Of a stretch of DNA of 57,619 nucleotides, positions 1-57,619 are shown in pieces. The notes beneath the pieces were generated by a model. The model did no database searches, was not told the DNA's origin, and was given only the letters and a program-made list of their open reading frames with translations. The stretch covers positions 1 to 57,619 of the forward strand of contig JAZDEY010000040.1 in the NCBI GenBank assembly GCA_043808325.1, given 5' to 3'. This DNA comes from JAZDEY01 sp043808325 [NCBI: Candidatus Eiseniibacteriota bacterium]. Lineage in GTDB: Bacteria > Arandabacterota > Arandabacteria > Arandabacterales. The translations under genes and the position numbers were made by a program. Each line of letters opens with the position of its first letter. The stretch's first letter is position 1.

Positions 1-694
1 GTGCCTCAAACAGCCCCAGGCAAGCCTTCTCGTTCTCCGTCGAGGTCTCCACGAAGTCCAAGAGCATCTTCTCCCCGCCAACCGTCACCCCAAGGGCCAC
101 CACCATCTCATCATCCGCGAAACTCTTGCCATCCACGAATAGCGCCACAAACTCATAGCCCGATAGGTCCCGAGCCTTAAACTCCCGCAACCTGGCCGCC
201 GTCGCCTCCCGGAAACGCCGTGACACCGTCGAAGAACTCAACCCTATTGCACCAGGAACCGCCTCAGCCGCCAGCTCGTAGTTGCGGCACGACAGCCCAT
301 AGAGCACCCGCCGAAGCAATACCTCATCAACCTGCCCGGCGCCGGCACGCAGGCTCCGGTAACTCTTCAGGGCGACCTCCCGATTCCTCCGGCCATCCCG
401 AACACGCGGCACTCGCACTGGAACCCGCTGCCCCGCCAACATCACCGTCCCAGGATTACTACCCCCTCGAACATGACCCGCCAGCCGCATCCTGCGATCC
501 CATCGCTTGCCCACCAGGCTCTCCACCTCTTCCTTCAACATCTCCATGGCTCGCTCCAGACCTAACGGGACCAGCGCCCTGATCAACTCTACCTTCCCCG
601 ACATGTCCAACCCGTCGTACTCCTCCCGGCTCACTACCCTCACCTCACCCTTCACCTTTCGCTTGATTCTCCGCCTCACCACTCCCATACTCAT
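1..694 (-). CDS. IS256-family (mutator-type) transposase, partial
   Basis: The gene is open to the left edge, so only the first 231 residues are visible. ATG at 694 follows an AAAGGAG ribosome site six bases upstream. A helix-turn-helix-like segment (GLSSSTVSRRF, residues 151-161) precedes the start of the catalytic domain, LSGYEFVALFVDGKSF (residues 178-192). D188 in VDGK matches the first aspartate of the DDE triad of Mutator-like transposases, and the following DEMVVALGVT and DFVETSTENEKA blocks are typical of the family. The enzyme would catalyse cut-and-copy transposition of its own element. The remaining DDE residues lie beyond the window, so whether it is intact is unknown. Confidence 0.9.
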   Translation of the reverse strand, partial: MSMGVVRRRIKRKVKGEVRVVSREEYDGLDMSGKVELIRALVPLGLERAMEMLKEEVESLVGKRWDRRMRLAGHVRGGSNPGTVMLAGQRVPVRVPRVRDGRRNREVALKSYRSLRAGAGQVDEVLLRRVLYGLSCRNYELAAEAVPGAIGLSSSTVSRRFREATAARLREFKARDLSGYEFVALFVDGKSFADDEMVVALGVTVGGEKMLLDFVETSTENEKACLGLFEA

Positions 695-795
695 CTCAGG
701 CTCCTTTCCCTGGCTCTCGTGAGTCTCTATACTCCAACTCAACGATACCAGGTACTGGAGCCGTCTGAAATCTCGACTCACGTTGGCACACACTC
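1..795 (-). mobile_element. IS256-family insertion sequence, right-hand end
   Basis: The region carries the 5' part of a mutator-type (IS256 family) transposase gene read leftward, plus about 100 bp of non-coding end. The right boundary is inferred near 795, because the DUF5916 protein to the right keeps family-like sequence up to LRWEY and then ends in five unrelated residues (ECVPT) encoded by 781-795. The left end, the matching inverted repeat and any target-site duplication lie outside the window, so the exact tip is not proven. Confidence 0.75.
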
Positions 796-3078
796 GTATT
801 CCCACCGCAGCACAACGTTGGAATTGTAGGAGTTGTAGTTGAAGTCGGGCTGCTCGACGCTCTCGTCATAGACGCTGGCATCCACGAACTCATAGCCGCC
901 CGGCACCAGCTTCTTGAACTTGCTATAGTCCACCGCCGCCAAGAAGGGCTGCGCATAGACCTGGAGCGAGAGATCCTTGGTGAACGTGAAGGTCCCGCGC
1001 AAGACCATGTCGAACCGGCGGTAGGACTGCTCTCCAAAGATGTCCTGACGGTCACCCTCCTCACCAACGACGGCCCCGAGCCATCGCGAGACGTGCCACT
1101 GGCTGTTGAATCCGGGCCCCAAGCTCAACTCAACGTTGGACTTGGGACGCAGGTTGACATTGAGCCTGTAGCCGATGAAGTGGCCGTCCCAGGTATCGCC
1201 GCCGTTAACGAACGGGTTTAGCTCCCACCACTTTCTGCCGTCGGTGTTGAAGCCCAGCCGCCAGCTCTGTCCCAGAGGAATCTGCACTGGCGGGCCTCCC
1301 CGAGTCTCCCAATCGAAGGCAGTCTTTCCGAAATCCACCCAGCCGCCGACGCTGGCGCTCCAATAATTCGTAAATTCGATGTCGCTTTCGAGGTCGCAGC
1401 CGTAATTCTGCCTGAGCCCATCGAGGTTCTCCGTAAGGTCGGCGTAGGTCCCGGTCCACGTCCTGTTGACTATCCACCACTTCCTGTTCGTTCGGTACTG
1501 GAACCAGCTGCTCAGCTCCTTGAGATCGTCGCGCCTCAAGTAGCCGATTCGATTGAGATCCAGGCCTCGGTCCAGATACTGGCCTTCAACATACGCACGG
1601 ATATTTCTTCCGCCCTCCTTGGCAAGCTTCAGGTACCCGCCCCAGCTGCGCTCGCCCGGTCCCGTCAGCGAGCCCACGACTTCGCCCTGCGTTGCAAACT
1701 CACCATCGTGGACGCGCAAGTACCAATCCGCGCCACCCGTATAAGCGGGGTGCAGGGTGTTCTGGTTAGCGGCGGTCGCGATGATTCCGACGCTCGAGTT
1801 CCTGAGGATGTCCTGCTGGAGTCTGGCCACCAGGTAGTTGGCCTCAGGCTCGACTACGGCCTCCTGCCGTGTGCCTTCGCGGTCCATAAACTTGGCCCGC
1901 TCACGCTGGGTAACAGCCTCCAGAATCCCAATCGAGGTGCCGTGGCTGGTCTTGCCGGTCACCTTGGCCGCGCCCAGTATGGTGGTGGCCCCGGGTCTAT
2001 CGACGTAGTAGTCGAGATTGGAGACCCCGCCGGATGGAGACTTCCCGACCCGGCGCGAGTAGAAGAGATTGAAATAGGTCTCGAAGATGCGCGACCCCTC
2101 GACGAAAAAAGGCCGCTTCTCCGGGAAATAGGTCTCAAAGCTGGTGAGTTCGAGAACTGTCTGATCCGCCTCGACCTGGCCGAAATCGGGATTCAGTGTT
2201 GCATTGAGCGTAATGTTCGGAGTGATGCCGTACTTGAGATCAAGGCCCATGTTGCCGAAGTAGTCCCGGCCGTCGGGATTCCCACGATGCTTGGCCTCGG
2301 TTTCCTCGTAGGAAACCAGGTATGGCAGGGCTTCCATCTGCTTGGGACTGTGGAGGCCCCGAAGCCCCTCGAGGTGGCCGAAGCGGGACACGAAGCCGCC
2401 CGCCTCCTCGGGAATATCGATCCATTGGTCGACTTCCTTGTTGCGGGTGATTGCGCGGGCGAACTGGATTCCCCAGACCGGATCGTCCGCGGCAACAAAG
2501 CGGAGACAGTCAAGCGGTATCCGGTACTCGGCAGTCCAGCCGCGGTCGGTGATCTCGGTCGCGGATTCCCAAACGGCGTCCCAGCCGCCATCGCTGTTGT
2601 TGTCATTGAAGTGATAGGCGTCCTGCTGGGTCCCGGAGGCGTAAACCAGGAAGCCGTAGGCAGTCTGATGATCGTGATAGCTGTCTATGACTACAAGGGC
2701 GCAATCGGCATCCTGGTCCCGATCTCTCCGGGTGAGCCGGTCCACGATCCTGCCCGGCTGGGAGTCATACATCTCCATACCGACATAGATCGCCTCATTG
2801 TCGTAGGCCACCCGCACGATAGTGGATTCGGTTGCGGCTTCGCCATGGTTGGGCTCATCCTGAAAGAACTCCCCCAAGCGAGGAGCCATCTTCCAGCAGG
2901 CGTCACTTAGGACGCCGTCAATCCTGGGATGGTTCTCAGCCCTGACCGCGGTGATACCTTTGACCGGGATCTCGTCGGGCTGCTGAGCAAGCAGCCCCTG
3001 ACTGCAGACGAGCAGAGCCAACACCAATACGGCTAACGTGAGCGCAGGAAGCCGCGCCTGTATGCTCTTAGTAGTCAT
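778..3078 (-). CDS. DUF5916 outer-membrane protein with CBM9-like domain, 3' truncated by IS
   Basis: The 766-residue product starts with a signal peptide (hydrophobic stretch at residues 8-30). A carbohydrate-binding CBM9-like domain follows (HPRIDGVLSDACW near residue 53; DGGWDAVWES and GWTAEYRIPLDCLRF near 150-200). The rest is a long DUF5916 region predicted to form an outer-membrane beta barrel, with many alternating aromatic/polar strands. The substrate is unknown. The ATG at 3078 has GGAGGG nine bases upstream. The C-terminus stops at VVLRWEYECVPT; DUF5916 proteins usually continue for roughly 50 more residues past LRWEY to a final aromatic beta strand. The last five codons and the stop seem to come from the adjacent insertion sequence. 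The loss of the closing strands may impair barrel assembly, so this may be a pseudogene. Confidence 0.85.
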   Translation of the reverse strand: MTTKSIQARLPALTLAVLVLALLVCSQGLLAQQPDEIPVKGITAVRAENHPRIDGVLSDACWKMAPRLGEFFQDEPNHGEAATESTIVRVAYDNEAIYVGMEMYDSQPGRIVDRLTRRDRDQDADCALVVIDSYHDHQTAYGFLVYASGTQQDAYHFNDNNSDGGWDAVWESATEITDRGWTAEYRIPLDCLRFVAADDPVWGIQFARAITRNKEVDQWIDIPEEAGGFVSRFGHLEGLRGLHSPKQMEALPYLVSYEETEAKHRGNPDGRDYFGNMGLDLKYGITPNITLNATLNPDFGQVEADQTVLELTSFETYFPEKRPFFVEGSRIFETYFNLFYSRRVGKSPSGGVSNLDYYVDRPGATTILGAAKVTGKTSHGTSIGILEAVTQRERAKFMDREGTRQEAVVEPEANYLVARLQQDILRNSSVGIIATAANQNTLHPAYTGGADWYLRVHDGEFATQGEVVGSLTGPGERSWGGYLKLAKEGGRNIRAYVEGQYLDRGLDLNRIGYLRRDDLKELSSWFQYRTNRKWWIVNRTWTGTYADLTENLDGLRQNYGCDLESDIEFTNYWSASVGGWVDFGKTAFDWETRGGPPVQIPLGQSWRLGFNTDGRKWWELNPFVNGGDTWDGHFIGYRLNVNLRPKSNVELSLGPGFNSQWHVSRWLGAVVGEEGDRQDIFGEQSYRRFDMVLRGTFTFTKDLSLQVYAQPFLAAVDYSKFKKLVPGGYEFVDASVYDESVEQPDFNYNSYNSNVVLRWEYECVPT

Positions 3079-3247
3079 GATTGAGCCCTCCGTTGTGTTG
3101 CGACTTTCGGGGAGACTCTATGCCGCTGGTAAGTGTGGCCCCGTGCGTTGAGCCGACACAATAGGGGATCGGCGATGTCTCACTATACTCAACCACCACC
3201 GGAATGGGTAGTGGGAATCTGGATGGGCCTTGGCCGACGGCGCCCGG

Positions 3248-4474
3248 TCACCCCAGGGCAGCCTCAAGATCCTCTATCAGGTCCTCGACATTTTCAATTC
3301 CGACCGAAAGCCGGACCAGCGTATCCGATATCCCCGTCTTCTGCCTCATCTCGGCCGGTATGTGGGAGTGGGTCATTATCGCCGGATGTTCGATCAGCGA
3401 CTCGACACCCCCGAGGCTCTCGGCCAACGCGAAAAGCCTGACCCGTTCAAGGAAGCGCCGCGCATCCTCAAGGCCGCCCTCAAGCTCGAAAGAAATCATG
3501 CCCGACATTCCGGACATCTGCCTCATTGCGAGCTCATGCTGTGGGTGGCTCGGCAACCAGGGGTAGATCACTCGCCTGACGCGCGGATGGGTCTCAAGGA
3601 ACCCGGCCACCCGGAGCGCATTGGCAAAGTGTTCCCTCATCCTTACGGCGAGGGTCTTGATACCCCGAAGCACCAACCAGGCGTCCATCGGCCCGGGCAC
3701 ACCGCCCACCGCATTCTGACAGAACTTGAGCCGCCCGTGATATTCCTCGTTGGAGGTGATCACGAGCCCACCCACGACATCGCTGTGGCCGCCGAGATAC
3801 TTGGTGGTGCTATGGACAACCACGTCTATCCCCAACTCAAGCGGCGTCTGGAAAAAGGGCGTCGCGAAAGTGTTGTCGACAACGGTAATGAGGCCCCTGT
3901 CCTTGCCGATCGCTGCGGCTTCTCGCAAGTCCGTTATGCGCAGCAGCGGGTTGCTCGGGGTCTCCAGCCAGAGCATTCGGGTGTTCTTCTTGACCGCAGA
4001 TACGATGTCGGCGGGCCTGGTCGTATCGACCAGCGAGAAATCGACGCCGTAGTCCTTGTAGACATGCTCCAGGATGCGATAGGTGCCTCCATACATATCC
4101 TCGGTGCACAGGACGTGGTCCCCGGTCTTAAGAAGGTTAAAGACGTTATTGATCGCCGCCATCCCCGAGCCAAACGCTAGTCCGTACTTGCCGCCTTCGA
4201 GAGCGGCAGCGCACTCCTCAAGAGCCTTCCGCGTCGGGTTTTGGGTCCTCGAGTACTCATAGCCTTTGTGCCGGCCGGGGCTTTCCTGCGCGAAAGTCGA
4301 AGTGAAATGGACCGGAACGACGACCGCGCCGGTTGTGGGGTCGGGCTCCTGACCGGCGTGGATCGCCTTCGTCTCGAATCGCATCTTCTCGAATTCCATC
4401 TTGTCGGATTTTCTTGCTCCGGGCATCATCGCCTCGGGCCGCTCCGCTCCCGGCTTCTCAGCATCGGATTTCAT
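3248..4474 (-). CDS. cystathionine gamma-synthase / gamma-lyase family PLP enzyme
   Basis: A fold-type I PLP enzyme of Cys/Met metabolism, 408 residues from the chosen ATG at 4474, which has AAGGAAGG eight bases upstream; further upstream ATGs lack a site. Family blocks seen: RFETKAIHAGQEPD, YEYSRTQNPTR, the cofactor-ring tyrosine in DMYGGTYRI, the aspartate in VVDNTFATP, the Schiff-base lysine in HSTTKYLGGHSD, and the substrate-carboxylate arginine in LVRLSVGIE. It would either form cystathionine from an activated homoserine or cleave cystathionine/methionine; these cannot be separated by eye. The first ~30 residues are a charged extension containing a duplicated KMEFE/KMRFE unit and are probably not part of the fold. 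It is a single gene, divergent from the lyase at 4779. Confidence 0.93.
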   Translation of the reverse strand: MKSDAEKPGAERPEAMMPGARKSDKMEFEKMRFETKAIHAGQEPDPTTGAVVVPVHFTSTFAQESPGRHKGYEYSRTQNPTRKALEECAAALEGGKYGLAFGSGMAAINNVFNLLKTGDHVLCTEDMYGGTYRILEHVYKDYGVDFSLVDTTRPADIVSAVKKNTRMLWLETPSNPLLRITDLREAAAIGKDRGLITVVDNTFATPFFQTPLELGIDVVVHSTTKYLGGHSDVVGGLVITSNEEYHGRLKFCQNAVGGVPGPMDAWLVLRGIKTLAVRMREHFANALRVAGFLETHPRVRRVIYPWLPSHPQHELAMRQMSGMSGMISFELEGGLEDARRFLERVRLFALAESLGGVESLIEHPAIMTHSHIPAEMRQKTGISDTLVRLSVGIENVEDLIEDLEAALG

Positions 4475-4634
4475 GTGGGGCACCTTCCTTACGCGTCTTC
4501 CTGCCGAACCTACCGAACATCTCGTTACCGGCACACCGTGTTATCCTGTGTATTATCTTGTCTCAGCCTGCCTGTGTCAATCGGTCCTGCCCCGACCCCG
4601 AGTTTCTCAACCCCAATCTTCCCGATTATTGGCC

Positions 4635-4663
4635 TTCCCTATCTGCATGCCATGGTGTATAAT
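4635..4663 (+). promoter_or_regulatory. putative sigma70-type promoter of the tyrosine phenol-lyase gene
   Basis: TATAAT at 4658-4663 is a perfect -10, preceded directly by GGTG. A weak -35 (TTCCCT, 4635-4640) lies 17 bp upstream. The start codon is about 110 bp downstream. The rest of the 304-bp gap (4475-4778) is C/T-rich, and no leader peptide or attenuator was recognised in it. Confidence 0.45.
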
Positions 4664-4778
4664 CCGAGCTCGCATTTTGGGGGAAGTGCCAGGTGTTCAC
4701 GAGGGAAGGGGGGTCGATCAGAGCCGGGAGTGTGTGGAGAATTCGTAACGGAATCCATCAGTAAGGAGGAAGACTTAA

Positions 4779-6224
4779 ATGAGAATCAAGCTTTCGAATG
4801 GTAAGACCATTCCGATGGAGATGCACAAAGTGAGGATTGTGCAGAGGACCACGTTGCCGCCGATCGGGCGGCGCCTTGAGGCAATCAAGGAGGCGGGCTA
4901 CAACACCTTCCTGCTGCGCACCAAAGACCTCTTCCTCGATATGCTCACCGATAGCGGCACCAACGCCATGAGCGATAACCAGCTGGCGTCGATGATGGTC
5001 GCAGATGATGCCTATGCCGGCTCCGAGAGCTTCTACAGGCTCGCGAGTGCGGTGAAGGACGTTCTGGGCTTCGACTATGCCGTGCCGGTGCACCAGGGCC
5101 GCGCCGCCGAGCACCTCTTGGCCAAGATTTTCGTTAAGCCCGGCGACGTCGTGATCATGAATTACCATTTCACCACGACCAAGGCGCACTTTGTGCTGGC
5201 GGGCGCTACCGTCCTCGAGCTCTGCCGGGACGAGACCTTCAACACCCAGAGCACCGATCCCTTCAAGGGCAACATGGATCTGAAGAAGGTCGAGGACGCC
5301 ATAAAGAAGTATGGCGCCAAGAAGATTCCGTTCATCCGGATGGAGGCAACAACCAATCTGGTGGGCGGCCAGCCTTTCTCGATCCGGAACCTGCGCGAAG
5401 TGAAGCAGCTCTGCGTGGCCCACGGGATCCCGCTGGTATTCGACGGCAGCTTGATCTCCGAGAACGCCTACTTCGTCAAGACCCGTGAGAAAGAATACGC
5501 CAACAAATCGATCGGCGAGATCATCAAGGAGATGATGAGCGTCGTCGATATCTTCTATCTCTCCGGCAGGAAGAGTACTTCGGTGCGCGGCGGTCTGATG
5601 GCCGTCAATAAGAAGGAATACTATGACCGAATCCTGGACTGGCTGCCGGTCTATGAAGGCTTTGCCACCTACGGCGGCATGTCCACCAAAGAGATTGAAG
5701 CGATGGCAGTCGGCATGAGAGAGATGTGTGACACCAACGTCGCCGGCGCCTCTCCGGAATTCATTGAGTACTTCGTGGGACGGCTGTTGGAGACCGGGAT
5801 CCCGGTGGTGACGCCAGCGGGCGGCCTCGCGGCCCACGTCGACGCCAAGCGCTTTGTGCCGCACATACCGCAGTCGGAGTATCCGGCCGGCGCGCTTGCG
5901 GCGGCGGTCTACATCGCGTCGGGCGCCCGGCCCATGGAGCGGGGCACGATCTCCAACGACCGGGACGAGAACGGCAACGAGGTCTACGCGGATCTGGAAC
6001 TTGCCCGGCTTGCGGTGCCGCGCCGCGTCTACACCCTGTCGCACATAGAATACATGGTCGATCGGCTCGGCTGGCTCTACAAGCACCGCGAACTGGTAAA
6101 GGGCTTGAAGTTCGTCCAGGAGCCGAAGGTCCTAAGGTTCTTCTTCGGCAAGCTCGACGTCCTCGACAATTGGGCAGCCAAACTCGGGAAGGCGTTCGAG
6201 GCTGATTTCGGTCCGGACCTATAG
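4779..6224 (+). CDS. tpl: tyrosine phenol-lyase-like beta-eliminating lyase
   Basis: A 481-residue PLP enzyme of the tryptophanase / tyrosine phenol-lyase family. ATG at 4779 follows AAGGAGGAAG. Conserved blocks are LLTDSGTNAMSD-like (56-66), DDAYAGSESFY (76-86), VHQGRAAEH and the PLP lysine K265 in LSGRKSTSVRGG. The substrate-specific positions follow tyrosine phenol-lyase rather than tryptophanase: FTTT (131-134, where TnaA has FDTT), MER (386-388, where TnaA has VEI) and RFF (453-455, where TnaA has RHF). It probably splits tyrosine to phenol, pyruvate and ammonia; tryptophan to indole is the alternative. In a fermenter it would supply pyruvate and nitrogen. It has its own promoter and no cotranscribed permease. 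Confidence 0.85.
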   Translation: MRIKLSNGKTIPMEMHKVRIVQRTTLPPIGRRLEAIKEAGYNTFLLRTKDLFLDMLTDSGTNAMSDNQLASMMVADDAYAGSESFYRLASAVKDVLGFDYAVPVHQGRAAEHLLAKIFVKPGDVVIMNYHFTTTKAHFVLAGATVLELCRDETFNTQSTDPFKGNMDLKKVEDAIKKYGAKKIPFIRMEATTNLVGGQPFSIRNLREVKQLCVAHGIPLVFDGSLISENAYFVKTREKEYANKSIGEIIKEMMSVVDIFYLSGRKSTSVRGGLMAVNKKEYYDRILDWLPVYEGFATYGGMSTKEIEAMAVGMREMCDTNVAGASPEFIEYFVGRLLETGIPVVTPAGGLAAHVDAKRFVPHIPQSEYPAGALAAAVYIASGARPMERGTISNDRDENGNEVYADLELARLAVPRRVYTLSHIEYMVDRLGWLYKHRELVKGLKFVQEPKVLRFFFGKLDVLDNWAAKLGKAFEADFGPDL

Positions 6225-6280
6225 AGGCAACTAGGGGTAACTGAGAGCAACTAGGAGCAACTGGAAGTAACTATAAGAAA
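6221..6280. repeat. six-unit 10-bp tandem repeat after tpl
   Basis: Starting at the tpl stop codon, six decamers follow in register: atagaggcaa, ctaggggtaa, ctgagagcaa, ctaggagcaa, ctggaagtaa, ctataagaaa. The consensus is ctaggagcaa, and the ends are degraded. No open frame uses it. It lies between two convergent genes. Confidence 0.8.
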
Positions 6281-6536
6281 CCACACAGCTGAAATCGGCC
6301 AATAGTAGGATTTGGAGTATGCACTGGGCCAGGCGTGGGTCCTGCGATCGCGTGGGACTACGGCTGGCCTTCGTGTAACCCATGGGGAGGCCATATCAGG
6401 GCGCCCCCCCCTAAATAGGGACACATCCCCATTTCGGCAGATGCGTAAACCAATCAACCTCTTGACAAGGTCGCGGCGATTCTTGTCGTCCTTGAGGAAT
6501 CGCGCCTTCAATGCCTTCCAGGTCGCCGGGCAATCC
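6281..6536. other. convergent intergenic region with a 22-bp imperfect palindrome
   Basis: No gene is called here. An inverted repeat, aaataggga (6413-6421) against tccccattt (6426-6434), has one mismatch and a 4-base loop. A C-run (6404-6411) precedes it. The leftward strand has a 114-codon frame (6251-6595) that overlaps the ABC gene end by 59 bp in another frame. Its middle (CPATWKALKARFLKDDKNRRDL) looks protein-like, and it may be a gene remnant. Confidence 0.4.
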
Positions 6537-8405
6537 TTATAAGCTGTCCCCTTCTTGCGCCCCTTCTTCTCCCGTCTTCGAGACGTCTTCCTCAAGGCGG
6601 ATTCGGCTGTAGAGCCTGAAATACACGCCTTCCTGCTGGAGCAAATCCGAGTGGGTACCTTGCTCCATGATCGCTCCGTCTTCCAGAACGATTATGTTAT
6701 CCGCCAGCTCCAGGGTTGCCGGGCGATGGGTGATTATGAAACACGTAAGCTCCGGCATCACCTGATGCAGCCGGTCCCAAAGGGCCGCCTCGGTCCGGGC
6801 ATCCAGGGCGGAAGTGCAATCGTCAAGAATCAAGATCCTGGGCTTGCCCGCCAGCGCCCGCGCCAGGGCCAGCCGCTGCTTCTGTCCGCCCGAGATCGAC
6901 ATCCCGCGAACGCCGATCCTGGTCTCGAGGCCCTTGGGAAATGTGCCAAGGTCCTGCTCCAGCTGCGAGACCTCTATCGCCCAGTCGATGGTCTTCGCAT
7001 CGATGCCTTCCCGTCCGAAGCGTATGTTGTTCTCTATGGTGTCCGTGAAGAGCAGCGGCTCCTGCGGCACATACCCGATGCGCTCCCGGATGGCATGGAT
7101 GTCACGGTCCCTGAGATCGATGTCGTCGACCGTGATCCGGCCTGCGGTTGGGTCCACCAGCCGCGGGATCATGCGGACCGCCCAGCTCTTGCCGGAGCCC
7201 ACGCGGCCGACCAGGGCGACACGCTGCCCAGGTTCCGCAACGAAGGACACATCCCGGAGGATATCGTTGTCGTAACCCGGGAAGCGAAACGTCACGTGTT
7301 CGAACGCGACCCGACCATGCAGCTCCCCGATGGTGTCCCGGCTCAGCTCTTCCTCACGGATCATCGGCGGGAAATTCTCGACCTCCATCAGACGGTCCAG
7401 GGACGCCGCCGCCCGCATGCCCCGTACCATGAAGTTACCGACGTCGAACATCGGGTAAATCAACAGCAACACGTAGGAATCGAAGGCAATGAACTCGCCG
7501 ATCGAGAGGCTGCCTCTTATTACGTAGAATCCCCCTGCCAGCAGTACCACCACGATTCCAATTTGCCAGACATAGGCCCACAGCGACTCCATGATGGCCT
7601 GGACCTTTATGGCGGATATCTCGGCCGCTCTGCGTGCCTCGGCAGCCTCACCGAACCTCTGCCTTTGATCCCCCTCGCGCACGTAAGCCTTGATCACGCG
7701 AATTCCAGTGAAGCAAGCGTGCATGGTATCGTTGACGATCGATATCTTCTTCTGAAGGAAATCGAAGCGCCGGTGCAAGAGTGACGAGCTCTTGCCATAG
7801 ATCAGAATCAGTATCGGCAACGGCCCTGCCGTCCATGCAGTGAGCACCGGGTTGATCGAAAGCATCATCACCAGGCTGAAGGCGATCAGGGTCAACGACT
7901 CGTAAAGCCGGAAGATGCCGCTGCACGCGAACCACGTGATCTTCTCTTCCGACACGTCGTCGGTGAGCCGCGTGATCAGGTCACCTGTGTTGAACCTGTT
8001 GAAGAAGTCCGGACCCTTCCGCGTGACGCACTCGAACATGTCCTGCCTGACCTCCCACTCGAGCCGCACGTTCATATAGGCTCGATGGCTTATCAGGGAA
8101 GTCCTCACGACAAATGCACCCAGGCCGAAGAGAATCAACATCACCACGTAGTTCGATATATCGCCATTGCCCATCCGGTCGATCCATGTGCTCACCACCG
8201 CGAGCCTTGTCGGTTTGGTCACGCCCGACTGCACGAGATCGAATATGTTCTTCAGGAGAATCGGCTGGATCACCACCAGCGCGCTCGACAGGAAGGAGAC
8301 CGTGAGAAGGACAATGAGGACCCGTTTGTGATTCCGGTAATATCGCCAGAGCCACTTGGCATACTCCAGGAAGCCCTTCCTGTCGTGTCTCTTGTCGTCA
8401 GTCAT
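6537..8405 (-). CDS. ABC exporter half-transporter, degenerate-site subunit
   Basis: A 622-residue type I ABC half-transporter with six predicted membrane helices in the first ~320 residues and a C-terminal nucleotide-binding domain. Motifs are Walker A GRVGSGKSW, Q-loop YVPQEP, signature SISGGQKQR, Walker B ILILDD and H-loop IITHR. The residue after Walker B is aspartate (LDDCTSALD) rather than the catalytic glutamate, which is the hallmark of the subunit that builds the non-hydrolysing site in heterodimeric exporters (TM287/288, BmrCD type). It overlaps the upstream partner by 8 bp, so translation is coupled and the two surely form one complex in the inner membrane. Likely substrates are drugs or lipids; no specific substrate can be read from sequence. 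Confidence 0.93.
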   Translation of the reverse strand: MTDDKRHDRKGFLEYAKWLWRYYRNHKRVLIVLLTVSFLSSALVVIQPILLKNIFDLVQSGVTKPTRLAVVSTWIDRMGNGDISNYVVMLILFGLGAFVVRTSLISHRAYMNVRLEWEVRQDMFECVTRKGPDFFNRFNTGDLITRLTDDVSEEKITWFACSGIFRLYESLTLIAFSLVMMLSINPVLTAWTAGPLPILILIYGKSSSLLHRRFDFLQKKISIVNDTMHACFTGIRVIKAYVREGDQRQRFGEAAEARRAAEISAIKVQAIMESLWAYVWQIGIVVVLLAGGFYVIRGSLSIGEFIAFDSYVLLLIYPMFDVGNFMVRGMRAAASLDRLMEVENFPPMIREEELSRDTIGELHGRVAFEHVTFRFPGYDNDILRDVSFVAEPGQRVALVGRVGSGKSWAVRMIPRLVDPTAGRITVDDIDLRDRDIHAIRERIGYVPQEPLLFTDTIENNIRFGREGIDAKTIDWAIEVSQLEQDLGTFPKGLETRIGVRGMSISGGQKQRLALARALAGKPRILILDDCTSALDARTEAALWDRLHQVMPELTCFIITHRPATLELADNIIVLEDGAIMEQGTHSDLLQQEGVYFRLYSRIRLEEDVSKTGEEGAQEGDSL

Positions 8406-10287
8406 CTGTGGGCGCCTTCTTATCGCACAGTCCGTTGCCGGGCAAGAACTGAAGCTTGAAGAGCTTCGAATAGTATCCGCCCGCAGCCACCAGCTGGTCG
8501 TGCGTACCGCGCTCGATGATCTCGCCGTCGCGTACGACCAAGATGCGATCGACGTTCAAGATCGTCGAGAGCCGGTGGGCAATAACGATCGAGGTCCGGC
8601 CCCGCATTAGCGTCTCAAGCCCGGCCTGGATCAGCCGCTCGGTCTCGGGATCGACCGAGCTTGTAGCTTCGTCCAAGATCAGTATCTGCGGGTCGAAAGC
8701 GAGCGCCCGCGCAAAAGAGAGCAGCTGCCGCTCTCCGCGGCTCAGGTTGGCGCCCCGCTCGGAAAGCTCCGTCTCATAGCGGTCGGGCATGGTATCGATG
8801 AAGCGGTCCGCCGACACTCTCCGGCACGCTTCCTCGACTCTGCCGAGATCGTAATCTTTGCTTCCGAGCGAAACGTTGCTCGCGACGTTTCCAGGGAAGA
8901 TCACGATGTCCTGGAGAACCAGTCCGAACTTCTTCCGCAATTCCTCCGAAGAAATCTCCCGAATGTCCGTTCCGTCGACCAGGATGCGGCCCTCCTGGGG
9001 ATCGTAAAACCGCAGAAGCAAGCTGATCACCGTGGACTTACCTCCGCCGGTGACGCCGGCCAGCGCGAACCGCTGCCCCTTCGGAATGGTGAAGGACACA
9101 TTGCGCAGGACGTAATTGTCGTCGCCCGTGTAGGAGAAGGACACGTTCTCGAAGGTGATGGCCGACTCAAAGGCGGGCCAGGCAGCCGGCCGCGCGGGTT
9201 CGGGTATGGTCTCGTCGATTGACAAGAGCCCGAAGATCCGCTTGGCTCCGGCGATTGCCCTCTGGACCGAAGCGATCTCCTCGGCCGCCATATAGACGGG
9301 TTCGAAGAACATGCGGACGTAGGTTATAAACATCACCAGAGTTCCTATTGTGAGCCCCGCGGTGGCTCCCGCGGCCTTTGCGCCCGTAGCTGCGCCGGCA
9401 AGGCCGCCGAGCGCACCGGGGGCAGCCGCTGGATGGACGATCCCCACCCATCTCGCGCCGCAGTAGAGCACCAGGGCGATGATGAAGGTCTCCATAAAGA
9501 AGATGAAGTTGAACATCACAGTCACGATCACTTCCGCCTTGACCTGCGGCGCGTACTTTCGCCGGTTGATCTCGTTCATGCGCCGGCGCACCTCGCGTGT
9601 CCGGTCGAAGATCTGGACCACCTCGATCCCCTGGATGAACTCGGTGAGCGAGGCCGTGACATCCGCCATTCGCTTGCGGATCACCAGCCACTTTGGGGTC
9701 GTGACCCGGTGATAGAAGTAGAGGGCAGTCGCGACCACCGGAATCAGAATCGTGACTACGAGAGTCAGCTGCCAGGACACGATAAACATCCAGATGAACA
9801 TGCCGGCAACGAGAAACACGGAACCGATCATGGCCACTACGGTGTTGGTAAACATCATCCGGAGCGCCTCGGTGTCCGATTCGATTCGAGCCATCAAGCG
9901 GCCCGTCGGGTTGCGATCGAAGAAGGAGATCGCCATTTTGATCACGTGGTCGAAGAGCCGCTTCCGAAGAACGATCATTACCCTCTGCCCGATGATCTCC
10001 ATTCTCAGGCGAAAGACGTAATTGATCACCAGAAAGAGCCCCTGGACCAGGACGTAGAGGCCGACCGTTCCAACCAGGCCTCGGTAGTTACGGCCCGTGA
10101 TGTCGATATCGATCGCGTGGCGGATAAGATAAGGGCCGACCAAATATATTGCCTTGGACGCCGCCAGGAGCAGGAGGCACCCAGCGAGCCAGCCGCGATG
10201 GGGCTTAAGCAGCGGCATAAGATGCCCCAAGGCCTTCCGCGAACTTATATCCGCCTGTTTGTCATCCTCGTAGTATGCTGATTCCAT
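8398..10287 (-). CDS. ABC exporter half-transporter, catalytic-site subunit
   Basis: The 629-residue first gene of the exporter pair; ATG at 10287 with AGCGGGA upstream. It has six predicted membrane helices, a Gly/Ala-rich insert in an outer loop (around AAAPGALGGLAGAATGAKAAG), then Walker A GVTGGGKST, Q-loop LVLQD, a non-canonical signature LSRGERQ, Walker B ILILDEATSSVD with the catalytic glutamate, and H-loop IAHRLS. An intact glutamate here, an aspartate in the partner and a weak signature in this subunit together give one active and one degenerate ATP site. The 5' leader holds a short peptide gene and an intrinsic terminator (10318-10452), so expression is probably controlled by attenuation. 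Confidence 0.93.
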   Translation of the reverse strand: MESAYYEDDKQADISSRKALGHLMPLLKPHRGWLAGCLLLLAASKAIYLVGPYLIRHAIDIDITGRNYRGLVGTVGLYVLVQGLFLVINYVFRLRMEIIGQRVMIVLRKRLFDHVIKMAISFFDRNPTGRLMARIESDTEALRMMFTNTVVAMIGSVFLVAGMFIWMFIVSWQLTLVVTILIPVVATALYFYHRVTTPKWLVIRKRMADVTASLTEFIQGIEVVQIFDRTREVRRRMNEINRRKYAPQVKAEVIVTVMFNFIFFMETFIIALVLYCGARWVGIVHPAAAPGALGGLAGAATGAKAAGATAGLTIGTLVMFITYVRMFFEPVYMAAEEIASVQRAIAGAKRIFGLLSIDETIPEPARPAAWPAFESAITFENVSFSYTGDDNYVLRNVSFTIPKGQRFALAGVTGGGKSTVISLLLRFYDPQEGRILVDGTDIREISSEELRKKFGLVLQDIVIFPGNVASNVSLGSKDYDLGRVEEACRRVSADRFIDTMPDRYETELSERGANLSRGERQLLSFARALAFDPQILILDEATSSVDPETERLIQAGLETLMRGRTSIVIAHRLSTILNVDRILVVRDGEIIERGTHDQLVAAGGYYSKLFKLQFLPGNGLCDKKAPTDD

Positions 10288-10317
10288 GTTCCCGCTTCAC
10301 TTTTCTCATCCCGAATG

Positions 10318-10353
10318 AAAAACCCGCCGGACCATCCAGGTGATCCGGCGGGT
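10318..10353 (-). terminator. intrinsic terminator in the leader of the ABC exporter operon
   Basis: Read leftward, ACCCGCCGGA (10353-10344) pairs perfectly over 10 bp with TCCGGCGGGT (10331-10322) around a 12-base loop, followed by a run of five U (10322-10318). It lies 30 bp before the exporter start and 25 bp after the leader-peptide stop, oriented to stop transcription entering the exporter genes. A segment inside the leader gene (TCCGCCGG, about 10412-10405) repeats the 5' arm, so it could compete for the 3' arm. Confidence 0.8.
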
Positions 10354-10377
10354 CAGTTTTGGTCTCTGGTCGACTCT

Positions 10378-10452
10378 CTATCGTCCCCTGTCTCGACCTC
10401 CGCAACCGGCGGACCACTGGGAGGGAGTGTCAATCCCCATGCGCACTCTCAT
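10378..10452 (-). CDS. 24-residue leader peptide (MRVR type) of the ABC exporter operon
   Basis: This small gene is inferred from its position and signals. A near-perfect ribosome site AAGGAGGAG (10464-10456) stands five bases before ATG at 10452. The peptide begins MRVRMGID and ends at TAG 10380-10378. The start matches the R/K-x-R/K motif (compare MRLR of ErmD-type leaders) at which macrolide-bound ribosomes stall. The intrinsic terminator follows 25 bp downstream, then the heterodimeric exporter. The Bacillus bmrCD exporter is known to be controlled by a translated leader and terminator, which supports a regulatory role here. Expression and inducer are unproven. Confidence 0.65.
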   Translation of the reverse strand: MRVRMGIDTPSQWSAGCGGRDRGR

Positions 10453-10612
10453 CCACTCCTCCTTAGATCCCAGGTTACAACCGCTATAACGCGATCGTGT
10501 GAATCACCGGGTTACGGCCGGCCGAACACAACCCTCCGCCTCTCGAAACAACCCCGGCCCGGAACAGCCTCAGCGAAAGACGATCTGGCATGTTCCGAAC
10601 CACTTTGGTGTG

Positions 10613-10618
10613 TATAAT
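10613..10618 (+). promoter_or_regulatory. TATAAT -10 element before the pilin-like gene
   Basis: A perfect -10 in the context GTGTGTATAATAC lies 118 bp before the ATG. No convincing -35 is present at 16-18 bp. The gap 10288-10735 otherwise holds the exporter leader and terminator. Confidence 0.35.
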
Positions 10619-10735
10619 ACCCAGGTTCGGCTTTTCTGTCAACAGGAATTCAGCAAGAGCGTGCTGCAATCTTTTTTGCTCAATCTACATTATTGCTGTG
10701 CCGATAGTACTATCGAAAGGGATAATGGTATACAA

Positions 10736-11161
10736 ATGCTGAAAGACGAGCGAGGCTTCACCCTTATTGAGTTGGTCATAGTCACCCTCATAATCGGCAT
10801 TCTTGCCGCGATTTCCATTCCCAACATGGTCAGGATGCAGGATCGGGCGCGCGAGGCCGGGGTCAAGCAAAACATGCATACGCTCCAGTTGGCTCTGGAG
10901 GATTTCTCGGTGCAGACCCTTGGTTTCTATCCTGACGACGCAGCGGCTACCACTCCCGGCGGGCAGACCGTTGAGAACCTCTGCCCCGGTGGAGCGTATC
11001 CTCCCAATCCTTTTGACGGCGACCCGACGGTGGTCGGCTGGGACTCCGATCCCGCGGCGTCCGGCGAGATGGCAGTAAACCCCGCGGAAACCAACCATTA
11101 CATCTTGAAAGGCTTCGGCAAGGATGCCATTATGCGATTCACACTTCAGGAAGGCATGTAG
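10736..11161 (+). CDS. type IV pilin-like / pseudopilin protein
   Basis: A 141-residue prepilin. The N-terminus MLKDERGFTLIELVIVTLII has the prepilin peptidase site G|FTLIE followed by the hydrophobic assembly helix. Cleavage would occur after the glycine at residue 7, with glutamate at +5. The remainder is a short globular pilin domain (ALEDFSVQTLGFYPDD, PPNPFDGD). The start is set by this conserved leader; no strong ribosome site is visible upstream. No pilus or secretion assembly genes lie nearby, so it depends on machinery encoded elsewhere. It could serve as a minor pilin, a type II secretion pseudopilin or a DNA-uptake pilin. The secreted endonuclease next door makes DNA uptake an attractive guess only. 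Confidence 0.88.
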   Translation: MLKDERGFTLIELVIVTLIIGILAAISIPNMVRMQDRAREAGVKQNMHTLQLALEDFSVQTLGFYPDDAAATTPGGQTVENLCPGGAYPPNPFDGDPTVVGWDSDPAASGEMAVNPAETNHYILKGFGKDAIMRFTLQEGM

Positions 11162-11270
11162 ACCGGCCAGCCCGCGCGCTTCGCTGATTCTCTGCCCAAT
11201 CGGCTGATTAAGCCAAGTCTGCCTTGACGCACCGTGTCTGTTCCCAACCCCATGACTTTCTATCGGCGGG

Positions 11271-11299
11271 TTGTCCGCGCCCGAAAAATATGGTATAAT
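11271..11299 (+). promoter_or_regulatory. extended -10 promoter of the endonuclease gene
   Basis: TTGTCC (11271-11276), a 17-bp spacer, and TATAAT (11294-11299) preceded by TGG, an extended -10. It sits 105 bp before the GTG start, giving a leader of roughly 100 nt. Confidence 0.6.
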
Positions 11300-11403
11300 A
11301 TACTGGTTGATGCACGCCGCAACGTGGAGACTGTAAACAGGAGGCAAGGCCGATTCATTCGGCGCAAGGCATTCACAGTGAATCCCTTGCCAGGGGGATC
11401 CCG

Positions 11404-13185
11404 GTGACCGTAAGACCGGCAGCACAGGTGTGTGTAAGGCGATCAGCCAGCGTGCTATCGGGTTTTGTGGCAGCTATCGCCGTCGGAATTCTTGCCGGCT
11501 CAGTCGCTTTGATGGCACTCGCGGCCGACTCGCTGGCCCAGGACGACTGGAACGCGGTAACCCTCTCCGACAGCATAATATCCTTTGGGGCCGTGACAAC
11601 CGGCGGCCTCCACGCCATCGCGGTGACGATCACCAACGATCTCGATGTCCCTGTTGAGGTCATCGGCGCAGCTTTCGATGAGCCGGCGTTTTCAACCGAT
11701 CTGATGGACACCGTCGCCTTGCCCGGGCTCGAGATTCCGCCGCAGAGCAGCCACGAGTTCCACGTCTACTTCTCATCCGGGCAGAACGTCGACTACACGG
11801 ACTTCTTGCGTGTTGAGTTGGATCGCGGCGTGCGGCCCCTGGTGGCCGAGGTGTCGGCCGAAGCTCAGTACCCCGACTCCTATTACAGCGTCACTCGGAA
11901 CAAGTGGGCACAGGAACTCAAGACCGTTCTGACCGATTTGATCGACGGCCATACCTCGCTCGGTTATACCACCGCCAGGGATAGCATGTACGGCCATATC
12001 GACAATGTCGGCGGTTGGGTTGAGTGCGTCTATACGGGCAGAAAGGCCTTCTTCAATACGCGTGCAGGCGCAACCGCAAATGGTTTTAATTGCGAACACA
12101 CCTGGCCTCAGAGTTTCTCAGGTGATGCCGAGCCGATGAGGTCAGACATCTTTCATCTTTACCCGACCGACGAAACCGCCAATAGCATGCGCGCGAATCT
12201 TGATTTTGGGCCGGTGACATCCGTGACCTGGACTGTAGGGGGATCCAAGCTGGGCACCGACGCCCAGGGCCAGCTGGTCTTTGAACCTCGGAACGTGCAC
12301 AAGGGCAACGTTGCCCGCACGATCTTCTACTACATCATTCGCTACAACGGCGCCTACAACCAATGGCAGAATCCTTCTAAGTTGGAAACCTGGCTGCGCG
12401 CCTGGCACGTCTCCGACCCTCCGGACAGCGCGGAGCAGGCAAGAAACCAGCATATCTACGTTCTGCAGCATAACCGGAATCCTTTCATAGACCATCCGGA
12501 GCTTGCGGATCGCATCTCCAGCTTCTTCGGTACCGCTGTCCGGGACCTGGCTCCGGAGCTTGCCGTGGCTCCGCAGGCTGTGCGCCTCGATACTGTCGAA
12601 TTCGATTCGACCGCCTGTTATTATGTGGCTCTGGCCAATAGCGGCAGTGACACGCTGCAAGTATCTTCCATCACATCCACCAATCCGGCGTTTGTCGCCG
12701 ACAAGGCCAGTCTGAGCCTGGCGCCCGAGTCTTACGAATATGTAGGGATCACTTATGTATCCGGGCAGTTGGCGCTCAATGATTCGACACGCATCGTTAT
12801 CCTGAGCAACGACGATGACGAGAGCACGGTCGAGATCCCCGTGAGCGTGGTGGTGGTGGGTGGCGCCGGAGTCGGCAGCGGGGGTGACGTCGGCGGGGCC
12901 GAGCCGCGGGACGTCCGGCTCTATCAGAACAGCCCCAACCCCTTTGGGCAGCGGACAACCATTGCTTTTGATCTGGACCGGGCCCGCAACGTCGATCTCG
13001 CGATCTATAACATCCACGGCCAATTGGTCAGCCGGGTTCTCCGCGACCAGTCACTGCCTGCGGGTGAGCACCGCGCGACCTTCAGCGCCGATGGTCTTCC
13101 TTCGGGAATCTACTACTACCGGCTGGTCGCGGGCGAGCGCGTGCTGACCAAGTCGATGCTCTTCCTGGGCGGACGCCATCGGTAA
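11404..13185 (+). CDS. secreted endonuclease I with C-terminal FlgD/T9SS-type sorting domain
   Basis: A 593-residue exported nuclease. GTG at 11404 follows CAGGGGGA. The domain order is: signal/transmembrane stretch (residues ~18-45); an Ig-like ASPM/choice-of-anchor type domain (50-155); an endonuclease I domain (about 155-375) with the beta-beta-alpha-metal motif NCEHTWPQSF near residue 230 and DIFHLYPTD; a second Ig-like domain (NSGSDTLQVSSI); then a Gly-rich hinge and a C-terminal FlgD-like beta domain (NSPNPFGQRTTIAFDL, LPSGIYYYRL). That last part is the usual type IX or related outer-membrane sorting tail. It would degrade extracellular DNA for nutrients. It is a monocistronic gene with its own extended -10 promoter. 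Confidence 0.9.
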   Translation: MTVRPAAQVCVRRSASVLSGFVAAIAVGILAGSVALMALAADSLAQDDWNAVTLSDSIISFGAVTTGGLHAIAVTITNDLDVPVEVIGAAFDEPAFSTDLMDTVALPGLEIPPQSSHEFHVYFSSGQNVDYTDFLRVELDRGVRPLVAEVSAEAQYPDSYYSVTRNKWAQELKTVLTDLIDGHTSLGYTTARDSMYGHIDNVGGWVECVYTGRKAFFNTRAGATANGFNCEHTWPQSFSGDAEPMRSDIFHLYPTDETANSMRANLDFGPVTSVTWTVGGSKLGTDAQGQLVFEPRNVHKGNVARTIFYYIIRYNGAYNQWQNPSKLETWLRAWHVSDPPDSAEQARNQHIYVLQHNRNPFIDHPELADRISSFFGTAVRDLAPELAVAPQAVRLDTVEFDSTACYYVALANSGSDTLQVSSITSTNPAFVADKASLSLAPESYEYVGITYVSGQLALNDSTRIVILSNDDDESTVEIPVSVVVVGGAGVGSGGDVGGAEPRDVRLYQNSPNPFGQRTTIAFDLDRARNVDLAIYNIHGQLVSRVLRDQSLPAGEHRATFSADGLPSGIYYYRLVAGERVLTKSMLFLGGRHR

Positions 13186-13220
13186 GACGCGGCGCTCAGC
13201 CCCATCTGCTACAGCGGCCC

Positions 13221-16190
13221 TCACGCAAATGATAGGCTGCAAACGGCATTGAAGTCACAGAAGCTGCATACCCTCTCATCGGTCGCGGGGTAAAGATAGG
13301 GCGACTTGATCATGTGGTCGACCAGATAAGCGAGCAGCCCCGGGAAGCCCCGGGCAAACCACGATACGTAGGCCTCCCGCACTGCCTCGAGATTCTTGGG
13401 GGCAACGAAGTAGAGTTCCGTCCCCACGTCCTGCAACTCAACGTACGCAGACAGGATGTTGCCGGCTTCCTGCCTGGCTGCCGACGAGACCAGCAAAACG
13501 TAGAGCGGGAGTTGAAGGTCCATCACGGCTTCCTTGACGCTCCGCAATCCCTCATAGTCGAATCCCGCAGGCAAAGCCAGGCCGGCGAGCCGCGTCTCGA
13601 AAAGTGTCGCTGCCGGAGGTCTGACCTTGCCGCTCTTGTAATCCAGGATGATCCGATAGCCATCGCGCAGGTCTATGCGGTCCACCTTGCCGGAGAGCGT
13701 CAGATCGCCGAGGCTCGAAGCCAAGGTCGCGCTGAATTTCTGCTCGAGGCTCTCGATGAGAGTGGTCTCCGGCATTTGGCGCAGGTACATCCTGAGCCGG
13801 TGCTCGACGGTTCGCTCCAGGAAAAATCGATTCTCAGGACCGAGGCACGGATACATCGGTGATTGCTTGTACAGGTCTGTGAATGTCTTGACCAGTCCCT
13901 CCGGGTCGCCGTCCCGGGCCTTCACATATTCCTTGTTCTTGTAGGGCTTGAAGTAGGTCTCAAGTGCCCTGTGGATTATCAGGCCCAGCTCCTGGGAGTC
14001 TATGTCTTCGAAGGGGGATTCCGGGGGCTCAAGATCGAGTATGTACCTGTAGTAAAACTGAAGCGGGCACCTGAGGTAGGTATTCAAGAGGGTCGCCGAG
14101 AGCCCCGACCTCGCGCTGTGGGCCAGAATGAATTCCCTGAGCTTGGAGTTGTCCCTGTCGGTCTTCACAAGGCCCTCATCCCTAAGCAAGGCTCGGGGCG
14201 AGATCTTCAAGACCTCCCGCGTCACCACGTCATTCAGGAGTCTCCCGGCTCTGCGCTCTTCGTTCCAAAGCAGAGATTCGACAAACCGGCTCCGGGTCTT
14301 CTTGCCGTCGAGGCCCGATGAGGAGGTGGTCGCGGACTGCCACACCAGGTGGACCTCCCTGGCGGAGCCTATCAGGCGTTCAAAGTGGTAGCGGGTGATC
14401 GCTTCCTCCTTGTCCCTGCTCGGCAGGCCCACGGCCGCCCTGAGGGATTCCGGCAGCAGGGGATCTACGTCCTCGGATGCCGGAATGATACCCTCGTTGA
14501 CATCGATCGCTATCACCTTGTCGAAAGATAGGAGTCGGCTCTCGAGCAGTCCCATCAGCTGAAGCCCCTTCAGGGGCTGGCCTTCAAAGGGAACACGAGT
14601 CATGTGAATCAAATCCCTGAGGAGTGAGAAGAGAAGACCTTTTCCCATGGTCTGGTGCGCAAACAGGGCATCCTCAAGACCGGGTATCACCTGGTCCTCG
14701 AGGGCATAAATGAACTCGTTATCGAGAGCGCGCTCTGCGGCCGCCGGCTGATCGAGAAACGGCGCGAGCAGGAAGCGCACCGTTCTTCTGACCGTTGCGG
14801 CCAGATCCTGTGGGGTCTTGACGCCCCGCCAGGGCTGGATGAGCTCGCTGTGGAGTTGCCTCAGGTGCTCCTTGCCCTCATCCAAATCCAGGCCCTCGGC
14901 AGCAAGCATCTTCTGGTCGCGCTCCGGATTCTCCGAGACGGCGAGGATCTCTACAAGCTGGTCCTCAGTGAGATACGGCTTCCCGTACTCTCTGACTTTC
15001 TCCTCAAGCAGGTGGAGGACCAGGCGGCCTTCCCCGCCCCGTGGTGTCGCGAGCCTTCTCACATAGGGATGCCTGACGACGCTTAGGTAGTCTAGATAGT
15101 AGTAGGCTCCCTCAGGATTTCGGCTCTCCTCCAGGGCCATCAGCTCCTCCAAGAGGGTGGCAACGCTGGTCCGCTCAAGGGGGAAACCCATGGATATGTT
15201 GAGATCGATCCCCTGGGGAATATGGTAGAGCGTCGGAATCAGGGCGGATGGATCGGGAAGCACGAGTGCACACTGGTCCGGAAGGCTGATCTCGCTCGTG
15301 ATGATCTCCTGGACAGCACGAAGTTCGGCGTGCAGATCGTAGGCCTCGCGGAAATGGATCTTAGGTCGCGGCGCGACCGCCCCGCTGTTTGCAGCTGCGA
15401 CCTCAACATGCCAGTCATCCCTCCACCTTCGATGGATCTGCGGCAGATCGCTCGGGTCGGCGTGCCAGAAGATGGTGGCGCCCTTGTCGAAGAAATGGCG
15501 AAAGAGCCGATCCTCGCAACGGCTCAAGGCATAGAATCCTGCGAGGTACATCGGCCCCGAAGGAGCGCCGGTGTCCGCAATCCTCTCGGCCACTAGCCGT
15601 AACCTCTTGGCCTGGGTTGTGAAGCCATGCTCACCTAGCGCGCGACCGAACCCCTCGTGCAGGGCCTTGAGATGCTCAAGCAAGAGCCGAGCCTCGTTGG
15701 GTACGCCCTCCGGGTAGGCGATGTCCTCCGGGTCCACCATCTCCCGGTCTATCTCCTCCAGAAGCCCGGCCAGTCGCACTCCCCAGGTGAAGAACCTATC
15801 CCAGCTTGACGCGACCGCGCCGTAAGCCTGGAGATCCTTCGCAAGCCCGAAGAGGAGCCAGGCCTGGTCGGTGGGCGAGAGCATCCTGCCGGGACGCTCC
15901 TCCATGCGGACGGCGGCCTCGTTGACGAAATCCTCGATCGTCACGATCCGGGGGCAAATCAGGGGCTTGGGCTCACGGGCGCTCCCAGACTTACGCGCAT
16001 CCGATCCAGCTGAATTGACGATATCGAGCAGGTAGTGCCGCAAGTATACGGTGCCTCTCCGGTGGGGGAGAATCACCGTGACCTTGGAAAGAGCGAGGGG
16101 GTCATCGGGTGAATAGAATCTCTTGACGATATCGTCGGCCAGACGCCGGAGCAGATTCTCGCCAAGCGGTATCACGGTGATCGTATTCAT
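13221..16190 (-). CDS. addB: AddB-like helicase/nuclease with iron-sulfur nuclease domain
   Basis: A 989-residue subunit of the double-strand-break processing enzyme AddAB. The long N-terminal part is an inactivated helicase fold. The C-terminal PD-(D/E)XK nuclease is intact: DRIDLRDGYRIILDYKSGK. The four-cysteine iron-sulfur pattern is one Cys before the nuclease (YLRCPLQFYYRY) and three at the end (CSFCDFNAVC), typical of AddB. ATG at 16190 overlaps the stop of the nuclease gene upstream (ATGA) and is preceded by GAGGTGG. It is the last gene of a three-gene operon, addA helicase, nuclease, addB. It acts in the cytoplasm at DNA ends and loads RecA. Confidence 0.88.
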   Translation of the reverse strand: MNTITVIPLGENLLRRLADDIVKRFYSPDDPLALSKVTVILPHRRGTVYLRHYLLDIVNSAGSDARKSGSAREPKPLICPRIVTIEDFVNEAAVRMEERPGRMLSPTDQAWLLFGLAKDLQAYGAVASSWDRFFTWGVRLAGLLEEIDREMVDPEDIAYPEGVPNEARLLLEHLKALHEGFGRALGEHGFTTQAKRLRLVAERIADTGAPSGPMYLAGFYALSRCEDRLFRHFFDKGATIFWHADPSDLPQIHRRWRDDWHVEVAAANSGAVAPRPKIHFREAYDLHAELRAVQEIITSEISLPDQCALVLPDPSALIPTLYHIPQGIDLNISMGFPLERTSVATLLEELMALEESRNPEGAYYYLDYLSVVRHPYVRRLATPRGGEGRLVLHLLEEKVREYGKPYLTEDQLVEILAVSENPERDQKMLAAEGLDLDEGKEHLRQLHSELIQPWRGVKTPQDLAATVRRTVRFLLAPFLDQPAAAERALDNEFIYALEDQVIPGLEDALFAHQTMGKGLLFSLLRDLIHMTRVPFEGQPLKGLQLMGLLESRLLSFDKVIAIDVNEGIIPASEDVDPLLPESLRAAVGLPSRDKEEAITRYHFERLIGSAREVHLVWQSATTSSSGLDGKKTRSRFVESLLWNEERRAGRLLNDVVTREVLKISPRALLRDEGLVKTDRDNSKLREFILAHSARSGLSATLLNTYLRCPLQFYYRYILDLEPPESPFEDIDSQELGLIIHRALETYFKPYKNKEYVKARDGDPEGLVKTFTDLYKQSPMYPCLGPENRFFLERTVEHRLRMYLRQMPETTLIESLEQKFSATLASSLGDLTLSGKVDRIDLRDGYRIILDYKSGKVRPPAATLFETRLAGLALPAGFDYEGLRSVKEAVMDLQLPLYVLLVSSAARQEAGNILSAYVELQDVGTELYFVAPKNLEAVREAYVSWFARGFPGLLAYLVDHMIKSPYLYPATDERVCSFCDFNAVCSLSFA

Positions 16191-16810
16191 GCCACCTCTA
16201 TGATTGCGGGTTCGTCTATGTACAGCAAGAACCCCTTGACCTCGGCGCCCTCATAGACGGCTCGGAGCAGGTCTCCGTAGGCCTTGACCTGCTCGCTATG
16301 GCCTTCCTCGCGCTTGCCCACCTTGAAATCGATGATCTCAATCGGCTTCCCCGCGGCCGCCTGCTTCGGGATCACCACCAGATCGGGCCGGTGGACATCT
16401 CCCTTGGCGTCCACGATCTCGGCCTCCCGCAAAGTCCTGAGTCCCGGCTCAAACCAAGCTCTTACCTGGGGAAGCGCGAGCGCCTTGCCGAGAGGCCGCA
16501 CGAAATCCGAATCGATCTTCCACTGCCCGGGGTCTTCGCCGAGGAGTGCCAAGGCGCGCCGAACAGCCTGCTCGATCTCCTTTGTGCCGATGCCAGGCAA
16601 CGTGCCATGATCGGTGTCGTGGTCGGGGCCATGATCTGCTTGCTTGCGAGTGGTTTGCCCGTGGGATGGGCGAGTGCCGGCCTCATCGCACAGGAATCGG
16701 ATCGCCTGATGCACCAGCTCGCCGCGTCGCGCCATGCGGAGGCGCTCCGGCTCCTGAACGATTGAGAGCGAATGCCGGTGAATCGTGATGTTCGGGTGCC
16801 TCTTGGTCAT
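16187..16810 (-). CDS. stand-alone RecB/AddA-type nuclease domain
   Basis: This 207-residue protein corresponds to the C-terminal nuclease domain of AddA/RecB. It has RGELVHQAIRFL-like helices, then DLVVIPK, the lysine-bearing catalytic strand IIDFKVGKREE and HSEQVKAYGDLL, the PD-(D/E)XK core. The ATG at 16810 overlaps the addA helicase stop by four bases (ATGA), and its own stop overlaps addB in the same way, so the three proteins are translationally coupled. In most species this domain is fused to the AddA helicase, so it probably joins the complex as a third polypeptide. A frameshift in a once-fused addA is the alternative, but both junctions look clean. Confidence 0.85.
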   Translation of the reverse strand: MTKRHPNITIHRHSLSIVQEPERLRMARRGELVHQAIRFLCDEAGTRPSHGQTTRKQADHGPDHDTDHGTLPGIGTKEIEQAVRRALALLGEDPGQWKIDSDFVRPLGKALALPQVRAWFEPGLRTLREAEIVDAKGDVHRPDLVVIPKQAAAGKPIEIIDFKVGKREEGHSEQVKAYGDLLRAVYEGAEVKGFLLYIDEPAIIEVA

Positions 16811-19395
16811 TTTCCCCCCGGCGCCGTACCCAGGCCTGCTGCGACGATCATCTCGCCTAGCCACGTCGCGAGGTATTGCGCGCCGGCCTTCTCGTTTCTC
16901 GTAGGGTACGTGACGTAAAGGTAGAGTTCCTCTCTTGGCCGTGTGGTCGCAACGTAGAGCAGGTCGAGGTTCTCGATCACGCTCTCCATGGTACTCCGGA
17001 GCTTGGCCTCCTCGAGTTCCGTGGGGAGCGGGATGTCCTTTGACGACCGCAGCAGGACAAGATCACCCTGGCCGGATACTTCCACGCCTCGGGCGCGCCG
17101 CATCCAGTTGGTGAATGGCACGAACACCACGGGAAACTCCAGCCCTTTGGCCTTGTGGATGGTCAGGATTCTTACGGCCGATACGTCATCGGGAAGTCCA
17201 ATCTGCTCCTCCATGCCTCCTTCATCCCAGAACTGGAGGAAGAGCGACAAGCTTATGTAGCCGTTCTCCTCCGCTCTGAAGGCGACCTCAAGAAACCGGT
17301 ATATGAATACGCTCTCCTCCGGAAAACGCTGCAGCAGCTCGAATCGGTCGATAACCTCACGGACCAGCTCATAGGGTGCGAGGTGGCCGCTCGCGGCAAG
17401 CAGAGGCCGCACCAATCGCTCGGTGACCGCAGGAGACTCCTTCTCGAAGGTCCTATAGAGCGGGCTCTTCCATCTGCCCTGACGCGTGAAGGCCTCCATC
17501 TCGGCATCTGACCGATCGGACCGGCCGCGGAACAGCGGGCTCGCGAGTGCGCCCCAGAACGACATGTCATCCAACGGGTATTCCAGGAAGTGCAGCAGGG
17601 AGACGATGCCCTTTATGAGAGCCGAGGTCTTGAGCCGCAGCGAGTTCTCGGTCACTATGGGGATGCCCTCCGCGACGAGCCACGCCGCAATTGCTTCAGC
17701 ATCATTGTTCCTGCGGACCAGTATGGCGATGCCTTGCTGCCTCTGCGCCCAGACCTGCCTGATATCGCGTATGAGATTCGCCCGCACGGCCTCTGTGATT
17801 TCGTCCCCACTGCCGGCTATCCGCGTAAGGTGAACCTCACCCGTCTCGGTATGCTGCTTCACCTTGGGTGAGATTCTCTGATCGACGTCTTCGAAATTGC
17901 CGATGATCGTCGATGCCAATTCACGCACTTTGTCCTGTGATGTCTTATCCTGCAACATCACCTCCGCAAGGGAGAGAACAAACGGCAGGTCTTTGAGTGT
18001 GCCGTAGAGCCTGTTGTTGAAGTCGACGATAGCAGGAAGTGACCGGTAATTGGTGCCGAGTACATTGATTGCGCGGGCATCCCCGGAAACACTCGGCAGC
18101 TCGCCCGAGACCACTTCGCCAAAGAGCCGCCAGTCGCTGCCGCGCCAGTTGTAGATCGCCTGCTTGACATCACCCACGTAGAAGAGGGTTCCGCCGACCG
18201 AGAGACTCTCCTCCACCAGTGGGAGCAAAGCCTGCCACTGGCTCCGGCTGGTGTCCTGAAACTCGTCCATGAGGAAATGGCGTATCTGCGAGCCCATCTT
18301 GACGAAGGCATACCCCGCTGTGATCCTGCCATCCCTGAAGAAGGCCTGGGTAAGTTGAAGCCAGTTCCCGCCGATCACGATACCCTCGCACTCGGTCTGG
18401 GTTCTGATCTCCTTCTGGAGTTCATCGAGCACCACTACGTAGGGATACACCCGCAGGCGCGCGTGGCAGTATAGGCAGTCCTCGCGAGCCCGTCTTGCAT
18501 CGCCGAAGAGGTTGTCCAGAGAGGCGATCATCTTGTCAGGGGAATCTTGATAGTCTTTCTTCAGGAACTCTTGCACCGACCGCTTGCCCCACATCGCCTT
18601 GTTCTTGTCGAGACATTGAGAGGGCGCCACCAAGTACTCCAGTTTGCAGATGCCCCGGTTCACACCTTCTTCAAGGCCTGATTTTCTCAGGGCACCGAGG
18701 AAATCAGAGCCCGCCTGATCGAATCTCTGCCAGGCTGCCACGATGTCCGGCCTGGCGCGTCCGCGAACCGCATCCCCCACGTCACTCGCTCTGCCGTAAA
18801 GTTCTTTGAGCCGCCTCCTTATCGGGCCCTGAACAACCATACCCGTAGACTTCTCGAGACTAAGGTAAGTCTCTAGAAGTTGGAGAATCATGTTGCGCCT
18901 TGGATCGTTCTGATTCTCCCAAGCCACCGAGGCGAGCAACTTGTCGAAGCAGCGGTCAAGCATGGTATCCCGGTCGAAATCGACCTCGAGCTCCAGGGGA
19001 AGACCCATCTCGATTGCGAAGGCGCGCATCAGGGTGTAAATCAAGCTGTCGATGGTTCGAACCTGGAAATCACCATAGTGGTCGAGGATGGTATCAAGCC
19101 AGGTGCCGGCTTCGGCCGGCTTGAGCTTGGTCTCGGAGGAGAGCTTCTTGCCTTGGTCGGTCGCGAGGGCCATGTGCTTCAAGGCAAGTATTATGCGGTC
19201 CTTCATCTCGGCTGCGGCGCGGTTGGTAAAGGTGATGGCCACGATCTGCCGCAGCGTCTGGGGGGCGGGAGCGCTTTGCCTCAGGAGCTCTAGAAATCGG
19301 ATGGTTAGCTGATAGGTCTTGCCGGCGCCTGCCGATGCCTTGACCGCAAGAATGCGTGGAGTTGCCGATCTGCCCTTGGTAGCCTTGGCAGCCAT
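16807..19395 (-). CDS. addA: AddA-type UvrD superfamily helicase lacking its nuclease domain
   Basis: An 862-residue SF1A helicase. Motifs in order: Walker A AVKASAGAGKTYQL (residues 18-31), Ia ITFTNRAAAEMKDRI, II DEFQDTSRSQW, III VGDVKQAIYNWRGSD, V TIHKAKGLEFPVVFVP and VI YVATTRPREELYL. It ends shortly after motif VI, about 300-350 residues shorter than a full AddA; the missing nuclease domain is the next gene. ATG at 19395 has GAGG seven bases upstream and lies 39 bp after sdhB, so it may be cotranscribed with the sdh genes. It unwinds double-strand ends for AddAB repair. Confidence 0.9.
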   Translation of the reverse strand: MAAKATKGRSATPRILAVKASAGAGKTYQLTIRFLELLRQSAPAPQTLRQIVAITFTNRAAAEMKDRIILALKHMALATDQGKKLSSETKLKPAEAGTWLDTILDHYGDFQVRTIDSLIYTLMRAFAIEMGLPLELEVDFDRDTMLDRCFDKLLASVAWENQNDPRRNMILQLLETYLSLEKSTGMVVQGPIRRRLKELYGRASDVGDAVRGRARPDIVAAWQRFDQAGSDFLGALRKSGLEEGVNRGICKLEYLVAPSQCLDKNKAMWGKRSVQEFLKKDYQDSPDKMIASLDNLFGDARRAREDCLYCHARLRVYPYVVVLDELQKEIRTQTECEGIVIGGNWLQLTQAFFRDGRITAGYAFVKMGSQIRHFLMDEFQDTSRSQWQALLPLVEESLSVGGTLFYVGDVKQAIYNWRGSDWRLFGEVVSGELPSVSGDARAINVLGTNYRSLPAIVDFNNRLYGTLKDLPFVLSLAEVMLQDKTSQDKVRELASTIIGNFEDVDQRISPKVKQHTETGEVHLTRIAGSGDEITEAVRANLIRDIRQVWAQRQQGIAILVRRNNDAEAIAAWLVAEGIPIVTENSLRLKTSALIKGIVSLLHFLEYPLDDMSFWGALASPLFRGRSDRSDAEMEAFTRQGRWKSPLYRTFEKESPAVTERLVRPLLAASGHLAPYELVREVIDRFELLQRFPEESVFIYRFLEVAFRAEENGYISLSLFLQFWDEGGMEEQIGLPDDVSAVRILTIHKAKGLEFPVVFVPFTNWMRRARGVEVSGQGDLVLLRSSKDIPLPTELEEAKLRSTMESVIENLDLLYVATTRPREELYLYVTYPTRNEKAGAQYLATWLGEMIVAAGLGTAPGGK

Positions 19396-19434
19396 TGAAC
19401 CTCGCCTATGTCGCGTATGCCCTCGCGGGAAGCC

Positions 19435-20259
19435 CTAACGCACAACCGTGAAGGGTGGGGCCTCGGGGACGTCCGGTCGCCGCGTGCCCTCGGCAGGCCC
19501 TTGTTTGGAACAAGGTTTTCCGCACTTAGCGAGGCGCAGATATTCGCCGACCAACCGGCGCTTCAGGAGCTGAATCGCTCTTGCGGGATCGACGCCCTTG
19601 GGGCAGGCACGCGAGCACTCGCCTGCATAATGACAACGGAAAACCCCGTGGGGAGAGCCGGCGGCCCTAGATCGCTCTCGGCACGCGCCATCGCGCGTGT
19701 CGCTGTTGTAGCGGAAGGCCTGGGTGAGGGGCATCGGTCCCAGGTATCTCGTATCGGTCGCTGCCGTGGGGCATGCGGACATGCAGCAACCGCACTTGAT
19801 GCAGAAGCTGAACTGCAGGTAGCGCTCCAGGTCTGCCGGTGATTGGTAGTACTCACCCTTGGGGTCGTTGATCTCCCTCTCATCCTCGCGCCTTATGAAG
19901 GGCGCGACCTCGAGATGCTTGTCAAACATGGGCGTGAGATCGGGTACCAGGTCCCGGATGATCTCGAAATTGGGCAATGGTCCCAGCGTGAGCCTCGCCC
20001 CGGCGATGTCAACGATCTGGGTGTTGCAGGCGAGTGTGGGGCGCCTGTTTATGAGCATACCGCAGGAACCGCACACACCCATTCGGCAGGAGTACCGCCA
20101 GGCAAGACTCTGATCCAGGTTCTCCTTGATGTAATGCAGGCCATCCAGCACGGTCATCCCCGGCTTCACAGGCACGCGATAGGGGGCAAGATAGGGTTTC
20201 GCATCTCTCTCAGGCGCAAACCTGAGTACGTGGAAGAGCACCTCTCGCACCGTTGTCAT
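19435..20259 (-). CDS. sdhB: succinate dehydrogenase/fumarate reductase iron-sulfur subunit
   Basis: A 274-residue iron-sulfur subunit. The start is ATG 20259, six bases after GGAGG; an earlier ATG at 20265 touches the site. It has a plant-type [2Fe-2S] domain with CRMGVCGSCG and the fourth Cys in PTLAC, then a bacterial ferredoxin domain CIKCGCCMSACP, and a second group CHYAGECSRACPKGVDP that supplies the remaining [4Fe-4S]/[3Fe-4S] ligands. It carries electrons from the flavoprotein to the membrane subunits. An insertion between the two cysteine groups (NSDTRDGACRERSRAAG) and a 30-residue Pro/Lys tail (CGKPCSKQGPAEG) are extra relative to SdhB. Last sdh gene, 2 bp after sdhD. Confidence 0.92.
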   Translation of the reverse strand: MTTVREVLFHVLRFAPERDAKPYLAPYRVPVKPGMTVLDGLHYIKENLDQSLAWRYSCRMGVCGSCGMLINRRPTLACNTQIVDIAGARLTLGPLPNFEIIRDLVPDLTPMFDKHLEVAPFIRREDEREINDPKGEYYQSPADLERYLQFSFCIKCGCCMSACPTAATDTRYLGPMPLTQAFRYNSDTRDGACRERSRAAGSPHGVFRCHYAGECSRACPKGVDPARAIQLLKRRLVGEYLRLAKCGKPCSKQGPAEGTRRPDVPEAPPFTVVR

Positions 20260-20261
20260 GG

Positions 20262-20645
20262 TCATCCTCCGGCAACAAGCGTGGCGTTGTGAGCCAAGAC
20301 CGCGACCCATGTGCCGAATCCGAAGAGGCCGATCCCCAGAATTAGCAGGACCGCGGTAACCGCCTTCTCCAGTGCGGGCCTCAGCGTCAGTTCGAAAAGT
20401 ATTGTCCTCAAACCATAAAGACCGTGATAGAGCGCGGTGCCGAGGAGCAGCACGTACACCACAGTCAAGAAGAGGCTCGCATCTCTTGCTTGGGAGTTGG
20501 CCGGCGAGATCGACTGCTCGGCCGGGTGCGCGACAAAGAGACCCGTCAGGCCGCCCAAGTGCATTGTGATCATATGGAGTCCAAGCAGGACGCAGATCGC
20601 GGCGCCTGCCGCCATGTGCCACGTCCAGTATCGCGTCTCGTGCAT
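20262..20645 (-). CDS. sdhD: succinate dehydrogenase membrane anchor subunit (SdhD-like)
   Basis: A 127-residue protein with three hydrophobic helices (about 10-32, 57-78, 92-118) and histidines in the right helices for haem b ligation (LGLHMITMHLGG; ALYHGLYGLR). It would anchor the dehydrogenase in the inner membrane and help bind quinone. It sits between sdhC and sdhB. The start ATG at 20645 is preceded by GGAGAT within a repeat-rich spacer. Identity rests on hydrophobicity and position; sequence conservation of this subunit is always low. Confidence 0.8.
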   Translation of the reverse strand: MHETRYWTWHMAAGAAICVLLGLHMITMHLGGLTGLFVAHPAEQSISPANSQARDASLFLTVVYVLLLGTALYHGLYGLRTILFELTLRPALEKAVTAVLLILGIGLFGFGTWVAVLAHNATLVAGG

Positions 20646-20662
20646 CTCGATCTCCTACGCTC

Positions 20663-20697
20663 CCTGATTCTTCTGCTTCTCTTGCTTCTCTTACTTC
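20663..20697 (-). repeat. 9-bp tandem repeat in the sdhC-sdhD spacer
   Basis: On the plus strand, TGCTTCTCT (20674-20682) is repeated at 20683-20691, followed by a partial TACTTC. Read in gene direction it gives purine-rich AGAGAAGCA units. It spans the sdhC stop codon. Confidence 0.7.
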
Positions 20698-21173
20698 ACC
20701 AACCCCAGGAACTCCGCGCCCCCTGCAAGCAACGTGACCGCAGCGAGCAGCATCATGATGAGGAGGAGCGGCCGCTGGACATTAAGTGAGGTCTTGTAAG
20801 GATAAACGGGTTCAAAGGGCTTCCCAACAGCGAAGCCCAATTCCACAAGCACAAGCCGCACCCCGTTAAAGGCATGATAAGCGAAAGCCGCAAAGACCAG
20901 GAACTCACCTACTCTAAAGGCCGGCTGGTCGAGGAACCGGCCGTCAGTCCACAGATAAATCCCACGGACTCGCAGAGCCGTCACGAAGACGTGCATCAGG
21001 AGGTAGAGCAGAATACCGAGGCCGGTCACGCGGTGCAGGGCATAGGCGTATCGCTCGATGCCCCACCGTCCTCCGCCAAGCCAGCCCCAGACGCCGAGCG
21101 AGTTGCTATAGCGCCTGGTCGCGGCCCGCCCGGTGTCGGCGACTTTCGTGCTGCCGCGCTCGTTCTCTGCCAT
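20691..21173 (-). CDS. sdhC: succinate dehydrogenase cytochrome b subunit (SdhC-like)
   Basis: A 160-residue membrane subunit. Three hydrophobic helices follow a basic N-terminus. The first contains the SdhC signature YALHRVTGLGILLYLLMHV with the quinone-site Ser/Arg region and haem histidine; the second has AFAYHAFNGVRLVLVE. It forms the quinone- and haem-binding anchor together with the 127-residue neighbour. ATG at 21173 is preceded by GAGGGAAACCGGT. The gene follows sdhA after a 57-bp spacer filled with 11-bp repeats. Confidence 0.88.
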   Translation of the reverse strand: MAENERGSTKVADTGRAATRRYSNSLGVWGWLGGGRWGIERYAYALHRVTGLGILLYLLMHVFVTALRVRGIYLWTDGRFLDQPAFRVGEFLVFAAFAYHAFNGVRLVLVELGFAVGKPFEPVYPYKTSLNVQRPLLLIMMLLAAVTLLAGGAEFLGLVK

Positions 21174-21184
21174 ACCGGTTTCCC

Positions 21185-21241
21185 TCAGTATTCGCTCAGT
21201 ATTCCCTCAGTGCTTCTTCAGCATTCCTGTTCAGTATTCCC
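21185..21241 (-). repeat. five-unit 11-bp tandem repeat in the sdhA-sdhC spacer
   Basis: TCAG begins at 21185, 21196, 21207, 21218 and 21231. The first units read tcagtattcgc, tcagtattccc and tcagtgcttct, and the last is again tcagtattccc. The array covers the sdhA stop and leads up to the sdhC ribosome site. Confidence 0.8.
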
Positions 21242-22973
21242 GTGCCACTGGCTTCCAGCGCGTGATCCTCACGGGCTTGTAGTCGATTTTGGGTTTCCCA
21301 TTATCCCTGGTCACCAGCGTGTGCTTGAGAAACCGCTGGTCGTCGCGCACCGGGCAATCCTTCCGGGAGTGCGCTCCGCGGGACTCCTCCCGCGCCAGGC
21401 CAGCGGTGAGCACGACCTCGGCAAGCTCCAACAAGTTGCCGGTCTCAAGCGTGTGAACCAGGTTGGAGTTGTAGACGCGGCCCTTGTCCTGGACCGCCAC
21501 CTTCTTGAAGCGTTCAGCCAGCGCACGTACCTGCTTCAGCCCCTCTTGCATCGACTTCCCGTCTCGGAAGACGCCGGCGTGTCGATCCATCACCTCTCCC
21601 AGCTCACGGCGGATCCTGTAAGGATTCTCGGCGTTCGCTCGGCCACCGCCGCCACCGCCGCCATTTTGCAGCAGCCCCTTGAAGATCCGATCTTCCTCCT
21701 CACGGGCACGCGCATCCGGCACCTGGGAGACCTTGGGGCCGGTCGCAAGGTACTTCGCGATCTCGCCGCCGGTGATCGCTCCCCAGGCAAGACACTCCGC
21801 AGTAGAGTTGCAGCCCAGGCGATTGGCGCCGTGGAGCGAGTGACAGGCAACCTCGCCGGCCGCCCAGATGTTCTCTATCTTGGTGCGGCCGTCGATGTCG
21901 GCCTCGATTCCACCCATGGAGTAGTGAGCAACCGGACGCACCGGTATGGGAGCAAGTATGGGGTCCAACCCGAGGAACTTCATGCAGACCTCTCGGATCA
22001 AAGGTAGGCACTTGTTGATCCGGTCAGCCCCAAGATGCCTGAGGTCCAGGTTGACGTGGCCGGGATCCGCAGGGTCCTCGAAGCCGCGCCCCTCAAGGAT
22101 CTCGATCATTTCGGAACGGGATACGATGTCGCGGGGCGCAAGCTCCATCGATTTTGGAGCATACTTCTCCATGAAGCGTTTTCCATCTTTATTGAGCAAG
22201 TATCCGCCCTCACCGCGGCAGCCCTCGGTCATGAGAATGCCGGATGGCACAAGCCCCGTGGGGTGGAACTGGATGAACTCGGGATCTTCAAGGGCAAGCC
22301 CCGCTCGATAGGCGAGGGCCTGACCGTCACCGGTCACAGTCTGGGAGTAGGTAGTGAATCCGTAGAGGACTCCCAGCCCTCCCGTGGCTATGAGCAAGGT
22401 CTTGGCGCGAAGCAAGAGAAACTGGCCCGTGGGAAGGTCGAGCACCGTAAGGCCGGCGAAGCGATCGCCATCAAGCAAGATCTTGGTCGCGAAGGCTTCG
22501 TCGTAGCGCTTGAAGGTCTTGTACTTGAGGAGATTGTCATAGAGCGCCTGCACTTCAAAGAAGCCCGTCTTGTCGGCCCCCATGCAGGCGCGAGGAAACG
22601 AGTGGCCGCCGAAGGCCCGCTGCATGATGCGTCCGTCGTCCCGCCGAGACCAGGGCACACCCCAATGTTCCAGCAGGCGGATCTCGTCGGGCATCGCGGC
22701 TACGAAACGTTCTACGACATCCTGATCGGCAAGGAAGTCGGAACCCTTGACCGTGTCCCAGGCGTGAAGCGCGAGGCTGTCGCCCTCCTCCGGACGCATC
22801 ACGGCCCCCGTGCCCCCCTCGGCGCATACCGAGTGGGACCGCATGATCTGGACCTTGGAAACAAGGCCGATATCGATCGCCCCGCCGGACTTGAGCGAGA
22901 GCTCCACCGCGGCCCTTAAGCCCGCGAGCCCGGTCCCGAGGATCAAGACGTCATGGGTGATTGTTTGATCCAA
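21231..22973 (-). CDS. sdhA: succinate dehydrogenase/fumarate reductase flavoprotein subunit
   Basis: A 580-residue flavoprotein. FAD-binding [12 protein letters not shown] is at the N-terminus. Other conserved blocks are SHSVCAEGG with the flavin-linking histidine region, [17 protein letters not shown], the catalytic arginine region APRDIVSR and [10 protein letters not shown]. It oxidises succinate or reduces fumarate. I chose TTG at 22973, because GGAG lies eight bases upstream and the predicted promoter (-10 at 23032-23037) would start the transcript near 23025, leaving no leader for the GTG at 23018. A run of eight glycines in the C-terminal half ([18 protein letters not shown]) is an unusual insertion. 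First gene of sdhACDB. Confidence 0.93.
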
Positions 22974-23031
22974 AATGCGTCTCCGCCGCCTTCCGCGGCC
23001 GTCAACAGCCCGGACCACCAGCTTAACCCAG

Positions 23032-23061
23032 AGTGTAATTGCCTGCTTGCCGTCCTGTCAA
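23032..23061 (-). promoter_or_regulatory. sdh operon promoter
   Basis: Read leftward: perfect -35 TTGACA (23061-23056), 18-bp spacer, -10 TACACT (23037-23032). In the opposite direction a second perfect TTGACA (23125-23130) could serve the enolase-fusion gene, but no good -10 follows it. The 236-bp gap is a divergent promoter region. Confidence 0.5.
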
Positions 23062-23209
23062 AGGGTTTTGCCTCGCGGCCGCCTCGGGCACCGCCTGGTC
23101 CGGCCCGTCGCCGTCGCAAACCTGTTGACAAATGCGGTCGTTTAGCTGATGTTTCTCAGCACGCAATCGAAGTTCAGTAAGGATCGGGGTATTCCAAAGG
23201 GAAGGTGCT

Positions 23210-26017
23210 GTGACCATGAAATCCATAAGCTCCAGGCTTGATCACCTGGGCCCGAGGCCGGCCTTCGGCTCAAGGGCCGTCCGCGCTCGCGGCAACGCCC
23301 GCCCGAGGGGTGCCTTCCTCGAGAAGGGCTGGGTGATCGCTAATCATATCTTCATGTCGATACACGCGGCGTTTCTGTTCCCTTACTACATCGAGCGGAT
23401 CCTGGCCGGGCTTGGGGTGACGGTTGGTGTCAATATCCTGCCTCGATCCTTCGTGGTCGAAGTGATCACCGGCCTGGCTTATGCCTTTGCCACCTTCTAT
23501 ATCGCCGTGGGCTGGCACGAACGCGGACACTATCTTGAAGCGGTGCGCCAGATCACGCTCAATAACAAATTCCTGGCCGCGGCTCAGAAGCGGGCGGCCC
23601 GGGGGCCCTTGCAGCGCCTTGCGTGGAACATCGAGATGCTGCTCAAGATCCCTGTCGGCAAGTTCGATGGGATCAACAAATTCGGACTGACCTATAGCGT
23701 CGATTCTCCCTATAACCTGGCAGTCAAGGCTGCTGGGCCCCGCGCCAGCAGGAACCTCTTCCTGTTCGCCATCCCCTTTGCGGCCGTCATGCTCGTGCTC
23801 GGGTTTACCACCCGCACCCTCGCGCTGCTCTATGTGGGCAGGATCTTCCTGGGTGTGGCCGTCGTGGGCTTGCTTGATCTCACTTTCGCCGATGCGGGTG
23901 AATACAAGAAGTTTGTCGCCAGTCTCAAGCCCGCCCCGCCGGTGGCCAAAGATGAAGTGACTGAAGGGCGCTGGATCGACCGCGTGATAAAGGTGAAGCA
24001 GCAGATGATCACGACCCGGCTCCAGGAGCTCACGGCGGATCACGTCAAGATCCGCGCTCCGTGGGGGTTCCGCAACTGTGCCATGGGTGGCGCCCATACC
24101 GAGAAGGAGTATCCCGAATCCAACATAAGCATGCAGGAAGGCATGTTCATACCCCTGAGTGCCGAGAACTATGAAGAGGCCCAGCGGATGACCGTGGAGC
24201 TTCAATACAAACTCAAGGAGATCATTGAGCGCACTCCGGGCTGCCGCGTGATGGGCATCGGCCTCGAGGGAGGCCTGGCCACCTTCATCACCAAGGATCC
24301 GGGAGACATCGTCCCCGAACAGAAGATGTGGCGGCTGATGAAGCAGACCATCGAAGCTCTGGGCTACGCACCGGGTGTCCACGTAGCCGTGGCCCTGGAC
24401 CCCGCCGCTTCTCAGCTCCAGGATGCTCACAACATCGCGAAGTATGGGGAAACGCCTGAAGCCAAAGCGAAATGGGAAGCAGGCACCTACAGGTTTTGGC
24501 GCTATACCGATCAAGAAGTGGTGATGAACCGCACCGAGATTCTGGAACTCTACGAGAAAGCGATCGCCGAGGGCGTGCCCATCGTCTCGCTCGAGGACGG
24601 CTTCGCCGAGAACGACTACGAAGGTTGGAAATTGGCCCTGGCCAAACTCGGGGAGAAGCTCTTCATCATCGGGGACGACCTGGTCACGACCAACGACGCT
24701 ACGATCGAGAAGTCGATCGATATGAAGCTTATCAATACGGTGCTGATCAAGGCAAATCAGATCGGCACGCTCTCCGAGACCATTCTGGCGATGCTCACGG
24801 CTCTCGGTCACGGTATGGAGCTCGTGGTATCTCACCGTTCCAAGAGCCCCAACGACGACATGGAGGCTCAGATCGCCGTGGCTGCCGAAGCGATGGGCCT
24901 GAAGGCGGGTGGCGGCGCCAATACCGAACGGCTGGTCAAGTACGGCTCGATCATCAAACTGATGAAGGATCTCTACGAGGAGAAGCTCGCCCGGGAGAAG
25001 GGTGGAGCGGCTCCGGAGTCTGCGGGGGCCGCGCACACTGCGCCGCATGCTGCGCATGCCGCGCCGGGAACCTCGGGCCAGATCTCGCCCGAACTCTCAT
25101 CGGGTCAACTGGACGAGTTCATCAGGGAGCTTACCATAACCCATATCACAGCCTACGAGGAGGCCACCAACGCCGGCATCCCCACGGTGGGAGTCAAGGT
25201 CACGGCCGGTATTGCCGGTGACTCACGCCTGGAGAAACTTCTGTCATTCACAGGATCCACCCCTCTGGGCACATCTGCGGGGACGGGGGAGGCGATTCAC
25301 CTGGTCGACAGTATGATCTTCCCTTCGATGGTGGCCAAAACCTACCCGAAGTTCTTTACCCAGACCGAGGACGGCACCTATCGCTTTGCCAAGGGCGTGC
25401 AGGACGAGGCCGTCGCCGCCAAGAAGGATCGCGACCTTACGCAGGCCTGGACACGAGCCAAGCGTTATGAAGGCAAGGGTTGTCTTAATGCCGTTGACAA
25501 TGCCGAAGGCGTTCTAGCGAGGCTGTTTGTCGGCAAGAAGGTGACCGACCTAAAGAGCATTGCCGCGATCGATCGGGTCCTCCTGAACGCAGAACTAAAG
25601 GCGACCAAGGATGCGGGTCTGCTCGGGAGCGGCACCCCGGATCGTGCTGCCAGGATCGCCGTGATGCAGCGCAAGGGTACGCTTGGCATGAACGCCATCC
25701 TTTCGCTGTCCTTAGCCCTGGCGAGACTCTCGGCCGCCATTGAAGGCAAGGATCTCTGGAGTGGGATACGTGCGCAGATGCAGGAGACCATGGCCAAGGC
25801 GATCGCTGCCGGCGGTGGGGTGAAGCTCCTGCCGGTGGAAGTCGCCAAGCAACTTGGCCCGCAGGAAGGCCGGGAGCTCTGGCAGACCCTCAAGGCGGAG
25901 CTTGATCTCGCCCAGTTCGTACAGGGCCTCCAGGCTCTGGCGCGCAGCAAGCCGGGAGAGGTCAAGCTTCACGAGCTTCTAAGGCAACAGCTGCCTGTAT
26001 ACGACGTTGAAGTGTGA
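23210..26017 (+). CDS. membrane-domain fusion with circularly permuted enolase
   Basis: A 935-residue fusion. Residues 1-255 form a membrane domain with about four hydrophobic helices (45-68, 82-102, 183-200, 203-226) and HERGH at 103-107. Residues 275-595 are the enolase barrel: GGAH (293-296), E310 (MQEGM), E353 (GLEGG), D397 (ALDPAAS), E462 (LEDGF), D489/D490 (IGDD), K514 (LIKANQIGT), HRS (542-544) and K565 all match the catalytic set. A 45-residue Ala/His/Pro linker follows. Residues 640-850 are the enolase capping domain, normally at the N-terminus: IPTVGVKV, loop PLGTSAGTGEA, KGCLNAVDN and GMNAILSLSLALARL. So the domain order is permuted. It should interconvert 2-phosphoglycerate and phosphoenolpyruvate at the membrane. 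GTG 23210 (or ATG 23216) follows AGGGAAGG. Confidence 0.92.
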   Translation: MTMKSISSRLDHLGPRPAFGSRAVRARGNARPRGAFLEKGWVIANHIFMSIHAAFLFPYYIERILAGLGVTVGVNILPRSFVVEVITGLAYAFATFYIAVGWHERGHYLEAVRQITLNNKFLAAAQKRAARGPLQRLAWNIEMLLKIPVGKFDGINKFGLTYSVDSPYNLAVKAAGPRASRNLFLFAIPFAAVMLVLGFTTRTLALLYVGRIFLGVAVVGLLDLTFADAGEYKKFVASLKPAPPVAKDEVTEGRWIDRVIKVKQQMITTRLQELTADHVKIRAPWGFRNCAMGGAHTEKEYPESNISMQEGMFIPLSAENYEEAQRMTVELQYKLKEIIERTPGCRVMGIGLEGGLATFITKDPGDIVPEQKMWRLMKQTIEALGYAPGVHVAVALDPAASQLQDAHNIAKYGETPEAKAKWEAGTYRFWRYTDQEVVMNRTEILELYEKAIAEGVPIVSLEDGFAENDYEGWKLALAKLGEKLFIIGDDLVTTNDATIEKSIDMKLINTVLIKANQIGTLSETILAMLTALGHGMELVVSHRSKSPNDDMEAQIAVAAEAMGLKAGGGANTERLVKYGSIIKLMKDLYEEKLAREKGGAAPESAGAAHTAPHAAHAAPGTSGQISPELSSGQLDEFIRELTITHITAYEEATNAGIPTVGVKVTAGIAGDSRLEKLLSFTGSTPLGTSAGTGEAIHLVDSMIFPSMVAKTYPKFFTQTEDGTYRFAKGVQDEAVAAKKDRDLTQAWTRAKRYEGKGCLNAVDNAEGVLARLFVGKKVTDLKSIAAIDRVLLNAELKATKDAGLLGSGTPDRAARIAVMQRKGTLGMNAILSLSLALARLSAAIEGKDLWSGIRAQMQETMAKAIAAGGGVKLLPVEVAKQLGPQEGRELWQTLKAELDLAQFVQGLQALARSKPGEVKLHELLRQQLPVYDVEV

Positions 26018-26106
26018 GTGAACACTTGACCCAGCGGGCGCCTCCTCATGACCTATCGCCTGCCAATTCCGCACACTTAACGTAATACCATAAATCGTAA
26101 ATGCGT

Positions 26107-26135
26107 TTGATATTGCGGAACTTCTGTGATATAGT
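26107..26135 (+). promoter_or_regulatory. strong extended -10 promoter with a long leader
   Basis: TTGATA (26107-26112), 17-bp spacer, TATAGT (26130-26135) preceded by TGA. Each hexamer differs from consensus at one position. Transcription would start near 26142. Confidence 0.6.
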
Positions 26136-26141
26136 GACCAT

Positions 26142-26499
26142 TCGAGAATTTAAGGCGTGAGGGATCAAGAGCAGAGTGTGGCTGGTTCCCGCCAGGGACG
26201 GCACTGAGCGGTCACACGGAATCTCGGCAACGTGTTCGATAGGCGCAGTACGGTGTGCCTGGAGGGGACGGGTTCGGCTGTGGGTGGGCACGCAACTTGC
26301 TGTGTTAACACTCAGCTCACGGGAGGGAGACCAACGGTTGTGGCGGGAGCGCCGAGCAGGGCTTGGCCTGCCGACCCCACGCTGCACGCGTACACAAGGG
26401 GGGTGATACATGGGTAATGCATGAGCAGGGATGCGATCTGCGAATTGAAAGGATTCTTGGTGGTGGTGCCTTTTGAAGAAGCACAGGAGGGTAAGCACG
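26142..26499 (+). other. about 360-nt untranslated leader, possibly structured RNA
   Basis: No convincing gene lies between the promoter and the ATG at 26500. Short self-complementary stretches are visible, for example GCAGG/CCTGC at about 26354-26369 and CTGG/CCAG near 26182-26195. Near the 3' end, AAGGGGGGTG precedes a four-codon frame (ATG GGT AAT GCA TGA, 26410-26424) whose stop overlaps another ATG. I do not recognise a known riboswitch, 6S, tmRNA or RNase P signature. Confidence 0.35.
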
Positions 26500-27126
26500 A
26501 TGAAGTTGCATATTTTGGCTACGGTGGTGATATTGGCGCTTGCTGTTGCAGTCACTGGAAGCTACGCCGGCGGCGGGAACGGCATGCCGAGCGGGCCGCA
26601 CTATAACCTCAATATCATTGGCGCCAAGTTTGAGAAGGACGTCGGGCCGAGCATGGGTCATACCCTGTTCGTCAAACTCGAAGGTAAGACCCGAATCTAT
26701 ATGACGCAGGCTGCTGACGGCCAGTTCGTGGTTGTGGACCGCGACGGAACAGACGGCGAGGCATCATTCAATATCGCTCCCGGCTACTATGACGTTTACG
26801 CAAGAGCGCTGGGCAAGCCCAACGGAAGCGTTCACATCGAGTCGTGGGGAGAGTTCGAAGATGACGAGGGCTATAAGGTCTTCAAACTCGGGGAAGTCGA
26901 TCTCTCGAGAATGAAGGGCAAGCCCCAGACCGTGAACATCAACAACCTCTTCTACGTGACCGTCACGCTCTGCACAGACTGGGATGAGGTCGCTCAGACC
27001 TGCAACCAGACCGTGACGTACACCAACGAATGGGTATTCGACATCGAGGAGCTCCTGCAGTACTACTGGGAGTACTTCAACAGCGATCTGAAGCTCCTTC
27101 AGGTCAGGTTCTATCCTCGCCAGTAG
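26500..27126 (+). CDS. exported conserved hypothetical protein
   Basis: A 208-residue protein of unknown function. ATG at 26500 has AGGAGGG with eight-base spacing. A clear signal peptide (MKLHILATVVILALAVAVTGSYA) ends near residue 23. The mature part starts GGGNGMPSGPHYNLNIIGAKF, a beginning I associate with uncharacterised exported proteins of environmental genomes. It contains YMTQAADGQFVVVDRDGTDGEA and the paired cysteines CTDWDEVAQTC, which could form a disulfide. It is likely periplasmic, secreted or surface-associated. Its strong promoter and long leader suggest high or regulated expression. A stable hairpin follows the stop. Confidence 0.8.
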   Translation: MKLHILATVVILALAVAVTGSYAGGGNGMPSGPHYNLNIIGAKFEKDVGPSMGHTLFVKLEGKTRIYMTQAADGQFVVVDRDGTDGEASFNIAPGYYDVYARALGKPNGSVHIESWGEFEDDEGYKVFKLGEVDLSRMKGKPQTVNINNLFYVTVTLCTDWDEVAQTCNQTVTYTNEWVFDIEELLQYYWEYFNSDLKLLQVRFYPRQ

Positions 27127-27166
27127 TGGCGACAGAACAATACGAATCTATCCGCTGTCAGTCGGA

Positions 27167-27198
27167 GACACAGGGCGGAGAACGATCCGCCCTGTGTC
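27167..27198 (+). terminator. 13-bp perfect hairpin after the exported protein gene
   Basis: GACACAGGGCGGA (27167-27179) pairs with TCCGCCCTGTGTC (27186-27198) around GAACGA. There is no U-run, so it may act as an RNA 3' end stabiliser or a weak terminator. It lies 41 bp past the stop codon. Confidence 0.6.
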
Positions 27199-27374
27199 CT
27201 GCCATTAAGCTGCGCCAGGTTGCTGCGAGTACCTGTGTTGGGTTGGTAGCTGGGGTGGCCTGCCCCCGACAGTGATACCATGTGTCACGGGCGGTTGCCA
27301 GGGCCCATTTCGGGATGAGGGGGCCCGCCTCCCAAGTGTGAAGGGAATAGTGTCAGTCCCGGTTGGGAGCAAAA

Positions 27375-28541
27375 GTGTCCTGTAGTCAGCGGCCATCAAT
27401 AGCACGCCTGTTTGTTTCCTTCCTGCGGTTGGGCACGACCGCATTCGGTGGGCCCTCCATGGTGGTCTATATCCGCAGATTGGCGGTCGACAAGAAACAC
27501 TGGCTTGACGCGGATGCTTTCGCTGATGGGGTCGCCCTCGCCCAAATGGTGCCCGGCGCGACCGCAATGCAAACTGCCGCCTACGTGGGATTGAAAGCCC
27601 GCGGCGTGATCGGTGCCGGCGCCAGTTACATAGGGTTCGGCCTACCTGCGTTTCTCCTGATGATGGTCTTTGCCGCCTGCTATACCTACACCAGCGATGT
27701 GCCCGCCGTGGTCTCGGCCTTCAGCGGATTGCAGGCAGTCATCGTTGCCGTGGTCGCCAGCGCCACACTGGCCTTCGGCAAGACCACGCTAAGAGGCTGG
27801 AAATCGGCAGTGGTTGTGGGTGCCGCGGCTGCGCTGTTCGGTCTCAAAGTGAACCCGGCGCTCGTGATCCTCTTGGCCGCCGCAGGAGGATTGTTGATCA
27901 TCAAGCCGAAGCAGGCCAATTCGGGCAGCCCCGTTCTGCCGACACGAGACTTTCCGTATAGAACCCCACTCCTCGTGATTCTGTCAGCCTCGGCAGTCGG
28001 GTTTCTCATGCTCTTCTTTCTCGATCGGCATCTGTTCAACCTCGCTCTTCTGCTTTCCAGAATAGACCTGCTTGCCTTCGGCGGCGGATTTGCTTCCTTG
28101 CCTCTCATGCTCCATGAAATCGTGGAAGCCCGCCACTGGATCGATGGACACGCCTTTATGAACGGGATAATCCTCGGCCAGGTCACCCCGGGGCCGATCG
28201 TGATCACCGCGACCTTCATCGGCTATCTAATGGCCGGTCCGGTCGGGGGAATCGTGGCGACCATAGCCATTCTCCTGCCTTCTTTCGTAGTGATCGTCGG
28301 GCTCGCGCCGTGCTTTGACCGGCTGCGCACTTCGGCCGCCTTCACTAGGATCATCAGCGGCGTGTTGTGCTCCTTCGTCGGCCTGCTCGCCACTGTAACC
28401 GTCCGTTTTGCCCTGAACGTCCACTGGGACTTACCCCATCTCATGCTCGCCGGCGGCGCACTCGCGGCCTTGCTTCTCAAAGTGGACATCCTCTACGTAG
28501 TCGCCGTGGCCACAGTTGTCTCCGTCCTGATGTTTGCCTGA
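27375..28541 (+). CDS. chrA: chromate transporter, two-domain CHR family
   Basis: A 388-residue inner-membrane protein with about ten to twelve hydrophobic helices in two homologous halves. The CHR motifs are FLRLGTTAFGGPSMVVYIRR near the N-terminus with GVALAQMVPGATAMQTAAYVG, and the second-half equivalents DLLAFGGGFASLPLMLHEIV and IILGQVTPGPIVITATFIGY. It exports chromate in known members; sulfate or other anions are possible physiological substrates. I chose GTG at 27375, seven bases after GGGAG, over the TTG at 27363. No ChrB regulator is nearby. It is a single gene between an exported protein and a regulator. Confidence 0.9.
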   Translation: MSCSQRPSIARLFVSFLRLGTTAFGGPSMVVYIRRLAVDKKHWLDADAFADGVALAQMVPGATAMQTAAYVGLKARGVIGAGASYIGFGLPAFLLMMVFAACYTYTSDVPAVVSAFSGLQAVIVAVVASATLAFGKTTLRGWKSAVVVGAAAALFGLKVNPALVILLAAAGGLLIIKPKQANSGSPVLPTRDFPYRTPLLVILSASAVGFLMLFFLDRHLFNLALLLSRIDLLAFGGGFASLPLMLHEIVEARHWIDGHAFMNGIILGQVTPGPIVITATFIGYLMAGPVGGIVATIAILLPSFVVIVGLAPCFDRLRTSAAFTRIISGVLCSFVGLLATVTVRFALNVHWDLPHLMLAGGALAALLLKVDILYVVAVATVVSVLMFA

Positions 28542-28622
28542 CCATAGCGGCTCCGGCCCCCTTGACAAGGCTTGCCACAACAGGTATTCTACAGCAGTAA
28601 TGGAGGTGACAGGAACCAAGCA

Positions 28623-28656
28623 ATGGGGTAACTGAAAAGCTTACCCCATATATTAT
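28623..28656 (+). promoter_or_regulatory. 9-bp perfect inverted repeat next to a -10 element
   Basis: ATGGGGTAA (28623-28631), nine-base spacer, TTACCCCAT (28641-28649). TATTAT at 28651-28656 follows directly and could be the -10 of the regulator gene at 28683. The position suits an operator for a dimeric regulator; as RNA it would form a hairpin. Confidence 0.5.
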
Positions 28657-28682
28657 GACTTTCGTTTGCGAGGAGGATTGCT

Positions 28683-29675
28683 TTGAAGGGGCGTGTCCTG
28701 ATAATCGACGACGAGGCTGAGATAAGACGGAATCTTACGATCGGGCTCACCCAGGAGGGCTATAGCGCCGTGGCCTGCCCGGACGGCATCTCGGCGATCC
28801 ACGAACTCAACGGCGCCCATGAGAAGGGAATCGCTTACGACTACCTAATCACCGACATCTTCATGCCCGACATCGACGGCCTTAAGATCCTTAAGGTGAT
28901 CAAGATTCAATATCCGGACCTTCCCGTGCTCGTGATTACGGGTTTTGGCGATGAGGCCCTCAAGCTGAAGGCACTCTCGGAGGCCAACACGGGCTACCTT
29001 GACAAGCCGTTTGAGATCTCGGACTTGGTCGCAGCGCTCGACGATCTCGCCCCCGGCTCCACCCGGAAGCAGGCTGTCGCTGCCGAACCGGCGCCGGCGC
29101 CTGCAGGCGCGCGCGAATCCGTGAGCGCCTATCTTACGGTCCGCATAACCGACGCCGGCCGCAGTATGGAGATCTTCAATCAGATTCACAAGATGGATGG
29201 CGTCCAGCGGTGCGAGGCGGTCCGGGGAGACTTCGACATCATAATCCTGGTGCAGGGCTCCTCCTCCGACGAGGTCAAGCGCCTCTTTGACCGGATAGCC
29301 GCGATCCCGGGAGTCGAGGTCGCATCGGCGCTGGGGGTCCAGCGGCCGAAGCTCGACCGCGACGTCAACGAATTCATCAAGATCTATGGCCAGACCATCA
29401 AAGCCCGCAGTCAGGAGACGCGCTCAAGGCAACCCGGCACCACAAGCTACGTGATAGTCGATATTGACAAGAATGCCATTCAGCAGATATTCACAACCGT
29501 GTTCTTTGTCGATGAAGTCATTTTCTGTGACGTGATCGAGGATGGCAAGAAACTTGTGGGGATGATCACGGGCGAGGGCGCCGGACGCAAGTCGAAGATC
29601 ATAGAGAAGCTCAGTCAAATCGATGGGGTTCTCAGAGTACGCGAGGCGACGGTGATCAAGTTGATGGAAGACTGA
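28683..29675 (+). CDS. response regulator with two Lrp/AsnC-type ligand (RAM) domains
   Basis: A 330-residue protein; TTG at 28683 has AGGAGG six bases upstream. Residues 1-122 are a receiver domain: acidic pair IIDDEAE, phosphoacceptor aspartate in YLITDIFMPDIDG, lysine in YLDKPFE. After an Ala/Pro linker, residues 148-225 look like an AsnC/RAM domain (YLTVRITDAGRSMEIFNQI, FDIIILVQG) and residues 255-330 like a second one (TSYVIVDIDKNAIQQIF, IIEKLSQIDGV). No DNA-binding domain is visible, so output is probably ligand binding or protein interaction. It precedes the transhydrogenase operon by 121 bp, with a histidine kinase further downstream, and may be part of the same redox signalling. Confidence 0.8.
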   Translation: MKGRVLIIDDEAEIRRNLTIGLTQEGYSAVACPDGISAIHELNGAHEKGIAYDYLITDIFMPDIDGLKILKVIKIQYPDLPVLVITGFGDEALKLKALSEANTGYLDKPFEISDLVAALDDLAPGSTRKQAVAAEPAPAPAGARESVSAYLTVRITDAGRSMEIFNQIHKMDGVQRCEAVRGDFDIIILVQGSSSDEVKRLFDRIAAIPGVEVASALGVQRPKLDRDVNEFIKIYGQTIKARSQETRSRQPGTTSYVIVDIDKNAIQQIFTTVFFVDEVIFCDVIEDGKKLVGMITGEGAGRKSKIIEKLSQIDGVLRVREATVIKLMED

Positions 29676-29796
29676 TCGCCCGATCGAGCATAGATAGAAC
29701 CATCATAAATGTTTCCGCCCCTCTCTCGGAATCCCAGGTTGTGCCGTAGTCCAGATAGTGTGAACTGGCGGGCACGGGCGTCAAAGGAGAGCCAGC

Positions 29797-30306
29797 GTGG
29801 CTGACCGCGGAAGAGACGAAGACTTCAGATACCGCCTGTGGCGCTACGACGGAGCGCCCGGCGAACTGATCCCGCTCTTGCAGTCCGCTCAGGATCACTT
29901 CGGTTACATACCGAGGCGGTCGATCACCTACATCTCGGCCGTGACGGGCATACCGGAGTCGGATGTCTACGGAGTCATAACCTTCTACGGCCAGTTCAGG
30001 CTTCAGCCCCGCGGCAAGTACCTCGTCCGTGCGTGCGCCGGCACAGCCTGCCACGTGTCCGGTTCCAGGCTGATAGTTGAAACCATCGAGGATGAGCTCG
30101 GTATCGAGGTGGGCGACACCACCGAGGACGGGCTCTTCACCCTGAATACAGTGGCGTGCATCGGCTGCTGCTCGCTGGCGCCGGTGATGATGGTCAATGA
30201 TGAAACCCATGGGCGGTTGACGCCGGCCGCCGCAAGAAAGATTCTGCGCGAGTATCGTCGTCGGGAAGCTGTCCCGCAACAGTCCGGGGCAGCCGGGAGC
30301 AAATAG
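29797..30306 (+). CDS. NuoE/HndA-like [2Fe-2S] subunit (Stn-type transhydrogenase StnA-like)
   Basis: A 169-residue thioredoxin-fold ferredoxin subunit of the NuoE family. Four ligands are visible: CAGTAC and CIGCC. The N-terminal helical part has LIPLLQSAQDHFGYIPRRSI and VTGIPESDVYGVITFY, both standard. It shuttles electrons within the NADH-binding module. GTG at 29797 follows AAAGGAGAG. Its stop is directly followed by the ATG of the NuoF-like gene, so the two are coupled. First gene of the redox operon. Confidence 0.92.
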   Translation: MADRGRDEDFRYRLWRYDGAPGELIPLLQSAQDHFGYIPRRSITYISAVTGIPESDVYGVITFYGQFRLQPRGKYLVRACAGTACHVSGSRLIVETIEDELGIEVGDTTEDGLFTLNTVACIGCCSLAPVMMVNDETHGRLTPAAARKILREYRRREAVPQQSGAAGSK

Positions 30307-32085
30307 ATGAAGAAGGCGATCGTGGGCATGGGCACCTGCGGGCTCTCCGCGGGCGCTCAGCAGACTTACGATAGGCTCAAGGAAGTGATCGCCGCCAAGC
30401 CGGGGGCCTGCGATCTCTCATCGACGGGCTGCATCGGCATATGCTATCGCGAGCCCCTTCTAGAGGTGCGCGAAGACGGCCGCCGCACTATCTATGGCGG
30501 TGTTACTCCCGACCTTGCCCGGCGAATCTATGACGAGCACATCATTGGCGGCAAAGTGCTCGAAGACCACGTTGCTTATAGCGTCGCTGCGGACGGCACC
30601 CGGGGCGGAGCCGAAGCCGACTTCTTGAACCTCCAGGAACGGATCGTCTTAAGGAACTGTGGCTTGATCGATCCCGAGTCGATCGAGGAATATGAAGCCC
30701 AGGGCGGCTACAAGGCCTTGCGCAAAGCCCTGCTTGAGATGGCCCCCGAAGAGATCGTAAAGGAAGTCACGGCTTCGGGGTTACGCGGGCGAGGCGGCGC
30801 AGGTTTTCCCACCGGGCTCAAGTGGTCCTTCGCGGCAAAGCAGACTAGCGATATCAAGTATACCGTCTGCAACGCCGACGAGGGCGATCCCGGTGCTTTC
30901 ATGGATCGATCGGTCCTGGAAAGCGACCCTCACTCGGTGCTTGAGGGCATGATCATTTGCGGCAAGGCGATCGGGTCATCCTACGGGTATATCTACTGCC
31001 GCGCCGAGTATCCGCTAGCCCTACGCCGGCTCGCGATTGCGATCGACCAGGCTCGCGCGCGAGGCTATCTCGGCAAGAATATCCTGGGCTCGGGCTTCGA
31101 CTTCGACATCAAGATAAAGCAGGGCGCGGGTGCCTTCGTTTGCGGCGAGGAGACCGCACTCTTTGCCTCGATCGAAGGCAAACGAGGCATGCCCCGGATC
31201 AGGCCGCCATTTCCGGCCGAGAAGGGGCTGTGGCTCAAGCCGACCAATAATAATAATGTTGAGACCTATGCCAATATCCCCTGGATCATAACCCGGGGCG
31301 CCAAAGCCTACGCGGCCTTCGGTACCGAGAAGAGCAAGGGCACCAAAGTCTTTGCTCTGGCGGGCAAGGTGGTGCGTGGGGGCCTGGCGGAAGTGCCGAT
31401 GGGGACCACGATCCACGATCTGGTCTTTAAGATCGGCGGCGGGATCAAGAGCGGCAGGAAGTTCAAGGCGGTGCAAATGGGGGGGCCGTCGGGCGGCTGC
31501 ATTCCGGCAGAGCTCGACAAGACCCCGGTCGATTTCGAGTCCATACCTGCGACCGGAGCGATCATGGGTTCGGGCGGCATGGTGGTCTTGGACGACACCA
31601 CCTGCATGGTGGAGATCGCCCGGTTCTTTCTGGACTTCACCCAGAACGAGTCGTGCGGCAAGTGCACCTTCTGCCGCATCGGAACGCGCCGGATGCTCGA
31701 GACCCTCACCCGGATCACTCAAGGCGAGGGAACGCCCGACGATCTGGCCAAGCTCGCGGCCTTGGGCAAACAGATCAAAGAGGCCAGCCTATGTGGCCTG
31801 GGCCAGACCGCGCCCAACCCGGTCCTGACGACCGTGCGTTACTACCAGGCCGAATATGATGCCCACATTGCCGGGAAGTGCTGCCCCGCACGGAGCTGCT
31901 CGGCGCTGGTGGACTTTGTGATTGACCCTGAGAAGTGTACGGGCTGCACGCTCTGCACCAAGAAGTGTCCCGTCAATGCAATTTCGGGCGAGCGCAAGCA
32001 GGCCTATATCATAGCTAACGCCGTATGTGTGAAATGTGGACAGTGCATCGCGACCTGTAAGTTCGAAGCTATCTTCAAGAAATAG
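30307..32085 (+). CDS. NuoF-like NADH-binding flavoprotein with ferredoxin tail (StnB/HydB/HndC-like)
   Basis: 592 residues. The domain order is: N-terminal thioredoxin-like [2Fe-2S] domain (CGLSAG, CDLSSTGCIGIC); NADH/FMN-binding core (GLRGRGGAGFPTGLKW, CNADEGDPGAFMDR); SLBB domain; [4Fe-4S] helical bundle ESCGKCTFCRIGTRRM with the fourth Cys in ASLCGLGQ; and a C-terminal two-cluster ferredoxin (CTGCTLCTKKCPVNAI, CVKCGQCIATCKFEAI). This is the layout of electron-bifurcating hydrogenase and transhydrogenase beta subunits, so it exchanges electrons between NAD(H) and ferredoxin-level clusters. The downstream partner contains a GltD-like NADPH module rather than an [FeFe]-hydrogenase H-cluster, which favours a Stn-type transhydrogenase. 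Confidence 0.92.
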   Translation: MKKAIVGMGTCGLSAGAQQTYDRLKEVIAAKPGACDLSSTGCIGICYREPLLEVREDGRRTIYGGVTPDLARRIYDEHIIGGKVLEDHVAYSVAADGTRGGAEADFLNLQERIVLRNCGLIDPESIEEYEAQGGYKALRKALLEMAPEEIVKEVTASGLRGRGGAGFPTGLKWSFAAKQTSDIKYTVCNADEGDPGAFMDRSVLESDPHSVLEGMIICGKAIGSSYGYIYCRAEYPLALRRLAIAIDQARARGYLGKNILGSGFDFDIKIKQGAGAFVCGEETALFASIEGKRGMPRIRPPFPAEKGLWLKPTNNNNVETYANIPWIITRGAKAYAAFGTEKSKGTKVFALAGKVVRGGLAEVPMGTTIHDLVFKIGGGIKSGRKFKAVQMGGPSGGCIPAELDKTPVDFESIPATGAIMGSGGMVVLDDTTCMVEIARFFLDFTQNESCGKCTFCRIGTRRMLETLTRITQGEGTPDDLAKLAALGKQIKEASLCGLGQTAPNPVLTTVRYYQAEYDAHIAGKCCPARSCSALVDFVIDPEKCTGCTLCTKKCPVNAISGERKQAYIIANAVCVKCGQCIATCKFEAIFKK

Positions 32086-32102
32086 GAAACTATCAGACGC
32101 GC

Positions 32103-32132
32103 GAGCGTAGGAGAGCGTAGGAGACGACGAGA
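32103..32132 (+). repeat. 10-bp tandem repeat supplying the ribosome site of the StnC-like gene
   Basis: GAGCGTAGGA at 32103-32112 and 32113-32122, then a degraded GACGACGAGA ending just before GTG 32133. Each unit carries AGGA. Confidence 0.65.
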
Positions 32133-35100
32133 GTGCCGGAGCCCGAGCGAGTTACGATCAAGATAAATGGTAAGCCGGTCGAAGCCGGTGCGGGGAAGAC
32201 CATCCTCGAGGTGGTCCGCGAGAACCAGATCGACGATATCCCCACGCTGTGCCATTCGCCCGAGCTCGAGCCCTACGCATCGTGCTTCCTGTGCGTCGTC
32301 GAACTCAAAGGCCGGCCGAATCTGGTCCCGGCCTGCGCGACCCGCGTGAGTCCGGGGATGGAGATCGAAACCCGCAGTCCCCGAGTCGTGGAGGCCAGGA
32401 AGACTGCCCTCGAGCTCCTGCTTTCCAATCATTACGCCGATTGTCTCTCACCCTGCATGGAAGGCTGTCCTGCGGGCGTCGACGCTCAGGGCTATATTGC
32501 CCTCTCGGCGATGGGCCTCTATCGTGAAGCGGTCGATCTGATTCGCCAGACCAATCCGCTCCCCGCGGTCTGCGGGCGAGTCTGCGTGCGTAAATGCGAA
32601 GTGGTGTGTCGCCGCGCGGATGTCGACAAAGCGGTCGGCATCAATGCGATCAAGCGCTTTGTCACCGACGCTCCCGGCGCCTATGACGGCAAGCCCGAGT
32701 GCGCCGAGCCCACGGGCAAGACGGTCGCCATTGTGGGGGCAGGTCCTGCGGGCCTTACGGCCGCATGGTTCCTGGCGTGCGAGGGTCACAAGGCCGTGAT
32801 CTACGAGGCGCAGCCGCGGTCCGGGGGAATGCTCCGGTACGGCATCCCGACTTACCGCCTGCCCGATGCCGTGATAGATGCCGAAGTTGGCTATATTGAG
32901 CGGGCCGGTGTGGAGATCCTCTGCGGGAAGACCGTGGGGCGAGATATCTCACTCGACGATCTCGCGAAGCGGTACGATGCCGTTTTTGTCGGGCCCGGCG
33001 CCTGGGCCGCGAAGCCGATGGGTGTCGAAGGGGAGTTTGCGACCCAGGGTGTGATCTCGGGGACCGACTTCCTGCGGGAGAAGACCGACGACCACAGCCC
33101 GCTCAAGGGCACCGTGGTCGTGGTGGGCGGCGGCAACACTGCGATGGATGTGGCTCGCACCTCCTGGCGCTTGGGCGCAGACAAGGTGATCATTCTTTAC
33201 CGAAGAACTCGGGCCGAGATGCCCGCCGACCCTATGGAGATTGAGGATTGTCTCCATGAAGGGGTCGAGCTAATGGAGCTTGCCGCACCGGTCGGTATCG
33301 TGGCCGAAGCGGGCAGGCTCAAGGCGCTCCGGTGCATCAGGATGAAACTGGGTGAGCCGGATTCCTCAGGCAGGCGCCGCCCCGTTCCCCTCGAGGGCTC
33401 CGAATTCGATCTGCCCTGCCATCTTGCGGTAGCGGCAATCGGGCAGAACCCCGTTCTCGAGGGTCTCACCCAGGTCTCGGGAAAGGACCTCAAGTTAACG
33501 CGGTGGAAGACAATCGCGGTTGACACCGAGACCTTCAGGACCAATGTCGAGGGCCTCTTCGCCGGTGGTGACGCCGTCGAGGATGGGCCCACGGTCGTGA
33601 TAGATGCCATACGTGACGGCCAGAAGGCAGCGCGGGCGATCCATGCGCATCTGGCGGGCAAGTCTCTCGCTGCCGCGCCCTTTGCGGTCAAGAAGGAGTT
33701 CTGGGCAAAGCCGGGAGAAGCCGAGCTCGGGCAGGTCAAGGAAAGTCCCAGGCACGAGGTCGCCATGCTCGATGTCGACGCACGCCGCGGCAACTTCGAT
33801 GAGGTGGCCACGGGCCTCCCCTATGAAGACAATGTTCACGAGTGCGACCGCTGCCTTGCGTGCGGGTGCGTACGGTTCCATGACTGTGCTCTCAGGCTTT
33901 ACGCCCAGGAATACGGCGTCGACATGGAGCGCTACAAAGGTCAGGCAAGGCGCCACAAGGTGGATGATCGCCACCCCTACGTCGTCTACGATCCCAATAA
34001 GTGCATCCTGTGCGCAAGGTGCATCCGCACTTGTGCAAAGCTGCTGTCGATCCCGGCCCTTGGGCTGGTGGGACGCGGTTTCAGAACCGAGATGAGACCT
34101 GCGCTCAATGATCCCCTGGTGGAGACCAGCTGCACCAGTTGCGGCAGCTGCATCGATGCCTGCCCCACGGGCGCGCTTACCGCCAAGTATCCTTTTCCGG
34201 GGCGGGCTCCGCTTAAGACCGATGAGGTCGCAACGCGGTGTGGCCTGTGCTCGCTTGGCTGCCGGATCAAGGTCAGACGGTTTGGTCCCGACCGCTATTT
34301 CGTCGTCCCGTCGGGTGTTCCGGGCGAATATCTCTGCCGGTACGGCAGATTCGGATACGAGCTCTTCATCAAACGCAAGCGAATCGCGCGCCCTGAAGTT
34401 CGCCGGGGAAGCGAGCGATGCGAGCCGTCGCTTAGCGAGGCGCAGTCGGCGGTCGCGGCCGAGATGAAGCGCGTGGCCGCCAAGTACGGCCCCTCGAGCG
34501 TAGCCGTCTTTGTCTCCCCCGAGCTCACCAATGAAGAGCTCTATCTGGCGGCAAGGATCGCGCGCGAGGGCCTTGGCACCAACAATATCGGCTCGCTCTC
34601 GATCCTGGCGACCGGCAGGGAAAGCGGACCGCTGGATGCATCGTTCGGCTACACGGCCTCGACCGCCGACCGCTCCTGCCTTCGAGATGCCGACCTCATA
34701 GTCTGCAACAACACCTCCCTGGAATCGGACCACCAGGTGCTCGCCGTAGAAGTGATTCAGGCCGTGAAGACCGGCGCGGGCCTCGTAGTTACGAATTCCA
34801 GCCTTGAGCGGATTGACAAGCTGATTTCATCCCTGGCGATGGATCCCCTGCGGGGGACCGCCTCGGTGCTGTGGGACGCCGTCACCCAGGTCTTACTCGA
34901 TCAAGACTTCTTCACGCGGGAGAAGATCTCCGATCTGCCGGGGGCCGATCGCTTCCTGGCTGACCGGGATACGGCCGCTTCCGGGCGGGCTGGCAGTGAT
35001 CGGGACCTGGCCGGCGCAGCCGATGTCACGGGTGTGAGGCAGGAAGACATCCGCCGGGCCGCCGAACTTCTCCGTGGTGCGAAGCGTGTGGTCTTTATCC

Positions 35101-35813
35101 ACAGTCCTGACCGGCCCCAGGACAGCTCCCCGGGAGACATGCGAACTCTCGCCAATCTTGTTGTTCTTCTGAGATCCGTCGGAGTACGCGCCGATCTCCT
35201 GCTGCCGCGGATCACAGCCAACAGCGCGGCCCTGGAGCCAATGGGCGCCGATCCTGCTTTTGAGCCCGGTCGCGTCCCCAGCCGTCAGGCTCTTCCCGGC
35301 GCGAGGAGCCAAGCCGAACTCAGAAAGTTGCTTGAGGACGGCCAGCTGAGGGCTGCCCTGATCATTGGCGAGGACCCTATGTCCTCGGACGAGACCGGCT
35401 CGTGGTTCCAGAATGTTGAGTTCATGGCGGCGATGGACTGGACGCCGACCGAGACCACCCGCTCTGCCGACGTGGTGCTGCCCGGCTCGACTTACCTTGA
35501 GGAGCGCGGAACCAGGTGCAACTTCGAAGGAAATCTGGTACGATTTTCGGAGGCGGTACCTCCGGCATCCGGATCGTCCGGCGCCGAAGTTCTCCGGGGT
35601 CTCGCAACGGAGTTCGGCATCGCGGTTCCTCGTGACCTCGCCGCCGAGGTCGAGAGAATCGTGGGCGGGGAGCGCAGATCGGATGCCAAGGCGAGCCTCG
35701 TGGCCGCGGAGGCAAAGGCAAGGCCAATGCGCGTGCCGCCGCCGCTCACGGCCGCCGAAAGATACAAGCGAGAGCTAAGAGAGGTTGGAACCGAAAGGTT
35801 CCGTGTACGATAG
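32133..35813 (+). CDS. GltD-like NADPH oxidoreductase fused to NuoG/molybdopterin-type subunit (StnC-like)
   Basis: A 1226-residue multidomain redox protein; GTG at 32133. The order is: [2Fe-2S] ferredoxin (Cys 40, 51, 54, 68); a cluster region with H100, C104, C108, C112; GltD/NfnB-like FAD and NADPH domains (CGRVCVRKCEVVC, GAGPAGL 202-208, VVGGGNTAMD, FAGGDAVEDGP) to about 510; an 8Fe ferredoxin (CILCARCIRTC, CTSCGSCIDACP); then a molybdopterin-oxidoreductase fold starting CGLCSLGC. No catalytic Cys/Sec is evident in the Mo domain, so like NuoG it is probably structural. With the two preceding genes it forms an electron-bifurcating NADH/NADPH/ferredoxin complex, close to the Sporomusa Stn type. 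A catalytic role such as formate oxidation seems unlikely. Confidence 0.88.
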   Translation: MPEPERVTIKINGKPVEAGAGKTILEVVRENQIDDIPTLCHSPELEPYASCFLCVVELKGRPNLVPACATRVSPGMEIETRSPRVVEARKTALELLLSNHYADCLSPCMEGCPAGVDAQGYIALSAMGLYREAVDLIRQTNPLPAVCGRVCVRKCEVVCRRADVDKAVGINAIKRFVTDAPGAYDGKPECAEPTGKTVAIVGAGPAGLTAAWFLACEGHKAVIYEAQPRSGGMLRYGIPTYRLPDAVIDAEVGYIERAGVEILCGKTVGRDISLDDLAKRYDAVFVGPGAWAAKPMGVEGEFATQGVISGTDFLREKTDDHSPLKGTVVVVGGGNTAMDVARTSWRLGADKVIILYRRTRAEMPADPMEIEDCLHEGVELMELAAPVGIVAEAGRLKALRCIRMKLGEPDSSGRRRPVPLEGSEFDLPCHLAVAAIGQNPVLEGLTQVSGKDLKLTRWKTIAVDTETFRTNVEGLFAGGDAVEDGPTVVIDAIRDGQKAARAIHAHLAGKSLAAAPFAVKKEFWAKPGEAELGQVKESPRHEVAMLDVDARRGNFDEVATGLPYEDNVHECDRCLACGCVRFHDCALRLYAQEYGVDMERYKGQARRHKVDDRHPYVVYDPNKCILCARCIRTCAKLLSIPALGLVGRGFRTEMRPALNDPLVETSCTSCGSCIDACPTGALTAKYPFPGRAPLKTDEVATRCGLCSLGCRIKVRRFGPDRYFVVPSGVPGEYLCRYGRFGYELFIKRKRIARPEVRRGSERCEPSLSEAQSAVAAEMKRVAAKYGPSSVAVFVSPELTNEELYLAARIAREGLGTNNIGSLSILATGRESGPLDASFGYTASTADRSCLRDADLIVCNNTSLESDHQVLAVEVIQAVKTGAGLVVTNSSLERIDKLISSLAMDPLRGTASVLWDAVTQVLLDQDFFTREKISDLPGADRFLADRDTAASGRAGSDRDLAGAADVTGVRQEDIRRAAELLRGAKRVVFIHSPDRPQDSSPGDMRTLANLVVLLRSVGVRADLLLPRITANSAALEPMGADPAFEPGRVPSRQALPGARSQAELRKLLEDGQLRAALIIGEDPMSSDETGSWFQNVEFMAAMDWTPTETTRSADVVLPGSTYLEERGTRCNFEGNLVRFSEAVPPASGSSGAEVLRGLATEFGIAVPRDLAAEVERIVGGERRSDAKASLVAAEAKARPMRVPPPLTAAERYKRELREVGTERFRVR

Positions 35814-35862
35814 ATGGGGGACCCAGCCCCAGGCTAAGTTGGGTCGGCCCCGGGGGCGTGGC

Positions 35863-37878
35863 GTGATCAAACTCGAAGCGCTCTATGCGTTCATGGAGAG
35901 CAACTTCGACTACCTTCTGGTAATCGATGACCGCGAGCGCATCGTTCACATGAGCAGCCTCTTCAGGCGTGAGTGTTATCCTGCTGATGCCAAACCCACG
36001 AGCGCCACATCCGACGGCCGTGTGCTCGAAGACCTTCTGACCCCCGCCTCTCTCAGTACTTTCAGATCGGCCATAGGTCTCGCACGTGCGGGCAGCCACG
36101 GGGTTGCCATCTACTCCCTGGCGAGCGGGCCATCGCTCTCCATCCCTCTTAAGTCCGGCCGCGCCGGCGCCAAACGAGGCGATGTCTTCCTCTTCTTCGG
36201 CGACAAGGTCGAGGGGCTGAGCGCCCGGAGCGAGTCCGACAAGGACGAGCGGGTCAAGGAGCTCGCCTGCCTCTATCGCGTGATCGATTGGACCGAGGTC
36301 TCGGCGTCGGTGAGCGAATTCTTCACCCATCTGCCCAAGTACCTGAGCATGGGCATGGTCTATCCCGAGGAAGCGGTGGTCTACTCGGTCTACCAGGGAG
36401 TGGAGTACGGCCAGAAGCCGGCCTCGACCAATTCCATATCTGTGGCGCTCGTGGTGGGCGGTAGGGTCAGGGGCGGGATTCAGGTCGGATACCTCGATGA
36501 CAAGCACGAGATCCTGCCCGAAGAACAGAAGATGCTCGATGAGATCGGGCGGACTCTGACCGTGGCACTCGAGCGCAAGGAGTTCCGTGAGCGACTGACC
36601 TTGATGCAGCAGGAGGAGGCCGAGTATAACCGGCGGCTGGAAGAGCTTTCTGCCGAAATCGAAGCACGCACCAAGGAGCTCGAAGAACAGAAGAACAAGT
36701 TGGGCCTGGCCAGCTCTTACCTCGATAAGGTCAACCGCAGCTGGGAAGAGACCAAGGTCCGCCTGGAGACCATGTTCAAGGCGATCCCCGACGAGGTGGT
36801 GCTGATCGATAGGAACCGCCGCGTGGTGATGACCAACCGCGAGGGGATCACGCCCGGCAATTACTGCTATCAAAGTTTCTTCGGCAGAGAGCGGCCGTGC
36901 GAAGATTGCCGTCTTGCCCGGATCCTCAAGGACAAGACCCCACTGATGATCTCAGTGAAGCACGGGGACCGATATTTCCAGGTCCATGCGCTGCCGGTCT
37001 ACCGGGAGGATGAAGTCGACGGCATCCTCGAGTTCTACCGAGACGTCACGATCGAGAAGACCTACGACCAGCAGCTCCAGCAGGCCGACAAGCTTGCCTC
37101 GCTCGGGCAGCTGGTGAGCGGCATAGGCCACGAGATCAATAATCCCAACCAGTTCATCCGTGGGAACATAAAGATAATCAAGCAAGCTATCGAAGACATG
37201 CTCCCTATCATCGACGAGCACTACCAGGCCCATCGCGACCTCAAGATCGCTCGGCTCAACTATGACTTCTTGCGCGAGCACATCATGACGCTGGTGGATG
37301 ACATGGCCCATGGGTCGGAGCGGATCAAGGCCATCGTGGAGGGCCTGAGGAGTTTCGCCCGCAAGGACGAGGGCCTGCTCGTGGATAAGGTGGATATGAA
37401 CACCCTGATCGAAGCCAGCACGCGACTTGTGCACCAGGAAGTGCACAAGCGTGCCGATGTAGAGCTTCATCTGGCTGAGGGTTTGCCGACCTTCACCGGC
37501 AACTCGCAGAAGATCGAGCAGGTCCTGATCAATCTGATCGTCAATGCCAGCCAGGCGATGCCCGATGACCGGAAGGGCCTGATCATCGTCAAGACCTGCA
37601 CCCAGGACGATCATATCGTAGTGGACATCAAGGACAACGGGCAGGGGATGGCCGAGAAGACCATGAAGCAGATCTTCGATCCCTTCTTCACCACCAAGCG
37701 TGCCCGAGGCGGCACAGGTCTGGGCCTGGCGATCTCCTACCGGATAATTCAGGAGCACGGCGGCAGGATCTCGGTCACGAGTAAGCCGGGAGAGGGCTCG
37801 ACCTTCACTATCAGAATCCCGTATTCGCAGTCTCTGCAGGGTGCTCAAGCCACGCAGCCAACCCAGGGGCAACCATGA
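35863..37878 (+). CDS. PAS/GAF sensor histidine kinase
   Basis: 671 residues from GTG 35863 (GGGGG seven bases upstream); an in-frame TTG at 35785 would overlap the previous gene. It has an N-terminal PAS-like region (LEALYAFMESNFDYLLVIDD), a GAF-like domain (about 140-235), a long coiled coil (245-305), and a PAS domain with three cysteines (CYQSFFGRERPCEDC, residues 335-349) that could bind a metal or cluster or sense redox. A HisKA box follows with H423 in GIGHEINNPNQF, then an HATPase (NLIVNASQAM, DNGQGM, GGTGLGLAI). No membrane segments are seen, so it is cytoplasmic. It follows the transhydrogenase by 49 bp and overlaps the regulator by four bases (ATGA): a redox two-component pair. Confidence 0.9.
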   Translation: MIKLEALYAFMESNFDYLLVIDDRERIVHMSSLFRRECYPADAKPTSATSDGRVLEDLLTPASLSTFRSAIGLARAGSHGVAIYSLASGPSLSIPLKSGRAGAKRGDVFLFFGDKVEGLSARSESDKDERVKELACLYRVIDWTEVSASVSEFFTHLPKYLSMGMVYPEEAVVYSVYQGVEYGQKPASTNSISVALVVGGRVRGGIQVGYLDDKHEILPEEQKMLDEIGRTLTVALERKEFRERLTLMQQEEAEYNRRLEELSAEIEARTKELEEQKNKLGLASSYLDKVNRSWEETKVRLETMFKAIPDEVVLIDRNRRVVMTNREGITPGNYCYQSFFGRERPCEDCRLARILKDKTPLMISVKHGDRYFQVHALPVYREDEVDGILEFYRDVTIEKTYDQQLQQADKLASLGQLVSGIGHEINNPNQFIRGNIKIIKQAIEDMLPIIDEHYQAHRDLKIARLNYDFLREHIMTLVDDMAHGSERIKAIVEGLRSFARKDEGLLVDKVDMNTLIEASTRLVHQEVHKRADVELHLAEGLPTFTGNSQKIEQVLINLIVNASQAMPDDRKGLIIVKTCTQDDHIVVDIKDNGQGMAEKTMKQIFDPFFTTKRARGGTGLGLAISYRIIQEHGGRISVTSKPGEGSTFTIRIPYSQSLQGAQATQPTQGQP

Positions 37879-39239
37879 GACAAATCCTCATTGTAGATGA
37901 CGACCCCGCGGTCACCAATTACCTCAAGGTATTCATGATGCAGACGGGTCTCTTTGAAACCACCATTGTCAATGACTCGAGGGAAGTTGGACCGCTGCTC
38001 GACAAGATGACCTTTGACATTATGCTGCTCGATATGGACATGCCCAACGTCAACGGCATGGACATTCTCGCCGAGATGCGCCGCAAGCGGATGGATACCC
38101 CGGTGGTGGTGCTCACGGGCGTGAGCGACGTCGATCTTGCGGTCAGGGCGATGAAACTCGGTGCCTTCGACTATCTTACCAAACCCGCCGATGACGACCA
38201 GCTCCTCGGGGTGATCGACCAGGCGATCGAGCACCGGGCGCTCCGCCAGACCATTCAGGATCTACCAAAGGAGCTCAGTCTGGCAGATCTTCAACACGGG
38301 GCGGCCTTCGATCACTTCCCCACCCAGGACGCCGAGATGATAAGGATATTCCACCAGGCCGAGAAGCTCGCAGCCAGCAACTTGAGCATCTTCATCCGCG
38401 GTGAGAGTGGCACGGGAAAGGAAGCCATTGGGCGGGCGATTCACAAGGCCAGTCCGCGGAGGGACGCTCCCTTCGTCGTTGTGGAAGCTAGCGGCCAGGA
38501 TGTGGAGGACTTCCCCGGGTTCTTCTTCGGCCAGGCGCGCAATTGGAGTGGCTCGCGGGACGAGGCCCCAGGCATCCTGGAGCAAGCCAACCACGGGACT
38601 CTCTTCCTTAACCAGGTGGATGCGCTTTCCCTGCCGGTGCAGGTGAGGCTCTTGCGCGTGATCCAGACCAGCGAGTACTACAAGGAGAACTCTACCCAGA
38701 TCCTCAAGGCCGATGCCCGTATGATCGTCGCCTCCACCAAGGATCTAACGCGACCCGACTACAAGCAGACCTTCCTCCGCGATCTCCTGTATCACCTGAT
38801 GATCAACTCGCTGTGGGTTCCACCCCTGCGGGAACGGATGGGGGACCTGCCTTTGATGGCCGAGAAGTTCCTCACCGAGGAGGCCCATAAACTTGGGAAG
38901 CCCCTGACTGGTTTTGCGCCGGAGTTCCTGGAGTTCCTCAAGGACTATAGTTTCCCCAACAACGTCCAGGAGCTGCGAACGGTCGTGGCGGCGGCCGCCG
39001 CCAACGCCGCGGGTGGGCCGGTGACCCTGGAAGCTCTGCCGCCCTACACTAGAGAGACGATCGAACGGGAAAAGGCCGCGCCGCGCGAGGGCTTCAAGCC
39101 GCGAAGGTTGGATGAGGTGATGAAGGAGTACGCGCAGAAAACCCTCGAGCACTTCGGCTCCCGCCGCGATGTCGCCGCCCAGGCCCTTGGGATCTCGCGC
39201 GAGGAACTCGATCGCCTCACGGAAGAAGAGTTGGACTGA
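37875..39239 (+). CDS. NtrC-like response regulator with degenerate AAA+ domain
   Basis: 454 residues. The receiver domain is intact (D8-D10, phosphoacceptor D53, K103). The sigma54-activator AAA+ domain keeps Walker A (GESGTGKE, 176-183) but not the rest. The GAFTGA loop is replaced by ARNWSGS (221-227). Walker B reads GTLFLNQVDAL, with N246-Q247 where DE is required for hydrolysis. A Fis-type helix-turn-helix is present at the end (RRDVAAQALGISREELDRL). It should bind DNA but is unlikely to open sigma54 promoters, and may act as a repressor, a sigma70 regulator or a nucleotide-sensing switch. It is the cognate partner of the upstream kinase (ATGA overlap). Confidence 0.88.
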   Translation: MRQILIVDDDPAVTNYLKVFMMQTGLFETTIVNDSREVGPLLDKMTFDIMLLDMDMPNVNGMDILAEMRRKRMDTPVVVLTGVSDVDLAVRAMKLGAFDYLTKPADDDQLLGVIDQAIEHRALRQTIQDLPKELSLADLQHGAAFDHFPTQDAEMIRIFHQAEKLAASNLSIFIRGESGTGKEAIGRAIHKASPRRDAPFVVVEASGQDVEDFPGFFFGQARNWSGSRDEAPGILEQANHGTLFLNQVDALSLPVQVRLLRVIQTSEYYKENSTQILKADARMIVASTKDLTRPDYKQTFLRDLLYHLMINSLWVPPLRERMGDLPLMAEKFLTEEAHKLGKPLTGFAPEFLEFLKDYSFPNNVQELRTVVAAAAANAAGGPVTLEALPPYTRETIEREKAAPREGFKPRRLDEVMKEYAQKTLEHFGSRRDVAAQALGISREELDRLTEEELD

Positions 39240-39336
39240 CCTAGCCGCCACCGTCTGTAACCCCGGAGTTCCATGGTTCGCCCCGCCAAGGCCTCTGCCG
39301 TCGGCTGCCTTACCGCCGCATCGGAAGTGAAACGCA

Positions 39337-39366
39337 TTGACCACGCATCCTCGCATGGCTTAAAAT
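39337..39366 (+). promoter_or_regulatory. putative promoter of the acyl-CoA dehydrogenase / Etf operon
   Basis: TTGACC (39337-39342), 18-bp spacer, TAAAAT (39361-39366), about 100 bp before the ATG. The rest of the 227-bp gap has no recognised feature. Confidence 0.4.
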
Positions 39367-39466
39367 GACCTTCTCGATCTGGCACGCGGATGTATTCAAT
39401 CCATCAGCAGGGTCTGGCGGTCGGAGGACGGGACATACATGGTAAGAGCACAAAGCGAGGTCGAAG

Positions 39467-40600
39467 ATGGACTTGGATCTGCCTAAGGACGTCGCGCTGG
39501 TCGGGCGGACCGTGCGCCAGTTCGCCGAGAAGAAGGTTGCGCCGCTCGTGGCGGAGATGGAGAAGAGCCAGCGCTTCCCGGTCAAGCTCATCCGGGAGAT
39601 GGGCGAAATTGGCATCCTGGGCCTGGTGATCCCTCCGAAGTATGGAGGCTCGGGCTTGGGTTATCTCGCGCGCACCGTGGCGGTGGAAGAGGTGAGCCGT
39701 GTCTCGGCCGCCGTAGGCCTCGCGCTCCAGGTTCATCACATGGGCGCGGCCACCTTGGTGGAATTCGGCTCCGAGGAGCAGAAGAAGAAGTACCTGCCGC
39801 CGCTCGCGGCCGGCGATTACTTGGGTGTCTGCGCGATCACCGAGCCCACGGGCGGCTCAGACCTGCTAGGCATGGCGACGACTGCGCAGCCATGCGGCGA
39901 CGGCTACGTCGTCAACGGCCGCAAGTGTTTCATCACCAATAGCCACCTGTCGCAAGCGCCGATTTTCGTTGCCAAGACTGGTGATGGCCCCAAGGGCATG
40001 AGCGCCTTCATTGTGGAGGTCGGCACCCCCGGATTCACTCCGGGCCGGGAAGAGCACAAGATGGGGCTCGCGGGGGCCGATACGGGTGAGCTCGTCTTCA
40101 AGGACTGCCGCCTGCCGCGGAAGAATATGATCGGCGGCGAAGGCGAGGGCATGACCATCGCGCTCAAGATCATAAGTGAGGTGGGCCGGGCCGGCATGGC
40201 AGCGGTGGCCTTAGGTATCATCCAGGCAAGCTACGATGAGGCCGTGAAGTTCGCCAAGGAGCGGTGCCTCTATGGCCGGCCGATCGCCCAGATTCAGGCC
40301 ATCCAGTGGCACATTGCCGATATCTATGCCCAGCGTGAGGCCTCACGGCTGCTGTGCTACCGAGCCTCCTGGCTCAAGGATGCCGGCCGCGACTGCGCAA
40401 CTGAGACCACGCTGGCCAAGACCTACGTGACCGAAGCCGCAGTCACTTGCGCCCGCAAGGCCCTCGAGATTCACGGCGGCTGCGGCTCGATGATGGAATA
40501 CCCGGTGCAGCGGCTCTTCCGCGACGCCATGGTCTGTATTTCTGCCGGAGGCACCACTGAGATCGGCAAGCTCGTGATGGCGCGGGCGGCGTTGGCCTGA
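39467..40600 (+). CDS. acyl-CoA dehydrogenase
   Basis: 377 residues, the standard length. Family blocks: VCAITEPTGGSD, CFITNSHLSQAPIFV, FKDCRLPRKNMIGG, RCLYGRPIAQIQAIQWHIAD, LEIHGGCGSMMEYPVQRLFRDA. The usual C-terminal catalytic glutamate (YEGT in butyryl-CoA dehydrogenase) is absent; the site reads ISAGGTTEI, as in isovaleryl-CoA dehydrogenase, which takes its base from another helix. The corresponding helix here has IISEVGRAG, and whether that glutamate is positioned to act is unclear. It oxidises or, with bifurcating Etf, reduces an acyl/enoyl-CoA. It is cotranscribed with etfB ten bases downstream, so it is the electron partner of this Etf. Confidence 0.92.
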   Translation: MDLDLPKDVALVGRTVRQFAEKKVAPLVAEMEKSQRFPVKLIREMGEIGILGLVIPPKYGGSGLGYLARTVAVEEVSRVSAAVGLALQVHHMGAATLVEFGSEEQKKKYLPPLAAGDYLGVCAITEPTGGSDLLGMATTAQPCGDGYVVNGRKCFITNSHLSQAPIFVAKTGDGPKGMSAFIVEVGTPGFTPGREEHKMGLAGADTGELVFKDCRLPRKNMIGGEGEGMTIALKIISEVGRAGMAAVALGIIQASYDEAVKFAKERCLYGRPIAQIQAIQWHIADIYAQREASRLLCYRASWLKDAGRDCATETTLAKTYVTEAAVTCARKALEIHGGCGSMMEYPVQRLFRDAMVCISAGGTTEIGKLVMARAALA

Positions 40601-40610
40601 GGAGGCACGC

Positions 40611-41738
40611 ATGGCGAAGAAAAGCAAAGGCGCTGCCGGTCCCGGTGCTGGTCTCAGTGTCGCCACGAAAATCGCTCCGAAGGCGGTCCGGGAGGCTGGC
40701 CCGCATGCAGCCCCGCAGATTTCGGCGAAGATCGATCCGCACGCCAAGCTGCACATCGTCGTCTGCATAAAGCCCGTACCCGACCCCGCGCGCTGGGAGA
40801 AACTCGCGCTCGATCCTGAGACCATGCTCCTCAACCGCAGCCAAGTGCCCGCCGTGATCAATCCGCTCGACCTCAATGCCATCGAGCAGGCCCTGGTGAT
40901 CAAGGAGAGCATCGAAGGAACCCGCACCAAGACCGTCGGGGTAACCGCTGGAAGACGCGGCAACGGGATCACCAGAGCTGCCCCCCGCGTTACAATTTCA
41001 GTCCTCACCATGGCCCCACCTGCGGCCGAGGAGCAGCTCCGCGAAGCGCTTGCGATGGGCTGCGATCGTGCCTATCTCGCAAGCGACCGCGCCTTCGCGG
41101 GGGCCGACACGCTGGCAACAGCGCGCTGCCTGGCCGCTGCGATAAAGAAGATCGGGGCGATCGGGAAGAACGGAGAGATCGGTGATGGGAAGAACGGTGG
41201 CGCGAGAAGTGGTGGCGTCGATCTCATTTTCTGCGGCGGCTACTCCGCGGACGGGAGCACTGCCCAGGTGGGGCCGCAGGTTGCAGAACTGCTCGGGATG
41301 CCTGACCTGACCCATGTGGTGAGCCTTGAGATTGTGAAGGGCAGCGCAGAAGGGACTCGCGATGGTCCTGGACCGACCACCGGTGGCCCAGGCGCCACCG
41401 CCATCCTGCGCGCTGGGTGCAAGGTGGAGGAAGGTACGCTCTTGGCCGAGTGCGACTTGCCGGCGCTTGTGACCTTTGACCGCGAAGCCAACCGGCCGCG
41501 GCTGCCAAGCATGTCAGGCATTCGCAGGGCGCGGGAGCTTCAGATCGTTTCGTGGAGCGCGGCCGACCTTGGCCTCGATCCCAGCCTAGTAGGGCTTAAG
41601 GGATCGCCGACGCAGATGCTCAACGTCTTCACGCAGGCCCAGGGCCGCAAGGGAGAGACCTTAAGCGGCAGCGCCGCGGAGATGACCGGAACACTCATTG
41701 AGAAGCTGCGCGCGGATAAGGCGATTGAAGATGTGTGA
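40611..41738 (+). CDS. etfB: electron transfer flavoprotein beta subunit, with repeat insertion
   Basis: 375 residues, over 100 longer than typical EtfB. ATG follows GGAGG. A 45-residue Lys/Ala/Pro extension precedes LHIVVCIKPVPDP. The nucleotide-binding blocks SADGSTAQVGPQVAELLGMP and LPALVTFDREANRPRLPS are present. Two inserts are unusual: a Gly/Lys/Ile stretch (KIGAIGKNGEIGDGKNG) encoded by 9-bp tandem repeats at 41148-41198, and a Thr/Gly/Pro loop (EGTRDGPGPTTGGPGA). It forms the Etf heterodimer with the EtfA part of the next gene and passes electrons to or from the acyl-CoA dehydrogenase. Confidence 0.9.
   Translation: MAKKSKGAAGPGAGLSVATKIAPKAVREAGPHAAPQISAKIDPHAKLHIVVCIKPVPDPARWEKLALDPETMLLNRSQVPAVINPLDLNAIEQALVIKESIEGTRTKTVGVTAGRRGNGITRAAPRVTISVLTMAPPAAEEQLREALAMGCDRAYLASDRAFAGADTLATARCLAAAIKKIGAIGKNGEIGDGKNGGARSGGVDLIFCGGYSADGSTAQVGPQVAELLGMPDLTHVVSLEIVKGSAEGTRDGPGPTTGGPGATAILRAGCKVEEGTLLAECDLPALVTFDREANRPRLPSMSGIRRARELQIVSWSAADLGLDPSLVGLKGSPTQMLNVFTQAQGRKGETLSGSAAEMTGTLIEKLRADKAIEDV
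41148..41198 (+). repeat. in-frame 9-bp tandem repeat inside etfB
   Basis: Units AAGATCGGG, GCGATCGGG, AAGAACGGA, GAGATCGGT, a six-base GATGGG and AAGAACGGT encode KIG-AIG-KNG-EIG-DG-KNG. It is inserted between conserved EtfB blocks. Confidence 0.8.
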
Positions 41739-41878
41739 GTGTATAGGAGCGGCTTTAGGTGCATAAGGGTGTGGTGAGTATGGGAAGATTGTCGGGCTAT
41801 GTAAGGCATCCGGGAGTGCTTGGCGGTGACCTCCCGCGGACATATTGGCCGGGCGTGCACTACTTGAGGAGAGATTGA

Positions 41879-44509
41879 TTGGCAGGCGCTGCAAGCACTG
41901 GAAACGCCAAGAAGGCGATCTGGGTATTTGCCTCGCACCGCGACGGCAGGTTAGATCCCGTTGTGCTGGAGCTTCTGGGTAAGGGCGCCGAATTGGCCGA
42001 GCGGGGAGGCCTCAGGCTTGAGGCCGTGATCTTCGGGGGCCAGGGCGGCACCGCGGCCTGCGCCGGGGTGCATGGCCTTTCCGGGTCGGGTGGCCTTGGT
42101 GGGGCAGGCGACCTCGCCGAGGCGAGTGACCTTGCCGAGGAACTCCTGGACTACGGCGCACTCGCCGTCCACTTGATCAGCGATCCACTCCTTGATACTT
42201 TCTCCACCGTTATTTATGCCCGAGTCTTGGCCGAGCTGGCGCGGCGGCACAAGCCGGACGTGATTTTGCTCGGCTCGGACAGCCGCAACGCCGCCCTGGC
42301 CGCCCGAGTCGCCGCATGTTTGGGGACCGGGCTCTCTGCCCACTGCATCGACCTCAAGTTGGAGCGGGGTCAGCTCGTCCAGACCGTTCCCGGCTTCGGC
42401 GGCAATCTCTTGGCCAATATCATCTGCCCGGAGAAGCGGCCGCAGATGGCGACCGTCACGGCCGGCATATTCACCGCCGTGCATAAGCGCCAACCGGGAG
42501 CGCGGGTAATCAAGAGCGATCTACCGGTTGCGGATGGTTTGCAGGAGCAGGAAGGTCTGGAGAGCATGCGGGGGACGCAGGGTCTTCAGGGCCTCTGCAC
42601 CGTGCGCCAACTCGAGATAAAGAAGCGCGAAGCGCCTGGCAGACGCCCCTTGGAGAGCGCCGACATCGTTGTGGCCGGCGGTTTCGGTGTCGGCAGCCGT
42701 GAGAACTGGGCACTCATTGAAGAACTGGCCTCGCTGCTCAAGGCCGCGGTGGGCGCCACCCGGCCCGCAGTTGACGAAGGCTGGGCCGCACCCGAGCAAA
42801 TGATCGGCGCGAGTGGCAAAGTGATCGCGCCCAGACTCTACATCTGCGCCGGTGTCTCGGGCATGATGCACCATACCGTCGGCATCCGGCACGCCGGGAC
42901 CATCGTCGCCATCAATAGCGACCCTCGTGCACCCATCCTTGCGATGGCCGATTACGGCCTCGTGGGCGACCTCAAAGAAGTGTTGCCGGCCTTGATCCAT
43001 CGGCTGCGAACGGGTGAGTCGCTGGCGGCTGCGATCCAGCCGCCGGGACACACGCGGAGCGCCGAGGAGTTCAAGGAAAGCCTGCGCCGGATGAAGCCCA
43101 ATATGTACAAGTTCGGTACCCTGATCACCGACCCGGTTTCCGATCCGCGCACCAAGCGCGCGATCGAGGGCCACGCCCAGATCTACGAGGCTGCGCGCGA
43201 TCCCCGCTATCAGGATCTCCTGACCACCATCTCACACCTCTCTGGCAAGCGCGTCTCGCGATACCTCTCGATCCTGCGCTCGCCCGAGGATATGTTCGCC
43301 AATAGCAGGCTCAAACGCCTGATGTTCCAGCTTACCGGCACCTGCACCGGCGGCCGCTGCGCCGGCTGGGCGGCCTTGAATGCCATGTGGTCCACCACCT
43401 GGGACATCGATAAGCAGCGCGGCACCAATTACCATCAACGGCTCACCGAGTGGCTTGCGGATGCGCAGGCCCGCGATATCACCGTGGCCGGGGCCCTGAC
43501 CGACGCCAAGGGCAAGCGCCGGCTCGGGCCATCCAAGCAGCCCGACCCCGACATGTATCTTCACGTCGTTGAGCGGCGTTCGGACGGCATCGTCGTGCGT
43601 GGCGCCAAGGTAATGATCTGCGGCACGGCAGCGGCCAATGAGCTCTTCGTCATGCCTACGGCACGGCTCAGACGTGAGGATGCCGACTACGCGGTCTCCT
43701 TTGTGATTCCCAAGGATGCCCCCGGCTTAACGATCGTCGAGGCGCGCCACCCCTCGGATAGGCGCGAGCTGGAGGAAGGCTTTGATAACCCGGTCGTGCG
43801 AGGAGGTATCACCCAGGCGTACATCTTCTTCGACAAAGTCTTCGTGCCCACCGAGCGCATCTTCATGAACGGGGAGTACGACTACGCTGCTGACACGGTC
43901 TCCCGCTTCGCGCTGCCCTACCGGTCGGCGATCGGTGGTTGCGTGGCCGGCCAGGGCGACATTATGATTGGGGCGGCGATCTTGATCGCTCGCGCCAACG
44001 GTCTCGACGAGAAGGTCTTCCGCGACAAGCTCACCCAGATGATCATCAACAACGAGACCACCTTCGGCATGGGCATCGCCGCGGCCGTGATGGGCACGGC
44101 CCATCCTTCAGGCGCCTGGCTGCCTGATCCCCTCATGGCCCACGCCAACAAAGTCTACGTGGCCACGCTGCCCTACGAGACCAAGCGGCTGACCCAGGAG
44201 ATTGCCGGCGGGATCGCTGAGACCGGCTGCATGCCCTCATATGAAGACTTCATGAGTGGTTCCTACGGTCACCTGATCCAGAAATACCTCAAGGCCAACT
44301 CGCCGGCCGAGACCCGCATGCGCATTGCCCGACTGATCGAGTGGCTGACGCTCGGCGCCGGTGTGCCGGGCTGTATGCACGGTGGGGGCTCGCCCGATGG
44401 CGCGCGCATGGCGATCTGGTCTGAGGCCAGGCTTGATGAGATGATAGAGATGGCCAAACGCGTCGGCGGCATCTCCGACATCTCGCTCGCCAAGCCCCCG
44501 GCCAAATAG
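41879..44509 (+). CDS. fusion of EtfA with a 4-hydroxybutyryl-CoA dehydratase-family domain
   Basis: 876 residues; TTG at 41879 follows GAGGAGAG. Residues 1-378 are a complete EtfA: GSDSRNAALAARVAACLG, then the FAD domain with VAGGFGVGSRENW, VGATRPAVDEGW, ICAGVSGMMHHTVGI and AINSDPRAPIL..ADYGLVGDL. Residues 390-876 are an AbfD/HpaB-family domain: YKFGTLITDPV, FSTT-like WSTTWDID, GTNYHQ, ALTDAKG, VVRGAKV, DYAVSF, FVPTERIF, GIAETGCMPSYEDF. In AbfD the [4Fe-4S] ligands are three Cys and one His; here C489/C494 and C688 fit, but Y681 replaces the His. The fusion ties crotonyl-CoA formation or a related dehydration to the Etf/acyl-CoA dehydrogenase pair. Confidence 0.93.
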   Translation: MAGAASTGNAKKAIWVFASHRDGRLDPVVLELLGKGAELAERGGLRLEAVIFGGQGGTAACAGVHGLSGSGGLGGAGDLAEASDLAEELLDYGALAVHLISDPLLDTFSTVIYARVLAELARRHKPDVILLGSDSRNAALAARVAACLGTGLSAHCIDLKLERGQLVQTVPGFGGNLLANIICPEKRPQMATVTAGIFTAVHKRQPGARVIKSDLPVADGLQEQEGLESMRGTQGLQGLCTVRQLEIKKREAPGRRPLESADIVVAGGFGVGSRENWALIEELASLLKAAVGATRPAVDEGWAAPEQMIGASGKVIAPRLYICAGVSGMMHHTVGIRHAGTIVAINSDPRAPILAMADYGLVGDLKEVLPALIHRLRTGESLAAAIQPPGHTRSAEEFKESLRRMKPNMYKFGTLITDPVSDPRTKRAIEGHAQIYEAARDPRYQDLLTTISHLSGKRVSRYLSILRSPEDMFANSRLKRLMFQLTGTCTGGRCAGWAALNAMWSTTWDIDKQRGTNYHQRLTEWLADAQARDITVAGALTDAKGKRRLGPSKQPDPDMYLHVVERRSDGIVVRGAKVMICGTAAANELFVMPTARLRREDADYAVSFVIPKDAPGLTIVEARHPSDRRELEEGFDNPVVRGGITQAYIFFDKVFVPTERIFMNGEYDYAADTVSRFALPYRSAIGGCVAGQGDIMIGAAILIARANGLDEKVFRDKLTQMIINNETTFGMGIAAAVMGTAHPSGAWLPDPLMAHANKVYVATLPYETKRLTQEIAGGIAETGCMPSYEDFMSGSYGHLIQKYLKANSPAETRMRIARLIEWLTLGAGVPGCMHGGGSPDGARMAIWSEARLDEMIEMAKRVGGISDISLAKPPAK

Positions 44510-44542
44510 AAACTTCGGTGTGGAATTCGCGTGCAAGTGCGG

Positions 44543-44548
44543 TATAAT
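44543..44548 (+). promoter_or_regulatory. TATAAT -10 element before the first NHL lipoprotein
   Basis: TATAAT in the context GTGCGGTATAATGCC, 50 bp before the ATG. No clear -35. The upstream 12-mer GAATTCGCGTGC (44523-44534) recurs upstream of the paralog at 52965. Confidence 0.35.
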
Positions 44549-44598
44549 GCCCGGAGTCATTTTTCTAATCACTACTAACTAGCAGGAGGAGGCCGCAC

Positions 44599-47067
44599 AT
44601 GAAATCGGGTTGCAAAGTGTTATTCTCTTGGGCTCTGGTCTTTACATTCCTAGCGCTTATCGTAGGTTGCGGGGGCGAGAACACCTCTGGGCCCGACACG
44701 ACTCCACCAGCTACTGTGAGCGATCTGCGCGTCGAGAGCGCAGGTTGTGACAACGTGACCCTGGCCTGGACTGCGCCCGGCGATGACGACGCCGCTGGAC
44801 GGGCGTCTTCTTATGATGTGCGCTACTCTGGTGCGGCCATCAACGAATCCAACTGGGCCTCAGCAAACCAATGTCAGAATGAGCCTGCGCCCAAGGTCGC
44901 GGGCCAGACCGAGACCTTCGTGGTTGGCACGCTTGCGACGGGCACGACTTACCACTTCGCTCTGAAGACGAGCGACGGTGACGGCAACCAGTCCGGCCTC
45001 TCGAACGGTCCAATCTCAGCTGTGGGTTCGACCGCGATTGGCTCGGTGAATGACGGCCTGGGCGCGGACGAAGACTGGACGACCTCGGCCACTCAGCTTT
45101 CCGCCAACTGGGCAGCCGCCGGTTGCGCCGACGATTATGAATATGCAATTGGTGCGACCCAGGGTGGGACCGATGTCGTCAACTGGACCTCCGGGGGCAC
45201 CGAGACCCAAGTCACACGCGCGGGTCTCACGCTTCTGGATGGCAGCACCTACTACTTGTCCGTGAGGAGCGTGGTCGGCATCGTTCCTGGAACTCCGACG
45301 AGCTCGGACGGGATCACGGTGGACAAAACTGCCCCCAGCTCTCAAGTCAATCCGCTGCCTGCGGAGGTGCAGACGACGATCTTCACGGTCGCCTGGGGCG
45401 GCAGCGACGCCGGCTCCGGGATCAAGCATTACGACATCCAGGTCAGTAGTGACGGTGGGGGCTCATGGGGCAACTGGCTCACTGCAACGACAGCAGTGTC
45501 AGCTGAGTGCACTGGAATCAACAACCACACCTACCATTTCCGCTCGCGCGCATGGGACAACGCCGGAAACGGCGAGGCCTATCCCGAGGTCTCGGATGCA
45601 TGGACGACAGTGGATGTTTCGGGGCCGCCGCAGGTGGCGTGGGTATATGATGGACTTGGCGCCGACGAAGACTGGAGCAGCTCAGGCAGCGAGTTGTCGG
45701 CCAACTGGGCGGGGGCGGCAGGCGATGGCTACGAGTATGCGATCGGGACAGCTCCGGGACAGAGCAACGTTGCGGGCTGGACATCCGCGGGGACTCAGAC
45801 CTTTGTGACCCACTACGGACTCAGCTTGATTGAGGGCCAGATCTACTACTTCTCTGTCAGGGTGGTTGTGGGTGCGGCCAACGGCGCCCCGACCTACTCA
45901 GACGGCGCGGCCGTGGACGCAGGCCTGCCGACGTCCTCGGTCAATGCTTTGGTTGCCACGACAAGCACCATGGCTTTCAATGTCACCTGGATCGGTAGTG
46001 ACGCCACCTCCGGCGTCAACCGCTACGACGTCCAGGTTAAGGATGGGGGCGGGTCGTGGACGGATTGGCTGGTGGGAACGACGCTTACTGCGTCGGACTT
46101 TTTCGCGGTGATCGACCATACCTACTCCTTCCGATCGCGGGCCTGGGACAACGCCGGCAACGGCGAGGCCTATCCTGCGGATGCAGATGCCTTAACCTGC
46201 GTCACCTGCTCTTACGCCTATCTCCTCCAATGGGGGGGCGAGGGCACCGCCGATGGCGAGTTCAAGTATCCCTTCAACGTGGCAGTCGATGATTTCGGTA
46301 ACGTCTACGTCACGGAAAGCGACAACTGTCGCGTTCAGGTATTCGACCTCGACGGCCAGTTTGTCCGCAAGTGGGGCTCGTATGGCTACGGAGACGGCGA
46401 GTTCAACGATGTGGCGGGCGCGGCGATAGATGACTCCGGCTACGTCTATGTGACGGATTTTGGCAACGACAGGGTGCAGAAGTTCATGGCCGACGGCACC
46501 TTCGTCACCAAATGGGGAACTCCGGGGTCGGGAAGCGGCCAGCTGGATTATCCCAGAGGCATTGCAGTCGATGACTCTTTCTATGTTTACGTTGCTGAGC
46601 AGGGAAACGACCGTGTCCAAAAGTTCAATTCCAATGGGGTGTTCGTCATGGCGTGGGGCACCAACGGCTCGGGAGACGGTCAATTCAACCAGGTCCAAGG
46701 TATAGCCGTGGGACCAGCAGGCACAATCTATGTCGTCGACTCGCTCAATGAGCGCGTCCAGGAATTTAGTTCGAACGGCGTCTTCCTCAACAAGTGGGGA
46801 TCACGGGGGACCGCCGACGGGCAGTTCAATTCCCCCTCGTTCGTTGCTGTCGATGCTCTTGGCTACGTCTATGTTACCGACTCCAGCGATGATCGCGTTC
46901 AGAGGTTCACATCCGATGGCCGGTTCCTCACTAAGTGGGGTGGCACTGGGACCGGCAACGGGCAGTTTGACAGCGCTTTCGGGATTGCGGTAGGCGCCGG
47001 CGGCTCAGTCTTCGTGACCGATCTCATCAATTGCCGGGTGCAGAAGTTCGGCCAGACCTGTCCGTAG
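44599..47067 (+). CDS. lipoprotein with fibronectin-III-like domains and six NHL repeats
   Basis: 822 residues. ATG follows GGAGGAGG. Lipoprotein signal peptide with lipobox LIVGCGG (Cys24). Then PDTTPPATVSDL and a fibronectin type III domain, two copies of a ~150-residue tandem module (NDGLGADEDW/YDGLGADEDW ... YEYAIG ... HYDIQV ... FRSRAWDNAGNGEAYP), and a C-terminal six-blade NHL propeller (units such as KWGTPGSGSGQLDYPRGIAVD and VYVTDFGNDRVQKF). It is probably displayed on the outer membrane as a binding or adhesion protein; no catalytic site is seen. It is paralogous to the protein at 50251-52965. Confidence 0.9.
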   Translation: MKSGCKVLFSWALVFTFLALIVGCGGENTSGPDTTPPATVSDLRVESAGCDNVTLAWTAPGDDDAAGRASSYDVRYSGAAINESNWASANQCQNEPAPKVAGQTETFVVGTLATGTTYHFALKTSDGDGNQSGLSNGPISAVGSTAIGSVNDGLGADEDWTTSATQLSANWAAAGCADDYEYAIGATQGGTDVVNWTSGGTETQVTRAGLTLLDGSTYYLSVRSVVGIVPGTPTSSDGITVDKTAPSSQVNPLPAEVQTTIFTVAWGGSDAGSGIKHYDIQVSSDGGGSWGNWLTATTAVSAECTGINNHTYHFRSRAWDNAGNGEAYPEVSDAWTTVDVSGPPQVAWVYDGLGADEDWSSSGSELSANWAGAAGDGYEYAIGTAPGQSNVAGWTSAGTQTFVTHYGLSLIEGQIYYFSVRVVVGAANGAPTYSDGAAVDAGLPTSSVNALVATTSTMAFNVTWIGSDATSGVNRYDVQVKDGGGSWTDWLVGTTLTASDFFAVIDHTYSFRSRAWDNAGNGEAYPADADALTCVTCSYAYLLQWGGEGTADGEFKYPFNVAVDDFGNVYVTESDNCRVQVFDLDGQFVRKWGSYGYGDGEFNDVAGAAIDDSGYVYVTDFGNDRVQKFMADGTFVTKWGTPGSGSGQLDYPRGIAVDDSFYVYVAEQGNDRVQKFNSNGVFVMAWGTNGSGDGQFNQVQGIAVGPAGTIYVVDSLNERVQEFSSNGVFLNKWGSRGTADGQFNSPSFVAVDALGYVYVTDSSDDRVQRFTSDGRFLTKWGGTGTGNGQFDSAFGIAVGAGGSVFVTDLINCRVQKFGQTCP

Positions 47068-47127
47068 GAATTGAGTGAGGCGGTCCTGATCTATCTGCCC
47101 GTATTCACGTGCACAACCCTGGCGGGC

Positions 47128-47574
47128 TCAGGCTCTGCCCAGGGCCTCGAGGTCCGCGCGATCCCTTTGTCGTCCCAAGGATCGCTTGTTCTTGACGAAC
47201 TCCTCGAGTCCGAGGTAGAAGACGTCAACACCGGCGTGGACGCCCTTTGCCTTGCCCGACCATGCCTCGTCCCACGACACTCCCGTCAACGAGGTCATGA
47301 CATCTATACGCACCGGTGGCACGCCAAGCTGGACCACCTTGTCGGGCACCTGAAAGTCATTCACGACGAGACCGGTGGATCCAAAGCCGAACTCATTCAG
47401 CGCGGTCAGGATCCGCTCGGCGTTTTCATGAGTCGGCCTTACCAGAAGATCGAGGTCACCGGTGAAACGGGGAGCACCGTGAAATGCCAGAGCGTAGCCA
47501 CCCACTATGACATATTCAACGTGGTGAGCGTTGAATAACGCGAGCAGATCTTTGAAGTCTGACGGAGTCTCCAT
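47128..47574 (-). CDS. minimal nucleotidyltransferase-fold protein
   Basis: 148 residues from ATG 47574 (GGAG eight bases upstream). The Pol-beta-type nucleotidyltransferase signature is a variant: VIVGGYALAFHGAPRFTGDLDLLV, with the GG and paired aspartates D-x-D (GDLDLLV) that bind metal. A third acidic residue is likely in RIDVMTSL. The rest is ITALNEF-like helices and VFYLGLEEFVKNKRSLGRQRDRADLEAL, typical of the AbiEii/MNT-like family. It could be the toxin, or a toxin-modifying enzyme, of a two-gene system with the overlapping small gene upstream. It is convergent with the NHL lipoprotein gene. Confidence 0.85.
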   Translation of the reverse strand: METPSDFKDLLALFNAHHVEYVIVGGYALAFHGAPRFTGDLDLLVRPTHENAERILTALNEFGFGSTGLVVNDFQVPDKVVQLGVPPVRIDVMTSLTGVSWDEAWSGKAKGVHAGVDVFYLGLEEFVKNKRSLGRQRDRADLEALGRA

Positions 47575-47704
47575 GGAACAATCTCCGGAGCAAGTCGACC
47601 GCCGCAACTCTCTCCTCGGGCGGCTTACTCATCCAGAAAGTGAGATCGCACGCGGGCCGGGAGGCCTCACGCAGCGCAAGCCTTGTAACGACCTTAGCTA
47701 TCAT
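47516..47704 (-). CDS. small conserved partner of the nucleotidyltransferase
   Basis: 62 residues. ATG at 47704 is preceded by GGTGG. The central sequence FWMSKPPEERVAAVDLLRR and HGDSVRLQRSARVIQR resembles small proteins often encoded just before this nucleotidyltransferase type. It overlaps the next gene by 59 bp in another frame, an arrangement common in toxin-antitoxin-like pairs. Function unknown; an antitoxin-like or stabilising partner is an inference from position. The overlap makes the call less secure. Confidence 0.6.
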   Translation of the reverse strand: MIAKVVTRLALREASRPACDLTFWMSKPPEERVAAVDLLRRLFHGDSVRLQRSARVIQRSPR

Positions 47705-47747
47705 ACTACCACCATATCACAACGCCGCCTGGGAGTAAATACTGTCC

Positions 47748-48890
47748 CTATCTTCCGGTATTGATGTGCACAACATTCGCAGGGGGGAAGCCATTGAAGT
47801 GAGACGCGGACACGCAGCTATAGGCACCGATATTCAGGGTGTATAAGAGGTCGCCGTAATCCAGGTTGGCCGGGAGGTGCTCGACCAGCGAGACCTTGTC
47901 GAAGCTGTCACAGGTCGGACCTACCACCGCGCATACCTCCCGCTGCCCCGGCTTGAAGGCCTGGAAGTTGGGTGTCCAATGATCGAAGACCACCCCTGAG
48001 AAATCGTGGTAGAGGCCGTCGTTGATGTGATAGAACCGCTTCCCATCGCGCCGTGCCCGCCCGATGATCTTGGAGACCAAGGTCCCCGCGGTAGCCACGA
48101 TGAAACGTCCGGGCTCGGCCAGAATCTCGGTCGTCTTCTCGGGAAAGAGCTGCGCAATCTCGGAGTTAATGAGTTTGGCCAGTTCATCGAACCTCGGCAC
48201 TTCCTTGTCGTAGGGCGCAGGGAAGCCGCCGCCTATATCGATCAGATTAAGCTTCTTCTCGGTCCCGCTGCGCCTACGGTTGGCGGCGACAAAGATCTTG
48301 TGCGCGGTCGAGAGGGCATCGACATAGTTGCCGGAGTTCATGCACTGGCTGCCGACGTGGAAACTCAAGCCCTCCACGGTCATCCCCGAGGCAAAGGCCT
48401 TCTGGATCAGGTCGTTGGCCTCGGCCGCGGCCACCCCGAACTTGGAATTGAGCTCCACGATCGAGCCAGTATCGGAGACGGTCAAGCGCAGGATGAGTCC
48501 GGCGGTATCGCAATGGCGCCTGATCTTCCTCATCTCGTCCTCGTTGTCGAAGGCCACGAGCGGCCGGTAGGGCCTCAAGGCCTCAAGCGTCTCGACGTCC
48601 TTGATGGTGTTCGAGAAGATGATTCTGTCCCAGATGTAACCGAAACGCTTCTTGTCCGGCCAGCCCGTGATGTGCTTGTGGACTGTCTTGAATTCGGGGA
48701 AAGAGGCGACGTCGAAACTGGCGCCCTCGTCGAAGAGCGTCTTGATGATCTCCGGGTCGGAATTTGCCTTGACGGCGTAGTAGCATTGGACCCGCGGCAA
48801 GTGCTTCTTGAACCGCCGGTAGTTCCGCCTGATCTCATCGTGGTCGAAAATCAGGAGCGGGGTGCCGTGCTTCTTGACCAGCGCCAGCAT
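47748..48890 (-). CDS. ornithine/lysine/arginine decarboxylase, fold-type III PLP enzyme
   Basis: 380 residues from ATG 48890 (AGGAAG upstream); TTG 48926 and ATG 48905 are alternatives. Eukaryotic-type ornithine decarboxylase family: PLP lysine in YYAVKAN (residue 41), FDVASFPEF, LRLTVSDTGSIVELNSKFG, LSFHVGSQC, IDIGGGFP, AEPGRFIVA and the active-site Cys/Asp in GPTCDSFD. The GPTCDSFD and SDTG context favours ornithine or lysine over diaminopimelate. It makes a diamine (putrescine or cadaverine). It follows the deoxyhypusine-synthase-like gene with an overlap or a 19-bp gap, so both act in polyamine synthesis. Confidence 0.9.
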   Translation of the reverse strand: MLALVKKHGTPLLIFDHDEIRRNYRRFKKHLPRVQCYYAVKANSDPEIIKTLFDEGASFDVASFPEFKTVHKHITGWPDKKRFGYIWDRIIFSNTIKDVETLEALRPYRPLVAFDNEDEMRKIRRHCDTAGLILRLTVSDTGSIVELNSKFGVAAAEANDLIQKAFASGMTVEGLSFHVGSQCMNSGNYVDALSTAHKIFVAANRRRSGTEKKLNLIDIGGGFPAPYDKEVPRFDELAKLINSEIAQLFPEKTTEILAEPGRFIVATAGTLVSKIIGRARRDGKRFYHINDGLYHDFSGVVFDHWTPNFQAFKPGQREVCAVVGPTCDSFDKVSLVEHLPANLDYGDLLYTLNIGAYSCVSASHFNGFPPANVVHINTGR

Positions 48891-48909
48891 GATCTTCCTA
48901 CCCATTTTC

Positions 48910-50130
48910 TTATTGATTGTTTTCAAGCAACCCCTCCAACTCCTTCATCTCCTTGGGCGCACTCTTTCGGAAGTTCCTGAAATATGCCGCACGCAGTCTG
49001 GCGAAGAGTTCGGCCCGCCGGTCATAGAGCCGCCTCAGCTTCTTGGGTCCGGTGTTCTGCAGGACATAGGCCGTGATCAGCGGCAGAGCTATGGTGCAGT
49101 CGGCATAGACGATGACGCTCGAGGCGACGCTATCCGGGTCGATCTTGCCCCAGGTGACCGCCTCGTTGGGCGTGGCGCCCGAGAGGCCACCGGTATCAAC
49201 CCTGGCGTCCGTGATCTGGATGAAATAGTCCTGCCCCGCCTCCTTGATCCGCAATATCTCTTGGATCTGAGGCTCAGTCTGGAGCATGAAGTTCTTGGGC
49301 GAGCCGCCGCCCACCAGGATCACCCCGGTCTTGCCCTTCTCGTATTTCTTAGCGTTCAAGATGATCGCAGTGGACTCGTTGACGTCGATACTGGGGTTGA
49401 TCTTGAGCTTGAACTTGTCGCTCAGGAGTTCCAACCCGGCCACGTTCATGCCGATCGTGCTGTCCCCAGGGGATGATGTGAAGACAGGGATGCCGCTACG
49501 GTAAGCGGCAGCGAGGATGCTCACCCGGCCGGTCTTGTTGGCCCGCTCCGCCCGATCGAGCACCTTCCCCAGAATGTGATAGAACTCTTGGGTCCCCATC
49601 TCTCGCTGAAACTCGCGCCCGGCCAGGATCTTCCGCAGCCGTCGGTCGGTCTCCATCAGGACGGCCTCGTAATCGAAGAGGACGTCGTAGATCCTGGTGA
49701 CTCCAGCCTTCCGGAGCGCGCAGTCATCCACATTGGGCGTACCCTCAAAGAGGGGGAGATCAAAGGCATAATGCATGTCGTGATACATGTTGGCACCGGT
49801 GGCGACGATCCAATCGATGAAGCCGTGCTCCATGAGGGCGATGACCGACGACTGCATCCCGGCCGGCGTGAGCGCTCCCGCCAGGCTCATCCCCACGGTG
49901 ACATCCGGCTGCGCGTACTTGGCCCGGAGGAGCCGGCAAGCGTCCTTCACGCGCCCGGCGTTATAGGCATTGAATGTTCTCTCGATGAGGTCGCTGACCG
50001 TGTACCTGCTGGTAATCGGCTGCGGCTTGATCCTCTTCCCACCGAGATAGGCGCTCTTCCCGCTATTCTCGTTCTTCCCGTTTCTCCCGCTTTTCCCCGT
50101 GCGGTTCTTATTGATCGGGCAGTTCTTCAT
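48910..50130 (-). CDS. deoxyhypusine synthase-like enzyme (probable homospermidine/polyamine synthase)
   Basis: 406 residues; ATG 50130 has AAGGAG eight bases upstream. Deoxyhypusine synthase fold: LAGALTPAGMQ, TGANMYHD, PVFTSSPGDSTIGMN, VGGGSPKN and the catalytic lysine K329 in NEAVTWGKID, which forms the aminobutyl-imine intermediate. Bacteria lack eIF5A, and bacterial homologs are generally homospermidine synthases, so this probably joins aminobutyl groups onto putrescine supplied by the adjacent decarboxylase. The first 40 residues are a Lys/Asn/Gly-rich extension encoded by 9-bp repeats (50053-50097) and are not part of the fold. Confidence 0.9.
   Translation of the reverse strand: MKNCPINKNRTGKSGRNGKNENSGKSAYLGGKRIKPQPITSRYTVSDLIERTFNAYNAGRVKDACRLLRAKYAQPDVTVGMSLAGALTPAGMQSSVIALMEHGFIDWIVATGANMYHDMHYAFDLPLFEGTPNVDDCALRKAGVTRIYDVLFDYEAVLMETDRRLRKILAGREFQREMGTQEFYHILGKVLDRAERANKTGRVSILAAAYRSGIPVFTSSPGDSTIGMNVAGLELLSDKFKLKINPSIDVNESTAIILNAKKYEKGKTGVILVGGGSPKNFMLQTEPQIQEILRIKEAGQDYFIQITDARVDTGGLSGATPNEAVTWGKIDPDSVASSVIVYADCTIALPLITAYVLQNTGPKKLRRLYDRRAELFARLRAAYFRNFRKSAPKEMKELEGLLENNQ
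50053..50097 (-). repeat. five-unit in-frame 9-bp tandem repeat in the DHS-like gene
   Basis: Plus-strand units GCTCTTCCC, GCTATTCTC, GTTCTTCCC, GTTTCTCCC, GCTTTTCCC. In the gene they encode GKS-GRN-GKN-ENS-GKS (residues 12-26). Confidence 0.85.
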
Positions 50131-50183
50131 GCCGAGAACTCCTTACGATGTTCAGCACTCCTGCAAACGACTCTTATAGCCAG

Positions 50184-50242
50184 CCACTCCAGCCAACTCC
50201 TGCGAAGACTCCTCCACACAACCCCTCCAGCCTGCTCCTGCG
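50184..50242 (-). repeat. 21-bp imperfect direct repeat between the NHL lipoprotein and DHS-like genes
   Basis: 50184-50204 and 50222-50242 match at 18 of 21 positions (CC-CTCCAGCC--CTCCTGCG). They lie in the 120-bp spacer. Confidence 0.6.
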
Positions 50243-50250
50243 CCACACCC

Positions 50251-52965
50251 CTACGGGCAGCTCCAGTGGAACTTCTGGATGCGGTTAGAGTTGGGTTCGA
50301 CCGTATAGATGTACCCGGAGTCCGAGACGGCGACTCCCTGTGGGTAGTCGAGCTCGCCGTCACCGGAACCCAAACTGCCCCATTTGGCGACAAAGTCGCC
50401 GCCCGAGGTGAACTTCTGGATGCGATGGTTGAAGGTGTCGGCAACATAGACATAGCCTGAGTCATCCACGTCTATCGCGCAGGGGTAGTTAAGTTGCCCG
50501 TCCCCTCCTCCGGGAGTCCCCCATCCACCGAGTCGAGTACCGTTGGATGCGAACTTTTGTGTGGTCCTATTCTCCACATCACTGACATAGACAATGCCTG
50601 AGCGATCCACCGCAAGACCGCGCGGATCGGTGAATTGGCTCTCTCCCGCACCCGGGGTGCCCCACTTGGTGACGAACACACCGTTGGACGTGAACTTCTC
50701 AACGCGCTGGTTGCCGGTGTCAAGGACATAGACGTATCCGGAATCATCGACGTCCAGAGCGAAAGGATGCTTCATCTCTCCATCGGCGGTTCCGAAGGCT
50801 CCCCATTTCCTGGCAAACGTGCCTCCGGAGGTGAATCTCTGTATTCTGCAGTTGTAGGAATCCGCCACGTCCAGTGGCCAGGCCAACTCACCATCACCTT
50901 GCCCAGTGGATCCTACTTGCATCAAGTAGCCACCATCGGGCGTGAACTTCTGGATACGGTCGTTGTTCTTGTCTGCAACGAAGACGTTGCCCGATGCGTC
51001 CACGGTAACACCCATGGGAGTGTTCATCTCACCGTTACCGCTGCCGGGCGATCCCCACTTGCGGAGGAAGGCATAGGTGCACTTCAGGGTGGTCCAGGTG
51101 TCAGCGGTCGGGTGACCGTCCTCCTCGTTGCCGACGTTGTCGGTGGCGCGCGACTGGAAGTAATAGGTATGGCCGTCCTCGCCGGCGAAGTCGGCGGACG
51201 TGAGCGTGGTCCCAACCAGCCAATCCTCGTACTCATCAAGATCGCCCCCGCCGTCCCTTACCTGGATGTTGTAGTGGTTGATGCCCGAGAGAGTGTCCTC
51301 GCCACTCCAGGACACATTGAACACAAGGGTGTTCGTTTCGAGCGCGAGGCTGTCGACTGAGGATGTCGGCGGAGTTCTATCCACACGCACTCCGTCCGAA
51401 GATGTCGAAGCGCCGTGGCGCGAGCCTATGACTGCCCGCACTGAGAAGTAGTACGTCGGACCCTCGATAGCATAGACCTCCCAATTGGTCCCGAAGGTAT
51501 CTTCACCTGCGAACTCCCAGCTGAAAGCATCGCTATCGCTCGGGGCTGTCCCGATGGTGCACTCGTAGCCGCCCACCCCGGGCACCGCCCCCCAATTGGC
51601 GGACAACCCGTCTTCGGCGTTGGTCCAATCTTCGTCGGCGCCCAGGCCGTCATTCACCCAGGGAACATCGGGTATCTCAGGCAGTATGACCATGGTCTGG
51701 GCATCGGGCACATCTGGAAAGGCTTCCGCGTTGCCCGCGTTGTCGAAGGCCCGTGTCCGGAAGTAGTAGGTATGGCCGTCCTCCCCCGGAAAGCCCTCGA
51801 AGGAGGTCGCCGGGTTCCAACCGTACGCGTCCCCCCACTCACCATCCCCGTCCTTGTACTGGAAGTTGTAGGCCAGAATGCCGGAAGCGTCATCGCTGCC
51901 GACCCACGACACCCGGAAGCGCTCGGTGGTGGTCACGGGAGGCAAGGGATCGACGGCGGAGGTGGGCGGAGTGATGTCCACCGTAATCCCGTCTGAGGAA
52001 ACGGCGTTGCCGTGAGCCGCCCCGACCACTACGCGCACTGAGAAGTAGTAGATCGGGCCCACCGTCAGAGCCAGGCCCGAATGGGTTACCTGAGTCGCAG
52101 TTCCGGCCGAGGTCCAATCCACGATGTCCGTGCCGCCGGCCGCGGTGCCTATGGCGTACTCGTAGCCATCACCGCCTGCGGCAGCTGCCCACTTGGCCGA
52201 AAGCGCCGTGGTGGAGTTGGTCCAGTCCGCCTCGGTAAAGAGGCCGTCGCGGACCCAGGCCACCTGGGGCTTGCCCGCAAGGTTCACGGTGGTCTGGGCG
52301 TCCGCCGTCGCCGGGTAGGGTTCGGCATTATCTGCATTGTCCCAGGCTTGCGAACGGAAATAATAGATATGCCCATCGGCGCCGGTATAATCGGAGGACG
52401 TGAGCGCGGTAGCCTCCAGCCAACCAGCCCATTCACCTGCGCTGTCCTTGACCTGGATGTCGTAGTGCTTGATGCCTGAGGTGGCATCGCTGCCGCTCCA
52501 GGAAACGGTGAAGACGAGCGTGAGCTCCTCGGCAGGCAGCGGGTCGATCTGGGAGTTGGGCGCAGTGACGTCCACGGTGATTCCGTCTGAGAAGTTCGGA
52601 CTTCCGTGGGTCGTGTCGGCGATACCTCTCGCCGAGAAGTAGTAGGTGTGGTCATCGACAAGTGCGAGGTCGGTGCGGGTCACGTAAGTCTGGGTGCCCA
52701 CCGAGGCCCAGTTGGCGTCCGTAACGGTCTCGTCAGCCCAGCGCAGGTCGTAAGATGAGGCCTTGCCCTCATTCCCATCGTCGCCCGGGGCAGTCCAGGC
52801 GAGGCTCGCGTTGTCGCAGCCCGTGGATTGGACGCTGAGGTTGGTGACGGCTGCGGGTGGCGTCGTATCGGGCTCGGACGAGCTCTCACCCCCGCAGTTT
52901 ATGGCAAGTGCTCCCAGTGTGAACGCAAGAATAGAGAAAAGCAGGATTCTGTGGTGCAGATACAT
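50251..52965 (-). CDS. lipoprotein with fibronectin-III-like domains and NHL repeats (paralog)
   Basis: 904 residues from ATG 52965; GAGGAGGCC lies just upstream. Lipoprotein signal with lipobox ALAINCGG. PDTTPPAAVTNL and an Fn3 domain follow, then about three tandem modules (FTEADW/LGADEDW ... YEYAIG ... HYDIQV or YNFQYKDGDG ... AFDNAGNAEAFP), then a six-blade NHL propeller. The same organisation as the protein at 44599-47067, with one more module. The second NHL blade lacks its central strand (GELAWPLDVADSYNCRIQRF), a deletion of about ten residues. It is probably surface-exposed. Confidence 0.9.
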   Translation of the reverse strand: MYLHHRILLFSILAFTLGALAINCGGESSSEPDTTPPAAVTNLSVQSTGCDNASLAWTAPGDDGNEGKASSYDLRWADETVTDANWASVGTQTYVTRTDLALVDDHTYYFSARGIADTTHGSPNFSDGITVDVTAPNSQIDPLPAEELTLVFTVSWSGSDATSGIKHYDIQVKDSAGEWAGWLEATALTSSDYTGADGHIYYFRSQAWDNADNAEPYPATADAQTTVNLAGKPQVAWVRDGLFTEADWTNSTTALSAKWAAAAGGDGYEYAIGTAAGGTDIVDWTSAGTATQVTHSGLALTVGPIYYFSVRVVVGAAHGNAVSSDGITVDITPPTSAVDPLPPVTTTERFRVSWVGSDDASGILAYNFQYKDGDGEWGDAYGWNPATSFEGFPGEDGHTYYFRTRAFDNAGNAEAFPDVPDAQTMVILPEIPDVPWVNDGLGADEDWTNAEDGLSANWGAVPGVGGYECTIGTAPSDSDAFSWEFAGEDTFGTNWEVYAIEGPTYYFSVRAVIGSRHGASTSSDGVRVDRTPPTSSVDSLALETNTLVFNVSWSGEDTLSGINHYNIQVRDGGGDLDEYEDWLVGTTLTSADFAGEDGHTYYFQSRATDNVGNEEDGHPTADTWTTLKCTYAFLRKWGSPGSGNGEMNTPMGVTVDASGNVFVADKNNDRIQKFTPDGGYLMQVGSTGQGDGELAWPLDVADSYNCRIQRFTSGGTFARKWGAFGTADGEMKHPFALDVDDSGYVYVLDTGNQRVEKFTSNGVFVTKWGTPGAGESQFTDPRGLAVDRSGIVYVSDVENRTTQKFASNGTRLGGWGTPGGGDGQLNYPCAIDVDDSGYVYVADTFNHRIQKFTSGGDFVAKWGSLGSGDGELDYPQGVAVSDSGYIYTVEPNSNRIQKFHWSCP

Positions 52966-53032
52966 GGCCTCGGCCTCCTCGCACGCGAATTCATCTTCGC
53001 CTCGCTCCCACCGTAAATCGGTGCTCAACTAG

Positions 53033-53618
53033 TTACGGGAAGGATACCATGATGAGGGTTTCCGTGTCGACAACATCATGGAATCGTGTAAAGTCTATCC
53101 AGCAGTGGCCAGGCGGAGACCAGGCATCTCCACGAAGGGGAGGACCTCCACAGCGGCGCAAGGCGGGAGCGGGCACACGGATCCCCATCTGTGGAATGTC
53201 TCGTTCGAGAAACGTGGTGACAAAGCCGTCGAGCCAACGGTGCCACGCCTCGGCGCCTTTGGTGAGGTAGGCGCGCGGAAAGCCGCCCCTCATCCATAGC
53301 CGGTTCTGGCTTGCGGCGCCTGTTTCATCGATGGAAAAGCCCGGCACGTGAACGAACAGAACACGTCCGGCGAGCGATTCCGACACTCCGCGCACCAGAC
53401 TGGGAGAGGCACTGCCGAGAAGCATGAACCTCGCAGGCTTTCCGGCACGATCGCAGAGCGGAAGTAGAGTCTGGAAAAGCTCGGGCATGCGCTGTATCTC
53501 GTCGAGGATCACAAGTCCCCTGAGCTCGTCGAGCGCCCAGGAGAACGGTTGCCGGGGATTCCTTAAGGCAGGTGAGGACTTGCCTCTCCAACCGCGGCCT
53601 TCTCAGCAATCGTTGCAT
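53033..53618 (-). pseudogene. remnant of an AAA_14/DUF4143 ATPase
   Basis: Two fragments of one gene sit in different frames. The N-terminal piece (from ATG 53618) reads RLERQVLTCLKESPATVLLGARR, then loses the Walker A region. After a deletion and frame change, the gene resumes as PFSWALDELRGLVILDEIQRMPELFQTLLPL (Walker B LDEIQR, encoded around 53480-53555) and runs through LLGSASPSLVRG, SLAGR, GGFPRAY and FVTTFLERDIPQMGIRVPAP. The C-terminal DUF4143 half is missing or scrambled after about 53150. The protein cannot bind ATP and is not functional. Confidence 0.75.
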
Positions 53619-53853
53619 ATTGATAGGCTACCTAACACTTTTCAACATTGCCAAGCTGTTTCTTCGGCGTTGTGCGGCCAGGTCGGGGGTGCCCTCCAAG
53701 CTCATACTGGATACAGGCATGCCCTACAATGTTTTCGAGAACCACTTCGAGAAATATCCCGACGGGCAGGAATATTCCCCTCCCTCGAGTTGTCTCATAG
53801 ATGGAACGGGTGATGATACAGGAGACGTCAACCCACAAGAAGGAGGGAAGAAC

Positions 53854-54534
53854 ATGCAGCGCGTCACCACGGGACTGATCGTTATGTTGGTCGCAGCCGC
53901 TACACTGGCTGTCGTGCAGGACAGCAGGGCCCAGACGATGTCGGATGAGCCGCAACCCATCGTGGAGCCTATGATGGGGCCGTCTGGAGAGCTGGGCGGA
54001 ACGGAACCGGGGATGGGATGGTTTGAGGAACAGGATCTGGCGTTCCATTCCGGACCTGCCATGCGGGGTGGTGGGCCGATGGATATGATTCCGCCGGAAC
54101 TTGCGGACACCTTGAACTTCACGGAAGCTCAGAAGGACAAGTTGGAGGCGCTTCGAGCAGCTTTTGCCAAGGATATGGCCAGGCTGCGTGCGGATGAGGA
54201 GGTAGCAGCCATCGAACTTCGTGAGGCGATGGTGGGCGCCAGTCCAAAGGTAGCGGATGTACAGGCCAGGGCGGCACAGGTGAGCCAGGCCCGTGCGAAG
54301 CTCTTCGAACGTACTGTCACCTTCCAGGTAGAGATGAAGAACACGCTCACACCCGAACAGCAGAAGGCCCTCGATAACGGGGGCCGCCGGATGATGCGGG
54401 GAGCCATGAGGCACGGAACGATGACGCGCGGACCATGGGGCGACCGGAGATTCGACCATTGCCCCGGCATGCGCCACGGGAGGCCGGCGCCGGAGGGCAG
54501 GCCAGCGCCTGAGCGGTCAGGGCAGCGGCTATAG
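53854..54534 (+). CDS. Spy/CpxP-like periplasmic protein (LTxxQ family)
   Basis: 226 residues. ATG 53854 has AAGGAGGGAAG nine bases upstream. A signal peptide runs to about residue 27 (VQDSRAQ). The mature protein is rich in Met and Pro at its start (PIVEPMMGPSG, MRGGGPMDMIP). A helical region with two LTxxQ-type motifs follows (LNFTEAQKDKLEAL, LTPEQQKAL), then a Met/Arg/His-rich tail (RRMMRGAMRHGTMTRGP). Such proteins act as periplasmic chaperones or metal-stress sensors (CpxP, Spy, CnrX). The Met/His-rich ends suggest metal contact. No regulator is adjacent. Confidence 0.8.
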   Translation: MQRVTTGLIVMLVAAATLAVVQDSRAQTMSDEPQPIVEPMMGPSGELGGTEPGMGWFEEQDLAFHSGPAMRGGGPMDMIPPELADTLNFTEAQKDKLEALRAAFAKDMARLRADEEVAAIELREAMVGASPKVADVQARAAQVSQARAKLFERTVTFQVEMKNTLTPEQQKALDNGGRRMMRGAMRHGTMTRGPWGDRRFDHCPGMRHGRPAPEGRPAPERSGQRL

Positions 54535-54557
54535 CGGCTATAGCGAAGTAAGCGCTC

Positions 54558-54600
54558 GGAGGCGGATGCCCAGGGTCGTATCGATGTGGCATTCGCCTCC
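54558..54600 (+). terminator. hairpin after the Spy-like gene
   Basis: GGAGGCGGATGCC (54558-54570) and GGCATTCGCCTCC (54588-54600) form a 13-bp stem with one G-U pair and a 17-base loop, 24 bp after the stop. It is followed by CTTCTTC rather than a pure U-run. Confidence 0.5.
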
Positions 54601-54654
54601 CTTCTTCGGTATGTATCCCATACCTCGGAATCCTCATCTTCCGCGGATTCTTAA

Positions 54655-54693
54655 GCGGGGCTGGATTTGAACCAGCGGCCTTTGTGTTATGAG
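54655..54693 (-). other. 3' half of a tRNA-Met (CAT) gene, possible attachment site
   Basis: Read leftward, the sequence begins at the anticodon loop CTCATAA (anticodon CAT at 54691-54689). It continues through the 3' anticodon strand CACAA, a five-base variable loop, a perfect T arm (GCTGG TTCAAAT CCAGC) and part of an acceptor strand. No D arm, 5' acceptor or matching 5' anticodon strand exists to the right, so it is not a whole tRNA. The break at the anticodon loop is where tyrosine integrases often cross over. Confidence 0.7.
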
Positions 54694-54710
54694 TGCCTTG
54701 AGCGGTAAGA

Positions 54711-54850
54711 ACAAGGGAAAACACCGAGGAACACGAAGGGCGTAACTGAAAGAGGTTCAGGCGGTTGCGCGAATTCTGCTTTCTCGGTGTTTTCTCTCAT
54801 TTCAGGCTGTTATTGGCTGGTTCCGTTAGCAAACGACTAGCAAGACGGCA
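54711..54850. repeat. direct repeat, copy 1, left of the TIR gene
   Basis: A 140-bp non-coding repeat matching 57053-57180, including 28 identical bases (54783-54810 = 57125-57152) and the block GAAAGAGGTTCAGG. Within copy 1, GAAAACACCGAG (54717-54728) is exactly inverted at 54783-54794, and CTGAAAGAG (54747-54755) is nearly inverted at 54796-54805, in an interleaved pseudoknot-like order. Confidence 0.85.
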
Positions 54851-54982
54851 CTCAGAATGGGTCCTGTAAGAACAAGATTAGAGGATCAAGATGGATAGGA
54901 TGTGGAACCTGGAGCGGCTACGCAGCGAGGCAATTACATCCACGAGCGGCGCGCGAGACCGCCGAGCTCTCTACTGGGTTGT

Positions 54983-56746
54983 CTACCTTGCGTGGGAGGC
55001 TGCGCCCCGATTAATAAGGAGTTGAATGATGTTCGCATCACTGCATGGGACCGCAAGGTCCACGTAGCCGTCACCGCTGAAGTCAGCAACTCCCGGCCCG
55101 CATGGGTACGCCGCCAGTTCATAATCTTTGTGCCCGCCAAACGTACCGTCGCCGTTGCCGTAGAGGATGGAGAAAGTGTTGCTTTGACCCTGGTTGATTG
55201 TCACGAGGTCGACCCTCCCCGACCTTCGCAGGTCTGCCAACACTGGCACGACAGGCGAAGGCCCTGTTTCGAAATCACGGCGGTCTCCAAACGAGCCATC
55301 CCCTTGACCGAGCCACACCGAAACGAGTCCTTTGTACTTAGAATGAGAACACGGTGCAATCAGGTCAAGACGCCCGTCGCTATTCAGATCCCGCAGTGCA
55401 ACACGAATCGGAAATGTGGCGCCAGCCGTGAGCGCATGTGGAGCTCCAAATGTACCGTCACCGTTTCCGCGACGCACAGTCACTTGATTCGTCCCCGAGT
55501 GTCCACCCACGGCAACGTCGAGGATGCCATCCCCATTCAAGTCGCCAAGGGCTGGAATGCCGCCACTGTCACCCTTCAGTGGGTCAATGGCCCGAAAAGT
55601 TCCCATACCGTCCCCTAGCAATACCGAGATGTAGCCCGGCCCTTCGCCGGTTTCGTGCGCTACCAGGGCATCCAGATGCCCGTCCCTATCCAGGTCCCCG
55701 AGAGTCAAGCATCTCAATCTTCCATCAAGGGGCGTGACAATTGGGCTCTTGAACACCCTGTAACCGTTCAGCAGCACAACTACTCCTCCGTTGCACTGCG
55801 TCACCACTAGGTCCGAGCGCCAGTCTCCGTCTACATCGCCGGCTGCCAGGGCGTAGGGAGTGCCCTCTGTCAAGTAGTCGTCTCGGTTCCCGAACTTGCC
55901 GTGACCAATGCTCGGGAAGATGGCGACAGTCGGCTTCTTCCAGCTGCACGCCGCGATGTCCGGACGACCGTCACCGTTGAAGTCCTCCACGACAACCGTA
56001 GAAGGATTTACAACTCCTTCGAGCTTCGGGTACCGCATAGAAGGACTCACCATTCCTCCGAGCTCCGGGAACCGCATCGCGAAAGGCCCCGCGCTGGGCT
56101 TGTAGGAGGACCAGACAACGACTGCCGCGATTAGCACTGGAACGATCCCGAGCCACAGACCGTAACGTCGCCATCTGGACTTCTTAAACGGACGTCGAAC
56201 CGGAGGCGGGACTGGAGTTAGAACCGGAGCTGGCGCCGGTGTTGGCGCTGGAGTTGGGGGCCGATACTTTAGTAGTCGGCGCTCTCGTAGCGGGTCTGGT
56301 TTGCGCAACGACCCTTCAACCCCCAGGGTTCTCATGCCCGCGACGATTCGCGCAACAACGGACTCGACTTCGTCGGACCAGGTCGTCTCGCTCAGATCCA
56401 AGGCCACTGCCGTCCCCAGCACCATGTCCCAGGTCTCCCTCTTGCGCCGGAAATCGGCATCGGAGACTCCCAGCCTGACAGGGAAGAAGGGGGGCCGCGG
56501 ATGCCTCCTGTGGGCAAACTCGAGCTCCTTGTCCACTTCATCCGACGAGAGCGAGTGCCACGAGATCAAGAGCAGGAACACACTCGCTGCGTTGATTTCC
56601 CGGACCGCCTGCGTGAGGTAAGGGACTCCACCCACGCTGTCGATCCCGAACACCCAGGTGGAGTAGAGCCTACGTTCCAGCTCCAGTGCGATGGCAAAAG
56701 CCACCCGCTCGTCTTCCTTCGCATAACTGATGAAGATGTCGGTCAT
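54983..56746 (-). CDS. TIR domain - transmembrane - FG-GAP propeller protein
   Basis: 587 residues from ATG 56746 (AAAGAGGCGAG upstream). Residues 1-140 are a TIR domain: DIFISYAKEDERVA, GIDSVGG, FLLLISWHSLSSDEVDKELEFA; E74 sits where NAD-cleaving TIRs have their catalytic glutamate. Residues 160-190 are a Pro/Ala/Thr hinge and a basic patch (RRPFKKSRWRR), followed by one membrane helix (196-213). The C-terminal 340 residues carry seven calcium-type FG-GAP/VCBS loops (DFNGDGRPDI, DVDGDWRSDL, DLDRDGHLDA, DLNGDGILDV, DLNSDGRLDL, DLRRSGRVDL, DFSGDGYVDL), which fits a seven-blade propeller. The basic-inside rule puts TIR in the cytoplasm and the propeller outside: a receptor-like layout. Substrate and ligand are unknown. 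Confidence 0.88.
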   Translation of the reverse strand: MTDIFISYAKEDERVAFAIALELERRLYSTWVFGIDSVGGVPYLTQAVREINAASVFLLLISWHSLSSDEVDKELEFAHRRHPRPPFFPVRLGVSDADFRRKRETWDMVLGTAVALDLSETTWSDEVESVVARIVAGMRTLGVEGSLRKPDPLRERRLLKYRPPTPAPTPAPAPVLTPVPPPVRRPFKKSRWRRYGLWLGIVPVLIAAVVVWSSYKPSAGPFAMRFPELGGMVSPSMRYPKLEGVVNPSTVVVEDFNGDGRPDIAACSWKKPTVAIFPSIGHGKFGNRDDYLTEGTPYALAAGDVDGDWRSDLVVTQCNGGVVVLLNGYRVFKSPIVTPLDGRLRCLTLGDLDRDGHLDALVAHETGEGPGYISVLLGDGMGTFRAIDPLKGDSGGIPALGDLNGDGILDVAVGGHSGTNQVTVRRGNGDGTFGAPHALTAGATFPIRVALRDLNSDGRLDLIAPCSHSKYKGLVSVWLGQGDGSFGDRRDFETGPSPVVPVLADLRRSGRVDLVTINQGQSNTFSILYGNGDGTFGGHKDYELAAYPCGPGVADFSGDGYVDLAVPCSDANIIQLLINRGAASHAR

Positions 56747-57252
56747 TTCACTCGCCTCTTTCGGGGGGGCGTCAGTGCAGGTGCGGGCGACCTCCCCATG
56801 CCCGTCGGAGCAACTCCCCGGGGCACATGTGCGGGGCTGCAGATGGGTCCTCAAGTCGCCTTAGGCCTGGGGCTCCGATCCGCAGCCAGACAAATCCCAA
56901 CCGCCAATACCCCATGAGTACCATACTCTAAGAGCACCTGTCAATGTGCTCGAAGGCCATTATCTGTGTTATGCAGTTTCAAGATGACACTGCAATTGAC
57001 CTTCCCCACGAAAACTGGGCCGGTTGCAGTTAGGGTGCTTAGAGGGGCAAAGACAAGGGAAGACATCACGGGACAAGCAGGACTTAGTTGAAAGAGGTTC
57101 AGGTAGTTACACGACTTCTGCTCTCTCGGTGTTTTCTCTCATTTCAGGCTGTCTTGGCCGGCTCCATTAGCAAAACGGCAAGGCTTTGCTGGTCTCAAGT
57201 CTGCTGGTCGGCCTGCTAACCCCCAGCGCTCCGCCTCCCGCCAGTCAAAGGA
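56747..57252. other. intergenic region with repeat copy 2
   Basis: This stretch of about 500 bp holds no convincing gene apart from the direct repeat at 57053-57180. Upstream of the TIR start it probably contains that gene's promoter, but I see no clear -35/-10 pair. Confidence 0.5.
57053..57180. repeat. direct repeat, copy 2, right of the TIR gene
   Basis: A 128-bp match to 54711-54850 in the same orientation, with small gaps. The end CAAAACGGCA matches CAAGACGGCA of copy 1. The internal inverted repeats of copy 1 are degraded here. Confidence 0.85.
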
Positions 57253-57619
57253 GTGAGGCTGATTAGGGGCGGCAAGAGCCCACTTCCCAAGGAAATCGAT
57301 GCCCTGCTTGCTGTCAGAACCGAAATGGGACAAGTGCATTTTGGAGTTCAGGTTAAGAACATGCTGCGGCGACCCATCCCGGACCATCTGTCCATCGCAG
57401 GACCGCGGATTGACAGACCGGTGCTCATAATGACCCGGTACGCCAACCCGTCCATCGCCGAGTCTTTGAAGCAGCGATGGATCAACTTCATCGATACCGA
57501 AGGCAACGCATTTATCAATGTACCCAGGTTCATCTATGTCGACATCCAGAGCCGCAAGCCCTCGCAAGAACACACGAGACGCCCCAAGGCCCTATTCCGG
57601 CCAAAGTCCTTGCAGCTGC
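57253..57619 (+). CDS. AbiEi-like antitoxin domain protein, partial and perhaps degenerate
   Basis: The frame opens after a stop at 57217 and runs off the right edge (122 codons visible from GTG 57253). The best-conserved part is PVLIMTRYANPSIAESLKQR with FIDTEGNAFINVP and FIYVDIQSRKP, a pattern I associate with the AbiEi family (type IV antitoxin) and related transcriptional regulators. The N-terminal region that normally precedes it seems shortened (VHFGVQVKNMLRRPIPDHL only), and the repeat copy lies just upstream, so the 5' end may have been lost by recombination. AAGGA abuts the GTG, which is too close for a good site. The C-terminus is outside the window. Confidence 0.55.
   Translation, partial: MRLIRGGKSPLPKEIDALLAVRTEMGQVHFGVQVKNMLRRPIPDHLSIAGPRIDRPVLIMTRYANPSIAESLKQRWINFIDTEGNAFINVPRFIYVDIQSRKPSQEHTRRPKALFRPKSLQL

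What the first reader, a model, noticed from the sequence alone, without database searches (positions are those of the whole stretch)
23210..26017. Circularly permuted enolase fused to a membrane domain
The protein has the enolase barrel first (residues 275-595) and the capping domain last (640-850), the reverse of every enolase I know, joined by a 45-residue Ala/His/Pro linker. All catalytic positions I can align are kept: E310, E353, D397, E462, D489/D490, K514, H542-R543-S544, K565, and the mobile loop PLGTSAGTGEA. A 255-residue membrane domain precedes it. This would be a membrane-anchored, still-active glycolytic enzyme with a rearranged fold order. I know of no description of this architecture.
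Basis: partly seen in the sequence, partly recalled or inferred. Interest (0 to 1): 0.95.

Follow-up and report, generated by a model that had tools for sequence, protein, structure and literature searches.

The report
Rearranged membrane-bound enolase gene family
A bacterial gene encodes the universal sugar-burning enzyme enolase with its two halves in swapped order and tied to a membrane domain; relatives in other bacteria keep the same swapped enzyme beside half of a second pyruvate-handling enzyme, so this is a real and apparently undescribed enzyme arrangement rather than an error.

Summary
Confirmed. Window 23210-26017 is one intact 935-codon gene. Pfam finds Enolase_C (286-591) before Enolase_N (643-806). 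Predicted models match solved enolases for both halves (VIA-align: barrel Z 27.4 over 274 residues, cap Z 13.8-15.1 over 111-132). All 12 catalytic positions tested are invariant in seven permuted proteins. It is not an assembly error: six other genomes carry the same permuted order. In five of them membrane domain and permuted enolase open giant proteins (frames of 2086-2367 aa; one, 1603 aa, is cut by a contig end) that run on into a 600-residue region seen only in these proteins and, in the four not cut, the ATP-binding and phosphohistidine domains of pyruvate phosphate dikinase (PPDK) without its PEP/pyruvate barrel. In the sixth, PPDK-like, membrane and permuted-enolase genes are adjacent. 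The membrane domain is M50 (site-2 protease)-like, below Pfam's cut-off; HExGH plus Asp are kept in six and lost together in the seventh. Five of the six genomes also have an ordinary enolase; the window's genome is not held. Best reading: a membrane-tethered, probably active 2-phosphoglycerate/PEP enzyme working with a PPDK-type phosphotransfer module. Activity, cap docking and coupling are inferred, not shown.

The parts
23210..26017 (+). Whole gene: 935-aa membrane domain + circularly permuted enolase (GTG at 23210; an in-frame ATG at 23216 is an alternative start)
   Evidence: GC3 0.69-0.82 in seven blocks
23315..24025 (+). M50-like membrane domain (residues 36-272)
   Evidence: 35-40% identity to 5 fusion proteins and 26% to the G267 gene; PF02163 weakly in 6 of 7 members, best E 0.003, window E 0.28, below the curated cut-off; profile also hits two proteins that look RseP-like by motif
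23516..23530 (+). HERGH, the HExxH metal-site motif (residues 103-107)
   Evidence: HExGH in 6 of 7, lost in G267
23876..23878 (+). Asp223 in LLD, candidate third metal ligand
   Evidence: D in the same 6 of 7; G in G267, which also lacks HExxH; role inferred
24053..24985 (+). Enolase catalytic TIM barrel (residues 282-592), first in this protein
   Evidence: PF00113 8e-52; model Z 27.4, 2.0 A over 274 residues to E. coli enolase 145-419
24995..25129 (+). Ala/His/Pro-rich linker between barrel and cap (residues 596-640)
   Evidence: shorter in the five nearest relatives; pLDDT under 50 at 604-628
25130..25819 (+). Enolase capping (N-terminal) domain placed last (residues 641-870), with inserts not present in the ordinary enolases aligned
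   Evidence: PF03952 3.7e-10; cap model: 50 of 50 listed entries are enolases, Z 13.8-15.1; inserts
25262..25294 (+). Mobile loop PLGTSAGTGEA with Ser689 (equivalent of Ser39 of yeast enolase; number recalled)
   Evidence: aligned without gaps to PSGASTGxxEA; S in 7 of 7; pLDDT under 50 here (688-703)
25820..26014 (+). Helical C-terminal extension (residues 871-935); the protein stops 4 residues after the point where the long relatives run on

Best explanation
The gene encodes a circularly permuted enolase held at the membrane by an M50 (site-2 protease)-like domain. The barrel and the cap fold as in ordinary enolase and should re-form the usual two-metal active site, so that it interconverts 2-phosphoglycerate and phosphoenolpyruvate (PEP) at the membrane. 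It is the short form of a conserved system whose other member is the ATP-binding half and swivelling phosphohistidine domain of pyruvate phosphate dikinase: fused to it in four relatives (a fifth runs off its contig before that point), encoded next to it in a sixth. The system most likely couples an enolase step to phosphoryl transfer from ATP through phosphohistidine. Shown here: anatomy, conservation, predicted fold of both halves, association with the PPDK-type half in relatives. Inferred: catalysis, membrane insertion, coupling, and a partner encoded elsewhere in the window's genome.
For: Order Enolase_C then Enolase_N. Both halves match enolase folds. 12 of 12 catalytic residues invariant in 7 permuted proteins. 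Same module in G001, G062, G063, G286, G292 at 46-48% identity to the window and a separate-gene version in G267. PPDK half in L001: 1.5e-54 to PPDK 13-339 plus the His domain 424-510; in G286 PPDK_N and the mobile domain by Pfam; G062 and G292 align with L001 over this part. G267 858-aa protein: 1.2e-21 to PPDK 60-469. The 600-residue region between enolase and PPDK part: 4 of 387 genomes, all four these fusions. In one tree of 35 barrels the 7 permuted sequences lie on one side of a branch (91/95; 92% of bootstrap trees), away from their hosts' own ordinary enolases.
Against: Score to the NCBIfam enolase equivalog is 213.9 against a cut-off of 300, and still 217.9 when the halves are put in ordinary order, so the sequence is divergent beyond the permutation. 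Conserved departures lie next to catalytic residues (SHRSKSPNDD for SHRSGE.ED; an HTEKEYPESN-type loop). An ordinary enolase is present in 5 of 6 related genomes, so glycolysis need not use this one. In the window no PPDK part was found. The whole-protein model is only moderate (pLDDT 68.4, pTM 0.62; membrane part 29-83 in ten-residue blocks), Foldseek TM-scores for the cap model are low (about 0.30-0.36 by query length), and cap docking was not measured.
Confidence: 0.55

Rival explanations
1. An enolase-type enzyme with a changed substrate: the same phosphate-binding, two-metal chemistry on a different phosphorylated 2-hydroxy acid, perhaps membrane- or lipid-linked or handed over by the PPDK-type half.
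For: Below the enolase equivalog cut-off in either order; subfamily-specific conserved changes beside the active site, for example SHRSKSPNDD and HTE(K/V)EYPESN in 6 of 6 proteins other than G267; an ordinary enolase present in 5 of 6 genomes; very distant branch in the tree.
Against: All residues recalled as contacting 2-phosphoglycerate (Ser39, His159, Arg374, Ser375, Lys345, Lys396 of yeast enolase) are kept.
Confidence: 0.25
2. A sensor or scaffold: the module binds 2-phosphoglycerate or PEP without useful turnover and regulates the membrane protease-like domain or the dikinase half.
For: Joined to an M50-like domain with HExGH and Asp and, in L001, to a weak HD domain and a PPDK half.
Against: Complete retention of the general acid/base and metal residues across all 7 sequences, including the most divergent one, is more than binding needs.
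Confidence: 0.15
3. Artefact: a frameshift or assembly join of two genes, or a decayed pseudogene.
For: None found.
Against: One open frame with steady codon-position G+C; the same order in six other genomes.
Confidence: 0.01

Closest known systems
Enolase (phosphopyruvate hydratase; PF03952 + PF00113, TIGR01060)
   Same: TIM barrel and capping-domain folds, 12 of 12 catalytic positions tested, mobile Ser loop
   Different: Domain order reversed; inserts in cap and catalytic loop; joined to a membrane domain; barrel 30-36% identical to solved enolases; scores below the equivalog cut-off in either order
Pyruvate phosphate dikinase (TIGR01828), N-terminal half
   Same: In the long relatives: ATP-binding domain and swivelling His domain, GG(S/A)(S/T)SH motif in the 4 of 4 that reach it
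   Different: The PEP/pyruvate barrel is absent; an enolase barrel and a 600-residue region without a known match are present; not seen in the window gene
M50 / site-2 protease family (PF02163; RseP)
   Same: HExGH and AAGP motifs in the same order; weak profile match in 6 of 7
   Different: No PDZ match; LDG motif replaced by LLDxxxADxGxY; below the Pfam cut-off; the metal site is lost in the G267 gene

Membership tests
Enolase (phosphopyruvate hydratase) | Enolase TIM barrel | tested here: met
   PF00113 176.8 bits, cut-off 21.5; Z 27.4
Enolase (phosphopyruvate hydratase) | Enolase N-terminal capping domain | tested here: met
   PF03952 40.5 bits, cut-off 35; cap model Z 13.8-15.1 to enolases
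Enolase (phosphopyruvate hydratase) | Catalytic and metal residues | tested here: met
   12 of 12; yeast numbering recalled
Enolase (phosphopyruvate hydratase) | Cap before barrel in the chain | tested here: not met
   Reversed in 7 of 7: by Pfam in window, L001, L041 and L042 (L042's Enolase_N is under the cut-off), by alignment in the rest
Enolase (phosphopyruvate hydratase) | Score over the TIGR01060 equivalog cut-off (300 bits) | tested here: not met
   213.9 as encoded, 217.9 with halves reordered
Enolase (phosphopyruvate hydratase) | 2-phosphoglycerate dehydration | not testable with these tools
   needs an assay
Peptidase M50 | HExxH plus a distant Asp in membrane helices | tested here: inconclusive
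   HExGH and Asp223 kept in 6 of 7 and lost together in the seventh; that Asp is a ligand is inferred
Peptidase M50 | Pfam PF02163 over the curated cut-off | tested here: not met
   window 10.9 bits against 27.2; best member E 0.003
Pyruvate phosphate dikinase (long relatives only) | ATP-binding and His domains | tested here: met
   L001; L041; L030 and L045 by alignment
Pyruvate phosphate dikinase (long relatives only) | PEP/pyruvate-binding barrel | tested here: not met
   L001: no match beyond PPDK residue 510 and the protein ends after the His domain; L041: no such Pfam match

The most novel reading that the evidence does not exclude
In this family the enolase barrel stands where PPDK has its PEP/pyruvate barrel: the swivelling phosphohistidine delivers a phosphoryl group from ATP to a substrate held by, or passed to, the permuted enolase. 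One membrane machine would then run pyruvate to PEP to 2-phosphoglycerate, or glycerate to 2-phosphoglycerate to PEP, with the intermediate handed over inside the complex.
Probability: 0.12. Interest if true: 0.95.

Novelty: new variant of a known kind. Interest (0 to 1): 0.76.

Why it matters
Enolase is among the most conserved enzymes of central metabolism, with one known domain order (recalled). A lasting, catalytically intact-looking permutation, kept across lineages in at least three phyla and tied to a membrane domain and half of a PPDK, gives a direct test of whether domain order matters to enolase folding, whether glycolytic steps can be organised on a bacterial membrane, and whether a PPDK phosphohistidine arm can serve a new acceptor domain.

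Tried and rejected
Frameshift or assembly join: rejected by the relatives. Recent permutation of the host's own enolase: not supported by the tree (one tree, G267 on a branch of length 10 and of unsure place). The reversed order alone explaining the low equivalog score: tested by reordering, 217.9 against 213.9, so no. A PPDK part elsewhere in the window: tblastn of five C-terminal regions found nothing convincing (best E 0.21; output cut at 20 rows, but the first rows of each of the five queries were seen). Pfam scans of 30 window stretches (9 + 10 + 10 + 1, one of them the enolase gene's own membrane part and one a shorter repeat) showed none; cut-offs were 0.01, 1e-6, 1e-6 and 1e-4, so weak matches could be missed, and the other ORFs were not scanned. 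Viral contigs: no relative in two scans. Plasmids: 1115 records match, 0 of them over 80% of the query; the five listed match the barrel region only. PDB by membrane-domain profile: no match up to E 10. G114 gave a weak membrane-domain hit (E 3.6e-4) that was not resolved and is not counted. The second enolase of the window's organism could not be checked: no genome is held. Docking of the cap on the barrel could not be measured; two rows stretch the match to residue 901 and are not read as evidence. The 600-residue region was called helical by eye only and was not modelled. The taxonomy of the window is unsettled: its SdhA-like protein (named by eye) has as best long match 40% identity, among 11 of 11 genomes with a match. 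Papers: seven searches gave no description; passages were seen in two papers only (PMC2575518, PMC5715807), neither on this; the rest were seen as listings. Residue numbers of yeast enolase and statements of what PPDK and RseP domains do are recalled.

Full report
What is there. Window 23210-26017 (+) is a single 935-codon frame with a steady codon-position signal (GC3 0.69-0.82 in seven successive blocks). Pfam places the enolase barrel (PF00113, 8e-52, residues 286-591) before the enolase capping domain (PF03952, 3.7e-10, residues 643-806). The NCBIfam enolase equivalog matches at 213.9 bits, under its cut-off of 300. Putting the two halves in ordinary order raises this only to 217.9, so the protein is divergent as well as permuted.

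Fold. The AlphaFold2 model of the whole protein is moderate (mean pLDDT 68.4, pTM 0.62), better in the barrel and in most of the cap, poor at the N-terminus, in parts of the membrane domain and in the mobile loop (688-703 under 50). VIA-align puts residues 282-591 on E. coli enolase 145-419 (Z 27.4, 2.0 A, 274 residues). The cap was modelled alone (pLDDT 69.0, pTM 0.59); all 50 entries listed by VIA-align are enolases (Z 13.8-15.1 over 111-132 residues; e.g. T. brucei 2ptx, 117 residues, 1.6 A). Foldseek's 50 listed rows for the cap are enolases too, with low TM-scores (0.30-0.36 by query length). How the cap sits on the barrel was not measurable here.

Active site. H296, E310, E353, D397, E462, D489, K514, H542, R543, S544, K565 and S689 are identical in all 7 permuted proteins, among 96 invariant positions of 654 window residues, although the most distant one is only 30% identical to the window. 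In the alignment with ordinary enolases the 11 barrel positions agree with five ordinary barrels and S689 with five caps. Changes specific to the permuted group lie beside these residues: SHRSKSPNDD in place of SHRSGE(T/S)ED, and a catalytic loop lengthened to GG(A/R)HTE(K/V)EYPESN(I/V)SMQE in the 6 of 6 proteins other than G267. These leave room for a changed substrate.

Relatives. A scan of 84,980 species' genomes with short peptides gave 7 loci, of which one (L001, a Candidatus Krumholzibacteriia MAG) has the permuted order; the other six encode ordinary enolases. From L001's genome (G001) further searches found the same architecture in G062 and G063 (with G001, 3 of 80 genomes of that phylum) and in G286 and G292 (2 of 5 genomes of another phylum). 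A separate-gene version is in G267 (1 of 2 genomes of its phylum). Wider samples: the window's membrane domain, 6 of 289 relatives of G001 (four fusions, G267, and the unresolved weak hit G114); the membrane-domain profile, 5 of 386 relatives of G286 (G286, G292, G267 and two proteins that look RseP-like by motif), and 2 of 386 relatives of G267. A profile of the permuted enolase over 386 genomes scored 1065, 1063 and 473 bits for G286, G292 and G267; the next best, at 213 bits, and the other listed rows cover essentially the barrel only (the list is truncated). The samples overlap. So the family is rare but spread over at least three phyla of the genome collection, plus the unplaced window.

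The partner. In G001, G062, G063, G286 and G292 the permuted enolase is not the end of the protein: frames of 2367, 2087, at least 1603 (contig end), 2217 and 2086 aa. A 600-residue region follows (helical by eye, not modelled), found in 4 of 387 genomes, all four these fusions (G292 was not reported in that sample). Then, in the four that are not cut, come the PPDK ATP-binding domain and the swivelling His domain with GG(S/A)(S/T)SH: by Pfam and PDB matches in L001, by Pfam in G286, by alignment in G062 and G292. L001 also has a weak HD match, just under Pfam's cut-off. No PEP/pyruvate barrel was matched in L001 or G286. In G267 three adjacent same-strand genes encode, in order, a PPDK-like 858-aa protein (PPDK 60-469, 1.2e-21), the membrane domain and the permuted enolase. 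Fusion in some lineages and neighbouring genes in another is classic evidence of a working association. In the window the protein ends 4 residues after the point where the long forms continue, and no PPDK part was found in the window.

The membrane domain. It has no Pfam match over the cut-off. M50 (PF02163) is a weak match in 6 of 7 members when scanned permissively (best E 0.003, window 0.28), its profile picks up two RseP-like proteins, and hhalign against these two aligns HExGH and AAGP in order (probability 65%, E 6e-5). A profile search of PDB sequences found nothing. HExGH and Asp223 are kept in six and lost together in G267. This suggests a metal site in most members that is not needed for the association.

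Ordinary enolase as well. G001, G062, G063, G286 and G267 each have a separate ordinary enolase; in G292 only the permuted one was found, and its completeness is unknown. The permuted barrels are far from their hosts' ordinary enolases in one tree, so this looks like an old paralogous line rather than a recent rearrangement. For the window's organism this cannot be checked.

How it most likely works. A membrane-held enolase module converting 2-phosphoglycerate and PEP, working with an ATP-driven phosphohistidine module (confidence 0.55 for the whole statement; about 0.97 for the anatomy, 0.65 for enolase catalysis, 0.45 for coupling: my estimates). The most novel reading not excluded is that the enolase barrel takes the place of PPDK's own PEP/pyruvate barrel.

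Novelty. No description was found in seven full-text searches of an open-access library; subscription papers and protein-database architectures were not searchable. I rate it a new variant of a known kind.

Noticed in passing
window 41879-44509 (+): One 876-aa frame joins electron-transfer flavoprotein alpha domains to a complete HpaB-type (4-hydroxyphenylacetate 3-hydroxylase family) enzyme, next to an acyl-CoA dehydrogenase and another ETF protein.
   Followed up: no
window 54983-56854 (-): A 623-aa frame with a TIR_2 domain near the N-terminus and FG-GAP repeats behind it.
   Followed up: no
window 47748-50130 (-): A deoxyhypusine synthase family gene next to an Orn/DAP/Arg decarboxylase family gene.
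   Followed up: no
window 32133-35813 (+): A 1226-aa frame combining a 2Fe-2S domain, a pyridine nucleotide-disulphide oxidoreductase, ferredoxin domains and a molybdopterin oxidoreductase domain, behind two frames matching NADH dehydrogenase-type 2Fe-2S and Nuo51 domains.
   Followed up: no
L001 5827-12930 (+): 2367-aa fusion of M50-like membrane domain, permuted enolase, weak HD domain, a 600-residue region and a PPDK half; an M1-type peptidase frame ends 72 bases upstream.
   Followed up: yes
L062 1899-7131 (-): G267: three adjacent genes for a PPDK-like protein, a membrane domain without HExxH and a permuted enolase.
   Followed up: yes
L041 4964-5500 (-): The G286 fusion lacks a stretch after its His motif that the other three uncut long forms have; natural deletion or assembly gap was not decided.
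   Followed up: no
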